Shown here in pieces: positions 1 through 64,000 of a stretch of 64,000 nucleotides of DNA. Location: positions 496,001 through 560,000 of the forward strand of contig CP047043.1 of the NCBI GenBank assembly GCA_020541285.1. Reading direction: 5' to 3'. A program made the position numbers and the translations under genes. The notes beneath the pieces are model-generated. The model saw only the letters and a list, made by a program, of their open reading frames with translations, ran no database searches and had not been told where the DNA came from. The DNA is from Candidatus Gillettellia adelgis. GTDB lineage: Bacteria > Pseudomonadota > Gammaproteobacteria > Enterobacterales > Enterobacteriaceae. The stretch's first letter is position 1, and the number at the start of each line of letters is the position of its first letter.

Positions 1-1469
1 AAAGTAGCTACAATCGTCCCATTTATATTATACATACTCTCACCTGAATAATATACTAAACATAGTGCTATATAAATAAGATAGATTCCATAGCAAAATA
101 GTTTATTATCATCATAATAAATAAAATTCATCCGATAACTTAGTAGAATCATGCTGTGATTAGTGAAGTAAATAGTTGATATATAAAGCAAGTAAAAGGT
201 CAATTATGATAAATATTGCGATTCATTCGTTGTCTTCCTCTGCAGTTCTAGTTTAAATTTAATAAAATTATTAAGATTAAGAAGTGGAAAATGCAACTCG
301 TTATCACTGTGCATTGATCACAGTACGCCGATAAAACCTTATAATATAGATTAAGAAAGCTGATGAAGATGAGCAAAACTTGTAATCATTGTGCATATTA
401 CAATTTATAACGTTAGGGATCGGTTATCACATTCAATATGCGTCTGAGAAGATTATTAAAATCTAAAGATATATTAAGAGGGAGAACGTGATCAGTTAGT
501 ATCGCCAAGCATTTAATATGTACACTATTGCATTTGACAAACCGTGAGAGTTTTATAGCTTTACAATCATTCTTTTAAATTGGAGTCCTTCAGTTTCTTA
601 CCGATTGCTAATCTATCTAATAAATATTATTTTTTAGTATATCTTAACAATGTACTTTTTATGTCACAGAGTACATTATTGATTGTCTGTAAGCTACAGC
701 ATTACCTTGATAACTAACGTATAATCTTAAAGCTTAGGTTTATTATTTTCGTACTATATCAGACTATAGCTGTAGAAAAACAAGAACGATTGTCATTCAT
801 ATTTGAAAAAAATCAAACTATATTAGGTCAGCGTGACTAATAGTAGTCTCTAAAAGCATGGGTGTATTACCTAAAAGTATAATATTTTAATAGTATTACG
901 TGAGCACTGTCAACACTAGTTAACTGAACACTAGAGATAATGCACGAGAAAATAATAGTGACATTTGTTTCTCGTTGTGTTTAAAACTATGTTTAATGGT
1001 TTACACTTACACTGTCGTAACAACTATGTTAGCTTATCGGTGATAAAAAGTGAGCGGGCGTTTAAAAGTAGCAGTATATCTGTGTAAAGTGTATATTAAC
1101 ACCTTAAACCACCGAGTACACTCAAGATATCGCAGGAGTATATACCCCTTTTGGTGGGGTGGTAAGTTAGCTAATCTGTAGAGGTGTACTAGTAATAATG
1201 CTGTGACAGCGCTTATTTATCACAAGATAACAAGTGTCTTCATTAGTAAATATTTTTAAATTTAACTATATTAACTGCCAAGATAACCAATGATGAGACA
1301 AATGATGACATAAGACTAATTATCTAACATCGCTTATTGCAGCTGCAGTATCTCTAAGTGTGATATCTCTAATAATAGAATCTGTTCATTAGGATTTCAT
1401 TTATTATAATATTCTTTAATGTTAATATAATTCTTATCAATGTAATAGTTACTATCATGAAAATATAAT
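1..1469. other. Non-coding region upstream of dacA
   Basis: AT-rich DNA with stops in all frames and no ORF resembling a known protein. I see no tRNA and no recognisable rlpA, the gene that precedes dacA in E. coli. It is probably eroded ancestral sequence; nothing in it can be supported as functional. Confidence 0.6.
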
Positions 1470-2666
1470 ATGTTTTTTTTAATCAAGAAGGTAACGATGG
1501 GGATCGTTATTATAATAATCGCCACTCCTATAGCGAAAGCTGATAATGTTAATAACAAAACCATCATTCCAAACGTCCCGAAGGTCGAAGCGACAGCATA
1601 CATCCTCATTGATTACAATTCCGGAAAAGTATTAACTGAAATGCATGCTGATGCACGTCATGATCCAGCTAGCTTGACTAAAATGATGACCAGTTATGTG
1701 ATTGGCCACACTTTAAAATCTGGTAAGATAGGCCCAGCAGATTTAGTGACTGTTGGCCAAGATGCTTGGGCAACCGGTAATCCGGTGTTTAAAGGCTCGT
1801 CGCTGATGTTTTTAAAGCCAGGTGATCGCGTATCCGTCGCTCAGCTGAGTCGTGGCATTGATTTACAGTCCGGTAACGACGCTTGTGTGGTTATGGCCGA
1901 TTATATAGCAGGTAGCCAGGATGCATTTGTTAATTTGATGAATACCTACGTTAAAATTCTTGGTCTGCAGAACACTCACTTCCAAACAGTACATGGTCTA
2001 GATGCACAAGGTCAATACAGTTCAGCGCGCGATATGGCCTTAATTGGGCAAGCACTAATCCGCGATGTGCCAAATGAGTATGCGATTTATAAAGAAAAAG
2101 AGTTTACTTTCAATAATATCCGACAGGTAAACCGTAATGGTTTGCTATGGGATAGTAACTTACATGTCGATGGTATTAAAACTGGTCACACTAATGCTTC
2201 AGGATACAACTTAGTAGCTTCAGCGACTGAAGGTCAAATGCGTTTAATCTCAGTTATACTGGGTGGTCGTACCTATCAGGGGCGTGAAACTGACAGTAAG
2301 AAATTGCTGATTTGGGGTTTTCGTTTCTTTGAAACTATTATGCCACTCAAAGCCGGCGAAGCGTTCGCGTCTGAACGCGTATGGTTTGGCGATTCGAAAA
2401 TCGTAAAACTGGGCGCAAATAAAGATCTTTATCTGACTATCCCGCGCGGCCGTATGAAAGATCTTAAAGTTAGCTATATGCTCAATGCTCCAGAAATTTA
2501 TGCACCTTTGGTAAAAAATCAAGTCGTTGGTACAATAAAATTCCAACTAGATGGTACCATGATTGACCAACAGCCTTTAACAGTTGTCAATGAGATAAGA
2601 AAAAGCGGCTTCTTTATTCGTATTATTGAGTATGTGAAACTGATGTTTCATCGTTGGTTAAGATAA
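1470..2666 (+). CDS. dacA: D-alanyl-D-alanine carboxypeptidase (PBP5)
   Basis: Periplasmic, membrane-anchored DD-carboxypeptidase that trims the terminal D-Ala from peptidoglycan pentapeptides. The 398 aa match PBP5 of E. coli (403 aa) throughout and fit DacA better than DacC. The penicillin-binding motifs are present: S68-L-T-K71 (nucleophile Ser68), S134-G-N and K237-T-G. A hydrophobic signal peptide ends in A-K-A just before D25, and the C-terminal amphipathic anchor (KLMFHRWLR) is kept. The start is uncertain. ATG at 1470 gives the signal peptide its basic residues K6-K7, but the only good Shine-Dalgarno-like sequence (AAGAAGG, 1485-1491) precedes the second ATG at 1497. It stands alone, with lipB, lipA and rlpA missing nearby. 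Confidence 0.97.
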
Positions 2667-5179
2667 GAGATGATTATTAGTAATTGTATAATATTCTATA
2701 GCAGTTATAACAAGCTACACAGATTAACTCTACATCGGTATACATGAAATAATATACATACTATATTCTGTTATAGTAGATACATATGATAGGTGGTCAG
2801 TAAAAGAAGTAGCAAGGGAGGACACACTAAGTAGTAGTTGTTTTATTAAGTTTTATAATGGCGCGTCTCGAAAGCTATTAGACATATATCGAAATATTTG
2901 ACTGTTAATTTTAATAGCAGACTTTATTTATGTAATATTACTAATATTACTTTTTAGTAGTTACTATGTACAACAGATCTGATTAATTGTATTATACCTG
3001 TTAAATACTGTTAAAGTCATATACATTTTACATGAATATTATGTTAAGTATATATGCATAATTGTTTAATATGCTTGATTTTTAACACTTACGTATGTCG
3101 ATGACGATGAACTTTATCTCCGAGCAAAAAGAAGGGCTTGAATGGTTTTATTATAAGTGGCCCAATATAATGGGATGTTATCGCATTTTGGTGAGACCGG
3201 AATACTTTCATATCAATTACAGTACTTTTAAAAAACATTCAAAATAAGTATATTCCTCCATAAGAAGCAAGTTCATTGAATATGTTTTATAACGTCGTAA
3301 AAGATTTATAGTTGTTACAATAGCTCAGGTTATATATATCTGCATTAGAAATGGATCATATAATCTTACCAGTAAGCGCACTGGTATGGCAGAAAACCAA
3401 AGCGGAGCATAAATCTCTAAAAGCAATATAATTGCAGCACAGATTAAAAACTTATCAACTATCTAATGTAGTAGCTTAGCTTACCCAATAGATTCTCATT
3501 GAGAAGATTGATTATTGAGTATCTGTTATATTGTGTCAATTAAAACTCATTTATAGATGTATCGCAGTAGTTGTAATAATCGAGATTATCTAGTTTAACT
3601 ATATAAAACTCATGTAGAACGTCATAGGTCTTGATAATCACTTATTCAAAATAGATCGAGAAGTTAGAAAGTAGTAATGATATTACAAGTTATTAGCGAT
3701 TGCCTTGTAGTTTTTAATTTAATTTCATTAGAAAAATAGTTGAATGCTATAAATGGTAAAAAAGAGATACCGTTATACAATTGCATTAAATGTGTATAGA
3801 AAATCCGTTAAGCGTCTTGCGATATATTATTAGGATTCAACAGAATACTATTTCCCACAATTTTTACTCAGTTTAGATACTGAAAAATGTTAAGTTAACG
3901 ACATATTTTCCGATATATTATAAATTGTATAACGATTAAGTTTATCGATTATTAAATGATGTATTGAGTCTGATTCTCTAGGTTTGTTTTTACGTCTTTG
4001 AGCGTACTCTACTGAGAGTATACATGCTAGTAATTGCACGATGGCGTCATAAAAAATGGTGTTTCTTATAAGTTTTGTGTATAGCGGTTGTGCGTTAGAC
4101 CTATTACGGAAATCTATAATTAAGCAGATAACTGATTTAATGTATTCTTTTATTTAGATGCGATAACAGACATTTACCTAACGTGCTTTCTGTATACATA
4201 TAAAAACTTATTTTTAATCAAATGATAAGTTATAGTCATTATTTGATTTTGTATTAAATCAATTCTTTGGAATTGACGACTGACTATCCAATAGATATGT
4301 CCTTTTTTTACTTTTGTAGATGTAGCTAATATAACTTCTCGGTATATTATTAACATTGCCTCTGATGCTAATTGTCATACTGCTATTCGTATGAAAGCTA
4401 CTGAATAATAGATGTTATCAGAAGTTCAATTAACGCCGCTAGCAAAAACTTTTTTATTAGCAGATACTGTGCTATAGCTGCAGAAAAATCATACCCATAT
4501 AAAAAATAATAGACGACATGACCTTGAGTCATCGCAATATTGGTTGTTCAGTGAAGTAATCTTTATATGAGCTGCATCTAGGTTAGTAACCTACATAATT
4601 TTTAGTACGTTGTGCTAAATAATGATACCAAAAATTTTTGAGTGTAGATGAGCGTAATATCTCAACAATTTTGATCGCTTACAACCGATAAAAATTACGA
4701 TCCAGTAAAGTGACGCACATCGGAAAATTACTATTCAAAAAAATAAATGTCGATATTATCTGTGTTGACCTGAGGTTCATCATTTTTTTAGAAGAACAAG
4801 TAACTTTAATGTAGTATTAATTGCAATAAAATTTAATAATATAGCAGTTTTACGGGAGTTAATAGAAAGCCATAGTCCTATTATCTACTGTGAAGTAGCG
4901 TAGTCTCTAATTTAATGCAGGGTAATTTGCGTGCAATCTAACTAGAATCTTAAAGATAATAGAAAGACAGAATGTCTTAGTTGAATTTATATATACACTC
5001 AGATAGTGATAACATCACTAATACAATGCTTAAATCTGTTACAAGTACTTAGCCAGTAACTCTTGCATTGATGAGTTACGCTGATAAACTAAGATGTGCG
5101 TACTTAACAGTATAGTTACTCGCTGTAAAATATTACCCTTGAACAAGGAGACTAATGTAAACCAGAACGGCATGATTAG

Positions 5180-5202
5180 CTTGAATACTACTAGTATTCA
5201 AG
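5180..5202. repeat. Perfect 10-bp hairpin, 3-nt loop
   Basis: CTTGAATACT (5180-5189) and AGTATTCAAG (5193-5202) pair perfectly around the loop ACT. No T-run follows, so it is not a standard terminator. A perfect 10-bp stem is only marginally unexpected in this much AT-rich DNA. Confidence 0.5.
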
Positions 5203-7299
5203 GGCGGTCATACTATTTAATTAATATTAAAATACTCTCCTGGCTGTGATTTTTGATTATATTACTATGCAATATCTAACATTCGTGATTAGAAAAGTTT
5301 CCTATGTATTATTAGCCACTATTGACACACTATTGTGTTTGTACACTTGAAGGTAGTCATGATAACGTGATACAAGTGTATATAACTTTACAACTTGTAA
5401 ATTTTATTTGCAATTATAGAAAAAATCTAGTAGAGATCTGAGATAAAAATCTGATGATGCTAATCAGTTGTATGATTTATCAATACTCTATTTAAAATTA
5501 TTTCGCTGTATTAAACAACATTGATTCGCTCTTGACAATAAGAATAGTTAAGTTTATGTAGAACGATAAAGTAAATAGAATTAGTAGCAGACCGTCCGCA
5601 ATAAAATTGATGTGCGAAACCCTTTTATTATTAAAAAAATATTTATGCCTTCTGATACGAGACAGAGATGTCATATGAATCTTAATAGAACGGGCTTTAT
5701 TTATGTTCTGCGGTGTAGTATATCGCTTGAAGTTATTATTGGTTTAAGCATTGGGTGCCGGAAGATCCGAATAACTTAAGACGCGATGATAGCACCATAA
5801 TTGATTAATCTACACGTACCAAATAACAATGGTATTATCAGGGAGACAGACTACTAAGTGCATGTTGTAGTATATAATTTTAGTCCAAGGGTTATTATAA
5901 TCAGTATATCACAATTTTATATTACACTATGTGATTACCGTTAGATCATAAATAAACATATTGTTATTGAGCTGACTTAGATAAATTACTGATAGTAAAA
6001 ATTTTACTCAAATCTACCACTGTTCAGTGGTATGGCTTTTGAGGTTTAGAGACTTTTTTAATGCTATCATCCAGCATGGTAGTGGAAAGAGTGTTTTGGT
6101 AATATTTATTATTACTTAATTTTTTGTTCTGTTTTAACGCTCGAGTGTGATACATGCATGCACATTGTTATAGAACTTAGGATGGTAATCTAAATATTAC
6201 CGTTCATCATTTTCTGATTTCATAGTGTATTTGTGATCAACTCAGTTTATCTAAATTATTAGACTGCATTGCAGTATTCATCAATACAATATGCACATTA
6301 GCGTGCAGATTTGTATATCTATCTGCTTTAAGATATGCTGTATACTTGTCTGGGTATATGTTATTGAAGTCAATAGTAATACTGTAAGTACGTTATCTTT
6401 TTATGTGTTGTGAATTCATGCAGTATGATTGTTTAATTGTTGCTCAAATAGCAAGTCTTCGTGTGTTTATTATAAATATGTTAAATACTTTGCAATAGTA
6501 GCAGCTTGTAATCTATTTGGATAACGGTGTTTCTTTTTTTCATCATGATTACAATAGCATTGAATATTTACGGAATATGGGGTATTATACTACATAATAC
6601 TGCTGACTTAATTAGTAGTAGGAGTAACACTTTAATGCAGTAATTTACTTATACCAACATAATCTTGATATTCTTGATTTATCGACTTACGTTGTAATGT
6701 TAGTTGGATAAAATTGGAGCAATCAACATATTTATTAGCAATTTACATAATATGTACAATAAATCGTAAAACCATAGAAATATCTCGTGGTATCCGAACT
6801 ATTTATATCACTTAAAAGATGATCCATATTTTACATTCTTACAGGTGAAGCAATTCAGAAAATACTAATTACTAGATGTATATTCTAGATAAACAAAAGT
6901 ATGCTATCATTCATACTTACATGCTTAAACATTAGATATTATAAGTTAGGTTATAAGAATGCACTGTAGATTAATTCGTTGTTCTGTGAATATGCTCCGT
7001 GATAAATGGCAAAAATAGTTACTAAGATTTCTATTAACCTGTAAATATTAAACATAAAACTCCTAATAGACGGGCATGATTAATTTATATGAATAATACA
7101 GGTATAAATATTGCACTTGTAATATTGCATTCACTTAACAGTTTAAATGACTTGATACAATGAGAATGCGATACCTGGTGACATTGTCATATTATATTTT
7201 ATCTTTTAATTATAATAGTTATCGCTATAGTTTGTTGTGGCAAAGGGCATGATGATCAGCGCGTTCTAGAACAGGAATTCATGAAATATTGTTATACTG

Positions 7300-7317
7300 A
7301 AGCAGGTTTTACTGCTT
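7300..7317 (+). terminator. Weak terminator-like hairpin
   Basis: AAGCAG (7300-7305) and CTGCTT (7312-7317) form a 6-bp stem around GTTTTA. There is no proper T-tract and no intact gene upstream, so this may be a relic or chance. Confidence 0.2.
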
Positions 7318-8308
7318 TATGTGATGTGACATTCTCATAATTTTATGCTAACAAGTTCAGAATTCATTGTGGTTTTTTCCTGGTTAATCAACGATCGAGA
7401 AATCATTCGTTTTAAGTACTGGCATTTAAAATATGCATGAAAAGGCAATAAATACTTGGAAATTTCAATCGTTTACTATCGTAAATCAATAATTGCATAA
7501 TTTAAAAATAATGTCGCAACGACATTAATATCTGAACGAGTTAGTTGTTATTGATCGGAGAGTAGTTATGAATGTTCTCATTTGTAAAATATTACACTAC
7601 TCGATACAGTTCTGACTACAGTGAACATTCATCATATAATCATTATAGATAGTTTAAGAGGTTAAGGTTAGAGTGCTTTCTGTAATGTGTTACAGTGATT
7701 AGAGTAATCGTTGTGTCACAAACACATATCAGTTAGTGTAACGGTATATTTTTTATAGCTCGAAGCATGTCGATGCCATGAGCAATGGCTATGTAATAAC
7801 TATTACAAAATGTTGTCGGGGTTTTAAGATAAAATAAGTATTAACCGTAGTTTATCAGTTTTACTAAAGAAACATTAAGAATCATATATATTGTGGAACA
7901 TCATATATTATAATTATTCTTAACTGCAATAAATATTATAGCTATATTAATTAGAGTAGCTTTCTGTAAATTGTTAGTTGGCATAATTAGCACTGCTGAA
8001 TTACTATAGCTTTTATTAAATATACATACTGTCCTTATGAGGTTATACTGAAAATATGGCTTAATTACTGATAAAATTCGATGTGATACCTGATAAAAGA
8101 CATTATTAATGTTTTATACTGCTAACGCAAATTTATCTCATGATTCATTTGTAGTTCAATTTTATAAATAGATAGATACTAAAACTATATAGTAAAGACG
8201 TTATAGCATATTTATCGAGATACTGAGTGGCAGTATTGAATCAGTTTAGTTTTGCCTAGTATTTCTGGGTAAAATTTTTTGTTCTTGATCATTGTAACAG
8301 GTTGGTTT

Positions 8309-8692
8309 ATGAGCGCAAATACTGAGGCCCAGGGAATCCGGCGTTGCCTAGAAGGCACTAAGTGGTTTATCATTGCCTTTCTGTTGGTTGTCGTTATTAT
8401 TGGTAATTATTACTACCATGATTTGAATATATTATTACGTGCGCCGGTGATCATCCTGCTCATCACAACTGCAAGTACAGTATTTTTAACGACTATTAAA
8501 GGTAAAGCAGCAGCGTCATTTGCGCGTCAAGCGCGCACCGAGATGCGTAAAGTAATTTGGCCAACTCGTCAGGAAACGCTACATGCTACGTTTATCGTTA
8601 GTATAGTAACAACGATAATGTCACTTATTTTATGGGGGCTTGATAGTATTCTAGTACGGTTGGTTTCATTTATTATTGGCCTGAGGTTCTAA
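8309..8692 (+). CDS. secE: Preprotein translocase subunit SecE
   Basis: Essential small subunit of the SecYEG channel in the inner membrane, clamping SecY. At 127 aa it equals E. coli SecE. I chose ATG 8309 because MSANTEAQG matches the E. coli N terminus exactly; the open frame runs 10 codons further upstream. Three membrane segments are visible (about residues 20-36, 45-63 and 94-123), with the conserved amphipathic stretch [16 protein letters not shown] before the last. nusG begins one base after the stop, so the two are co-transcribed. The tufB gene that normally lies upstream is absent. Confidence 0.97.
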
Positions 8693-8693
8693 A

Positions 8694-9239
8694 ATGTCTG
8701 AAGCTCTTAAAAAGCGTTGGTATGTCGTGCAGGCGTTTTCTAGCTTTGAAGGTCGCGCAGCGCAATCATTACGTGAACATATTAAATTACACAATATGGA
8801 AGAACTATTTGGTGAAATAATGGTACCTACAGAAGAAGTAGTTGAAATCCGTGGGGGTCAACGTCGTAAGAGTGCGCGCAAGTTTTTTCCTGGCTATGTA
8901 CTAGTTCAAATGCTTATGAATGACGATAGTTGGCACTTAGTACGCAGTGTTCCACGTATCACAGGATTTATTGGTGGAACGTCAGATCATCCGGCGCCTA
9001 TTAGCGATAAAGAGGCGGAGGCGATTATAAATCGTCTGCAAGAAGCGGGTGATAAGCCGCGCCCGAAAACACTATTCGAACCAGGTGAACTTGTACGAGT
9101 TAACAATGGGCCTTTTTCTGACTTCAATGGTGTAGTTGAAGAGGTAGATTATGAGAAAAGTCGCCTAACAGTTTCTGTGTCTATATTTGGCCGTGCAACA
9201 CCAGTAGAATTGGACTTTAGTCAGGTTGAAAAAGGATGA
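8694..9239 (+). CDS. nusG: Transcription termination/antitermination factor NusG
   Basis: Binds the RNA polymerase clamp, raises elongation rate, links transcription to Rho and to the lead ribosome. It is 181 aa, the same as E. coli, and nearly colinear. The N-terminal NGN domain starts [11 protein letters not shown] and contains [12 protein letters not shown]; the C-terminal KOW domain contains [22 protein letters not shown] in two adjoining parts. It follows secE by one base and is separated from rplK by about 160 bp holding a possible promoter. No anomalies. Confidence 0.98.
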
Positions 9240-9270
9240 GAGTTACTTACTACCTAGCGTCACTTCATGA

Positions 9271-9299
9271 CTTATGTGGGAACGAAATGAAACTATAAT
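9271..9299 (+). promoter_or_regulatory. Possible rplK promoter
   Basis: A perfect TATAAT lies at 9294-9299, about 100 bp before rplK, where E. coli has its L11 operon promoter. No good -35 hexamer is found at 16-18 bp spacing, so support is only positional plus the -10. Confidence 0.35.
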
Positions 9300-9398
9300 G
9301 TTCGTTACTTTTTTAGATGCCTTTCTTAATAAAAGTAAAGTAAGAAAATACGGGGAGTTTTTAAAGAAGCGATGTTACCTAAAATCGAGGAAGTTTAA

Positions 9399-9827
9399 AT
9401 GGCTAAAAAAGTACAAGCCTATGTTAAGTTGCAAGTTGCAGCTGGCATGGCGAATCCAAGTCCGCCTGTTGGCCCTGCTCTTGGGCAAAAGGGTGTTAAC
9501 ATCATGGAATTCTGTAAGGCGTTTAATGCTCAGACTGATAGTCTTGAAAAAGGCCTGCCGATCCCGGTTGTAATGACTGTTTATACTGATAGATCCTTCA
9601 CGTTTGTGACTAAAACTCCACCGACCGCAGTTTTGCTTAAAAAAGCAGTTGGAATCAAGTCTGGTTCTGCTACGCCGAAAAAAGATCAAGTAGGTACAAT
9701 AACTCGTAGTCAGGTACGCGAAATCGCACAAAAAAAATCTATGGATATGACGGGCGCAGATATCGAAGCAATGACTCGCTCCATTGCAGGTACTGCTTAT
9801 TCAATGGGTTTGGTAGTGGAGGATTAA
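9399..9827 (+). CDS. rplK: 50S ribosomal protein L11
   Basis: Part of the GTPase-associated centre of the large subunit, binding 23S rRNA helices 43/44 and needed for the stringent-response sensing of uncharged tRNA. It is 142 aa as in E. coli. The N-terminal proline-rich stretch [20 protein letters not shown] is intact, and the C-terminal RNA-binding domain ends [15 protein letters not shown]. rplA starts three bases after its stop, which implies translational coupling. Confidence 0.98.
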
Positions 9828-9830
9828 AGC

Positions 9831-10535
9831 ATGACTAAGTTGACCAAGCGCATGCGTGTGATTCGTAATAAAGTAAATACAACTAAACAGTATGAGATTA
9901 CTGAGGCTCTCGCTCTGCTCAAAGAGCATGCTCTTACTAAATTTGTAGAAAGCGTTGATGTATCTATTAATTTAGGTATTGATGCACGTAAATCTGACCA
10001 AAACGTCCGTGGTTCTACTGTTTTACCATATGGTACTGGTCGTACTATGCGTGTTGCAGTCTTTGCTCAAGGCTCCAATGCTGAAGAAGCCAAAGGTGCT
10101 GGTGCAGAGCTAGTAGGCATGAATGATCTAGCGGATCTCATTAAGATGGGAGAGATAAACTTTGATGTTATCATCGCTACTCCGGATGCAATGTGTGTGG
10201 TTGGTCAACTAGGGCAGATTCTAGGACCACGAGGTCTAATGCCAAACCCTAAAGTAGGAACTGTCACTACAAATGTTGTTGAAGCAGTAAAAATTGCAAA
10301 AACAGGCCAGATTCGTTATCGTAATGATAAAAACGGTATTATCCACACTACTATCGGTAAAGTAAATTTTGAATCAAAAAAGCTACAAGAAAATCTGGAA
10401 GCTTTATTGATCGCATTAAAAAAAGTAAAGCCCTCACAGGCTAAAGGCATATACTTTAAAAAAGTGAGCCTGTCTACCACTATGGGTACTGGTATTGTTA
10501 TTGATCTAAGTTGCTTAACTTCTATAGTAAAGTAA
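9831..10535 (+). CDS. rplA: 50S ribosomal protein L1
   Basis: L1-stalk protein of the large subunit; in enterics also the translational repressor of the rplKA mRNA. It is 234 aa, equal to E. coli. The family signature around [18 protein letters not shown] is present at about residues 121-138. A GGAGG ribosome site lies inside the end of rplK, so its translation is coupled to L11. About 320 bp separate it from rplJ; that space carries the L10 promoter and leader. Confidence 0.98.
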
Positions 10536-10591
10536 TTGCGTTGTAATTGTCGCTTTGACTTAGCGCGAAGATTTCTCTAGGATCTGATCCT

Positions 10592-10620
10592 TTAAGGTTG
10601 CTTGATAAGTTTGTTATAAT
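10592..10620 (+). promoter_or_regulatory. Extended -10 promoter for rplJL-rpoBC
   Basis: TGTTATAAT (10612-10620) is a perfect extended -10 element (TGnTATAAT). The matching -35 position (about 10592-10597) is poor, as is usual for extended -10 promoters. It lies where E. coli has P-L10, just ahead of the structured leader, so it is the likely main promoter for L10, L12 and the polymerase subunits. Confidence 0.6.
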
Positions 10621-10639
10621 AAGCAAAAAAATTTTTGAT

Positions 10640-10800
10640 AAGAGCTTAATATACCCAGGTTGCCATCTACAACCGCCGGTATATCAATAAGGTGCTTAAT
10701 CCTTTCCGTGTAGATGGTGACAGAACCTAAAGAATTCTATATAGTCTTTACTGGATTCTGCTCATCGCATTAAAGCATTGAACCCCCTTACTTATTAGGT
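10640..10800 (+). ncRNA. Ribosomal protein L10 mRNA leader
   Basis: Autoregulatory leader of the rplJL mRNA, bound in enterics by the L10-L12 complex to block rplJ translation. A long stem is visible: AGGTT (10657-10661) pairs with AACCT (10724-10728), and GCCATCTACA (10662-10671) pairs with TGTAGATGG plus its flank (10709-10718). The arms enclose an internal region at 10672-10708. Position and architecture match the known L10 leader family; a covariance-model scan would settle the exact boundaries. Confidence 0.7.
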
Positions 10801-10853
10801 GCTTTATAAAGTGAGTTATGGGAAGTTTCCTAACTAATTCAGGAGCAAAATTA

Positions 10854-11351
10854 ATGGCATTAAATCTTCAAGATAAACAAGCAATTATTGTTGCAGTGCA
10901 CACAGTAGCTAAAGGTGCAGTATCTGCAGTTATTGCAGATACGCGCGGTGTTAGTGTTGATAAAATGACTACACTGCGTCAATTAGGTCGTGAAGCTGGT
11001 GTGTATATGCGCATTGTTCGTAATACCTTGCTGCGTCGCGCAGTTGAGGAAACTCCATTCGAATGCCTAAGAGAGATGTTTTCCGGCCCTACTTTGATAG
11101 CATTCTCTAATGAACACCCTGGTATTGCTGCTCGTCTGTTCAAAGAATTTGCACAAATAAATGTGGAATTTACAATTAAAGCTGCGGCCTTTCAAGGTAC
11201 GTTGATTCCTGCATCAAAAATTGACCGCTTAGCCACGCTGCCTACTTATGATGAAGCAATTATACGTTTGATGGTAACCATCCAATCAGGTGCTGCTGGC
11301 AAACTGATTCGCACCTTGGCTGTACTGCGCGATCAAAAAAAAGCGGCATGA
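10854..11351 (+). CDS. rplJ: 50S ribosomal protein L10
   Basis: Base of the ribosomal stalk, carrying L7/L12 dimers; with them it represses its own mRNA. The start is ATG 10854, giving [11 protein letters not shown] as in E. coli and 165 aa; an AGGAG site at 10841-10845 sits 8 bases before it. The frame is open 12 codons further upstream, but that extension lies over the ribosome site. rRNA-binding residues ([18 protein letters not shown]) and the C-terminal helix that binds L12 (ending [16 protein letters not shown]) are intact. Confidence 0.98.
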
Positions 11352-11415
11352 TTACTGTATTTTTTAGCCTTTACTGGCGTACTGAAACTATTTTAAAATT
11401 TTAGGAACACTTGTT

Positions 11416-11778
11416 ATGTCTATCACTAAAGACCAAATCTTAGAAGCTGTTGCCGCCATGTCTGTCATGGATGTTGTTGAATTAATTGCGGCTATGGAAG
11501 AAAAGTTCGGTGTTTCTGCGGCTCCAGTAACTATTGCTGCCAGCCCAGTCGAAGTTGCTGAAGAAAAAACTGAGTTTGACGTTATATTATCTGCTGTTAT
11601 TGGGAATAAAGTATCTGTTATTAAGGCAGTACGTGCTGCAATTGGTCTGGGTTTGAAAGAAGCTAAAGATCTCGTAGAGTCTGCTCCAGCAATTTTAAAA
11701 GAAGGTATGAGTCAAGACGATGCTGCAGCTTTGAAAAAATCTCTAGAAGAAGCCGGCGCTTCTATCGAACTTAAATAA
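11416..11778 (+). CDS. rplL: 50S ribosomal protein L7/L12
   Basis: Stalk protein that recruits and activates the translational GTPases. It is 120 aa (E. coli 121). The N-terminal dimerisation domain ([20 protein letters not shown]) leads into the Ala-rich hinge, then the C-terminal domain, with its factor-binding helix [17 protein letters not shown] ribosome site AGGAA precedes ATG 11416. It lies 64 bp after rplJ and belongs to the same leader-controlled unit. Confidence 0.98.
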
Positions 11779-12106
11779 GTTTTATTTTTCAGAGTACAGC
11801 TTCATTGAACAGATTCATGGCGGATGACTTGGATTACCAGTTTTGCTCTGCTGGGTTTAGTAGATTTTTACATTGTTTGGTTGCTTACTAACTCTGATAT
11901 CTTTTATATCAACTGCTACATATAATGGTCTTTTTTTTAGCTTCACATATAAAGCATAGCGCAATGAAATGATTTTAGCGTAATAGACAAGAGGTATGTC
12001 AGAAAGTTTTCTGGCTTTCCGGTCAATAAAATGGTATTGCATGAGCCGCTCCCGATTTTATGGGGATTAAAAGGTTCGACTTTCTAGCGAGCTAAGGAAC
12101 CCTAGG
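11779..12106 (+). other. rplL-rpoB spacer
   Basis: 328 bp without a gene. In E. coli this spacer has an attenuator and an RNase III site that set the ratio of stalk protein to polymerase. Here there is a small TGATAT/ATATCA hairpin (about 11895-11911) and later a run of eight T (11931-11938), but they are not adjacent, so I cannot call an attenuator. An AAGGA ribosome site for rpoB lies near 12093. Confidence 0.45.
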
Positions 12107-15100
12107 ATGTACTCCTATACTGAGAAAAAACGTATTCGTAAGGATTTTGGTAAGCGTCCACAAGTTTTAGATATACCTTATCTCCTTTCTATTCAGCTTG
12201 ACTCGTTTCAGAGGTTTATCGAGCAAGATTCAAACGGACAGTGCGGCTTAGAATCTGCCTTTCGTGCTGTTTTTCCTATTCAAAGCTACAGCGGTAATTC
12301 CGAGTTGAAATACGTTAGTTACCGCCTTGGTGATCCAGTATTTGATGTCAAAGAATGTCAGATTCGTGGTATAACATTCTCTGCGCCACTACGCGTGACA
12401 CTACGCTTAGTAATTTATGAACGTGAAGCTCCAGAAGGTACTGTTAAAAACATTAAGGAACAAGAAGTCTATATGGGTGAAATACCTCTGATGACTGAAA
12501 ATGGTACCTTTGTCATTAATGGTACTGAGCGGGTTATTGTCTCTCAATTACATCGTAGTCCTGGTGTATTTTTTGACAGTGATAAAGGAAAAACACATTC
12601 ATCTGGTAAAGTCTTATATAACGCACGTATCATTCCCTACCGTGGTTCATGGTTGGATTTTGAGTTTGATCCAAAAGACAATCTATTTGTGCGTATCGAC
12701 CGCCGTCGCAAGCTACCAGCCACCATTATCCTGCGTGCATTAAATTATTCTACTGAAGAGATCTTAGATCTATTTTTTGAAAAAATCAGTTTCGAGATTT
12801 GTGGAAACAAGTTAAAAATGAAGCTTGTTCCAGAACGCTTACGTGGTGAGACCGCTTCCTTTAATATTGAATCTAACGGCAAAATTTACGTTGAAAAAGG
12901 TCGTCGAATAACTGCGCGTCATATCCGTCAGCTTGAACAAGATGAAATCCAAAGTATTTTGGTATCTACTGAATATATTGTTGGAAAAGTGTGTGCACAA
13001 GACTACATTGATACCAAGACTGGCGAACTCATTTGTACTGCAAATATGGTATTATCATTGGATTGCGTAGTTAAATTAAGTCAGGCGGGACATAAATATA
13101 TCGAAACGTTATTCACTAACGATTTAGATCATGGAGCCTATATTTCCGAAACTCTCCGCATCGATCCGAGTAGTGATCGCTTGAGTGCGTTAGTAGAAGT
13201 TTATCGCATGATGCGCCCGGGTGAGCCGCCAACACGTGAAGCTACTGAAAGCCTGTTTGAGAATCTATTCTTCTCTGAAGAACGTTATGATCTGTCGGCG
13301 GTAGGTCGCATGAAATTTAATCGTTCTCTACTTCGTGACGATATCGAAGGTTCAGGTGTTTTAAATAAAAACGATATCCTAGAGGTAATGAAAAAGCTCA
13401 TTGATATTCGTAACGGTAAAGGTGAAGTAGACGATATTGATCATTTAGGTAATCGCCGTATTCGTTCTGTTGGAGAAATGGCTGAAAATCAATTTCGTGT
13501 AGGTTTAGTTCGTGTGGAACGTGCGGTAAAGGAGCGGTTGTCTCTAGGTGATTTAGATAACCTAATGCCTCAAGATATGATTAATGCGAAGCCAATTTCA
13601 GCAGCAGTGAAAGAATTTTTTAGCTCTAGTCAATTATCTCAATTTATGGATCAAAACAATCCATTATCCGAAATTACACATAAGCGTCGTATTTCCGCAC
13701 TCGGTCCAGGTGGATTAACTCGCGAACGCGCCGGGTTTGAAGTTCGAGATGTGCATCCTACTCACTATGGTAGGGTGTGTCCCATCGAAACGCCAGAAGG
13801 ACCGAATATTGGTCTAATTAATTCTTTGTCTGTATATGCCCAAACCAATGAGTATGGTTTTCTAGAAACTCCGTATCGTTGTGTATGTAATGGCGTAGTT
13901 ACCGATAAAATCAATTATTTATCTGCTATTGAAGAAGGTAATTTTGTTATTGCTCAAGCGAACTCTAATTTAGATGATAATGGTTGCTTCATGGAAGATC
14001 TTGTTACCTGTCGTAGTAAAGGCGAATCAAGTCTATTTAGTCGGGATCAAGTAGACTACATGGATGTATCTACGCAGCAAGTTGTTTCAGTTGGTGCTTC
14101 ATTGATCCCCTTCTTAGAACATGATGACGCTAACCGGGCATTGATGGGGGCAAATATGCAACGTCAGGCAGTTCCAACCCTTCGCGCGGATAAACCATTG
14201 GTTGGTACTGGTATGGAGCGTGCTGTAGCAGTTGACTCTGGTGTTACTGCCGTAGCTAAACGCGGTGGTATGATTCAGTACGTCGATGCTTCCCGCATTG
14301 TTATTAAAGTTAATGAAAACGAAATGTATCCAGGTGAAGCAGGTATCGATATTTATAACTTAACGAAATATACTCGTTCGAACCAAAACACCTGTATCAA
14401 TCAAATGCCTTGCGTAAATCTAGGCGACCCAATTGAGCGTGGTGATGTTCTAGCAGATGGCCCATCTACAGATCTTGGTGAGTTGGCTTTAGGTCAAAAT
14501 ATGCGTGTCGCTTTCATGCCGTGGAATGGTTATAATTTCGAAGATTCTATATTAATTTCAGAGCGTGTCGTACAAGAAGATCGCTTTACTACGATCCATA
14601 TTCAAGAACTAGCATGTATCTCGCGTGATACTAAGCTGGGATCGGAGGAGATTACAGCTGACATTCCTAACGTAGGTGAATCTGCACTTTCTAAATTAGA
14701 TGAATCCGGTATTGTTTATATCGGCGCTGAAGTTACTAGTGCTGACATTTTAGTTGGTAAAGTAACACCAAAGGGTGAAACTCAATTAACGCCAGAAGAA
14801 AAGTTGTTGCGAGCAATTTTTGGTGAAAAAGCTTCTGATGTTAAAGACTCTTCATTGCGTGTGCCAAATGGCGTATCTGGTACAATCATCGATGTGCAAG
14901 TTTTTACCCGAGATGGCGTAAAGAAAGATAAGCGCGCTTTAGAAATCGAAGAGATGCAACTTAAACAAGTAAAAAAAGATCTAACAGAAGAATTAGAGAT
15001 CTTAGAAGCTGGCTTGTTTACACGGATTCACGCGGTGCTGATTGCTAGCGGTGTTAAAGCTGAAAAATTAAGTCAGCTGCCCCGTGATTGTTGGTTGGAG

Positions 15101-16132
15101 TTGAATTTAACTGAGGAGGTAAAACAAAATCAATTAGAGCAGTTAGCCAAGCAATACGATGAATTAAAATCTGCTTTCGAGAAAAAATTGGAAGCGAAGC
15201 GTTACAAGATCACTCAGGGTGATGATTTAGCACCTGGTGTTTTAAAAATTGTTAAAGTGTATTTGGCGGTTAAACGTCAGATCCAACCAGGCGATAAAAT
15301 GGCAGGGCGCCATGGTAATAAAGGTGTTATTTCTAAGATCAATCCAATTGAAGATATGCCTTACGATGAAAATGGCACACCAGTAGATATCGTACTAAAT
15401 CCATTGGGTGTACCGTCCCGTATGAATATTGGTCAAATTCTAGAAACGCATCTAGGTATGGCCGCTAAAGGCATCGGTAAAAAGATCACTCAAATGCTTA
15501 AGCAGGAGCAAAAAATCACTAAACTCCGTGCATTCATCCAGAAGGCTTATGATTTAGGAGATGATATTTGCCAGATAGTTGATTTAAAAACTTTTAGTGA
15601 TAATGAAATATTACGTTTGGCAGAGAACCTAAAAGAAGGCATGCCAATTGCAACGCCAGTGTTTGATGGTGCGAAAGAAAAAGAAATCAAGCAACTGCTA
15701 GAAATGGGTGGTATTCCAACATCCGGTCAGATTACACTGTATGATGGACGTACAGGTGAGGAATTCGAGCGCCAGGTTACTGTTGGCTATATGTATATGC
15801 TAAAACTAAATCATTTGGTTGACGATAAAATGCATGCGCGCTCCACTGGTTCTTATAGCTTAGTGACGCAGCAGCCACTGGGTGGAAAGGCGCAATTTGG
15901 TGGTCAACGTTTTGGTGAAATGGAGGTGTGGGCACTGGAAGCCTATGGCGCAGCTTACACTCTACAAGAAATGCTAACTGTGAAGTCAGATGACGTTAAC
16001 GGTCGCACCAAGATGTATAAAAACATCGTAGATGGTGACCATCGTATGGAGGCAGGCATGCCGGAATCTTTTAATGTGCTGTTAAAAGAAATCCGTTCAC
16101 TTGGTATTAATATTGAGCTGGAAGATGAATAA
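12107..16132 (+). CDS. rpoB: DNA-directed RNA polymerase subunit beta
   Basis: Catalytic core subunit forming one pincer and part of the active centre of RNA polymerase. The 1341 aa are colinear with E. coli RpoB (1342) from [19 protein letters not shown] to the C terminus [10 protein letters not shown]. The rifampicin-binding cluster reads [20 protein letters not shown], then [11 protein letters not shown]: the wild-type, rifampicin-sensitive form. The [13 protein letters not shown] motif near the active site is intact. No internal stop or insertion. It is separated from rpoC by 117 bp. Confidence 0.99.
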
Positions 16133-16249
16133 TTATTTCTAGTTTAGAAATCTGGATTTAGGGAATCTAAGAGTGGTTGTTTGGGGTCATATGGGTATTT
16201 ACTGAGGTTGTAGGTATTCACCAGCTTTCACGACGACAGGAGCCAATCT

Positions 16250-19200
16250 GTGAAAGACTTATTAAAATTTTTAAAAGCACAAACTAAAATCGAAGAGTTT
16301 GATGCAATCAAGATTTCTTTGGCTTCGCCAGATATAATTCGTTCATGGTCGTTCGGTGAAGTGAAAAAACCGGAAACTATTAATTATCGTACGTTTAAAC
16401 CTGAACGTGACGGTTTGTTCTGTGCTCGTATTTTTGGACCAGTAAAAGACTACGAATGCTTATGTGGTAAGTATAAGCGGTTAAAACACCGTGGTGTTAT
16501 CTGCGAAAAGTGCGGTGTTGAAGTAACCCAAACTAAAGTTCGCCGTGAGCGAATGGGCCATATTGAGTTAGCTTCGCCAACGGCGCATATCTGGTTTTTA
16601 AAATCATTGCCTTCGCGTATCGGGTTGCTACTGGATATGCCGTTACGTGATATTGAACGCGTACTATACTTTGAATCCTACGTGGTTATTGAAGGTGGTA
16701 TGACTAACCTTGAGCGCCGTCAGATCTTAACCGAAGAGCAATATCTAGATGCACTAGAAGAGTTTGGTGATGAGTTTGACGCTAGAATGGGCGCAGAGGC
16801 GATTCAGACACTATTGAAAAATATAGAGCTGGAAGATGAGTGCGAGTTTTTGCGTGAAGAGCTTAACAACACTAATTCTGAAACTAAGCGAAAAAAGCTC
16901 ACTAAGCGCATCAAACTGTTAGAATCTTTCGTGCAGTCTAAGAACCAACCGGAGTGGATGATCCTGACGGTACTACCGGTATTGCCGCCAGATTTAAGGC
17001 CATTAGTTCCACTAGATGGTGGTCGTTTTGCAACATCGGATTTAAATGATCTATATCGTCGCGTGATTAACAGAAATAATCGTTTAAAACGCCTTCTTGA
17101 CTTAGCTGCACCTGATATTATTGTTCGCAACGAAAAGCGTATGCTGCAAGAAGCGGTGGATGCTCTGTTAGATAACGGGCGCCGTGGTCGTGCAATTACT
17201 GGTTCTAATAAACGTCCTTTAAAATCTTTAGCTGATATGATTAAAGGAAAACAAGGTCGTTTTCGTCAGAATTTATTAGGCAAACGAGTTGACTACTCCG
17301 GGCGGTCTGTTATCACCGTTGGACCATACCTACGTCTACATCAATGTGGACTGCCAAAAAAAATGGCACTGGAACTATTTAAACCATTCATTTACGGCAA
17401 GCTCGAGGTACGTGGCCTAGCCACTACTATCAAAGCAGCTAAAAAAATAGTCGAGCGTGAAGAAGCCGTCGTTTGGGACATTCTGGATGACGTGATCCGA
17501 GAACACCCAGTATTGCTGAATCGTGCACCCACCTTGCATAGGTTAGGGATCCAGGCATTTGAGCCAGTTTTAATTGAAGGCAAAGCAATTCAGCTGCACC
17601 CATTAGTTTGTGCGGCATATAATGCAGACTTTGATGGAGATCAGATGGCTGTGCATGTACCACTAACGCTAGAAGCTCAATTAGAAGCGCGCTCGTTAAT
17701 GATGTCTACCAACAACATCTTATCACCAGCGAATGGTGAGCCAATCATTGTGCCTTCACAGGACGTGGTATTAGGTTTATACTATATGACCCGAGATTGC
17801 ATTAATGCTAAAGGTGAAGGCATGGTGCTAAGTAATTCAAAAGAAGCTGAGCGTGTTTACCGATCTGGTGTAGCAGCACTACATGCACGGGTTAAAGTGC
17901 GTATTACTGAAGAGATCAAAACGACTGAAGGCCAGTGGAAAATACAAACTAATATTGTGAATACCACGATTGGTCGAGCTATACTTTGGATGATTGTTCC
18001 AAAAGGCCTACCATATTCAATGGTTAATCAGCCTCTAGGTAAAAAGGCGATCTCTAAGATGTTGAACACCTGTTACCGTATTTTAGGCTTAAAGCCAACT
18101 GTGATTTTTGCTGATCAGATTATGTATACTGGTTTTGCTTATGCGGCTCGTTCTGGTGCGTCAGTGGGTATTGACGATATGGTTATCCCAGTCAAGAAAG
18201 CGGAGATTATTGAAGAAGCAGAAACTGAAGTTGCTGAAATTCAGAAGCAATTTCAATCCGGTCTAGTGACTGCCGGTGAACGTTACAACAAAGTAATTGA
18301 TATTTGGGCAGCGGCAAATGAGCGTGTGGCCAAAGCAATGATGGAAAACTTATCTGCCGAAGAAGTTATTAACCGTAACGGTGTAGTAGAAAAACAAGTT
18401 TCTTTCAACAGTATTTTTATGATGGCTGATTCAGGTGCCCGTGGTTCTGCTGCTCAAATCCGTCAGTTAGCTGGTATGCGTGGTTTAATGGCAAAACCAG
18501 ATGGCTCGATTATTGAAACCCCAATTACAGCTAACTTTCGTGAAGGTTTGAATGTGCTCCAGTACTTTATTTCAACACATGGTGCACGTAAAGGCTTGGC
18601 GGATACCGCACTAAAAACCGCTAACTCAGGTTATTTAACTCGTCGCCTAGTAGACGTTGCACAAGACCTAGTGGTTACTGAAGACGACTGCAATACTAAC
18701 AATGGTGTTCTTATGACACCAGTAATTGAAGGTGGTGATGTCAAGGAACCACTTAGAGAACGTGTTTTAGGTCGTGTAACAGCGGAAGATATTATTAAGC
18801 CGGGTACACTGGATATTTTAGTGATACGCAATACATTATTAAATGAAAAGACTTGTGACTTGCTGGAAAAGAACTCTGTCGATAGCGTTAAAGTGCGCTC
18901 AGTAGTGAGTTGTGAAACTGACTTTGGTGTCTGTGCTCATTGTTATGGTCGTGATTTAGCGCGTGGTCATATTATTAATAAGGGCGAAGCTATTGGCGTT
19001 ATTGCAGCACAATCTATTGGTGAACCTGGCACCCAGCTAACAATGCGTACGTTTCATATAGGTGGTGCAGCATCACGTGCAGCCGCAGAATCCAGTATTC
19101 AAGTTAAAAACAAAGGTAGTCTTAAACTCAAGAATATTAAATTTGTTATAAACGCAGCCGGTAAGTTAGTAATTACTTCTCGTAACACTGAGTTGAAACT

Positions 19201-20482
19201 AATTGATGAATTTGGTCGTACAAAAGAAAGCTATAAAGTACCGTATGGTGCTGTCATGGGAAAAGGTGAAGGTGCACAAGTAAATGGCGGTGAAACAGTA
19301 GCTAATTGGGATCCGCATACTATGCCGGTGATCAGTGAAGTAAGCGGTTTTGTTCGTTTTTCTGATATTGTTGACGGCCAGACTATTACTCGTCAAACTG
19401 ATGAACTAACTGGTTTGTCTTCTTTAGTGGTATTAGATAGCGCAGAGCGCACTGGTAGTGGTAAAGATTTGCGTCCAGCGCTAAAAATTATTAATCACGC
19501 CGACGAAGACGTGTTGATTCCAGGTACGGATATGCCTGCTCAATACTGTTTACCAGGTAAATCTATCGTACAACTAGAAGACGGTATTCAGATTAGTGCT
19601 GGTGACACTTTGGCTCGTATTCCTCAAGAATCAGTCGGCACTAAAGACATTACCGGTGGTTTACCACGAGTTGCAGATTTGTTTGAAGCACGTCGCCCTA
19701 AAGATCCGGCGATCCTAGCTGAAATTAGTGGGGTTATTTCATTTGGAAAAGAAACTAAAGGTAAACGTCGTTTAGTAATCTCTCCACTGGACGGTAGTGA
19801 CGCTTATGAAGAAATGATCCCGAAATGGCGTCAGCTTAACGTATTTGAAGGCGAGGTTGTAGAACGTGGTGACGTTGTGTCCGACGGCCCAGAGTCTCCA
19901 CATGATATTTTACGTTTGCGTGGTGTAAATGCGGTAACACGCTATATTACTAACGAAGTACAAGAAGTTTATCGCTTGCAAGGCGTTAAGATTAACGACA
20001 AGCATATTGAAGTGATCGTGCGTCAGATGCTGCGAAAAGGTATTATTGTCCGTCCTGTAGGGACTGAATTCCTAGAGGGTGAACAAGCTGAAGTATCACG
20101 TGTTAAGATTGCTAATCGTCAGCTTCAAGCTGACGGTAAGATTACAACAACTTTCTTACGTGAATTACTAGGTATCACAAAGGCTTCCTTGGCGACTGAA
20201 TCCTTCATCTCTGCAGCATCATTTCAGGAAACAACACGTGTTTTAACTGAAGCAGCTGTTGCTGGAAAGCGTGATGAATTACGTGGTTTGAAAGAGAATG
20301 TTATTGTAGGTAGATTAATTCCAGCTGGTACAGGTTATGCATATCATAAGGATCGTGTACGTCGTCGTGTGCAAGATGCATTAGTAGGGGTGGTTCCGCA
20401 GGTCGTCAGCGCAGAAGAAGCCACTGCTAACCTAGCGGAATTACTTAATGCAGGTAGTTTAGTCAATAGCAATAACGAGTAA
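16250..20482 (+). CDS. rpoC: DNA-directed RNA polymerase subunit beta-prime
   Basis: Largest core subunit, holding the catalytic Mg. It starts with GTG at 16250, as E. coli rpoC does, after an AGGAG site (16238-16242). It has 1410 aa versus 1407. The Mg-binding motif NADFDGDQ puts the three aspartates at 460, 462 and 464, as in E. coli. The first zinc site begins at C70 (CLCGKYKR...CEKCG) and the second is present in [16 protein letters not shown] hairpin 22 bp past the stop probably ends the operon. Confidence 0.99.
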
Positions 20483-20503
20483 GTATTACATTTATGTATA
20501 ATT

Positions 20504-20531
20504 ACATAAACCGCTCTTGGGTGGTTTATGT
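20504..20531 (+). terminator. rpoBC operon terminator
   Basis: ACATAAACCGC (20504-20514) pairs with GTGGTTTATGT (20521-20531), 11 bp with one G-U, around a 6-nt loop. It lies just after rpoC, where the operon should end. The U-tract is eroded (TAATCAT), so termination may be inefficient. Confidence 0.6.
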
Positions 20532-22190
20532 TAATCATATAGCTATCAGTTGCCGGATCAATAACTATGTCGTAACAAATCTGGTAAGCATAGCTACAGC
20601 CTACCGTTTATACTTAAAAGATGATGTGTATAGCTATAAACAGTGCATATGACTTGTTAAGATATTCGAATAATATTCTAACAATCTGATATTTTTAATA
20701 TCGGACGCGTTAATTTTATAATTCATTGATATATTGAGCGTACAATCATAAGTATGTTACAGGCGTAGATCTTCAGTATTAATAATAGATACTATTGTTA
20801 ATGATATTGCCATAGTGATGCATTTAATGCTCAGTGCATCACTCAATGCATGCTAGGAAAAGCAAGTTATACGGGTCGCGCACTGGCTGTGTAAATATAA
20901 AAACTACGCTGCTATTATAGCACCATTACAAAGTAGCAATGGACTATGCATGTGATGCGATGATAAAATCGCTAAAAATTACTCGTTGATGCTTGGTATA
21001 TTAACATTTAAAGATAATAAACACGATAAAATCTCGTATCTTTTCTATCGTAAAAATTTGATTATAGAGCGTAATCATCGCTAATATAATAACGTTATTA
21101 ATATCTAGATGAAGGAGTGACTGACTTGTTTAACACGACTCTAAATTTAGAAAGCTACATGACAGGAGTGTAAAATATTGATTACATTAGACGTGAAATA
21201 AATAGCAAAGATTATCATATAAATATGGGGCTTTCGAGAGTTTTAGAATAAAACATCACCTATAGTGAATAAAAACTTCTGTACTAGCTAAAAACACTGC
21301 CTGGAATTATGACATAATTGAAGAATATCTAAGTATAAGTCAAATAATATAACGACCAGGATAATCGTATGATGCGATCGATTTTTAAGCATTTCAAAAG
21401 GGATACAAGAGATGCTAGAGATAGGCTCTCAACGTTATTCTGATGTGGAATAAGACATAATTCACTATAATATGTATGATTATAGTGTTTTAAACTATCG
21501 TGCTATAATTAAATTTTAACGTCTAATAAATTATACGAGCTGTCTTATAAAGACTATAGTATTATAGTTTTAGTATTTACACGGTATATCAAAGATGTGT
21601 CCCTGAAAGAGTAGTGTATAGTACAGGTTGAATTAATGCGAAAAGGGTTAATTAATAGATATTATCATATGTTGACCACGCCAATAGTAGCGTAGTCATG
21701 AGCGACAGGTCCATTATTAAATATATATAAGTTATTCTTACTATATTCTATTTAGATCAATGGTTGTTAGAATTTTATTCTATGCTTTAATACTATATTA
21801 CTTTTGCATTTATTGATGCACTGATACATAAGAATGTTATATAAGATTCAATAACCTAATAATCTAAGCTAACAGTCAATATTTAGAAAAAATAATTGTA
21901 TAAATTATATTTTACTATCGCAGAATTCACAGGAGATATAAAAATCCAGTTTTATTTTTCTATTAGTAGTGCATGCAATTTGTATGTAGTAATTTAATAG
22001 CGTTATCCAATAAAAGATCAAGTATATCACATCATTCGCGGTAGCGTTAAGGTGCTGAGAAGAAGACAAAATAGTAAATTTTAAGATCAGATACTAGTAA
22101 ACAATTGACGTACAGTTAAACTGGTAGAATATTAATTATTGCTAGGTAGATCGTGGTTTACTAGCGAGCATAGTTTAGCCCGCTAAATAA
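20532..22190. other. Non-coding region between rpoC and deoD
   Basis: About 1.7 kb without a supportable gene. It contains a 9-bp hairpin at 20814-20843 and another at 21463-21487, both within the number expected by chance here. No relic was recognised. Confidence 0.55.
22163..22184 (-). terminator. Possible deo operon terminator
   Basis: On the minus strand AGCGGGC (22184-22178) pairs with GCTCGCT (22169-22163) around an 8-nt loop, 7 bp with one G-U, directly after deoD. No U-run follows, so it is a candidate on position and G+C content only. Confidence 0.3.
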
Positions 22191-22922
22191 TTAGTGTTTT
22201 TCACTTAGTCGTATTGATTCTAAGGCGATTAGAATCATCTCCTGAAAGGAAGTTTGACGCTCACTTGCGGTGAGCATTTCGTGACGCAGAATGTGATCAG
22301 ACACCGTACAGATGGTTAATGCCTTACAACCGAATTCTTCGTGTAGTTCCGCGACAACGCCGTAAATTCCAGCTGCTTCCATTTCTACACCTAAAATACC
22401 GTATTTTTTCATCACTCGAAACATATCTAGATCCTGGTTATAAAATAGATCCGAGGAAAAAAGATTACCTACCTGTACAGGTATCCCTTGCTCCTTAGCA
22501 GCATCTACTGCGTCGCGTACCATATCGAATGTAGCAATGGCGGCATAATCATGATCCTTAAAACGTAGACGATTTACTTTAGAATCCGTGCAGGCCCCCA
22601 AACCAATCAAGACATCGCGGAGTTTTACGTCATCGCGTACCGCACCGCAAGATCCAACACGGATAATCTTTTTGACGCCGAATTCGACGATCAATTCACG
22701 TGCATAAATCGAGCACGATGGAATGCCCATACCATGGCCCATTACTGATATACGAATACCTTTATAGGTGCCACTAAAGCCGAGCATTCCGCGTATATTA
22801 CTAATTTCTACCGCGTCTTTCAGGAAGGTTTGAGCGATATATTTGGCGCGAAATGGATCGCCTGACATCAAGATTACGTCAGCGAAATCCCCTATTTCAG
22901 CATTAATGTGCGGTGTAGCCAT
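22191..22922 (-). CDS. deoD: Purine nucleoside phosphorylase DeoD
   Basis: Cytosolic hexameric phosphorolysis of (deoxy)adenosine, inosine and guanosine to free base plus (deoxy)ribose-1-phosphate, for purine salvage. The N terminus [15 protein letters not shown] matches E. coli, as do the phosphate and base sites ([23 protein letters not shown] with the catalytic Asp, ERQTS). At 243 aa it is 4 longer than E. coli because of an insertion near [14 protein letters not shown]. It lies 97 bp after deoB; the two act in sequence, DeoB converting the sugar-1-phosphate. Confidence 0.97.
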
Positions 22923-23019
22923 AGTAGTGATTCCTTAAGTAATATTAAAATTTTTTTAAATATATAAGTCTGTCAACTGTATGTTAAAATTAAGTGTATG
23001 TAGTTCTGAAGGATGCAGT

Positions 23020-24243
23020 CTATAACATAGATTTACCATAATCCATTGGTGATATGCCAAAGTAGCTGGCAACAGTTTGGCCAATGTCGGCGAAAGTTTC
23101 ACGATGACCAAGAAAACCTGGTGTCACTTTCTGGCCATAAATTAACACTGGAATATGTTCTCGGGTATGGTCAGTTCCATGCCAGGTTGGGTCACAACCG
23201 TGGTCCGCCGTAAATATGATGATATCATCACCATTGATTCGTTGTAATAGCTCTGGCAGACGGCGGTCAAACAGCTCAAGTGCGGTAGCATAACCAGCTA
23301 CATCACGGCGGTGACCATATGAGGAGTCAAAATCAACAAAATTAGTAAAAACTATAGTGTTGTGACCAGCGTGTTCTATTTCAATTAAAGTGGCATCAAA
23401 CAGGGCATTAATACCAGTAGCTTTGACCTTTTTAGTGATCATCGAATTAGCATAGATGTCAGCAATTTTACCAATCGACACCACTGTACCTCCTTTTTCA
23501 TCAACTAATTTTTTTAGCACCGTAGCCGCTGGTGGTTCAACAGATACATCATGACGATTACCGGTACGTTGGAATTCCCCTGGTTTATTACCTATAAATG
23601 GACGTGCTATAACGCGACCAATATTGTAACCGCCTATGTTAAGCGCTTCACGAGCAATGTCGCACAGCGAATATAGGCGACTTAGGCCAAAAGTTTTCTC
23701 ATGGCAAGCGATTTGGAACACTGAGTCGACTGAAGTATAAAAAATTGGTTTTCTAGTTTTTATGTGTTCTACCCCTAATCGATCAAGAATGGCTGTGCCA
23801 GAAGCGTGACAATTTCCTAAATATCCCGATAAATTAGCACGTTTAACTAATGTATTCAGTAGTGTTTGTGGAAAACTATTATTTAACTTTTTAAAATAAC
23901 CCCACTCAAATAGCACAGGAACGCCTGTAATTTCCCAGTGACCTGATGGGGTATCTTTTCCAGAAGATAGTTCACTTGCATAAGCATAAGCGCCAATGAT
24001 ATTCGCATTGTTATCTAGTCCTTGTGGGAATGTACCCGTAGAGGCTTTAGCCGCTGCGCCTAAACCAAGGCTGTTCAAGTTAGGCAATGTTAGTGGTCCT
24101 TCTCGGCCAATATTGGCTTTGCCGTTAGCACAAGCTTCTGCAATATGTCCCAGAGTGTCTGCACCTTGATCGCCAAAACGTTTGGCATCAGCACTAGAGC
24201 CGATGCCAAATGAATCTAATACCATAATAAATATGCGTTTCAT
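23020..24243 (-). CDS. deoB: Phosphopentomutase DeoB
   Basis: Interconverts ribose-1-phosphate and ribose-5-phosphate (and the deoxy forms), linking nucleoside salvage to the pentose phosphate pool. It is 407 aa, exactly the E. coli length, with the alkaline-phosphatase-superfamily metal sites: [14 protein letters not shown] at the N terminus, the central [10 protein letters not shown], and [20 protein letters not shown] near the C terminus. A ribosome site AGGAAA precedes it. Upstream, deoA survives only as a relic and deoC is not visible, so this is the remaining half of a deoCABD operon. Confidence 0.97.
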
Positions 24244-24303
24244 AAGTATTTTCCTGTGTTTCTCTGATTTTTGATCGCAGAAAACGATCTGCTAATCTGT
24301 TGA

Positions 24304-24501
24304 TTATGCAGTCATGCGCGAATACACTAGCATCGTCATTTTAGTGTTGTCTGATTTCAGAACTATGACATTGCATAGTATATTTGCTCATTCCTGATAG
24401 CTATTAGCAGATTTTAGATGTTTATACTAAAATTTTTTAATTTATATGTGCTGTAGATCTTCTTTCACTTCAGTCACGTACGGGTATGAGCTCAGGGTAT
24501 C
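24304..24501 (-). pseudogene. deoA: deoA relic (thymidine phosphorylase, 3' end)
   Basis: Directly upstream of deoB, in the place deoA holds in E. coli, the reading frame ending at the TAA of 24306-24304 translates to LKSDNTKMTMLVYSRMTA-stop. This aligns with the DeoA C terminus LADKAPESTPTVYRRISE-stop (L, T, V, Y, R and the stop shared, several conservative changes). The relic stop is 60 bp from deoB, close to the short E. coli spacing. In-frame stops upstream (a TAA, a TAG, a TGA) show it is dead. An intact gene would have reached to about 25.6 kb; most of that is unreadable. Confidence 0.75.
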
Positions 24502-26915
24502 AATGAACTGTACTTATAATGTTAGCGTGTATTTGACAAGACTTTATGTTCGCACTGGTTGTCGATCGATTAATTGCTTTACTCGTATCTGTTTAAATTA
24601 TTCGAATAATTAGTATAGCATGAGTTGGTTCTGCGATAAATTAATCATTTGCAATGATTATCTGTATATATTCATTATCTTAAAATGCGGTCAGCGCTAA
24701 GCAATACCTTTACTTTCTGTACTTTTATCTAGGTATATAATTATGTTTTAAAACATTTTAAGCATAATAGCTAACATTCATTAGCTGCCCCCCATTACTT
24801 TACTACTTGTGAGAATAGTAATACGAATGCGTGTTGTTAAGTCTGCATTATACTTATAAAACCTATCGGTGCTAGAGTGCCGATATTATATAGCGGTTTG
24901 TAGTTGATTCCGATTTAGACAAAGTCTCTAAGTCTAATGGCAACAGATGTTGTGTCTGTTATCGTTTTGCAGAATCGTCCATAGTGCTATTATAACGCCG
25001 ATCGATACTTTCTTGTCTTATACTATACAAGTATACAGCATCTGCTAATGTTGTCAGCCGATATATCGGTCTTGGTCACGTATAACGTCATACCGAAAAA
25101 CTATCCTTAAATTTTCATCCTATTTAAAATCTTTTATCATTAGCATTTCGTCTAGTGTGCGTAATATTGTTTAGCATACTGCATTGATTCGTCAATGCAT
25201 TTATAACAATGCTATCCTATCAGTTTGGTCAATAACTTATTTATTTACATATCAGCTATATGAATAGATTGGAAGTAATTGATCGTTGTCATTGTCATCT
25301 GTAGATGGAGAAGATACTAGATTTTAACATGTTTATTGTTTTTTATATTTTTATATATAATCTGACAATTAATGATTCATAAATTTTTACTCATTAACTC
25401 ATCCATTAACTCATGTTTATTCTAACTGTATAGATATGTATTACGATAGATATGATCTTTCTATATTATTACTACTGCTTTAAAATTTTTGCGTTAGAAT
25501 ATGTTAATTTTAACCAAACAATTTGGTTAATAGTCTGAATAATATTACGGTTAACGGTTACTAAAAAAATGTTTTAAAATATAGTCTGTGCTACAATTTA
25601 AATTGTGTCCTTTAAGTTTATGTATTGCTACAATTATATAGTGAGTTTAATATCAAAATATAGTAATACTTTTAGTTTGATATTTCGTTTTTTTAAAGTA
25701 TTGCTCTGCGTTGCAGAAGCGTAAAATTTGTCGTGAAATAGTATCACGATCACTATTTCTGATCTCAGAAGTAAATAAACCCCTTATAGAATAATTTAAT
25801 ATGCATTAAACTATTTATTGTATATACGTCATTTGCTTTCTTTCTTAAGTGATTGATTAGTTTTTATTTTTCCTAGAAACTATCGTACTCCCTCAGCTAT
25901 ATAATTTACATTATATATCGCCATAAGTTTTTATTAATATAATAAAAAATTAATGCTCAATATATTATTGATGCCTTTTTCCATTCAGTATATAGAATTG
26001 TTAGTATGCGAAAAGAATTACATCATATGGCGTGAAATTTTATAATAAACGACTCTATTATATCTTATGTCTGTATAACATATGGTGTTATAGATTTTTG
26101 GAGGTATTTGTACATTAAAATACTTTCTTGATTATTCAGCGATATAACGTAATTAAGTTTGTTCGCTTAAAATATGTAGGTCAACTAGCTTGACAAGTAC
26201 AATAATCACTAATTTTAGTGTCTGATTCAGATTATTAGCGATTTTTAGTTTTAAAGCCGTTGAATGCTTGGCGTTTGATGGTTAGTAATGTAATAGTTAT
26301 ATTTCGCTAACTACACAACATTATATGATGTGGATCTGCTATCCTGCACAGGTTAACAACATGTGCAAGCAAAATTCTAAGAAAAAAAATACCTTTATTA
26401 GAGCTGTTCGCACATAGATTGATGCAGATAGTTTACTTAAACACTAGTGGCTTCATTAAGGATGTGCAGAATGTATTTTAGATGAATAGACAATACAGTA
26501 TACGTAGTCACTTGAATTAGCTTTATAATTAGATCTATTAGACTGAAGATTTTTACTGATATTGATATCCGATAAATTTTTATAGTTATCTACCGTGTAT
26601 CAAGTAGTTTTGTGGACACATAGTTTTTCTGCTGGAAAAGTTCTGTTGTTAAATGCTTTGATAGGGAATAGAATCACTTGCATAATCATGAGTTATAAAT
26701 CTACACATTAATTTTATAATAAAAAAAAAGAGATAAACGCTCATTAGTATATGCTTTCCTAGACAAAATTTATTGTTTTAGTAGATGTCTAAAATACATA
26801 ACTGTATTAGTTGACTCTTTTAGCTTTGTTTTAAGCTTTTCGTATGTTATTGTTATATGGATAGTATAGTTGAATCATGCTAAAATCTACGTATAAATTA
26901 TGAGATAATATCAAG
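24502..26915. other. Eroded deoC-deoA region
   Basis: No intact gene. The whole interval deoB-talB (2.67 kb) would accommodate full-length deoA (about 1.3 kb) and deoC (about 0.8 kb), so it is probably their decayed remains plus the talB promoter region. A short tandem duplication of about 12 bp (CATTAACTCATC-like) lies near 25391-25415. Confidence 0.5.
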
Positions 26916-27869
26916 ATGACTGATAAGTTAACTCTGTTGCGCAAATTGAGTGTAGTCGTTGCAGATACGGGTGATATTGAGGAAATAAAACTATATCAAC
27001 CGCAAGACGCTACTACTAACCCATCGCTAGTTCTTAACGCAGCTAAAATCCCCGAATATCGCCCACTAATTGATGACGCTATTACCTGGGCGCGCGAACA
27101 AAGTAGTATGCGCGATCAACAAATTGTCGATGCTACTGATAAGTTGGCAATAAATATTGGTGTAGCGATCCTTAAGTTAATTCCAGGTCGTGTATCTACA
27201 GAAGTAGATGCGCATTTATCGTACAACATTGCGGGCAGTATAAATAAGGCAAAACGTCTAATAAAATTATACAATGATGCCGGTATTAGTAATGGACGCA
27301 TTTTAATTAAATTAGCCGCTACTTGGCAGGGTATTCGCGCTGCAGAGAAATTAGAAAAAGAAGGCATTAACTGCAATCTTACATTGTTATTTTCCTTTGC
27401 ACAAGCTCTTGCCTGTGCTGAAGCTGGTGTTTACCTGATCTCTCCATTTGTGGGTCGCATCCTCGATTGGTACCAATCAAATAGTGATGTAAAAGAATTC
27501 TTACCACACGAAGATCCGGGTGTAATCTCTGTTCGTAAAATATACCAATACTATAAACAACATCGTTACAATACCATTGTCATGGGGGCTAGCTTTCGTA
27601 ATGTGAATGAGATTATTGAATTAGCTGGCTGTGATCGTCTAACTATTTCTCCTTCTCTTTTAAAAGTACTATCAGAAAGTCATAGTGGTTTGGAGCGCAA
27701 GTTGTTCGATACTAGTGAAGTAAAAGCGCGCCCTGCTATTTTAACAGAATCTGAATTTTACTGGCAACATAATCAGGATCGGATGGCGGTTGAAAAGTTG
27801 ATTGATGGCATTCGTAATTTTGCCATAGATCAAAAAAAACTAGAAAAAATGATTGCTTCTTTATTATAG
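26916..27869 (+). CDS. talB: Transaldolase B
   Basis: Cytosolic transfer of dihydroxyacetone between sedoheptulose-7-phosphate and glyceraldehyde-3-phosphate in the non-oxidative pentose phosphate pathway. It is 317 aa, identical in length to E. coli TalB and closer to TalB than TalA. The signatures [12 protein letters not shown] and [12 protein letters not shown] are present, the latter with the Schiff-base lysine (about residue 132). The ribosome site is weak (GAGATAATATCAAG before ATG). It is a single gene with no neighbour on its strand. Confidence 0.97.
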
Positions 27870-28377
27870 TTTACGCTGCTATAATGAGCAGTGGTTGTTG
27901 CGTCTTTTATTATTATTTATGCGAATTACATATTTTAGAGCCTAAAATATGTATGTTGTAAAACAGTAGATTTTAGAAATAAATTAGCCAAGAACTAATA
28001 ATAAAATTTTCTATAAGTTAAAGGTTGATTCTTAGAGATAAATTTTATGCATCTCGAGTTATATGTATTAGATGGTAACTGGGGTGAGGTAAATTAATTA
28101 ACATTTAATCTTTAGTATTATGGATATGTACTCCTGGAAAAGAAGATTTCTGAGAAAATATAACTATTACTGCTTATGTAATATAAGCACAGTAGGAAAG
28201 ATTTATTTATTAGTTATGAAAACTCAGTTATTCAAAGAAAATAGAAACTTTCACTATAGTAAGGATACTGAAGTAAATGTATAGTTAGTTATTGGAGTTA
28301 TGTTAGCAGTCTCTTACTCTCATTATACCTCAACTAAGTCCTCTGGTAACCGAGGTTTTTAAATGAATAAAGTTAAA
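27870..28377. other. talB-tpiA spacer
   Basis: 508 bp between convergent talB and tpiA. A hairpin (27874-27893) follows talB. The mogA gene that follows talB in E. coli is not intact and I could not read a remnant. Confidence 0.5.
27874..27893 (+). terminator. talB terminator candidate
   Basis: CGCTGCT (27874-27880) pairs with AGCAGTG (27887-27893) with one G-U, around ATAATG, five bases after the talB stop. The following sequence is T-rich but interrupted. Confidence 0.4.
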
Positions 28378-29145
28378 TTAAGGGGTTTTAGCTGCTATAG
28401 CGGTTTTCACAATCCTAGAAAAAATATCGATCTTTAATGATGCGCTGCCAATTAGTGCACCATTAATATCTGGTTGAGAAAATAGCTCAGCGGCATTTTG
28501 ATCGTTTACAGAACCACCGTAACAAATCATGACTTCAGACGCGATCACTGTGTTGTGTTTAGCGATATGATTGCGGATAAATTTATGTACTGCTTGAGCA
28601 TAAAATGGGGTAGCAGATTTTCCTGTACCTATAGCCCATATAGGTTCATAAGCGATTATAGCATTTTTTATAGCTGCTACGCCAAGGGCGTGAATGACTG
28701 CATTAATCTGACGAGAGCAAACTTCTGTAGTTTTTCCCGCTATGTTTTCTTTTTCAGTTTCACCTATGCACAGTATTGGTATCAAGCTAGCTGCTTTTAG
28801 AACGGCAAATTTTTTAGCAATCTCTGTGTCGGTTTCTTTATGATAAATACGACTCTCAGAGTGACCGATAATAACGTACTGAACACCAACGTCTTTTAGC
28901 ATATGCGCGGAAATTTCTCCGGTGAAAGCACCAGACATGTTTATGTCGACATTTTGTGCACCTAGAGCGATACGACTGCCATTTAGTGCATGTTTAGCTT
29001 GATCTAGATATATTACCGGTGGTGCAATAGCAACATTACAGCCATGAATATCACTGAATGCATTACGTAAGCTAGCGATAAACTCATTGACCATACGGGT
29101 GCTACCGTTAAGTTTCCAGTTACCTATAACTAATGGATATCGCAT
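28378..29145 (-). CDS. tpiA: Triosephosphate isomerase
   Basis: Interconverts dihydroxyacetone phosphate and glyceraldehyde-3-phosphate in glycolysis. I start it at the ATG of 29145 ([15 protein letters not shown]), preceded by GGGAG; the open frame extends four codons upstream over that site. It has 255 aa, the family length. The N-K dyad (GNWKLNG), catalytic His (IIGHSES), catalytic Glu ([15 protein letters not shown]) and phosphate loop (CYGGSVN) are all present. pfkA, the other glycolytic gene nearby, is on the same strand 2.2 kb upstream. Confidence 0.98.
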
Positions 29146-30939
29146 ATTTTCTCCCAAAAAAAGTCTTTTAAATAAAACATCGTAACTGGTAGTTTACCTG
29201 TAAAACATTATAACAATAATTAATTAACATAAAACACATAGTTTAATGGTTTATGGAGTGGTTTGTAATGCGTCGGGTGTTTATATTGTATTTTGTTAAA
29301 AGGGCTAATAGTAATATATTATCTTGTGATATTCTAGTTATACGCGGTTTTCTCCAATAAAAACTACTTACTATCATGAAAACTTATTTTTTATCTTTTC
29401 TGCGAAATAACTTTATCACATTACTATTTTAGTAGTTATTATCGCGTTCATGCCTATAGCATAGAATAACATTCTAGTATCTACTAAAATGACCAGGTAG
29501 CATAGAAATGTATTCGTTTTATATACTATTTCAACAAGTAGACTATTCTAGAATCCTCTGGATGATTTAAAGTACTTTCATAGTTATCTTTCATGTTGTT
29601 GTAATGTGAATACCGCTTAGTTTATCAGTTTGTGGATGAAATTAATTGAAAATTACTAAATATGTTTAAGATTTATTTGTTTTAATATTAGTCATCATTA
29701 GTCATCTTGCTGTACTAGACGTAGCTTAATTATATAATTGCGCACTGACGGAAGAGAAGAGTAGCATTATAATATCTTTTCCTGCTCATATATATTTATA
29801 AGGTAGTATTTTGCAATTAGTAATCATTTAATTTTTTATGAGTACGTCAACTAATTAATCAGGTAATTTAATTACTTAGTGATATAGGTTACATTAAATA
29901 TGATACTTGTGTCTCCGCCGCCGCTAAAATTCTAGACTTTTATGGAGTGTATTGAAAGATGCATCTAAAATTCGTCTGATGGCCAATAAATACTATTTGC
30001 GCGGAATATCATGATATATATTACAATTTTGATTGAGCGATACAATTAAATGCTGCTCTCTCATAAGAGTATTAATCCATAAAACTGTGAAGTGAGTTCT
30101 ATATCAAAAATAGAGCAGATTTTAGAATTATATTCTATATTAGAATATTGAGTTTTTCTTAATAGTTTTAAATTTAATGTTTGTATGACTAACAGCAAAC
30201 TTAGTAATATTTTGATTGTCTAGAATAGAGACTGTGTACTTAGCCAATATATAAAGGAGTTAAGATTCATGGCTGCATCTGTTATATAAGTATTGCATTG
30301 GTTATAGATGAATTTAGTAGTGATAACATTAAATGTAGCAGTAAATACTGTACTATTAGTACAATCTATCGGTAACTATTAAAGATACTGATTTTCTCAT
30401 ACGTAAGAGGTGTTTTACGACGACTGACTGTTTCACTTTTATTGGACGACTGTATATCAATCTACCAACTTTACTTAGACTACTAACTTATAGTCTAAAA
30501 AATACAGTTTTAGATAACTATTCCATAAAACTATAGACTTCAAGATTTATTGATTATTTTAAGAATCGTGTCGATTAATGAGAAAATTACATGTAATGCG
30601 TTTATAAAGAATAAGGTATTCGCTACATCATTGTCAGTGTAATGAAATAGTTGTAGCATATGGGTGTTTATATCTGACTCACTAGTGATGACGTGCTAAA
30701 TAAATAAAACACAGCAGTACAACAGATATTTGTAAAAATGTAGCTCACTCAAATATCTACTCGTAAATCATAAGTTGACCTTGTTAATGAAGTCTATTCA
30801 TTCAACACATCAAACAATGCTAGAATATGGCAGATAGTTACTTAGGAATATTTTTAGACAGTATAAAAACTAATAGAATATGTACATATTTTGAACGTTA
30901 AAAGTGCATTGAATTTGACTATGATAATTAGAATGATAT
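29146..30939. other. Non-coding region between tpiA and the sbp relic
   Basis: No intact gene. The right part should hold the rest of the decayed sbp gene (about 990 bp when intact); the left part has no recognised content. A small tandem repeat of about 10 bp (TAGTCATC) occurs near 29689-29706. Confidence 0.45.
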
Positions 30940-31190
30940 TTAGCGAACATAATATAATTAGCATTACAGATAGCGCCTATTTTCCAAAATTACGCACTAT
31001 TTACTGAATCATCCAGATAGCGCACTGGCATGGTTAATAGTGTTTTTGTGATTGTGTAGCATTTTAGTAAAGCGAAAGATAGTGATACACGCAGAAGTTC
31101 ACGCTTTATATCCCTAGGATTCTGGATACAGATATAAAACAGGCGTAAAAACGCAATAAAATAAAAAGTACAATCGCTATTGTACTTCAT
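30940..31190 (-). pseudogene. sbp: sbp relic (periplasmic sulfate-binding protein, 5' part)
   Basis: About 200 bp after pfkA, where E. coli has sbp, a frame beginning at ATG 31190 resembles the start of Sbp. CTFYFIA aligns with LTFLLAA of the signal peptide, RDIKREL with YDPTREL, and YLDDSVNSA with SHGGSGKQA; the DNA at that last place differs from a GGTGGTTCAGGTAAA-type sequence by few changes. The frame then meets a stop, and a weaker IEADVV-like stretch follows. Periplasmic sulfate binding by this protein is therefore lost. The short open frame here should not be called a gene. Confidence 0.6.
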
Positions 31191-31391
31191 TAAAGATTTT
31201 GTAATAAAACACGTATAATAAAACTGTGTGAAAATTGTTTTGAAGGAATCAACAATAGTATTGATATACTAAAGAATGAAAACTTTAATGCATCAAATAT
31301 ATTAGTATTTTACATAAGCATAAATATATATTTATGTCGCTAGTGTTAACATGTTATTAAAGTGTCTTCAGTATTATAGGTTGATAGCATA

Positions 31392-32354
31392 TTAATATAA
31401 TTTTTTCGCTGTCTCTAGCCAGTCTCGTTTAAATGGACGTTGCATATTTTCGATCGCATCGATAATATCATGATGTACCATTTTTTCATTTTGGATACCT
31501 ACGCAGCGACCACTGTAACCTTGTAAGAGCAGTTCAATCGCGTATGCGCCCATACGGGATGCTAGGATACGATCATAAGCAACAGGCGTTCCGCCCCGCT
31601 GAATATGGCCAAGTACGGTCGCGCGAGTGTCGCGTTTAGTTTCGCGTTCAATATGACGCGCTAATATATTAATATCACAGATATGTTCGGTGATCACTAC
31701 GATAGCATGTTTTTTGCCGTTACTAATCCCTATTTTTATTTCACTAATTAATTCTTCCCGATTAAATTCAACTTCTGGAAGCACGATAAATTCGCAACCA
31801 CCAGCAATTGCCGCTGCTAATGTTAAATCACCACAGTGTCGACCCATCACTTCAACGATAGAAATACGTTGATGCGACGACGAAGTATCACGTAGGCGGT
31901 CAATCGCGTTTACTACGGTTTCTAGTGCGGTAAAATAACCAATAGTGTAGTCAGTACCAGCTACATCATTATCGATGGTTCCAGGAAGCCCGATACAAGG
32001 AAAACCTTCTTCCGTTAAGTGTTTAGCACCCATATAAGAACCGTCGCCACCAATTACCACCAATGCATTAATGCCGCGTTTTTTTAGATTTTTAATTGCC
32101 TGTTCGCGAATTTTTTTATCTCTGAATTTTGGAAAACGAGCTGAACCAAGACAGGTACCACCACAGTTAATTAGGTCAGACACACTATAACGATTTAATT
32201 TCTCCATGCGATTTTTGTATAAGCCAAGGTAGCCATCGTGAATGCTAAAAACTTCTAAACCTTCAGAAAGTGAAGCACGCACCACACTACGGATAGCCGC
32301 ATTCATACCTGGCGCATCACCGCCACTTGTCAGTACACCGATTTTTTTAATCAT
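31392..32354 (-). CDS. pfkA: 6-phosphofructokinase I
   Basis: ATP-dependent phosphorylation of fructose-6-phosphate, the committed step of glycolysis; allosterically controlled in E. coli by ADP and PEP. It is 320 aa, identical in length to E. coli PfkA. Visible are the ATP-site loop [17 protein letters not shown], the catalytic [17 protein letters not shown]-type segment (here IGYF), the substrate-binding [11 protein letters not shown] and [14 protein letters not shown]. An AGAGG ribosome site precedes ATG 32354. An sbp relic lies downstream, as in E. coli synteny. Confidence 0.98.
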
Positions 32355-32712
32355 GACTACCTCTGAAGTTTATATACAATGTTTAAGAATTCTTCTATAT
32401 CTCTCCGTGGTAACCTCTCTAATTGTAGAAAATCGTTTTAGTAGGATACTATACCCGTCATATTTACATGACATGTAGCTAGATTTTTGCTGATTCTAGT
32501 CGCTTATTAAAAGATAATAAAGATCTCCCAGATGTACTTAAGTATTTAATAAAAACTCAGGCAGCATAGTTATTGCGCCTCTGCTTTTTACATTTTCTGT
32601 TAAATTAAGTATACTTTAGCTGAATATTTTCACAATCTCTTTGAGATTATCATGCTTTAGATGATTGTGTGATACTGTATTGTCTCAATCGGTCTATAGT
32701 ATAACATTGTCA
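32355..32712. other. pfkA-tsaB spacer
   Basis: 358 bp between two minus-strand genes. CACAATC and GATTGTG form a 7-bp inverted pair about 25 bp apart (near 32630-32680). It should carry the pfkA promoter, but no clear hexamers stand out. Confidence 0.4.
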
Positions 32713-33414
32713 CTATGTACGACCGGGTAATTTCTTCCATGTGACTTCGTTGTGTAGATATATTAGTTTGGCATTTTCCACTGCGATTGCTAGACCTAGT
32801 TGCCAATCCTGCAATGCTAATGGCAGCATGTCTTCTGCAGAAGGCAATAGGATACCTCCATTATATAGATTTAATGTTGAACTTCTAACTAAAGACAAGG
32901 ACTGTTGCCAAGCGGTACCAACATAAGCCCAGTTGCCTTTCAAGCTATCGCTATACTCTAATACTTGAGTGTATGAAAGCATAATCTCTCCGTTTTTTTT
33001 ATTCCAATGACCCTGCTGTTGACGCTCGAATTGTCCCCAATAAACTTTGTTTTTTCGAGCCTCGATTGCTGCCAGTACCCGTTCAGCATGGCTAACCCGC
33101 CAAGCACCTTGCGCCATGGTTTTTAAGGTCGAGATGCCTAACATTGGTAAATCCGCACCTAGCGCTAGTCCCTGTGTAACACCCATACCAACACGTACAC
33201 CAGTGAAATTTCCAGGGCCACAGCTAAAGGCTAATGCATCAAGCTGGTTAAGCAGCAAGCCACTATCTGATAAAATTTGTTGAACTATAGGTAAAATGCG
33301 TTGTGTATGTTGTCGTGGATTTAACTCAGATAAGACTAGGATTTCGCCGTTATTATAAATAGAAACAGAACAGGATTCCGTTGATGTATCTATGGCTAAA
33401 ATTTTCGTCGACAT
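32713..33414 (-). CDS. tsaB: tRNA threonylcarbamoyladenosine biosynthesis protein TsaB
   Basis: Works with TsaD and TsaE to place threonylcarbamoyl on A37 of ANN-reading tRNAs. I start it at ATG 33414 (MSTKILAIDTSTESCSVSIY), preceded by AGAGG, rather than at the upstream end of the open frame. The protein is 233 aa (E. coli 231). The ASKHA-type fold signatures LAIDTSTE, PRQHTQRILPIV and GPGNFTGVRVGMGVTQGLALG are conserved. Essential in most bacteria, which explains its survival. It stands alone; yoaA, its upstream neighbour in E. coli, is missing. Confidence 0.96.
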   Translation of the reverse strand: MSTKILAIDTSTESCSVSIYNNGEILVLSELNPRQHTQRILPIVQQILSDSGLLLNQLDALAFSCGPGNFTGVRVGMGVTQGLALGADLPMLGISTLKTMAQGAWRVSHAERVLAAIEARKNKVYWGQFERQQQGHWNKKNGEIMLSYTQVLEYSDSLKGNWAYVGTAWQQSLSLVRSSTLNLYNGGILLPSAEDMLPLALQDWQLGLAIAVENAKLIYLHNEVTWKKLPGRT

Positions 33415-35142
33415 ACCAACCTCTAGTGAGAAAAGAGTAGTATTACATGTAGTGTTTGTATTATGCCAGTTATATAGCAAGTTCTAAGGAAATAGACATG
33501 AGGTGATAAACAGCACGGAAACAATTTAAGCATCTTTTATGATAAATTTATGATAAATTATAGATGGAATTCTGCAGTATAGGATTACTAATGCATAGTC
33601 GCTGATAATCAACTATTGTAGTGAGTAAATCATCTAATTTGCCTAATACTGCAAGTGTGACACATATATTCTGATTGTGATGCTGTGACGAATGAAGACG
33701 GTAATTGCTTATGCGTTTTTTTCAATATGTTATGTTAGTGTTTATTGAATTGATATGTAGTTATAAAAAATAATTAGTGAAGCTATATATTAATTACTAC
33801 CACATAGCGTATTACCTTTGCTATAAAATGATAATTTTATCCGCAAGAATGCTATGACTTATCTGCGTTATTAGAGGTTTTCCCCGATTGTAATGCAATT
33901 GATAAGATTCCTTATTTCGCAGATGGTATGGTAGATAATTATCTTAGCAATATCATTTAGGCCCAGCGAACTGAATATCGTTATAATTAAATAACTGCTA
34001 CTAATTTTTAAATTATGGACTTTTTGGTAAATCGCTAATTGTATGCCTGTTGATTTCTTATATTGAATATATATTGTTAATGAACAAATAAAGCTATTCT
34101 TAATGACTTTATGTATAAGTTCATATAGGTTACGCAAGTGTTTTTTACGGTTCTTTCTTTATTGGGATGGCATATTATAGTATTAAATAATTTTTATAGT
34201 TCCGGTTATAGCAGTACAGCTATTTGTTAAGTCTGAAGTAGTCTATAAGATATAACAGCATGTATTGACTCGATTAATTATGACTTAGCAGTAATTGACA
34301 AGATATTATCTTGTAGATAGTTAATAAATTTTTTGGATATATAATATTTGAGCGAGCAATCCGAGTTTTGATTGTAGGATTCTAGTGTGCTATGATGCCA
34401 CGTTTTCAATACTGTGATATGTAACATTTAATGAAAATAGATATTTTACTAATCATGTCGGAGTGTTTTAGAAGTTAATAACATCACTGTTATAGGGGAT
34501 AATAACTTCTTTTTATATTATGGCATTTATGCATTGGTAAAAAGAGAAATGAAATTATGTTACTTTCCGTATCGTAAAGTTATTTGTATTTTACAGAACC
34601 GGGCGTTCTTATAAAATCAAGATACTTCATAATTATTAGTAAATAATTTGATTATTTAAAAATATGATTAAATACTTAAAAACAGGTGTAAAACGTAAAG
34701 CTATTGAGCTCCATGCTCACTTTTCAATTTAATTAAGTATAGAGTGTTTATGTTATAAATTGTATATGTTAGTTGTCTATTCTTGCGTTGAGAACTTATT
34801 AATGTCATCCTGTAAACATGCATAAACTCTACTTCTCAGTTTAGCTGCTAGGTCAGCTTTACTTCTGTGATATTATTGAGGTTTTCTGTTTTGCTATCTT
34901 TAGTACTCAAAGTATTGTATAAGTTCTTTAACACAAAGAATAAACTAGAGAAATATTCTAACTACTTCTCATTCTAACATGGAGCTCAGTATCGTGTAAA
35001 AGGAAAGATTGGTTTAAGGTGATTAAATTGCTAAAAATTATTTGTAAGCATATCTAGTACAGGCTTTTTGAGGCGTATCTACCAGTAGTGATAGGAAACG
35101 TACCACCAGTCTGCACTAGTTTTGTTAACTATAACCTAATGC
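33415..35142. other. Non-coding region between tsaB and rpsT
   Basis: 1.7 kb with no supportable gene. An 88-codon open frame on the minus strand (33871-34137) has no family resemblance and extreme AT-rich composition; I take it as chance. No relic recognised. Confidence 0.55.
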
Positions 35143-35406
35143 TTACTGCATTCGGTTAATACGTGTAGTTAAATTAGATTTGTGGCGAGCTGCTTTATTT
35201 TTATGGAGCAGTCCTTTAGTCGACTGACGATCTAGTAGTGGTTGCATTATAAAAAAGGCAACTTGTGCTGCTTTTTTGTTGCCTGATTTTATAGCTGCGT
35301 CTACTTTTTTAATAAAGGTTCGCACCATGGAGCGACGACTAGCATTATGCTTACGACGTTTTTCAGACTGTACGGCGCGTTTCTTAGCTGATTTGATGTT
35401 AGCCAA
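35143..35406 (-). CDS. rpsT: 30S ribosomal protein S20
   Basis: Small-subunit protein binding 16S rRNA helices at the base of the body. The start is TTG at 35406: it gives 87 aa (the E. coli length) beginning (M)[19 protein letters not shown], and a strong GAGGAG site (35414-35419) sits 7 bases before it. The apparent upstream TTG of the open frame is itself part of that ribosome site. E. coli rpsT also uses UUG, and S20 represses its own translation through it. A TATACT-like -10 lies at 35453-35458 on the minus strand. Confidence 0.97.
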
Positions 35407-37387
35407 TGTTTCACTCCTCAATATATTATGTTTAGGAAAGCTTAAAGATTAAAGTATACGCTTTTTAATCTTCGATGATCAGTTTTTTATTTTAAATGCT
35501 CTTTGTTTTAGAGGCGCCGATTGATAGTGGATAATAGCATATTATGTTAATAACTTTAGGTGTGTAGTATAGTATGTCCAGGACGATCTTGGAATGATGT
35601 TTTAAAAATCTAGCTATAGTGAGCGGCACTGAGTTATTACTAGGCATAAGTCATTTATCGACAGGTAATCTCTTATATAATGCTTGTTCTATCATTTTTT
35701 TATTTTAGTAGTGGTCTGTTATGTATCAGAGAGTTCATACTCTACATGTGTTTTGCCTAAAATGTCTTTCAGTGAAAAATATAAATAGCTTTACTTAATG
35801 TTATCAGATCTAAAAAATTATTTATTATGCTTGTATGCTATATTTATACTGTATATTCATCATGATACCCTACCTAATTTGTTTAGTTAAACAGTATATT
35901 TATCTAACGTTTTTAGGTTATTTGAATAAAGGAGCTATCTGATACTAAAGGTATATTTAAAATATTTGAATCAGTTATCTGCTGATGTAATATGAATACA
36001 TCAGTTCTTACAATCATTAATATCAGTCGGTTAGTAGCCATCAATCACTAGATGCAAGACTTTATATTGTATAGCGCGAGAATACGTTACTATGTTTATC
36101 CTTTACTACTTAAAAAATTGCATCTAGAATAATGAGTAAGATATCTGATGATCGACACAAAAGGTAACACCTTAAAATAGCTATTATATTTATAATATGC
36201 AGTTTATTTAAAGATTGTAGTGGTAACACACGAAGAGTGTGTAACTTTGTTGTAATGGTAATGCTGGGTATTAAGATTATGTGAAGTCGTTATAACTAAT
36301 AAAATGACTGGTTAGACCACTTGAAACAAGTATGTGTTATGTAACATCTTTTATTAAAGAGCCTAACATAGTATTCGAGGTATCTAGAATTTTATAAATA
36401 TTTTATCTAACATCACTGATGCTGATGAATAACAATAGATCGTTGCTTAGCTGTCTAGTGTATAATAGAGCGGCTAATTAGTAGTGATTAGATGATGTCT
36501 TGCGACGCTAAACATACAGGTAACTAAAACATTTAGATCCTATATCTTTTATCCTTGTAACCATCAATGCATAATGACACAATAAAAGTATAATAGGTGT
36601 CACTCAGGAAAAACGAGTATCTAAATGGGTAAGGTGATAGACTCGTTTGGTTGTATTGCTGGATACAACAGTATGAATTGATAAGATATCCTTCTATGAT
36701 CAAGTCTAATAAATTAGTGCTTAAGAAATTTAAAAAAATGGATCGTGACGATAAGCAGTCACGTTTTATTAGGTCGCTATCAACTAAAAGTATTTCCTTG
36801 CGAGTAATTGCAAGTGCAGTGTACGTTATGCAGATAGTTCTTTATATCTGGCATGTAAGTAGATAACATTTGGTATGCATCAACTCATTAAGAATGATCT
36901 ATCTAATCTCTAGATCAGCATACGTTAAAGAATTAATAAATTTACGGTTTGCATTATACTCAAATAACTGTCGACACATGGCTTGTAAATTTTAAATGGC
37001 TATTTTAGGTATTTATCAAGATAGTAATGCACTGAAATATAATAATAAAGCTTAGTAAGTATATTAGTGATTGAGTGCTCATGAAATATAGTAGCTTTAT
37101 GTAGTCATGTTTCTTCTTTGTGCATATTTATACTATGAGTAGTTAATTTTGTTTCTTCCGATTAGTGTGTTTTGTATAGTCAATTATATGACTTTTATTA
37201 CAGGTAGAGTCAGTCAGTAATAAATCAGGTTCTAGATATAAGTATCAGTATGTGGTGGAGATAATTGCAACACCCTAATATATACTAATGTTGCTGTACA
37301 ACGGATACAAATAAAAGCATAAAATGCACATTACATTGATCAATAATATACAGTATCATACATAGATTGTATGATTTTGATTGAGCT
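35407..37387. other. Divergent rpsT-ribF intergenic region
   Basis: Nearly 2 kb between divergent genes that in E. coli are separated by only a few hundred base pairs. The left arm of a long inverted repeat is at 36941-37160. A 71-codon open frame at 36651-36866 resembles nothing I know. The extra length could be an eroded gene (murJ lies here in some gammaproteobacteria) but I could not read one. Confidence 0.5.
36941..37160. repeat. Inverted repeat flanking ribF, left arm
   Basis: The reverse complement of this segment recurs at 38411-38640. The core, 37061-37100, is a perfect 40-bp match to 38476-38515 in inverted orientation. Outside the core the arms remain alignable with scattered substitutions and small indels, roughly four in five bases agreeing by eye. 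ribF lies between the arms. Confidence 0.93.
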
Positions 37388-38338
37388 ATGCAGCTGATTC
37401 GCGGAATTCATAATCTTCATACGCACCATCATGGTTGCGTGCTTACTATTGGTAATTTTGACGGTGTACATCAAGGTCATCAGGAGGTACTCAAGAAACT
37501 AAAAAAAGTAGGACGATCGCTGGATCTACCTACCATGGTCATGATCTTTGAGCCACAGCCGTTAGAAGTATTTAAAACACATCAGGTACCGGCGCGTCTG
37601 ATGTGCTTACGTGATAAGGTCAAATATCTAGTTAAAGCTGAAATAGACTATCTATTGTGCGTGAAGTTTGATGCAGGTTTTGCAGCTAATACTGCACAAG
37701 CATTCATAAATGAATTACTCGTTAAAAAACTTGGCATTAAATTATTAATAGTGGGAGATGATTTTCACTTTGGTGCGGGTCACCAAGGTGACTTTGCATT
37801 GTTACAGCAGGCTGGGGAAGAATATGGATTTCAAGTGATTAGCATTACTACCATTTGTGCAAGTGGTTTGCGTGTTAGTAGCACTGCTATACGTTATGCG
37901 TTGAATAGTGACGATCTTCTTTTGGCAGGAAGTTTGCTAGGTCATCCATATAGTATATCTGGCCGTGTAGTTCATGGCAATGCACTAGGACGCACTATTG
38001 GTTTTCCTACTGCTAATCTTCCACTGAAAGGTCTTGTATCACCTGTGAAAGGTGTCTATGCAGTGGATGTATATGGCGTACAGCCTAATCCACTCCCAGG
38101 CGTGGCTAATATCGGTACGCGTCCGACACTTTCTGGTGTCTGCCAGCAACTGGAGGTACATTTACTAGATGTTACTATGGATCTGTATGGAAACCATATT
38201 GATGTTGTGTTTCAGAGAAAATTGCGTAATGAAAAACGTTTTATTTCTCTGGATGCACTAAAAAAGCAAATCGCTGATGATATAGTAATGGTGCGCCAGT
38301 TCTTAGCGTTAAAACATAGTTCGCATTGCTTACTATAA
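37388..38338 (+). CDS. ribF: Bifunctional riboflavin kinase/FAD synthetase
   Basis: Phosphorylates riboflavin to FMN and adenylates FMN to FAD. It is 316 aa (E. coli 313). The N-terminal nucleotidyltransferase domain has GNFDGVHQGHQ (about residues 23-33) and the ISSTAIR-type motif as VSSTAIRYAL; the C-terminal flavokinase domain has GRVVHGNALGRTIGFPTAN and the later GVANIGTRPT. The ribosome site is weak. Normally it is followed closely by ileS; here a 1-kb insertion separates them, carrying one arm of the inverted repeat. The other arm lies upstream. Confidence 0.97.
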   Translation: MQLIRGIHNLHTHHHGCVLTIGNFDGVHQGHQEVLKKLKKVGRSLDLPTMVMIFEPQPLEVFKTHQVPARLMCLRDKVKYLVKAEIDYLLCVKFDAGFAANTAQAFINELLVKKLGIKLLIVGDDFHFGAGHQGDFALLQQAGEEYGFQVISITTICASGLRVSSTAIRYALNSDDLLLAGSLLGHPYSISGRVVHGNALGRTIGFPTANLPLKGLVSPVKGVYAVDVYGVQPNPLPGVANIGTRPTLSGVCQQLEVHLLDVTMDLYGNHIDVVFQRKLRNEKRFISLDALKKQIADDIVMVRQFLALKHSSHCLL

Positions 38339-39373
38339 AAATATATCTAGTTATTGAAATACTTCTTGCATTAGACAGCTCAATTTATGGTCATGAAAGT
38401 TCATTTATTACTGGGACAAGCAATAAATCAACTACTCATAGTATAAATATTCAAAAAAGAAGAAACATACCTAGTATAAAGCTACTATATTTCATGAGCA
38501 CTCAATCACTAATATTCTTAATAAGGTTTTTATTATTACATTTCAGTGTGTTGCTATCTTGATAACAACGGAAACAATAGCCACTTAAAAATTATAAATC
38601 CATATATTGATAGTTATTTGAGTGTAGTGAAAACCATACAGCTTATCTATTCTCTAGAGCATAAGCTTTTTCTAACTACGCAACTCTTATTTAAATATGA
38701 ATAAATGATAAGTGTTAGTCATGCATTCTGTGCATGATTCAAAGTTTACAATGCACGGAGCGTTAATTATAAAAAGTATTTTCTTATATATACATAAAAG
38801 ATAGATACTTCTCAAAATCTGCAAAAAGTTACAAATGTTCCAAGAATGACGAATTTACATGTTATTAACACTATTCATTCGTCACACTGAGTAAGACTGG
38901 TATTTGGTTAAATGCTTAATAAAAAAATGCTTAGAACAATAACCACTAGAATTATCTTTACCGATCTAAAACCTTATCAGCAGTTTTGTGTGCATAATAT
39001 ATCTAACACAGTCATCTAAAATATGACATACATTAATAATGATAATCTAGTCCATTGTATCACAAGTAAGATAACTTATTTGATCGTACATAGAATGTAA
39101 ACTATATTTTGATAAACTTAATGATACAGTTAAAAACTGTGGATGGGCGGGTGATAGTGGTGAACAATAAAACAAACAATCATTATTGCTGCGCCGTAAC
39201 ATAGGTGTCCTGTCAAGACAGAGGCCATTGATTTTACAATACTTTTAGTATTCGTGGGTATGTTTTCGTACAAGATCAATGATGACTTCCAGATAATAAG
39301 ATATCACTTTGAGCTCATGAAGTACAATTTGAAATATCATTAGCAAATCGTTGAAAACGGAAATAAAAATCTT
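38339..39373. other. ribF-ileS spacer, about 1 kb
   Basis: E. coli has only a few tens of bases here. The right arm of the inverted repeat takes 38411-38640; the rest has no gene. A 78-codon open frame overlapping the end of ribF (38326-38562) lies largely in the repeat and is not credible as a gene. Confidence 0.6.
38411..38640. repeat. Inverted repeat flanking ribF, right arm
   Basis: Reverse-complement partner of 36941-37160, with the 40-bp identical core at 38476-38515. The arm starts about 70 bp after the ribF stop and lies wholly within the abnormally long ribF-ileS spacer. The distance between the two cores is 1375 bp, so recombination between them would invert ribF. Confidence 0.93.
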
Positions 39374-42190
39374 ATGAGTGATTACAAGAATACCCTGAAT
39401 TTACCGAAAACAAGGTTCCCGATGCGCGGAAATCTGGTACAACGTGAGCCTAGTATACTGAAACGTTGGTACGCACAAGATTTATACGGGATGATTCGTG
39501 CTGCTAAACAAGGGAAAAAAACTTTTATTTTGCATGATGGACCACCATATGCGAACGGTAGTATTCACATTGGTCACTCAGTTAATAAAATTCTTAAAGA
39601 TATTATTATCAAATCGAAAGGATTAGCTGGTTTTGATGCACCATATATCCCAGGATGGGATTGCCACGGCTTGCCTATTGAATTAAAAGTTGAACAGTTG
39701 TATGGAAAACCGGGCGAGACACTGAGTGCGTCCGAGTTCCGACAAAAATGCCGTGAATATGCCGATGAACAGGTTAAATTGCAAAAGCAAGAGTTTATTC
39801 GCCTAGGTGTTCTGGGTGATTGGGGACATTCATACCTAACAATGGACTTTAAAGCTGAAGCTAATATTATTTGTGCATTAAGTCAAATTATTAAAAATGG
39901 CCATTTACTCAAAGGTGAAAAACCAGTTCACTGGTGCACTGATTGTTGCTCCTCGCTAGCAGAAGCGGAGTTAGAATATTACGAAAAAACATCTCCTTCA
40001 ATTGATATTATGTTTCGCGCTGTTGATGCTGATGTAGCTGCAGCTAAGTTTGGTGTCAAAAATTTTATTGGGTCTCTCTCAATGGTCATCTGGACTACTA
40101 CTCCATGGACATTACCTGCGAACCGTGCTATCTCATTACACCCTAATTTTAATTACCAACTGGTACAAGTTGATCACCAGTGTTTTATTATAGGGAGTGA
40201 GTTTGTAGAAGATGCCATGAAACGTGTTAACATTACTAAATGGATCGTTCTAGGTAACTGCAAAGGCAGAGATTTATTGTGGCTACGTTTTCGACATCCG
40301 TTTATGGGATTTGATATATCAGTGATTCTCAGTGCTCATATAACATTAGGTATGGGGACCGGTGCAGTGCATATTGCTGGTGGACACGGCCCGGAGGATT
40401 TTGTAATTAGCCAAAAATATAAATTGGAAATTATTAATCTTGTAGGGCCAGATGGTTGCTATCTAATAGGCACTCATCCGATATTAGATGGAAAATTTGT
40501 ATTTCAGGCTAATGAGCTGATCATAGATCTTTTGCGTGCGTCAGGTGCCTTGTTGTATGGAGATAAAATAGTACACAATTATCCATGTTGCTGGCGTCAT
40601 AAAACGCCGATTATCTTCCGGGCTACTCCACAATGGTTTATTAGTATGGATCAAAAAGTTCTACGCGCTCAGTTGTTAAAAGAGATTAAAAGCGTGCGTT
40701 GGATCCCGGCCTGGGGACTGGAGCGTATTGAAACTATGGTAGCTAATCGCCCAGACTGGTGTATTTCGCGTCAACGCACTTGGGGTGTGCCGTTGTCATT
40801 GTGGGTGCATAAAGATACAGGACAGTTACATCCGCGTACTGTAGAGTTAATGCAGGCAGTAGCTAAAAAAGTTGAACGTAGTGGTATTCAGGCTTGGTGG
40901 GATTTAGATTCCGCTGATTTCTTGGGAGATGACGCTGATAATTACTTGAAAGTATTAGATACCTTAGATGTCTGGTTTGATTCTGGTGTAACACATACTT
41001 TAATGGTTAAAGAGCATCCTGCATTCCATAGTGCTATTGCTGATGTGTATTTAGAAGGTACTGATCAATATCGGGGCTGGTTTATGTCATCTCTGATAAT
41101 TTCCATGTCAATACTAGGAACAGCCCCTTACAGGGACGTGCTGACTCATGGGTTTACTGTTGATCATCAAGGACGCAAGATGTCTAAATCAATTGGCAAC
41201 ATCATCAGTCCGCAAGGGGTGATAAATAGGCTAGGCGGTGATATTTTGCGTTTTTGGGTAGCTTCTACTAATTATACCAGCGAAATCGCAGTATCTGATG
41301 CAATTTTGCAGCACGCTGCTGATTCTTACCGTCGCATACGTAATACTGTGCGTTTTTTATTGGCTAATTTAACCGGGTTTGAGCCTAGCATGGACTGTGT
41401 AGTACCGGAAAAAATGATAGTGTTAGATCGCTGGGTTGTAGGTCGTGCGTTGTCAACACAAGAGGATATTATACAGGCCTATGCGAACTATAATTTTCAT
41501 GAAGTCATACAATGTTTGATGAAGTTTTGCTCGGTTGAGCTGGGATCCTTCTATTTAGATATTATTAAAGATCGGCAGTACACCGCTAAAAGTGATAGCA
41601 TCGCCCGTCGCAGCTGCCAGACTGCTTTATTTTATATTGCAGAGGCAATAGTCCGATGGATATCACCGATTATGTCGTTTACTGCAGATGAAATCTGGAA
41701 TTTTTTACCAGGTAAGCGCTCGCAGTATGTGTTTACTGAAGAGTGGTATCAGAACTTATTTAGTCTAGCGGAAGATGAAAATATGAATAATACTTTCTGG
41801 GCTGAGATGATACAGGTACGTAAAGCAGTAAATAAGGTACTGGAAAAAGCGCGTGCTAATAAACGCCTTGGAAGTTCGCTTGAGGCGGCAGTGATTTTGT
41901 ACGCCGACAATATATTATTAGAACGACTGACAAGCCTACAACACGAACTACGTTTTGTACTATTAACTTCCGCTGCGTACGTTGCACCATTATCTGAAGC
42001 TCCAGTGCATGCTCAGGCGACGGAATTCTTGGATAGGTTAAGAATTACCTTGCATGCTGCAAAAGGTGAAAAGTGTTTGCGTTGCTGGCACTATACCACC
42101 GATATTGGCTTAGTCGGTAAATATACAGATATATGCAATCGCTGTATGACAAATCTAGTTGGAGAGGGTGAAAAGCGTCATTATGTCTGA
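39374..42190 (+). CDS. ileS: Isoleucyl-tRNA synthetase
   Basis: Charges tRNA-Ile and edits misactivated valine. It is 938 aa, exactly as E. coli and colinear. HIGH is at 65-68, KMSKS at 602-606 and a C-terminal zinc site in [12 protein letters not shown]...CNRC. The CP1 editing domain keeps the Thr-rich [11 protein letters not shown], His333 and Asp342, but the usually invariant THR and PRO of HTAPGHG have become I334 and G336. In the synthetic domain GSDQHRGWF reads GTDQYRGWF, with Tyr566 for His. It overlaps lspA by 8 bases. Confidence 0.98.
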
Positions 42191-42671
42191 GGCAGAATAC
42201 TTGATAAGTCAACGAATCAATTCAACTGGCTTGCGATGGCTGTGGTTAGTAGTAGTAGTGTTGATCTTGGATTGTTCTAGTAAGCAGTGGGTGATTAGCC
42301 ACTTTGTATTGGGTCAATCGGAACCCTTAATGCCATGGTGTAGTTTATATTATGCCCGTAATGATGGTGCTGCATTTAGTCTTTTAGCTGGGCATAACGG
42401 CTGGCAGCGCTGGTTTTTTGTGGGTGTAACTATCGTGATTGTTTTAGAGTTGCTGATGCTTATGTACCATAGCAGTGCGAAAAAAAAGCTAATCAATATT
42501 GCGCATGCTTTTATGATTGGTGGTGCGCTTGGTAACTTGTTTGATCGTATATGGTATGGTTTTGTAGTGGACTTTATCGATTTTTCTATCGGTAATTGGC
42601 ACTATCCGACCTTCAATCTAGCGGATAGCTTTATTTGCATAGGTGTATCGATGCTCTTATTATGCTCATAA
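42183..42671 (+). CDS. lspA: Prolipoprotein signal peptidase (LspA)
   Basis: Inner-membrane aspartyl protease that removes the signal peptide from diacylglyceryl-prolipoproteins; dolP in this window encodes one substrate. I start it at ATG 42183, which overlaps the end of ileS; the frame opens 8 codons earlier with TTG. It is 162 aa (E. coli 164). Four membrane segments are visible, with the catalytic aspartates in [18 protein letters not shown] and NLADSF. The C terminus stops at SMLLLCS, shorter than the usual cytoplasmic tail. fkpB, the next gene in E. coli, is a relic. Confidence 0.96.
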
Positions 42672-43358
42672 TGCTTTTATAATCAGAGTATATATGGGTA
42701 GTTTGTAATCTTAGTGATTAATTATTATGAAATTTTATGAGATTAATAAATATTATGCCTCAGTATTTTGCCCGGTTTTAGCGTTAGAGTTTTTAAAATT
42801 AGTGAACACTGATGTAGTATGCCATCACGATCTTTCTGCAATCTTAGGATAAGAAATATAGCCAGCTTCCACTGGCTAAAAAAAGTAACTATAAAAATAC
42901 AGGTGATTAGTAATAAATTATCCGGTTGTCATTGAAGATGTACTATTATTATATTTATGCGGTGGCTATAAATCACTCACTCTGCAACTCGACTAGTATC
43001 ATCGGAAAATTTACCTTCTTCTTTTACATAAAGTGGTTTAGTTTTGCATATATAAAAATAATTATTTGGTGCGTATACAGATAATATAAGTACTTAACTT
43101 TACTGTTGTAATGAGTATTAAGAATAGAAGAACAGAATTTAATTAGTTCTTTTAATTGTGCATTTTCTCACAGAACAGTATTTATGAAATAGATGTTTTA
43201 TATTATTAATACCATTAGTAGTCGTACAACATCTAGATTAGAACATACAGTGCAGTATTGGAATACTTGAATATAATGAATATTAAATATTATTGACAGG
43301 TTATTCAGTGACCTTTAAGACTGCAGTACTAGCGATAACTCTAAGAAGTAGGAGTAGA
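42672..43358. other. lspA-ispH interval
   Basis: 687 bp without an intact gene, occupied mainly by the fkpB relic. A small hairpin AGCCAG/CTGGCT at about 42861-42880 is followed by an A-run on the plus strand, so it is not a terminator in either direction. Confidence 0.6.
42937..43355 (+). pseudogene. fkpB: fkpB relic (FKBP-type peptidyl-prolyl isomerase)
   Basis: E. coli has fkpB between lspA and ispH, ending just before ispH. Here DVLLLY (from 42937) aligns with AVLVHF; CNSTSIIGKFTFF (42983-43021) with AESTRNNGKPALF; and [17 protein letters not shown] just before ispH with PLAGQTVHFDIEVLEID. Stops and frame changes separate these blocks, so no isomerase can be made. The last block explains why the ispH frame appears open 22 codons too far upstream. 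This is one of the clearest dead genes in the window. Confidence 0.85.
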
Positions 43359-44315
43359 ATGAAAATATTACTCGCTAACCCACGCGGTTTTTGCGCTGGA
43401 GTTGATCGTGCGATTAGCATCGTTGAGCGTGCTTTAGAACTTTATGGTAAACCAATCTATGTGCGACATGAAGTGGTTCACAATCGTTATGTAGTTGACA
43501 GTCTACGCAACCGTGGCGCGGTGTTTATTGAGGAGATATCTTCAGTACCAGACCGATCTATTCTTATTTTTTCGGCACACGGAGTATCTCAATCTGTACG
43601 TGCTGAAGCAAGATGCAAGAATTTAACCGTCCTTTTTGACGCTACGTGTCCGCTAGTAACCAAGGTGCATATGGAGGTTGCTCGTGCTAGTCGCCGTGGT
43701 ATTGAGGCTATATTAATTGGCCATGCAGGCCACCCAGAAGTAGAAGGTACTATGGGCCAGTATAGTAATCCACACGGTAGAATATACTTAGTAGAATCCG
43801 TAGAAGATGTGTGGAAAGTGCGGGTGAAAAATGAAAATAAGTTATGTTTTATGACTCAGACGACGCTGTCAATAGATGATACCTTAGACGTGATTAATGC
43901 GCTACGTCATCGCTTTCCTAATATCACTGGTCCGCGCAAGAATGATATTTGTTACGCTACTACTAATCGTCAAGAAGCTGTGCGCAATCTAGTTAATAAT
44001 ACAGATATAGTGTTGGTAGTGGGATCACAAAATTCCTCGAATTCTAAGCGTCTTGCAGAACTGGCTCAACGCTCTGGCAATCCCGCTTATCTGATTGATT
44101 CTGCGAGAGATATTAAAAAATGTTGGTTAAAAAAAGTACGTAATATTGGTGTTACTGCCGGTGCTTCTGCACCTGAGGTGTTGGTGCGACAAGTAATTAG
44201 TCATCTAAAAACACTAGGTGCTATAGAAGAAGTGCATGAAACTAGAGGTTATAAAGAAAACATTGTATTTAACATGCCCAAAAATCTCCGTCTAGATGTC
44301 AGGCAATGTAATTAA
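43359..44315 (+). CDS. ispH: 4-hydroxy-3-methylbut-2-enyl diphosphate reductase
   Basis: Last step of the MEP isoprenoid pathway, reducing HMBPP to IPP and DMAPP with a [4Fe-4S] cluster. ATG 43359 ([20 protein letters not shown]) follows an AGGAG site and matches the E. coli start; the frame upstream of it is fkpB relic. It has 318 aa (E. coli 316). The three cluster cysteines are C12, C97 and C198. One residue is inserted before DATCP. The ligand motifs [15 protein letters not shown] and [11 protein letters not shown] are intact. Confidence 0.98.
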
Positions 44316-45770
44316 ATTAATGAATTTTCTATAACATTCATATTTCTTTAGAGTAAGAACAATTTATTAATATGCATCTAAATACTATTATTAGTGTTGT
44401 AGACATAGTTACTGTAAGATGATACCTATAATTATAAAAGATGTTTATGAAGGAATGATGTTATATGATGAATGATAGAATTTTGCTTGTTTTCCAGTAA
44501 CAGTCAGGGCGAAAGCGCTGTTATTGTAAATGCTATAATGGGGAGAGAAGCTCAGTATATTGTAGTTATTATACTAACTTTAAACTTAGTATGTGTGGTG
44601 ATTATAAACAGTCTTATTTTACGACATCCGCTATATATCAGTGTATTAACAAGAATTAAAAAAGTTTAAGATTAAAGTAGGCACTTCGATAGTTCTTGAG
44701 TATGAGAGAGAGTTTATAGAACATATCGATTCTTCAGGAGAATTTTGTGATAATGATATACAGCATTGTTACATAAATTAACAAATAGTAAGTATACGTT
44801 ATACTGTATCGTATGTAACCCAGTAGCTTTACCGTGAAGGTTAACTGGAACGATCACGCTATCTACCATATAAACATAATAAAAAATGCTATAGTTATAA
44901 TACAGTCCATAAGGTAGCTAAGACGCTTAATTTTCTGGAACATTAATACTATTTACCCGACACAGCTAATATCATTACATATTTAAAAAAATGCGTAGTG
45001 AAGAAATTTAGATATCAGAAGTTTTGAGCATTCATACGTGTTTACACATCCTAGTATAGGAAATATAAGACATATAGTCAATACTATAATTTACAAATTT
45101 AATTTAAACAACTATTAATTATTGTGCTTCTTGATGCAAGAGACAGTCATCCTTGATCATATAAATAACATAGATAGTTCTTTATGATACATGAGATTAT
45201 CATATAGCGTGTAGTTATGTGCGCTCAGTCATTTGATAAATTTTTGGTTCATCTTATAAATAGCTAATATTCTTAGGTCCTAATAAAGCTTTATAATAGA
45301 AAATACTGCTAATTTTAATCGATTACTACGAAACAATAAATGTTGGAAGCCATATTTACAGTCTAGGTGTATAACTTTTTATATAACTAGTGATTCATGG
45401 ACATTATCATAAACTAGACGTTTATATTATATTGCCATAGGATTAAATCTAACTCTGTGAAATGCAAACAGGTTTAATGATATGCCATAAATTTCAAGAT
45501 ATGTAAATAAGATATTGCAAGAATTTTATTTCTAGATTTTTAGGTATTTGACTATCGCTTCAAGTATTGTAGTCTCATGATATGATCAATCTTCTGGACG
45601 CATAAAGTAAAATGGATGATTTCTATTAATTAATGTATATAGAATGAGGCTTAAAAGCATGCATCGATGTTAGATAGATGCGTTTATTTTATAAGCCTAG
45701 TAAGATAAGTCTCTCGGGATATAACTAATAATCTAGATTGCTGATCAAGCATCTTAATGAAAGAGAAAAC
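44316..45770. other. ispH-dapB interval
   Basis: 1.45 kb without an intact gene; E. coli has rihC here. A 65-codon open frame at 44472-44669 starts about where rihC would, and GESAVIVNAI is faintly like IDDAVAIAAA of RihC, but that is too little to call. An ATGAAT/ATTCAT hairpin followed by T-rich sequence (44320-44350) may end the ispH transcript. Confidence 0.45.
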
Positions 45771-46586
45771 ATGAGAAATTCACATCTCCGTTTAGCAATT
45801 ACAGGTGCTAGTGGCCGTATGGGGCGGCAACTAATTCGCGCAGTACAACAGTCAGAGAACGTGGTGCTGGGGGCGGCTTTATTGCGCCCGGGTTCTACTC
45901 TAATGGGACTTGATTCTGGTGAAGTTGCAGGTATTGGTAGAATAAATATTCCTCTAAGTGATAACTTAGATCAAGTAATAGATGATTTTGACGTTTTAAT
46001 TGATTTTACTTGTCCATCTAGTACCTTGACATATTTAGATCACTGTGTAGAAAAAAGAAAGTCGATAGTCATTGGTACTACGGGTTTTAATGATGATAAC
46101 AAACAAATCATCTTCGATATGGCAGAACACATCGGAATTGTATTTTCCGCTAACTTTAGTGTTGGTGGTAATTTAGTACTAAAATTATTGGAGCAGGCCG
46201 CCCAGGTAATGGGTGATTCTAGTGATATTGAAATTTTTGAGATTCATCATCGTCATAAAGTAGATGCCCCTTCAGGTACTGCATTGACCATGGGAAAAAC
46301 AATCGCTGCTGTACTGGGGCTCGACCTAAAAGATTGTGCAGTTTATGCACGTGAAGGCTATACTGGTGTACGCCATGCCAAGAGTATTGGCTTCGCTAGT
46401 CTTCGTGGTGGGGATATTATTGGTGATCATAGTGCAATATTTTTTGATATTGGCGAACGGGTTGAAATTACTCATAAAGTCTCTAGCCGTATGACTTTTG
46501 CTAGCGGTGCTGTGCTAGCAGCGTCTTGGTTGTATAAGCGTAAAAAAGGGTTATTTAACATGCGAGATGTATTGAATATTAACTAA
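45771..46586 (+). CDS. dapB: 4-hydroxy-tetrahydrodipicolinate reductase
   Basis: NAD(P)H-dependent step of the diaminopimelate/lysine pathway, feeding peptidoglycan and lysine synthesis. The start at ATG 45771 ([18 protein letters not shown]) fits the E. coli N terminus; the frame is open 11 codons further. It has 271 aa (E. coli 273). The Rossmann motif GASGRMGR, the IGTTGF loop and the active-site [13 protein letters not shown] are intact. The carAB genes that follow it in E. coli are not present as intact genes. Confidence 0.97.
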
Positions 46587-48746
46587 CTAGACTTAATACG
46601 ATACTGGTATAATTAGGTGATATTAGCATGAGTACACAATAATGATAGTGATGTTTATTAGATAAAATATAGAGTTGCAGTAAATTTTTTACGAGGCTTT
46701 TATTCTTATATATTAAGGCGTTATTATAATATGTACAGCGATGTTCATCAAGTAATTTTATAGCTGTAGTACCTTCTGGTTTTTTATGATATTTTGAAAA
46801 TCATCGACTTACCTACGCTTCATATTATGTGGATTAATTCTGCAAGCATTAAAGGAGAGGAGCATAGCACAAATAAAAAGTAAGAGTTCTTCTTGTAGAA
46901 GGTAATAATACTTATTAAAAGAGTCCTGTCTGATTTTTTTTAAAATCTTGTAGCATCGAAATAATATTAAGCGCTGCTTGAGCAAATAAAATATTATTTA
47001 ATATATCATATTAAAATATACACTTTCCCATAAATATACAATTTTAATCTGCGATATTAGTTCTACAATTTTAGTCAGTAGTTTACAGACTAGGTATCGG
47101 CAGATATGGATATGGTATCGAAAAGCAGTGATCTGCAAGACATCGATAACTAGTGATTAAGATAACATTGCTCATGTTCTTTAATTGTTACCAGTTTATT
47201 GTTCTTGTTTATTTATTATCAGTACATATGGCAATCGGGATTCTTTATCAGAATCCTAAACTATTAAACTGAAGTCCTAGTTATTTCGATCTTCTATTTT
47301 TATAAGCATCTACTAAAATAAAATAGATCTTTTGTATATCTACAGTGCATCAATCTTATGAGAACCAATCATATTGATATTCATCAGAAAATCTATATGT
47401 TTCTTATGAAAGGTACCAAATTACTATATTGCGACTCAAACTTACTAGATGTTGCGTGAATTTTTGTTAGGCATTTAAGAGTTCTCGAGCGGTACGGTGT
47501 CTCTAAAAGAGCGGTGACCACTGTAAAATAGAGGTGTCATTAATTACAACACAGCAAGCAGTAATAAGCTATCTAAAAGGGGTTTAAAACATCAAAACTT
47601 GATTTTATCTAGTGACTTACTATTACAGTATTACATGTAATACTAGTCCTTATATGTGCTTACGCCTGCTATGTCATTATAGTTTAAGACAATACTTTAG
47701 TCGACTAGACCCTGTATGCATTCTAATAGTACCTGAAAACGAAATATTCAGGTAATTTATAATGATGCGATAATATAATTACTCTGATTATATGCTCCTA
47801 AAGACTGTTATTCTATGATGTAGTATTTATTTAGAGCATTAATTATTAGCACTAGATAGTAAAATTAAAACTACAAAATAAAAGATGAGTTACTATGATC
47901 ATTACTACCTCGTGAATAATTTTGAAAAAATTTATCATATTACTATTTAATATCATGTTTTTAAAATTGATGAGCATGGTCTATTAGTAACTTGGTAAAT
48001 AATATGCCTATTATTATTTTAACTAAATAACGCTGGACTGCTTAGTACGCCAATAGATCAGTCTTTAGATTTATGATCACCTAGAACTCGTTTATAACTG
48101 CACGACGCTCTATTACTTATATGAATGCTCTATAAAGTTAATGAAGATTTTATTGCTATAAAATTAAACAATGAGAATTGATAAAATATTAGAGTATCTT
48201 AATACTAAGACTCTTAATCTCGAGTGTTGGTTAGATTATTAACAACCAGATATGTAAATTCAATGATTCAAATGTACAGGTGTGCATTGGGATATATAAA
48301 GAGAATGACTACATGTTATTTTTTTAATGAGGGAATATAACGTCTTAAGTACAAAATAAACCCTGAGAGACTACTATACGCTTGATTTTCGACTGACTGA
48401 ATAGTTTTATTTTTTACATAATTTAGAGAGCGACACACAGTTGCACTTTCGTTTCAGTTTTGTTTCGTGGTTATACTAAGAAACACTGTCTATGATATGA
48501 GCGGACTAAGCAGGTGGCTCCTAAGTGCATAATTCACATATCTACTAAAAGACCAGTAGAATGCTATGGGATAAGCTGTGTTTTTAAAAAGCTTTCATCT
48601 ATTTTAATTGTATATACATGGGGCTATAATACAACCTAACTAAGTTAGTTAACAAAAACGATAATGCTCGTCAGCTATGAGGTGCTAATTTATAAGAATA
48701 AATTCATAAATAACAATATATTAAAATCCCATAGTTGCTCTATCAA

Positions 48747-48782
48747 TTTATATAACTGTATATTTTTATATAACTGTATATT
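48747..48782. repeat. 18-bp tandem duplication
   Basis: An 18-bp unit (TTTATATAACTGTATATT) occurs twice, directly abutting and without mismatch, followed by a partial third copy. Typical slippage product in AT-rich DNA. Confidence 0.9.
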
Positions 48783-49108
48783 TATATGACTTAATCATGT
48801 ATTTATTTTGTAACATCACTTACATTGAGATGTACAAGTGTAATATTATTTATACAATGGTGATAGATAAGCACTTTAATCAAACATTAGTTGAGTTATA
48901 TTAAACCAAAAAGCTTAGCATTAGTTATTAAAGCATTAAAATGAACGAAAAATTTAAAAGATAGTTGTTTGAACTGATATTCCATAATGACTAATAATCT
49001 TGTATTTGTAATTGTTACAGATATTTAATATTTTATGAAGAATCTTTTGTATAACAACAACAGTGATATTATTTTTAATAAAATATATAATTTAAGAAGC
49101 TTTTATTA

Positions 49109-49134
49109 CACATTCTCTTATATAAGAGAATGTG
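49109..49134. repeat. Perfect 26-bp palindrome
   Basis: The arms 49109-49121 and 49122-49134 (CACATTCTCTTAT and its complement) pair perfectly with no spacer. No T-run follows. It lies in a gene-free region about 1 kb from rnpB. As DNA it could be a symmetric protein-binding site or a cruciform. Confidence 0.9.
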
Positions 49135-50066
49135 ATTACATGGAAATTATATTATAGGTATATAACGGTCGCATCCCTTAATATGATGACTCAGCCTCTT
49201 TGTCTTTAAGAAGAGTGTTATATGTAATTATACTATAGCATAATATTAATTATATAACGTTGCAGGTATAATATAACAACTGAGATCTTTATTTGAGTAT
49301 AAGATAGGAAATGTAATAATCTACAAAATAATTTTATTCTGCAGTACATCATAGTAACCTATTTTATACAACATTAACAAGCGTTCTTAATAACTCAACA
49401 GATGTATGTTGTGATTTATGAAATAATATTATTACGTGCATAATTAACTTTAGAGTAGATTATTAGTAATACAGATCGAGTCTCACTATCTTTACTATTT
49501 ATACTATAGTTTAAATTTTATGTGCAAATGTACACCACAAAATATGTCACTTTTGCAATGCATAACTGAAACTGACTGGGAATAATGCATATAGAATAAC
49601 TGCTTTTCAATGAAAATATATTATTTAAATTGCTTAAAATATTTCATAGTTGAAAAATGTTAATAGATACGATTATGTTATCGTATAATATACAGCATAA
49701 ATTGAAGCACTCACTGTAAAAGAATAATAATATGATCGAGTAATTATTAAAGCATATGAAAATAGTAGATACTTAAAGTTAAACTATTGTACATCTAATA
49801 CAGTGCAAGGTTTATACTCTTACGTATAACGAACACTGAAGCGCTATCAGGTCTTAAGTGTCTATTAAAGGAGTCACGCCAAATAAATTAAAGTAATTAA
49901 TCGATGTATAATTAGATACAGTTATGCATGTTTGTTGACGATTAAGGTTGGAAAGATAGTACCCTATATTCTGAAATTTTTGCTTATCTCTTAGTGATAA
50001 GCATCTAAATTCTTATTGTTTGTTTGGAATTTAGCGTTAATAAAATTATATTTTCTTGTTCTTAGT

Positions 50067-50089
50067 AAAGAAATCAATTATTTTTCTTT
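50067..50089 (-). terminator. Weak rnpB terminator candidate
   Basis: Directly after the 3' end of rnpB, AAAGAAA and TTTCTTT can form a 7-bp AT-rich stem around 9 bases. There is little G+C and no long U-run, so this is only a positional candidate. Confidence 0.3.
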
Positions 50090-50091
50090 AT

Positions 50092-50468
<377 letters not shown>

Positions 50469-50508
50469 ATTATTAATCATAGCACTCGTGATAAGTAGGT
50501 CAACTTTT

Positions 50509-51372
50509 TTATGACTCTGATTGTTCTAACGCATATTTATATAGCGCATTTTTCTTTAATCCATGAATTTTCGATGTTATCAGCGCTGCCTTTTTTATTG
50601 ATAGTTCTTGTTGTAATAGAGAGAACGTATGTCGTACGTTAAGCGGTATCTGATCCTTTTGCAACTTATAGCCCTCTACGATTAACACCATTTCACCGCG
50701 GCGGCGTGTTTCTTCTTCGTTTACCCAAGATAGGAGACATTCTATTGGTGCGCCATAGATTGATTCCCACGTTTTAGTGAGCTCACGTGCTAATACTATA
50801 TAGCGTTTTGGTCCTAAAACAGTCAGTATGTCTTGCAAACTCTCTAATAAACGATAAGTTGATTCATAAAAAATTAACGTTCGTGTTTCTTCTTTTAGAG
50901 ACTCGAGCGCATCCTTGCGTCTTTTGCTTTTTTTTGGTAAAAAACCTTCATAACAAAAACGATCTGAAGCGACGCCAGAGGCGCACAGAGCAGTAGTTAT
51001 GGCGCAGGCTCCTGGTAATGGGACGACGCGAATAGAAGCTTTGTGACATTGGCATACTAAATAATAACCAGGATCATTGATTAATGGTGTTCCAGCATTA
51101 GAGACTAATGCAATACTTTGATTTATTTGTAATTTTTCTAGTAGTTGTTTAGTTTTTTGTTTTTCGTTATATTTATGCAGTGCAAATAATCTTGCGGTAA
51201 TAGAAAAATGTTGTAACAGCAATCCGGTATGACGAGTATCTTCTGCTGCAATAAGATCAACGTTTTTTAATATTTCTATCGCCCGATATGTTATATCGTT
51301 TAAGTTTCCGATTGGCGTAGGTACTATATACAACGTCGATGCAGTAATGATAGATTTTGTATCTTTCTTCAT
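50509..51372 (-). CDS. rsmI: 16S rRNA 2'-O-ribose C1402 methyltransferase RsmI
   Basis: SAM-dependent methylation of the C1402 ribose in the decoding centre. It has 287 aa (E. coli 286) and belongs to the tetrapyrrole-methylase fold. [48 protein letters not shown] and [11 protein letters not shown] are conserved. The nearly invariant SDAGTP loop reads SNAGTP, an Asp-to-Asn change (codon AAT) that could weaken activity. In E. coli it is divergent from lpoA-yraN-diaA-dolP; here dolP alone survives, 3.1 kb away. Confidence 0.96.
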
Positions 51373-52339
51373 TAGTTACCCAGATTACAGATTGAATGTT
51401 CTTTTATTTTATTAAAATAGACTAGATACTATATACTTTCCTTCGCGTTTTGCTCTATATTAGAGAATATCAAGCCTCTTCAAATTACTAAAAATATAAA
51501 AAAATCCCTGTACTAGCGAGTTTTATCAATTCGATATTGCATCGTGTTCTATTCATATAAAATGAGGCTGATTCCTTTTTAGATCACTATTTTAAGTGTT
51601 ATAACTGAAAAATAATAATAGTATTATTAGTCAATAACAATTACTTACTAATCGTTTTATATAACAGATGTTACTCCATGCTAGCGAGGAGTTAAGAGCA
51701 TTGCAAATAATCTTCGTGACAGATAATTAATAAGGCGTAAAATTACAGCGCGCTAAACTAGTATTTTCTAGAAAAAGCACGACCACGGCGCATAGCACTA
51801 ATAGTATTTGAGCGTATTAATCACCTACCCAGAATGTCATTCTTATTACAAAACAATTACTGGAGATTCCACTATCTGTTCTGTATTTTTAATCTTTTTT
51901 AAGTTGCTGCAAACAGCAATATGAATAAGCTAAAAATTCTAAAAAATCTCAATAAAACGAAAAACACTCCTATAGTAACATGATAACACATCATGATGAA
52001 TCTAATGATTAATGCCTGTGAGGCATATGAGGCATATAAAGAAACGTTAGATCTATCTACTGAAGACTTGTTCAGGGTAATTAGCAAAGTTTATCCTACT
52101 GTAGGTAAATATTACATAGAGATAAACTTGACACTCATATAATCTAGCCGAGAAATATCAGTAATTTTGTGAAGCTTATATTGTATGCCACTTAAGTTCT
52201 ACTTCAAGCATGGATTTTTTGTTTCTATGGAGTAAATGCATATAGGTATTCTGTACTGTTATTATGTAAGGGTTGAGGTTACTCAGAATAATTGTTGGAT
52301 TCTTACGAAAACTATACAATTAATAAAGCGCTTTATCTT

Positions 52340-52366
52340 ATCTGAAGAGCTAAGATCTCTTCAGAT
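52340..52366. repeat. Perfect 10-bp hairpin
   Basis: ATCTGAAGAG (52340-52349) pairs fully with CTCTTCAGAT (52357-52366) around CTAAGAT. No T-run follows. Marginally unusual for chance. Confidence 0.5.
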
Positions 52367-53883
52367 CCTAACACTAGAAAATCGCTTAGTACTTCAGTGC
52401 AGCTATGAGATCAGAAGAATTCTGTCTGCAGCGTTAATCTCTTATAGAAGACTAAATCTAATAGGTTCATCAAAGTATATATGATATCATTTAGCAAATA
52501 TTATCGGCATTGCTTGATATAGTTGAGCAGGATGATGCTGTTTTGGCTGTCTAGCGCTATTGCAATAAAACGTTAATTGTTGTGTTAGTGGTTGTGCTAT
52601 GCCGTACACGTTACCTCTGTGTTAGAGAAAGATCAAGAATCATCACGGACACATCTCTTGTGATCAGAATATAATATATTTTATATGTTCATAAGGTTTG
52701 CTCATCTATTTTATTTATCCGTGAATAGTTTAGAATTTTCTACGTTAGCATATACTTAAAAATGAAATTATTTAGGATATACATCAGACTGTTGTTATAA
52801 GATTAAGCTCTAGACATTTGCTGTGATACTATCACACAACTACTGCTATACTGACTGCGCAGATCTTGTGGCAATTGCTTTACTAAAATTTTTGATGAAA
52901 CAGTTAATAGCTAGATATTGCAAAGGTATTGCAACAGAATACTCACTTGTATAATAAAGCATTAGGCAAAAATATTGCACATGTTTATTTAATGAGTACT
53001 CGTATTTTACTATTTTCTGAATTATTCAACAAATTTATTTTAAATTTATCCTTTCAGGATAAGAAGCATAAAGTCTATAATTTTATTGGTAGTACAAATA
53101 CTGTCCATATTGAATCATGAGATTGATTCAATATTGATTACATTGCTTATTGATATCACTTCTGACTTATAGAAGAAGCACACTAATATGCGTCATCCAA
53201 AACAAGCAGTAAGACTGGTCACGATATATATGTATTTGGAATAGAATAGTTAGTATTTAGAGATATCCCATAATTAATAGGCATCAATCGCCATGATTAA
53301 ATCTGATAATTATATATTATTACAGTATTTACCTGTTACACTACTATACTACCTAAATATGATCAGAATATATACCCTTATCATTAGTGTTGCGTGATCG
53401 CTTGTTTGCATAACGCTATTCGCTTTCCCTAAGACTCTTTATCAGTATAATATTTTATTATTATGTTAAACTATGTCGCTCACCAAGAATGCTATTCTTA
53501 CAGTATCGCTAAGATATAAACATTTTTATGTTATAAATTTACGTATTATCCAAGCGACTTGTAAGTTATTAGTTTTTTCTATAAAGCGCGTTAGTTTTAG
53601 AGTTTTACGGAAGTGCACTGTTTTATATCATGCATGATATATTAGCTAAGTGTTGATTGCTATGCATATTACTATCGCAATGATAGTAGTGCTATACTGT
53701 TAATAGTATTATTTATCAAGAAAAATTTACTCTGAGCATAGGAGTAAGGTGGCAAGAAAGTAGATAGAGTGGTATCACATAATGTTCGTTGTTAAATGTT
53801 ACCACTACTAACAGTAGTTGGTTGTCATGCTTAGTCTCTGTAAATACAGAGAATCTACATGTAGCTCTTTTACTTAACATATT

Positions 53884-53921
53884 GATAAAGTATTTTGAAT
53901 AAAATTCAAACTTGCTTTATC
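53884..53921. repeat. Two-tier imperfect hairpin
   Basis: GATAAAG (53884-53890) pairs with CTTTATC (53915-53921), and inside it TTTGAAT (53894-53900) with ATTCAAA (53904-53910): 14 pairs with a 3/4-nt internal loop and a 3-nt apical loop. It lies near the expected 5' end of the lost diaA. Confidence 0.5.
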
Positions 53922-53961
53922 AAAAATATAATAATTTTAAAATTAGTATCGGAGAAGTCAC

Positions 53962-54463
53962 TAAACCTATCTTTTATTTAACAATAGTACTATTGTAATC
54001 TTGACATTGTAATTATAACATTTATATTTAAGAAATAGTAAAAAGCTTGCGATTGCATTGCATTTTTTCACTAACATAATTAATCGTTTTGTAATTGCAC
54101 ACCGCATCTTGATAGTCATCTTACTTGATTCTGATAACTTAAAGTTGAGTGTTGTTATTGATATTTTACTACATAGGGTATTCTACGTTATGTAGATTTC
54201 CGTATTTGTATGCACTAGCTTTTAGTTATTTAAATTAGAATAACAGCTGTCATATGATAAAGCAGTTAAAGTAACAGTTATATAAGTATTGTAATAATTA
54301 CGATTACCGACCATGAAACCGAGGTTGGTATTTAATATATTTAGCTAAAAGCAATTTTTTATTTATTGCTTCGTATTGCATATATGAAAGAAATAAATAT
54401 ATACACCCTGAAGAGTGCCCGTGTGATCTGACGGATAATATCTTCTGTCTACTGAGACAAACT
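53962..54463 (+). pseudogene. diaA: diaA relic (DnaA initiator-associating protein)
   Basis: DiaA stimulates DnaA assembly at the origin in E. coli and is encoded immediately before dolP. Just upstream of dolP, CDLTDNIFC (from 54422) aligns with CDLIDNTLF near the DiaA C terminus; the DNA around it, TGCCCGTGTGATCTGA then GGATAA, is nearly the functional sequence. Further up, at about 53962-54020, the DNA aligns with gaps to codons for RPSLPAIALNTDN. Stops interrupt all frames between. The 3' end is firm; the 5' limit is a guess. Confidence 0.7.
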
Positions 54464-54473
54464 AAGGATAAAC

Positions 54474-55049
54474 ATGAACATAAAATCCTCATGTGCTACG
54501 TTATGTAGCGCTTTGCTATTGCAAAGTTGTATTGCTAGTGTAGTAGTGGGAAGTGCAGCGATTGCTACAAAATCCATCACTGACCCGCGAAGTCTTGGTA
54601 CCCAAGTGGACGATGCTACCTTAGAAGCTCGCGTTGAAAATGCGTTGCATAAAGATTTGCGGTTGAAAAAACACTGCCGAGTAATCGTTACGGCTTATAG
54701 AGGAAGAATTTTATTGACTGGTCAATCTATAAATAATGATGTTACTCGTTATGCCTTAGGGATTGTCAAAGAAACTAACGGTGTTAAGGAAGTGTACAAC
54801 GCGATCCTTCATACAAAACCAATCAGCCTACGTACCATTTTTTTTGATACTTGGATTACCGCTAAAATATATTTAAATTTACTTATCAGTAGTACAGTTA
54901 AAGCTTCTAACATAAAAGCTACTACGGAGAATAGTGCAGTGTTCCTTCTGGGCCTAGTTACGCCATTAGAAGCCAAGGCGGCAGCGAACATAGTCAGTAA
55001 GATCAGTGGAGTAAAACATGTTACTACTGCTTTCAGCTATATAAGGTAG
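54474..55049 (+). CDS. dolP: Outer-membrane lipoprotein DolP (YraP), BON domains
   Basis: Dual-BON-domain lipoprotein that binds anionic phospholipid at division sites and supports outer-membrane integrity and BAM function in E. coli. It has 191 aa, the same as E. coli. A lipobox LLLQSC puts the lipidated Cys at 19, matching the LspA substrate pattern. BON 1 spans about 47-114 (TQVDDATLEARVENAL) and BON 2 about 124-191 (TWITAKIY, ending VKHVTTAFSYIR). An AAGGA site precedes the ATG. It is the sole survivor of the lpoA-yraN-diaA-dolP block. Confidence 0.96.
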   Translation: MNIKSSCATLCSALLLQSCIASVVVGSAAIATKSITDPRSLGTQVDDATLEARVENALHKDLRLKKHCRVIVTAYRGRILLTGQSINNDVTRYALGIVKETNGVKEVYNAILHTKPISLRTIFFDTWITAKIYLNLLISSTVKASNIKATTENSAVFLLGLVTPLEAKAAANIVSKISGVKHVTTAFSYIR

Positions 55050-58000
55050 TTACATATCTAATACGATATTTTGCTTATATCCTGTTTATCTTAGAATACT
55101 TAATCATTCTGCAAGCAGTGGTGAATGGTTATTGAATGGTTGAACATTTTCATATTCTCTGAAAACTGAGATAAGATTAATGTATCGCATTCTAATTTAG
55201 AATGCACTGTATTTTAGTTTTAAACTTTTGTATATGTTAGATTTGTTGATAACAATAACAGAGCTAGCCATGTCTGTATTTTTTGTAGATCTACCTATAA
55301 GACTGGTTGTTATATTTAGTGTCAGGTTATAAGGGAGTAAATGGTAAAGCTAAACATTTATCACTATCGCTTAGTTTTTATTAAATCTTCATAGTAAGTA
55401 CATGTTTTATCAAGGAAGCACAATAGTTCTAAATGATTGAAGTAATTGCTTTGGTTACAATAAATAAATGATGTTTTAATCATATTATATCGTACTTTTT
55501 AAGTATCGTACTATCTATATAGTTTAAATTATCTTTCATCTGATATTTTCATGCATATGGCTATCTTAAGGGTTGTATTTCGAGGTTTTTTAGATTTACG
55601 TCGAGGGATACATCATTTTTCTTTGTCTTTAATATAGAGCATCAATAGATAAGTTGATTTATCTGATCAGATCGTTCTGTATTAATGTTTATAAGTTTTA
55701 TGAACTGATTTTTTGCTTCTGCATTGTATTTATCTAGTAGATTTAATGGTTTTATAGCTTAAATAGTGACGGTGTACTCATTATGCTATATCTATAATGG
55801 TGTGATGAGTACTGAATGATTCATAGATACCCTAAATAATGTTTTATCTAACGAATAAAATATTATCTGTGAGAAAATTAAAATTTTACTGTCCGCTCCA
55901 TGTTTTAGTAGCTATTGAAGCGATTATTTTTAGATCTCTATTTTCTAGTATTATAATGCTCGATAATATACTGATGTATAAAAATCTTATGAATAAGAGG
56001 AACTGTAGTAGTAACAGTAGATTGTTAACTTTGATGATCTATAAAATATTGTTATATATTCGGATGTTATACTATCTTAGTATCTGCAATGAAAGATCGC
56101 GGTATCTTCTTTTACTTAAGAGTCAGTGTAATGCGCGTAATGTGTATAAGAATATCTTATAAAAATAAAGTTATTCAATGATAATCAGTATAGATCGTCT
56201 CCATTGAGACATTGTAAGTACAATAATGATAAAGTCTTTGTATATTCATGAAGCGACTGCTCTAAAATATTTAAACATTATTCTATATCAGAAATTTTTT
56301 TGAATATAGCAATTAACATAAGTACACTCCATGACACAAATTCATGACTTTATTTAGCTATTAGTGAAATCTTTAAGTTATAACTAACATAATTATAACG
56401 CATACTGAGCATTTACATAAAGTAACCTATAGAATAATAGGTATATATAAATAGCGCTGTGATCATGAGGTGATACTCGAATAGCTGTAGTTGTAAAAGT
56501 ACAAATAGAACGATATATAGATAGAAAATAATTTAAATAGCACGGGACGCTAAATATTAATTTTGAAGCCTAAAATAGGCTGATTTGTTTGACTTAGCTT
56601 TTATTAATAAGTGGTTAAGGTAAGTAAAATGCGCGTATATATAATCTATAATAAGATGAATGTAGCATGACTGCGTTTTTACAAACTCATACGTGATAAT
56701 GTATATATATAAAATAATCAATATGCCATTGTTTTTTGACAAAAAACTATAAGCAGCATTATTGTGCTGTGCGTCGATTGTAAGGGAAATTAAAGTGATT
56801 ACTAACTTAGTATAATGGCATAAGTGTATTTAAGATATGACTACTTGATGATATGTTTTCTGGCATGCACTGCCTGCGGTAAAGGCGTTGCATTCTTAAT
56901 GATCTGATACAATATACTTTTTATAGTGTTCAACATACTGTATAGCTTGACGCAAGTATTTTTTTTATACTTTATTAATTCATTATGGCTAGTAACTGTC
57001 AGTGTTGTCTAGCGGTTAATTCTGGTGTCTGACTCAAAAACGAAAAATAAATCACATACTTTAAGTAATACGAATATTGATCACACAAAACCTATCCTAT
57101 CACCTTAATCAATATTAACATGATTATTCATGGTTCCTGATAACGTCACCGCTCATATTATAAGATTTAAATCTTAAAAGAGCATGAGAGTTTTGTTATC
57201 AGTTGATTATTATCGATGACACATTGTAATAAATTTTTAATCAGGCATGCAAAAATAATATTGCACGAAACACTGAATGGTCAGAGCAGGAACCATTACC
57301 TTAGAGCAGGTTTAATCTAGTGATATAATAGCAACCGTGTTTTTACTTTTGTGAACCAAGTAATAGCAGCTGTTTATCGCATTGCTAATGGATATGCAAG
57401 TGGCTAAGTTTTTCATACAGACAGTAAAATATGAGGATTTTATTAATTTTTAAAAACATTGCTTACCCTAACAATTGACATTTAGATCTTAGGGGTTTTA
57501 GTGAAACACTATTATGTAGCTTTGCAATATTAGCAAAGAAATACATGATGTTGGGCAAGGAAGAGCTCAGCGTACACTCGTTAGTTGGTGTAGCCGTTCA
57601 CAAAAAAGTACATTTATACTGCAGTAAAAGTATTCTACCTTCTTTTCGAGCTGTTTCTAGAAAAAAGATTAACTCAAAACACTGCATAGGATATATAAAG
57701 CTTTAAATAGTAGTGCGTTAACACGAAATAAACCATTGTTTATTTTGGTAAAATCTTCTAGATTAGCGCTTTCTATTAAGCATTAGCCATATGCTATGTG
57801 TTATTCATATTAAGATAATGATACTTAAGGAGTAACATTAAAATAAGAACCTGGTAAAATGAGACATTATAAAGTACATGCAATGTATCAATAATAGCGT
57901 AAAATCTTTTAGTGCAGTTAGTGCTTTACTTATTATATTGTGCATGTTGTACAAATAGTAATAACACAGAAAAATTTATCTAAAATGGATCTAAAGATAG

Positions 58001-58060
58001 CTACGACATATGAAATGTAAAATATTACAAATATCAAAATAGCATTATAAATTATTTTAT
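55050..58060. other. 3-kb gene-free stretch between dolP and minE relic
   Basis: No supportable gene. A 107-codon open frame at 55839-56162 has the K/I/L/Y-rich composition of random AT-rich DNA. A weak stem CTTG/CAAG followed by eight T (56946-56966) is at best a decayed terminator. Confidence 0.55.
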
Positions 58061-58314
58061 TTATTTGCGTCTAGCTCAGAGGCAATGTGCAGTTGCGTTT
58101 AAATATTGCGATATTATCTTTTGTCTATTTGAAATGTAACTGTAGTATTTAAGGTTTAATTTTATATATCTGTAAAGTATCGACAAATATCATCTTACAG
58201 CCGGTGAATAGCGCGATGTATTCGCTTTAGGCGGTTACTCTATAACGATAATTCGTAACTTTTAAATAATATTAGGGGTCTATTATCATAGGATAAAAAA
58301 TTTAATTAAGCCAT
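58061..58314 (-). pseudogene. minE: minE pseudogene (division topological specificity factor)
   Basis: MinE drives MinD ATP hydrolysis and pole-to-pole oscillation. Three bases after the minD stop, as in E. coli, an ATG (58314-58312) opens MA, then TAA as codon 3. Beyond it the sequence still follows MinE: LNFLS, then after a 4-nt loss NI..LRIIVIE (MinE NIAKERLQIIVAE), Y.P..R, ILYRYIKLN (VICKYVQID) and LNAT (LNVT), ending near the expected length. At least four stops and a frameshift break it. minC and minD are intact. Confidence 0.88.
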
Positions 58315-58317
58315 ACT

Positions 58318-59130
58318 TTATCCCCTGAATAGACGTTTCAAAAAACCCTTTTTATCTTCTTCAATAAAACGGTATGGACAATCTTCTCCTAATAAGCGTT
58401 TAACAGTATCAGTGTAAGCTTTACCGGCATTGGATGCGGCATCAAGTATGACTGGTTCGCCTTGGTTAGATGCACGCAATACGGACTGGTCTTCTGGTAT
58501 TACGCCTAAAAGCGGGATACAAAGAATCTCTAGTACGTCCTGTACGCTTAACATATCACCGCGACTGACGCGGCTAGGGTTATAACGAGTAAGAAGAAGG
58601 TGCTCTTTAATAGGTACTTCACCTTGTTCGGCACGCTGGGATTTAGAAGATAGAATCCCTATAATACGATCAGAGTCACGAACAGATGAAACTTCCGGAT
58701 TAGTAGTTATTATCGCTTCATCAGCGAAATAGACTGCCATTAGAGCACCAGTTTCAATGCCGGCTGGCGAGTCACAGACTACAAAATCAAAACCCATATT
58801 CCTTAATGTGTTAAGGATCTTCTTGACACCGCTATGGGTTAATGCGTCTTTATCACGTGTTTGTGAGGCTGGCAGTATATAAAGATTTTCAGTGCGCTTA
58901 TCTTTAATTAATGCTTGATTTAGTGTAGCACCACCCTGTATAACGTTAATAAAATCATATACTACCCTACGTTCGCAACCCATAATTAAATCAAGATTGC
59001 GTAAACCGATATCAAAATCAATTACTACAGTTTTCTTGCTTTTTTGCGCAAGACCGGTAGCAATTGCTGCGCTTGTAGTGGTTTTACCGACTCCCCCTTT
59101 ACCGGATGTAACAACAATAATACGTGCCAT
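58318..59130 (-). CDS. minD: Septum-site determining ATPase MinD
   Basis: Membrane-cycling ATPase that recruits MinC and, in E. coli, is displaced by MinE. The start at ATG 59130 gives MARIIVVTSGKGGVGKTT, preceded by AAGGAA; the frame is open six codons further. It has 270 aa, exactly the E. coli length. The deviant Walker A is at 10-18 (K11, K16), followed by DFDIGLRNLDL and the DSPAGIE switch. The C-terminal membrane-targeting helix KKGFLKRLFRG is kept. It is 24 bp after minC and 3 bp before the dead minE. Confidence 0.98.
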   Translation of the reverse strand: MARIIVVTSGKGGVGKTTTSAAIATGLAQKSKKTVVIDFDIGLRNLDLIMGCERRVVYDFINVIQGGATLNQALIKDKRTENLYILPASQTRDKDALTHSGVKKILNTLRNMGFDFVVCDSPAGIETGALMAVYFADEAIITTNPEVSSVRDSDRIIGILSSKSQRAEQGEVPIKEHLLLTRYNPSRVSRGDMLSVQDVLEILCIPLLGVIPEDQSVLRASNQGEPVILDAASNAGKAYTDTVKRLLGEDCPYRFIEEDKKGFLKRLFRG

Positions 59131-59154
59131 GAATAAATTCCTTGTCAAAAGAAC

Positions 59155-59841
59155 TTAGTTTAGATGTCGTATGGTTAAGGTTTTATTTGATAAACTGAGC
59201 TGTACTTTCCGCCCAAGGTAATCAGGTGGAATTTGCTCGCTTAACCAATACTGCCCTGCGATAGAGACTAGTTCAGCACCTAGGTGCATACAAAAAATAT
59301 GGCACTGCGTATCACCAGATGCACCGGCTAGAGCACGGCCACGCATCATGCCGTAGATGTGAATATTACCGTCGGCAATCACTTCAGCACCAGCGCTAAC
59401 ACTGCTGGCAACAATAAGATCGCCGTTGCGGCTATAAATCTGTTGGCCGGAACGTACAGGTGTACTAATTATACGTGTTTTTACATAAGTACTAACGTTA
59501 GCTTGTACTCTATCTGACATAGATATTACCTGACTTTTACCCTCGTTAAGCAATGGTAGTCCAGCTTGGATTATTGCCTTTTTTTGTTGCTTAATTTGAC
59601 ACCCGCTAATTCCTACTACTCGTAAACCCGCTGCTTCAACAGCTTGATATAGTTCTTTCCAATTTGTATTGTTGTTTAGCCTTGCTACATTCATAACGAC
59701 AGGGCTATTTTTCAAAAAGTTAGGCGCTTGTTCTACTTTTTTGAGTAGCGCTTGAAATATTACTTCAGGTTCCGAAGTATATAAATGAATAACTGATAAA
59801 GTGAAATTACTGCCTTTTAACTCAATGGGCAATCGTAACAT
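59155..59841 (-). CDS. minC: Septum site-determining protein MinC
   Basis: Inhibitor of FtsZ polymerisation, positioned by MinD. I start it at ATG 59841 ([20 protein letters not shown]), giving 228 aa (E. coli 231); the frame is open 34 codons upstream but that part resembles nothing. The N-terminal FtsZ-inhibitory domain is followed by a linker (about 100-120) shorter in proline than E. coli, then the C-terminal beta-helix with [17 protein letters not shown] and [20 protein letters not shown], the MinD-binding face. The ribosome site is weak. Confidence 0.96.
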
Positions 59842-60485
59842 GTGTCTTGCACTCAGTCTAAGCAATGCCAAAACCCCAGAATACCACTTAGAATGTAATA
59901 TTTCGATGCACCAAATATGTTGTATGCTAAAATATTTTAGCATATCGCTAGATCTTTAGCAGCACTCTCTGCGCAAGACGATATTTTCTATTATTCCTAA
60001 GAATTTTTAAGTTAATAAAATGCATAATACATTAAATAGTGAATAAAATCCTATACACACTATCACGCTCTTGATGTTGTGATTTAATAAAAAATTTTGG
60101 TAGTTGCTTGATTCAAGGAACATACTAGTTATGTTGTTGTGCTATATCTTTATAATTCATTGTAATCGTTAGCGTCTACATATTATTATCGACCGAGTAA
60201 GACAGCTTCTAAGGACGACATTAACACCTCTCTAGTAAAACACTAGCCATCGTCAGTATTGTGGTGACAACTGACAAATATAAATATAAAGGTAAAAATC
60301 TTACATGACAGAATTGTATTAAACAGTAGTGTGTGGTTATATTAGTAGGTTAGATATGTTTTAATAATATTATGTATATTTTAATAGACAAGCAGTTGGC
60401 GGGTAAACTGATAGCGAGCAATGCTATATTGTGTACTTCCTGTCAATTAGTGGTGCGATTAATAGTGTCTTTATTAGATTATTCG

Positions 60486-60513
60486 CTAGTATCATCGATA
60501 CTAGATTTTTTTT
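60486..60513 (+). terminator. Orphan intrinsic terminator
   Basis: CTAGTATC (60486-60493) and GATACTAG (60497-60504) form a perfect 8-bp stem with loop ATC, followed after one base by eight consecutive T (60506-60513). All features of a Rho-independent terminator on the plus strand are present, yet there is no intact plus-strand gene upstream for many kilobases; minC is divergent. Confidence 0.7.
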
Positions 60514-63500
60514 AAGTACTAGATAAGTACTATAGTCTGTGGTACGCAATAAGGTTATTATAGTGCAATTTTTTTATTTTTAGAACTCGTGAATTATAAT
60601 TTAGTGTGTAGTGCAATACTATTATAAGGTAGGTTTATGAGGTACAACGCTTAGTCAACAGCATATCATAATTCTAGTCTTCTAAAAGCTAGAAAAGTAA
60701 GTTGATATCAACATAATTTTTAAAATTAGGAGATTTTTGGGTGGAATACAGATTCTGCAGACTGTTTAGCACTACAGTGTAATTTATATAATTAAGTAAT
60801 TAAAATTTTATACCATAAACATCTGTAATAATTTCAGGTATATACATTTCTATCATAATATTCATTATTAGACGAATGCTTTACAGACGACAGATAATAA
60901 ACGACTAGGCGCGTTCTTTAATGCTTTTGTAGCCAGATTTTCATTTCTTTGCGCACTGTGTTTACGGCAATTGATAGCGTCTTAGTTTTGTCCAGTAATT
61001 GCGACGGTTTTCCCTAATGACTGCTGTATAGATTAAATGTAATTTTACATCAGATAATTTTGCATGGTAAGAAGCATAATAACATCTGCGTCTGTGGACT
61101 TCTAACTTTGTAAGTAGTTATTGTGTAAGCTCGTAGTAGCTTATCTATCGCATGAAAACGTAATAGATTGTTTTATCATAAAACTGAATCAGCATCGCGG
61201 ATACAACTAGATTTACTTCTATAATGGAATCAATATCACCAATAAAGTATCTTCATCATAATAATTAATTACCCGAATACCTTAGAACCTGTCGCTAAGA
61301 TTTTTGCTATAACAAATTATTTTTGGCTCAGTCTTTCTACTAATCTGTAACTTTAGCACCTTATTAAGGCTAAATATACTTGTTCTCCTCGACTCATTAG
61401 CGTTAGTATCTGTATATCTTTGACTGAATAAAAATTGCATCGTGCTGGTCATTGGTATAGAACAATATTTAGTAGTTTAGTTTTCATCTCTTCTGATATA
61501 TCCTATGAAGGAAATCACTGGTGTCTTCTTTTCATGTTATATGAGGTATGCATCCTGTATTAATGTTGTAAGCTTTTTCAGAACATTAGAATGGACTGTC
61601 AATTAAAAGATTGCTTTTAATTGACTTACTATAATCGATTAGCTGCTTATAATATTAGCTAATATGTACACAGGACTAATAAAGGGTAACCGATTATTAT
61701 TGATATTACTCACTAGTAATAGCGCTGAGTGATGTGGCAGTGAACGAAGCAATCTCTTCATCATAAAGGTAACCATCAAAGACTTATTAACTACTAGTCA
61801 TGTTCTATAGGGGTGAAGAGATTGTAAATATTACGCTTAAAAATATAATAGTTGTGGCGCAAGCTTCAAAAGACTATGAACAGCGGTAGCTTATGGTTGA
61901 CTGATTTGTTTAATCATTTAGTTTTTTCCTTGTTGGCAGATATAGTATAGTGCGCATGTTTGTATCCGAATAATAGTATGCTCAATTATTAATGAAGATT
62001 CTTTACCTACGTCAGGCCCTGTAATCATGTTGATCTTAATGGCTGATGTTAATAGCTATCACTGCGAACTAGATAAAGAGTTATTTTGTTATGTTTTAGT
62101 CCATATAATTGACTTATTGAATGCTAGTCACCCTAGATGCAGCTGCCAAGTGTTTAGATAATCTGATGCGCTTTCTCTATAAGAGCGAGAGGGTGTTAAG
62201 AAGAATATGAGATTCTCTGCAACAGGTTGCGGGACAAGATTGCTAACAACAATGTCAGTTTTAATACTTCCTATATGATTAATGCAGAGATATCGAATAA
62301 TTTATTTTGTTTAATAGATTAATGCTATTGCTTCGGCACAATGACTTTGCCCTGATAATTCCTGTAAAGTATAGCATACTTTGCCTTTACGTAAATAAGA
62401 GCGTAAGGATGCATACCTACATTATAATCAGATCAGTAGTGTTGGAATGAATATGATAAATATCTAATATAAATCGACAGGGATTTTTTATACCTACTAA
62501 TCACTTAAGCACTATAGCTTTTATATATGCGTATTATCTTATCTGTCCTCACGTTCTTTGACTATAAAATGTGATGATATTTTACTGCTTTTATTTAGTT
62601 CAGGACTTACAAAATTTGTTTTGGTGTTTTTATACCCGATAGTTCTCATAATTATTCGGGATTGTGCTCTGTGATATCATATGCGGCCCCAAACAAGCCG
62701 CTAGGCAAATACGATGCAAGCTCTTTTATTATAGATGAGCTTAGGTGTTTTTTTATATCTTCCTGCGTGTTCGAGATAATAGTGTTGGTTTTCTGGTTCT
62801 TAAGCTGTATATCGTAATTTACATGATTTAACTAGACATTAAGGGATGCAATGTAATCTCTTATCTGAATCAAGGAGGCATTCTAATAATAATTACTAGA
62901 TCTGGGTGATTTGGCTATTTTAGCATTAATCACAAAAACCTCTGGACTCCTTTGAACTTATATATCATAGGTATATTAATTGATGTGATATTAAGAAAAA
63001 CGCTTTTCTAGCTTGTGACTGTCAGTACATATGGATGTTAATAATTAATTTTTAGATACAAACCTATATTGCAGGTTGCATATATTGAGTTTCTTATCAC
63101 ACTACACGTGATTAAAGTAAGTGGTTTAAAATTAATACGTATTAGTGTAGATTTAAAGCACAGCCTAGCACCAATGCTAAAATAAATTATTTTTGAAGTC
63201 ATTGTGTGTTTTGATATTTTTTCACTGATATTACAACGGACGCACATTTGTAAGGTGTTTGAGTGACAATAATGCGGCAATTAGTAGTTATAAAGAATTA
63301 TGCACAGGTCAATAAACGATAGTACGTTAAAAGATAATGTACATACGAGCTATTATAAAAAAAGATATACAAGAAATTAATGTTAAGAAAGAATCTTAAT
63401 TGAAGTGATTAGTTTGCGTAAATTATGAGATATTGAGACAGTCGGTGTTAATCAATTGTTTTGCTTAAGTATTTAGAAAATACAGTTTACTACTCAGTGG

Positions 63501-63624
63501 CTGCTCTATAGCTACATTGAGTAGCTGTATGTTGCTCAGTCACAGTATGAGTTATGATACGTGTTAATTTATATGACGTTTATAGTTTATTATCTACACT
63601 GATTCTTTTTTTTAGGCTTATAAG

Positions 63625-63674
63625 GTACACATCAAGCAGACTATTATTTCAACAGTAATCTGCTTGACGTGTAC
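63625..63674. repeat. Long hairpin, 15 of 16 pairs
   Basis: The arm 63625-63640 pairs with 63659-63674 in 15 of 16 positions (the exception is A63631 opposite C63668), including nine contiguous pairs TCAAGCAGA/TCTGCTTGA, around an 18-nt loop. No T-run follows on either strand; an eight-T run lies before it. Function unknown. Confidence 0.85.
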
Positions 63675-64000
63675 TACATATCATGTGATTATGCTGTGGA
63701 GCTTGCCGATACTTCAACTATTATAAATGTAATACTTCCATGCTATCTCAAGTATTGTAATAAAAGCATAAAAGAGAAAAATTATGGATTAATAGTCATT
63801 ATGCATAATATACGATACTATCTTTTACGAAAATCATAGTTTATTAAAATATTTTATAAATATTGCAAAGTCTGGTACGGTTATTATTACGTATCTGAGT
63901 GATTGTGGAGTATAAAATCTACTAATATTGTAACATCAATTGAGTGTGTACTTATTTTTTAGTTTAGTGAATTGCTTAGAAAGTTCAATTTAGCTTTGTA

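Follow-up and report, generated by a model that had tools for sequence, protein, structure and literature searches.

The inverted repeat enclosing ribF in Candidatus Gillettellia adelgis is one of a genome-wide set of spaced inverted repeats on a chromosome without detectable recA and sbcC

Introduction

The gene ribF of Candidatus Gillettellia adelgis is enclosed by two copies of a non-coding sequence in opposite orientations. How did this structure arise, what keeps its arms alike, and is it peculiar to this locus? The locus lies in a 64-kb stretch of DNA, here called the window, which corresponds to positions 496001-560000 of a single-contig genome of 1.41 Mb. The G+C content of the genome is 34%, and ORFs of at least 100 aa cover 43% of it (87% of the genome sampled). 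This low coding density resembles that of adelgid symbionts, where gene fossils were held responsible and neither insertion sequences nor a proliferation of repeats was reported (PMC8857208). The word 'inverted' does not occur in the main text of that study; our search covered the open-access literature, and an earlier description elsewhere is possible. The RibF and IleS proteins of the present genome group loosely with those of Serratia symbiotica.

RecA is normally credited with bacterial gene conversion. A recA-less chromosome with homogenising repeat arms would be a testbed for RecA-independent recombination, and the same chromosome would reveal the behaviour of long inverted repeats in cells lacking SbcCD.

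Results

An old inverted repeat encloses ribF

Self-BLAST aligned a 224-bp arm upstream of ribF with the reverse complement of a 232-bp arm downstream, giving 190 identities, 34 mismatches and 8 gap columns, that is, 81.9% identity over 232 columns (E ~1e-50; Table 1). The arms of about 220-230 bp reported in a preliminary description of the locus are thus real and slightly longer than claimed. They align outside the perfect 40-bp core, whose two copies are exact reverse complements of each other, and no homology above chance continues past the arm ends, either outward or inward. The longest exact inverted match spaced by up to 2.5 kb was 13-17 bp in order-1 shuffles of the 64-kb window (n = 10), as against the 40 bp observed. 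The same description had taken the repeat for a recent duplication. This dating does not suit the pair, which, with arms 82% identical and eight gap columns, is among the oldest members of the class described below.

Table 1. Features of the ribF locus (window coordinates) and spaced inverted repeats found in the genome survey (genome coordinates)
Feature	Position	Strand	Context	Loop (bp)
Left arm	window 36926..37149	+	non-coding, inside 1966-bp rpsT-ribF spacer; self-BLAST 81.9% vs reverse complement of 38425-38656
Right arm	window 38425..38656	-	non-coding, inside 1035-bp ribF-ileS spacer
40-bp perfect core, left copy	window 37061..37100	+	exact match
40-bp perfect core, right copy	window 38476..38515	-	exact match
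ribF (bifunctional riboflavin kinase/FAD synthetase)	window 37388..38338	+	intact, 316 aa, sole loop gene
Inverted repeat	genome 3543/5471		upstream of mnmG	1550
Inverted repeat	genome 130483/132169		between yebC and tusE
Inverted repeat	genome 225715/228138		loop gene asd	1549
Inverted repeat	genome 253960/256328		loop gene ygfZ
Inverted repeat	genome 457777/458919		kdsD-prmB
Inverted repeat	genome 532926/534425		loop gene ribF (64-kb window)
Inverted repeat	genome 667759/668896		adjoins LpoB-like gene
Inverted repeat	genome 762717/765748		loop gene wecA
Inverted repeat	genome 857322/859544		loop gene tmaR
Inverted repeat	genome 1237166/1239969		loop gene cysS
Inverted repeat	genome 1276572/1279146		loop gene of 337 aa, without NCBIfam match	1559

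The ribF product scored above the cut-offs of NCBIfam NF004163 (488 bits) and TIGR00083 (342 bits). The order and orientation of the genes, rpsT(-), ribF(+) and ileS(+), are ancestral, and the spacers that hold the arms are swollen. The rpsT-ribF spacer is 1966 bp long vs ~380 bp in Serratia symbiotica, and the ribF-ileS spacer, rightly described as normally tiny, is 1035 bp long vs ~200 bp in Serratia symbiotica and ~40-90 bp in most other relatives. Despite this swelling, the 47 bases immediately 5' of ileS are still recognisable. Elsewhere in the window, the lspA-ispH interval (42671-43293), where relatives usually have fkpB, is a remaining spacer of ~620 bp with no ORF of at least 80 aa.

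Further copies of the arm sequence, which the preliminary description had considered, are absent: the whole 1,413,209-bp chromosome holds the two copies only. The arms matched no Rfam family and had no homologues in phages, E. coli genomes or plasmids (ribF itself aside); 391 other genomes of the family gave only chance matches of 20-40 bp. A gene between paired inverted copies resembles a composite transposon, and the arms could be imagined as remnants of such an element or of an IS pair around ribF. Given the missing matches and the two-copy sequence, a mobile-element origin is scarcely credible. A promoter or terminator role for the arms was also considered and rejected, as promoter-like sites are fewer than the shuffled mean.

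Eleven spaced inverted repeats are scattered over the chromosome

We surveyed 1.234 Mb (87% of the genome) for repeats of at least 100 bp with at least 72% identity and at most 20 kb apart, after joining the stretches and searching each against itself. This survey yielded 11 spaced inverted repeats with arms of 155-1044 bp, identities of 72.6-100% and loops of 541-2309 bp. Within the same 1.234 Mb there were no inverted repeats with loops of 2.4-20 kb and no direct repeats within these cut-offs. The 11 repeats are scattered over the chromosome with arms of at most 1044 bp, unlike the terminus-type large inverted repeat (>8 kb, at the terminus). Each arm sequence is two-copy and confined to its own locus in the sampled 87%, with one 44-bp partial match, and no sequence is common to arms of different loci, which also speaks against mobile elements. 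The ribF repeat is thus unique in its sequence, but as a structure it has ten or more counterparts elsewhere in the genome, which lie beyond the reach of a description based on the window.

Some members of the set deserve description. The youngest-looking repeat (genome 667759-669491) has perfect 596-bp arms and a 541-bp loop. The repeat directly after yebC (genome 130483-133212) has 1044-bp arms that are 99.4% identical and stands where E. coli has ruvC followed by ruvA-ruvB. Three loops of near-equal size (1550, 1549 and 1559 bp at 3543/5471, 225715/228138 and 1276572/1279146) have no common sequence; among 11 loops, this agreement is probably a coincidence. The 107-aa loop gene was first taken for a type III secretion protein, an assignment that was rejected in favor of TmaR according to NCBIfam.

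Arms avoid genes, and most loops hold exactly one

No arm (0/22) overlaps an ORF of at least 100 aa. With an ORF-based gene definition and tests devised post hoc, the joint chance of ORF-free source arms for all 11 repeats was ~2.7e-4 given non-coding insertion points and sources drawn at random from the vicinity, and that of ORF-free arms was ~2e-8 when both arms were placed at random. Seven of the 11 loops contain exactly one gene (asd, ygfZ, ribF, wecA, tmaR, cysS and the unnamed 337-aa gene) and four contain none. Under the same post hoc, ORF-based definition, seven gene-holding loops compare with 2.7 expected given non-coding arms (P = 0.0026).

The gene-free arms bear on the quality of the assembly. 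Hairpin reads or chimeras could create inverted copies, and several pairs are indeed 98-100% identical. We regard such an artefact as extremely unlikely, because artefacts would ignore gene boundaries and all 22 arms are clean. Nor would they bring 6-27% divergence with indels, eroded arm ends (see below), or the same pattern in a second genome, G008.

Differences between arms cluster at the arm ends

When the differences between arms were counted per fifth of arm length and summed over the ten imperfect pairs, the distribution was 85, 35, 22, 36 and 60. The outer two fifths carry 145 of the 238 differences (p ~1e-10), and nine of the ten pairs are skewed toward the arm ends. This is seen in the cysS pair (17, 2, 2, 3, 14), the tmaR pair (10, 1, 0, 0, 1) and the yebC/tusE pair (0, 0, 0, 0, 6). 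The skew is not an alignment artefact, because simulated duplications with uniform decay, analyzed by the same BLAST procedure, gave an outer-fifth share of only 0.38-0.42. Since differences cluster at the ends while interiors are near-identical, the profiles support arm-to-arm gene conversion at the level of the class, as far as can be read from sequence.

The ribF pair shows a weak end effect (11, 13, 8, 2, 6; the outer fifths carry 17 of 40). Its sole significant departure from uniform decay is the identical core, which exceeds the length predicted by uniform divergence (permutation p ~0.006). Gene conversion, which had been suggested for this locus, therefore finds its support in the end-clustered differences of the class; the ribF pair by itself adds only the over-long core. 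One could instead assume that a single inverted duplication took place and that its arms have merely decayed ever since, without conversion between them, and the 82% identity and modest end erosion at ribF would fit. The length of the core, together with sister pairs that combine identical interiors with diverged ends, makes plain decay unlikely. We take the ribF pair to be old, with conversion that may have nearly lapsed.

One loop is reversed

The preliminary description predicted that recombination between the arms would flip ribF. As stated above, ribF is in its ancestral orientation, and so are asd and wecA, as well as ygfZ when judged against prfB, which lies farther away. On the other hand, cysS is head-to-tail with folD here, whereas E. 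coli, Klebsiella, Proteus and G013 have the pair in a convergent arrangement; the cysS loop is thus reversed with respect to these four enterobacterial genomes. From this comparison, loop flipping is plausible within the class, as inferred from one assembly, although ribF itself gives no sign of it. The gene on the other side of cysS, fre, is likewise a new neighbour, so that an unrelated rearrangement could have caused the reversal. Taken together, the orientations suit occasional loop inversion with selection holding operon genes like ribF forward; one reversed loop is not proof.

Two other accounts of the repeats turn on these orientations. If a loop had been inverted once by staggered breaks and the broken ends filled in, inverted duplications would be left at both breakpoints. 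Such an event demands intergenic arms, as found in 22 of 22 cases, and it would explain the inverted cysS, but ribF, asd, wecA and, relative to prfB, ygfZ keep the ancestral orientation and four loops contain no gene. We consider staggered-break inversion improbable, somewhat more so than plain decay. Alternatively, the repeats might be kept as adaptive switches that turn genes on and off by flipping. Single-gene loops and the reversed cysS loop would be expected of such switches, but the nameable enclosed genes are mostly housekeeping genes, a non-exhaustive look at loop and neighbouring genes revealed no recombinase, and different loci share no arm sequence; this function is very unlikely. 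At ribF in particular, where the arms of 224-232 bp are unique to the locus and no neighbouring gene encodes a recombinase, we found no site-specific invertible switch.

Repair genes and related genomes

Neither recA nor sbcC had a match in the whole genome, and both were detected in all 14 control genomes. Other repair genes were sought with E. coli queries in the sampled 87% of the genome. There, recBCD, polA, uvrD, gyrB, dnaN and dnaA are present; recF, recO, recR, ruvA, ruvC, sbcD, mutS, mutL, xerC, xerD and priC were provisionally not found, and ruvB, recG, recQ and recJ gave provisional, weak partial matches only. RecBCD is thus kept where RecA is missing. Nor did the sampled part yield xerC or xerD, although the chromosome consists of one contig.

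The related genome G008 (2.03 Mb) also has neither recA nor sbcC. In 600 kb of it we found two spaced inverted repeats and zero direct repeats. One of the two (stretch L189:10009-13028) has 923-bp arms, 81% identical, with tusE as the sole enclosed gene, and its differences per tenth are U-shaped (30, 22, 17, 13, 7, 3, 16, 22, 22, 21). No spaced inverted repeats were found in G013, G016, G015 and G007 (200-400 kb sampled each). G013 has recA and no sbcC; its sampled stretches contain no such repeats. G016 (5.1 Mb, 91% ORF cover) and G015 were compared by repeats alone. G007, which was repeat-free in 200 kb, has no recA and an sbcC-like stretch of 41 residues only, and ORFs cover 87% of it. Because this repeat-free genome is also densely coding, the effect of recA/sbcC loss cannot be separated from that of abundant non-coding DNA in this comparison.

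Discussion

We think it probable that local inverted duplications form a genome-wide set on the RecA-less and SbcCD-less chromosome of a shrinking symbiont, and that the ribF repeat is an old one among them. Such duplications would arise by fold-back or a template switch, undergo RecA-independent homogenisation, and persist longest around needed genes. We infer birth, flipping and conversion from one assembly. While DNA is replicated or a break is repaired, a 3' end would fold back or switch strand at a nearby short inverted match, copy a few hundred bases backwards, and then resume synthesis, leaving an arm, a loop of at most ~2.3 kb and an inverted arm. Without the SbcCD nuclease, the resulting long hairpins may escape cutting. 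The divergence profiles suggest that the arms are then recopied from each other. This copying would presumably need no RecA and most likely proceed through template switches at the replication fork, keeping interiors identical while the ends erode. The same template copying could flip the loop, as suggested at cysS. A survival filter may also act: pairs with coding arms would be lost because a decayed copy would overwrite the gene, and pairs around one needed gene would be over-represented because pairs with empty loops are more readily deleted whole. At ribF, this homogenisation would have largely ceased, and what is left is a perfect 40-bp core in a pair of 82% overall identity.

The large inverted repeat of plastids offers a parallel, as its arms are kept identical by conversion and the region between them can flip. 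In contrast to the class described here, it depends on RecA-type recombination, its gene-containing arms are tens of kb long, and there is one pair per genome. Closer to the proposed mechanism is quasipalindrome mutagenesis in yeast, in which template switching homogenises repeat arms and inverts spacers (PMC8604942): arms are copied mutually, the spacer is invertible, and classical recombination is not required. There, the arms are short and the spacers just a few bases long, whereas the present arms are 155-1044 bp long and the loops of 0.5-2.3 kb include several with a whole gene. In starving E. coli, inverted template switches produce local inverted duplications (PMC3161906), which are likewise local inverted copies in a bacterium; however, they span 5-43 kb under amplification selection, and those found here are short and apparently unselected. 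The large inverted repeats at the terminus of Lactobacillus bulgaricus, for which an origin in a double-strand break close to a small inverted repeat was proposed (PMC5345009), are likewise long and flank a short central region, but there is one per genome, at the terminus, with arms of 19-38 kb, instead of many small non-coding ones chromosome-wide. A parallel among symbionts is Portiera, whose reduced genomes have likewise lost repair genes and have swollen spacers and repeats; they are unstable and repeat-rich, one of them with 23 direct and 17 inverted repeats, and the instability was tied to loss of dnaQ (PMC7821994). Portiera has both repeat orientations, whereas the present genome, without recA and sbcC, has inverted repeats only.

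A wider generalization is tentative and clearly less secure than the account of ribF. In bacteria without RecA and SbcCD and rich in non-coding DNA, inverted repeats may keep arising, homogenise themselves and flip their loops by RecA-independent copying. Loops around needed genes would be undeletable, and single genes would so accumulate in self-correcting hairpins, possibly in mixed orientations within a population. As symbiont genomes shrink, such repeats may, we suggest, supply them with new non-coding DNA and invert single genes.

Apart from the spaced repeats, three spacerless, near-perfect palindromes of 52-82 bp were observed (stretches L133:15564-15645, L143:711-787 and L144:7564-7615), and their presence is consistent with the loss of SbcCD.
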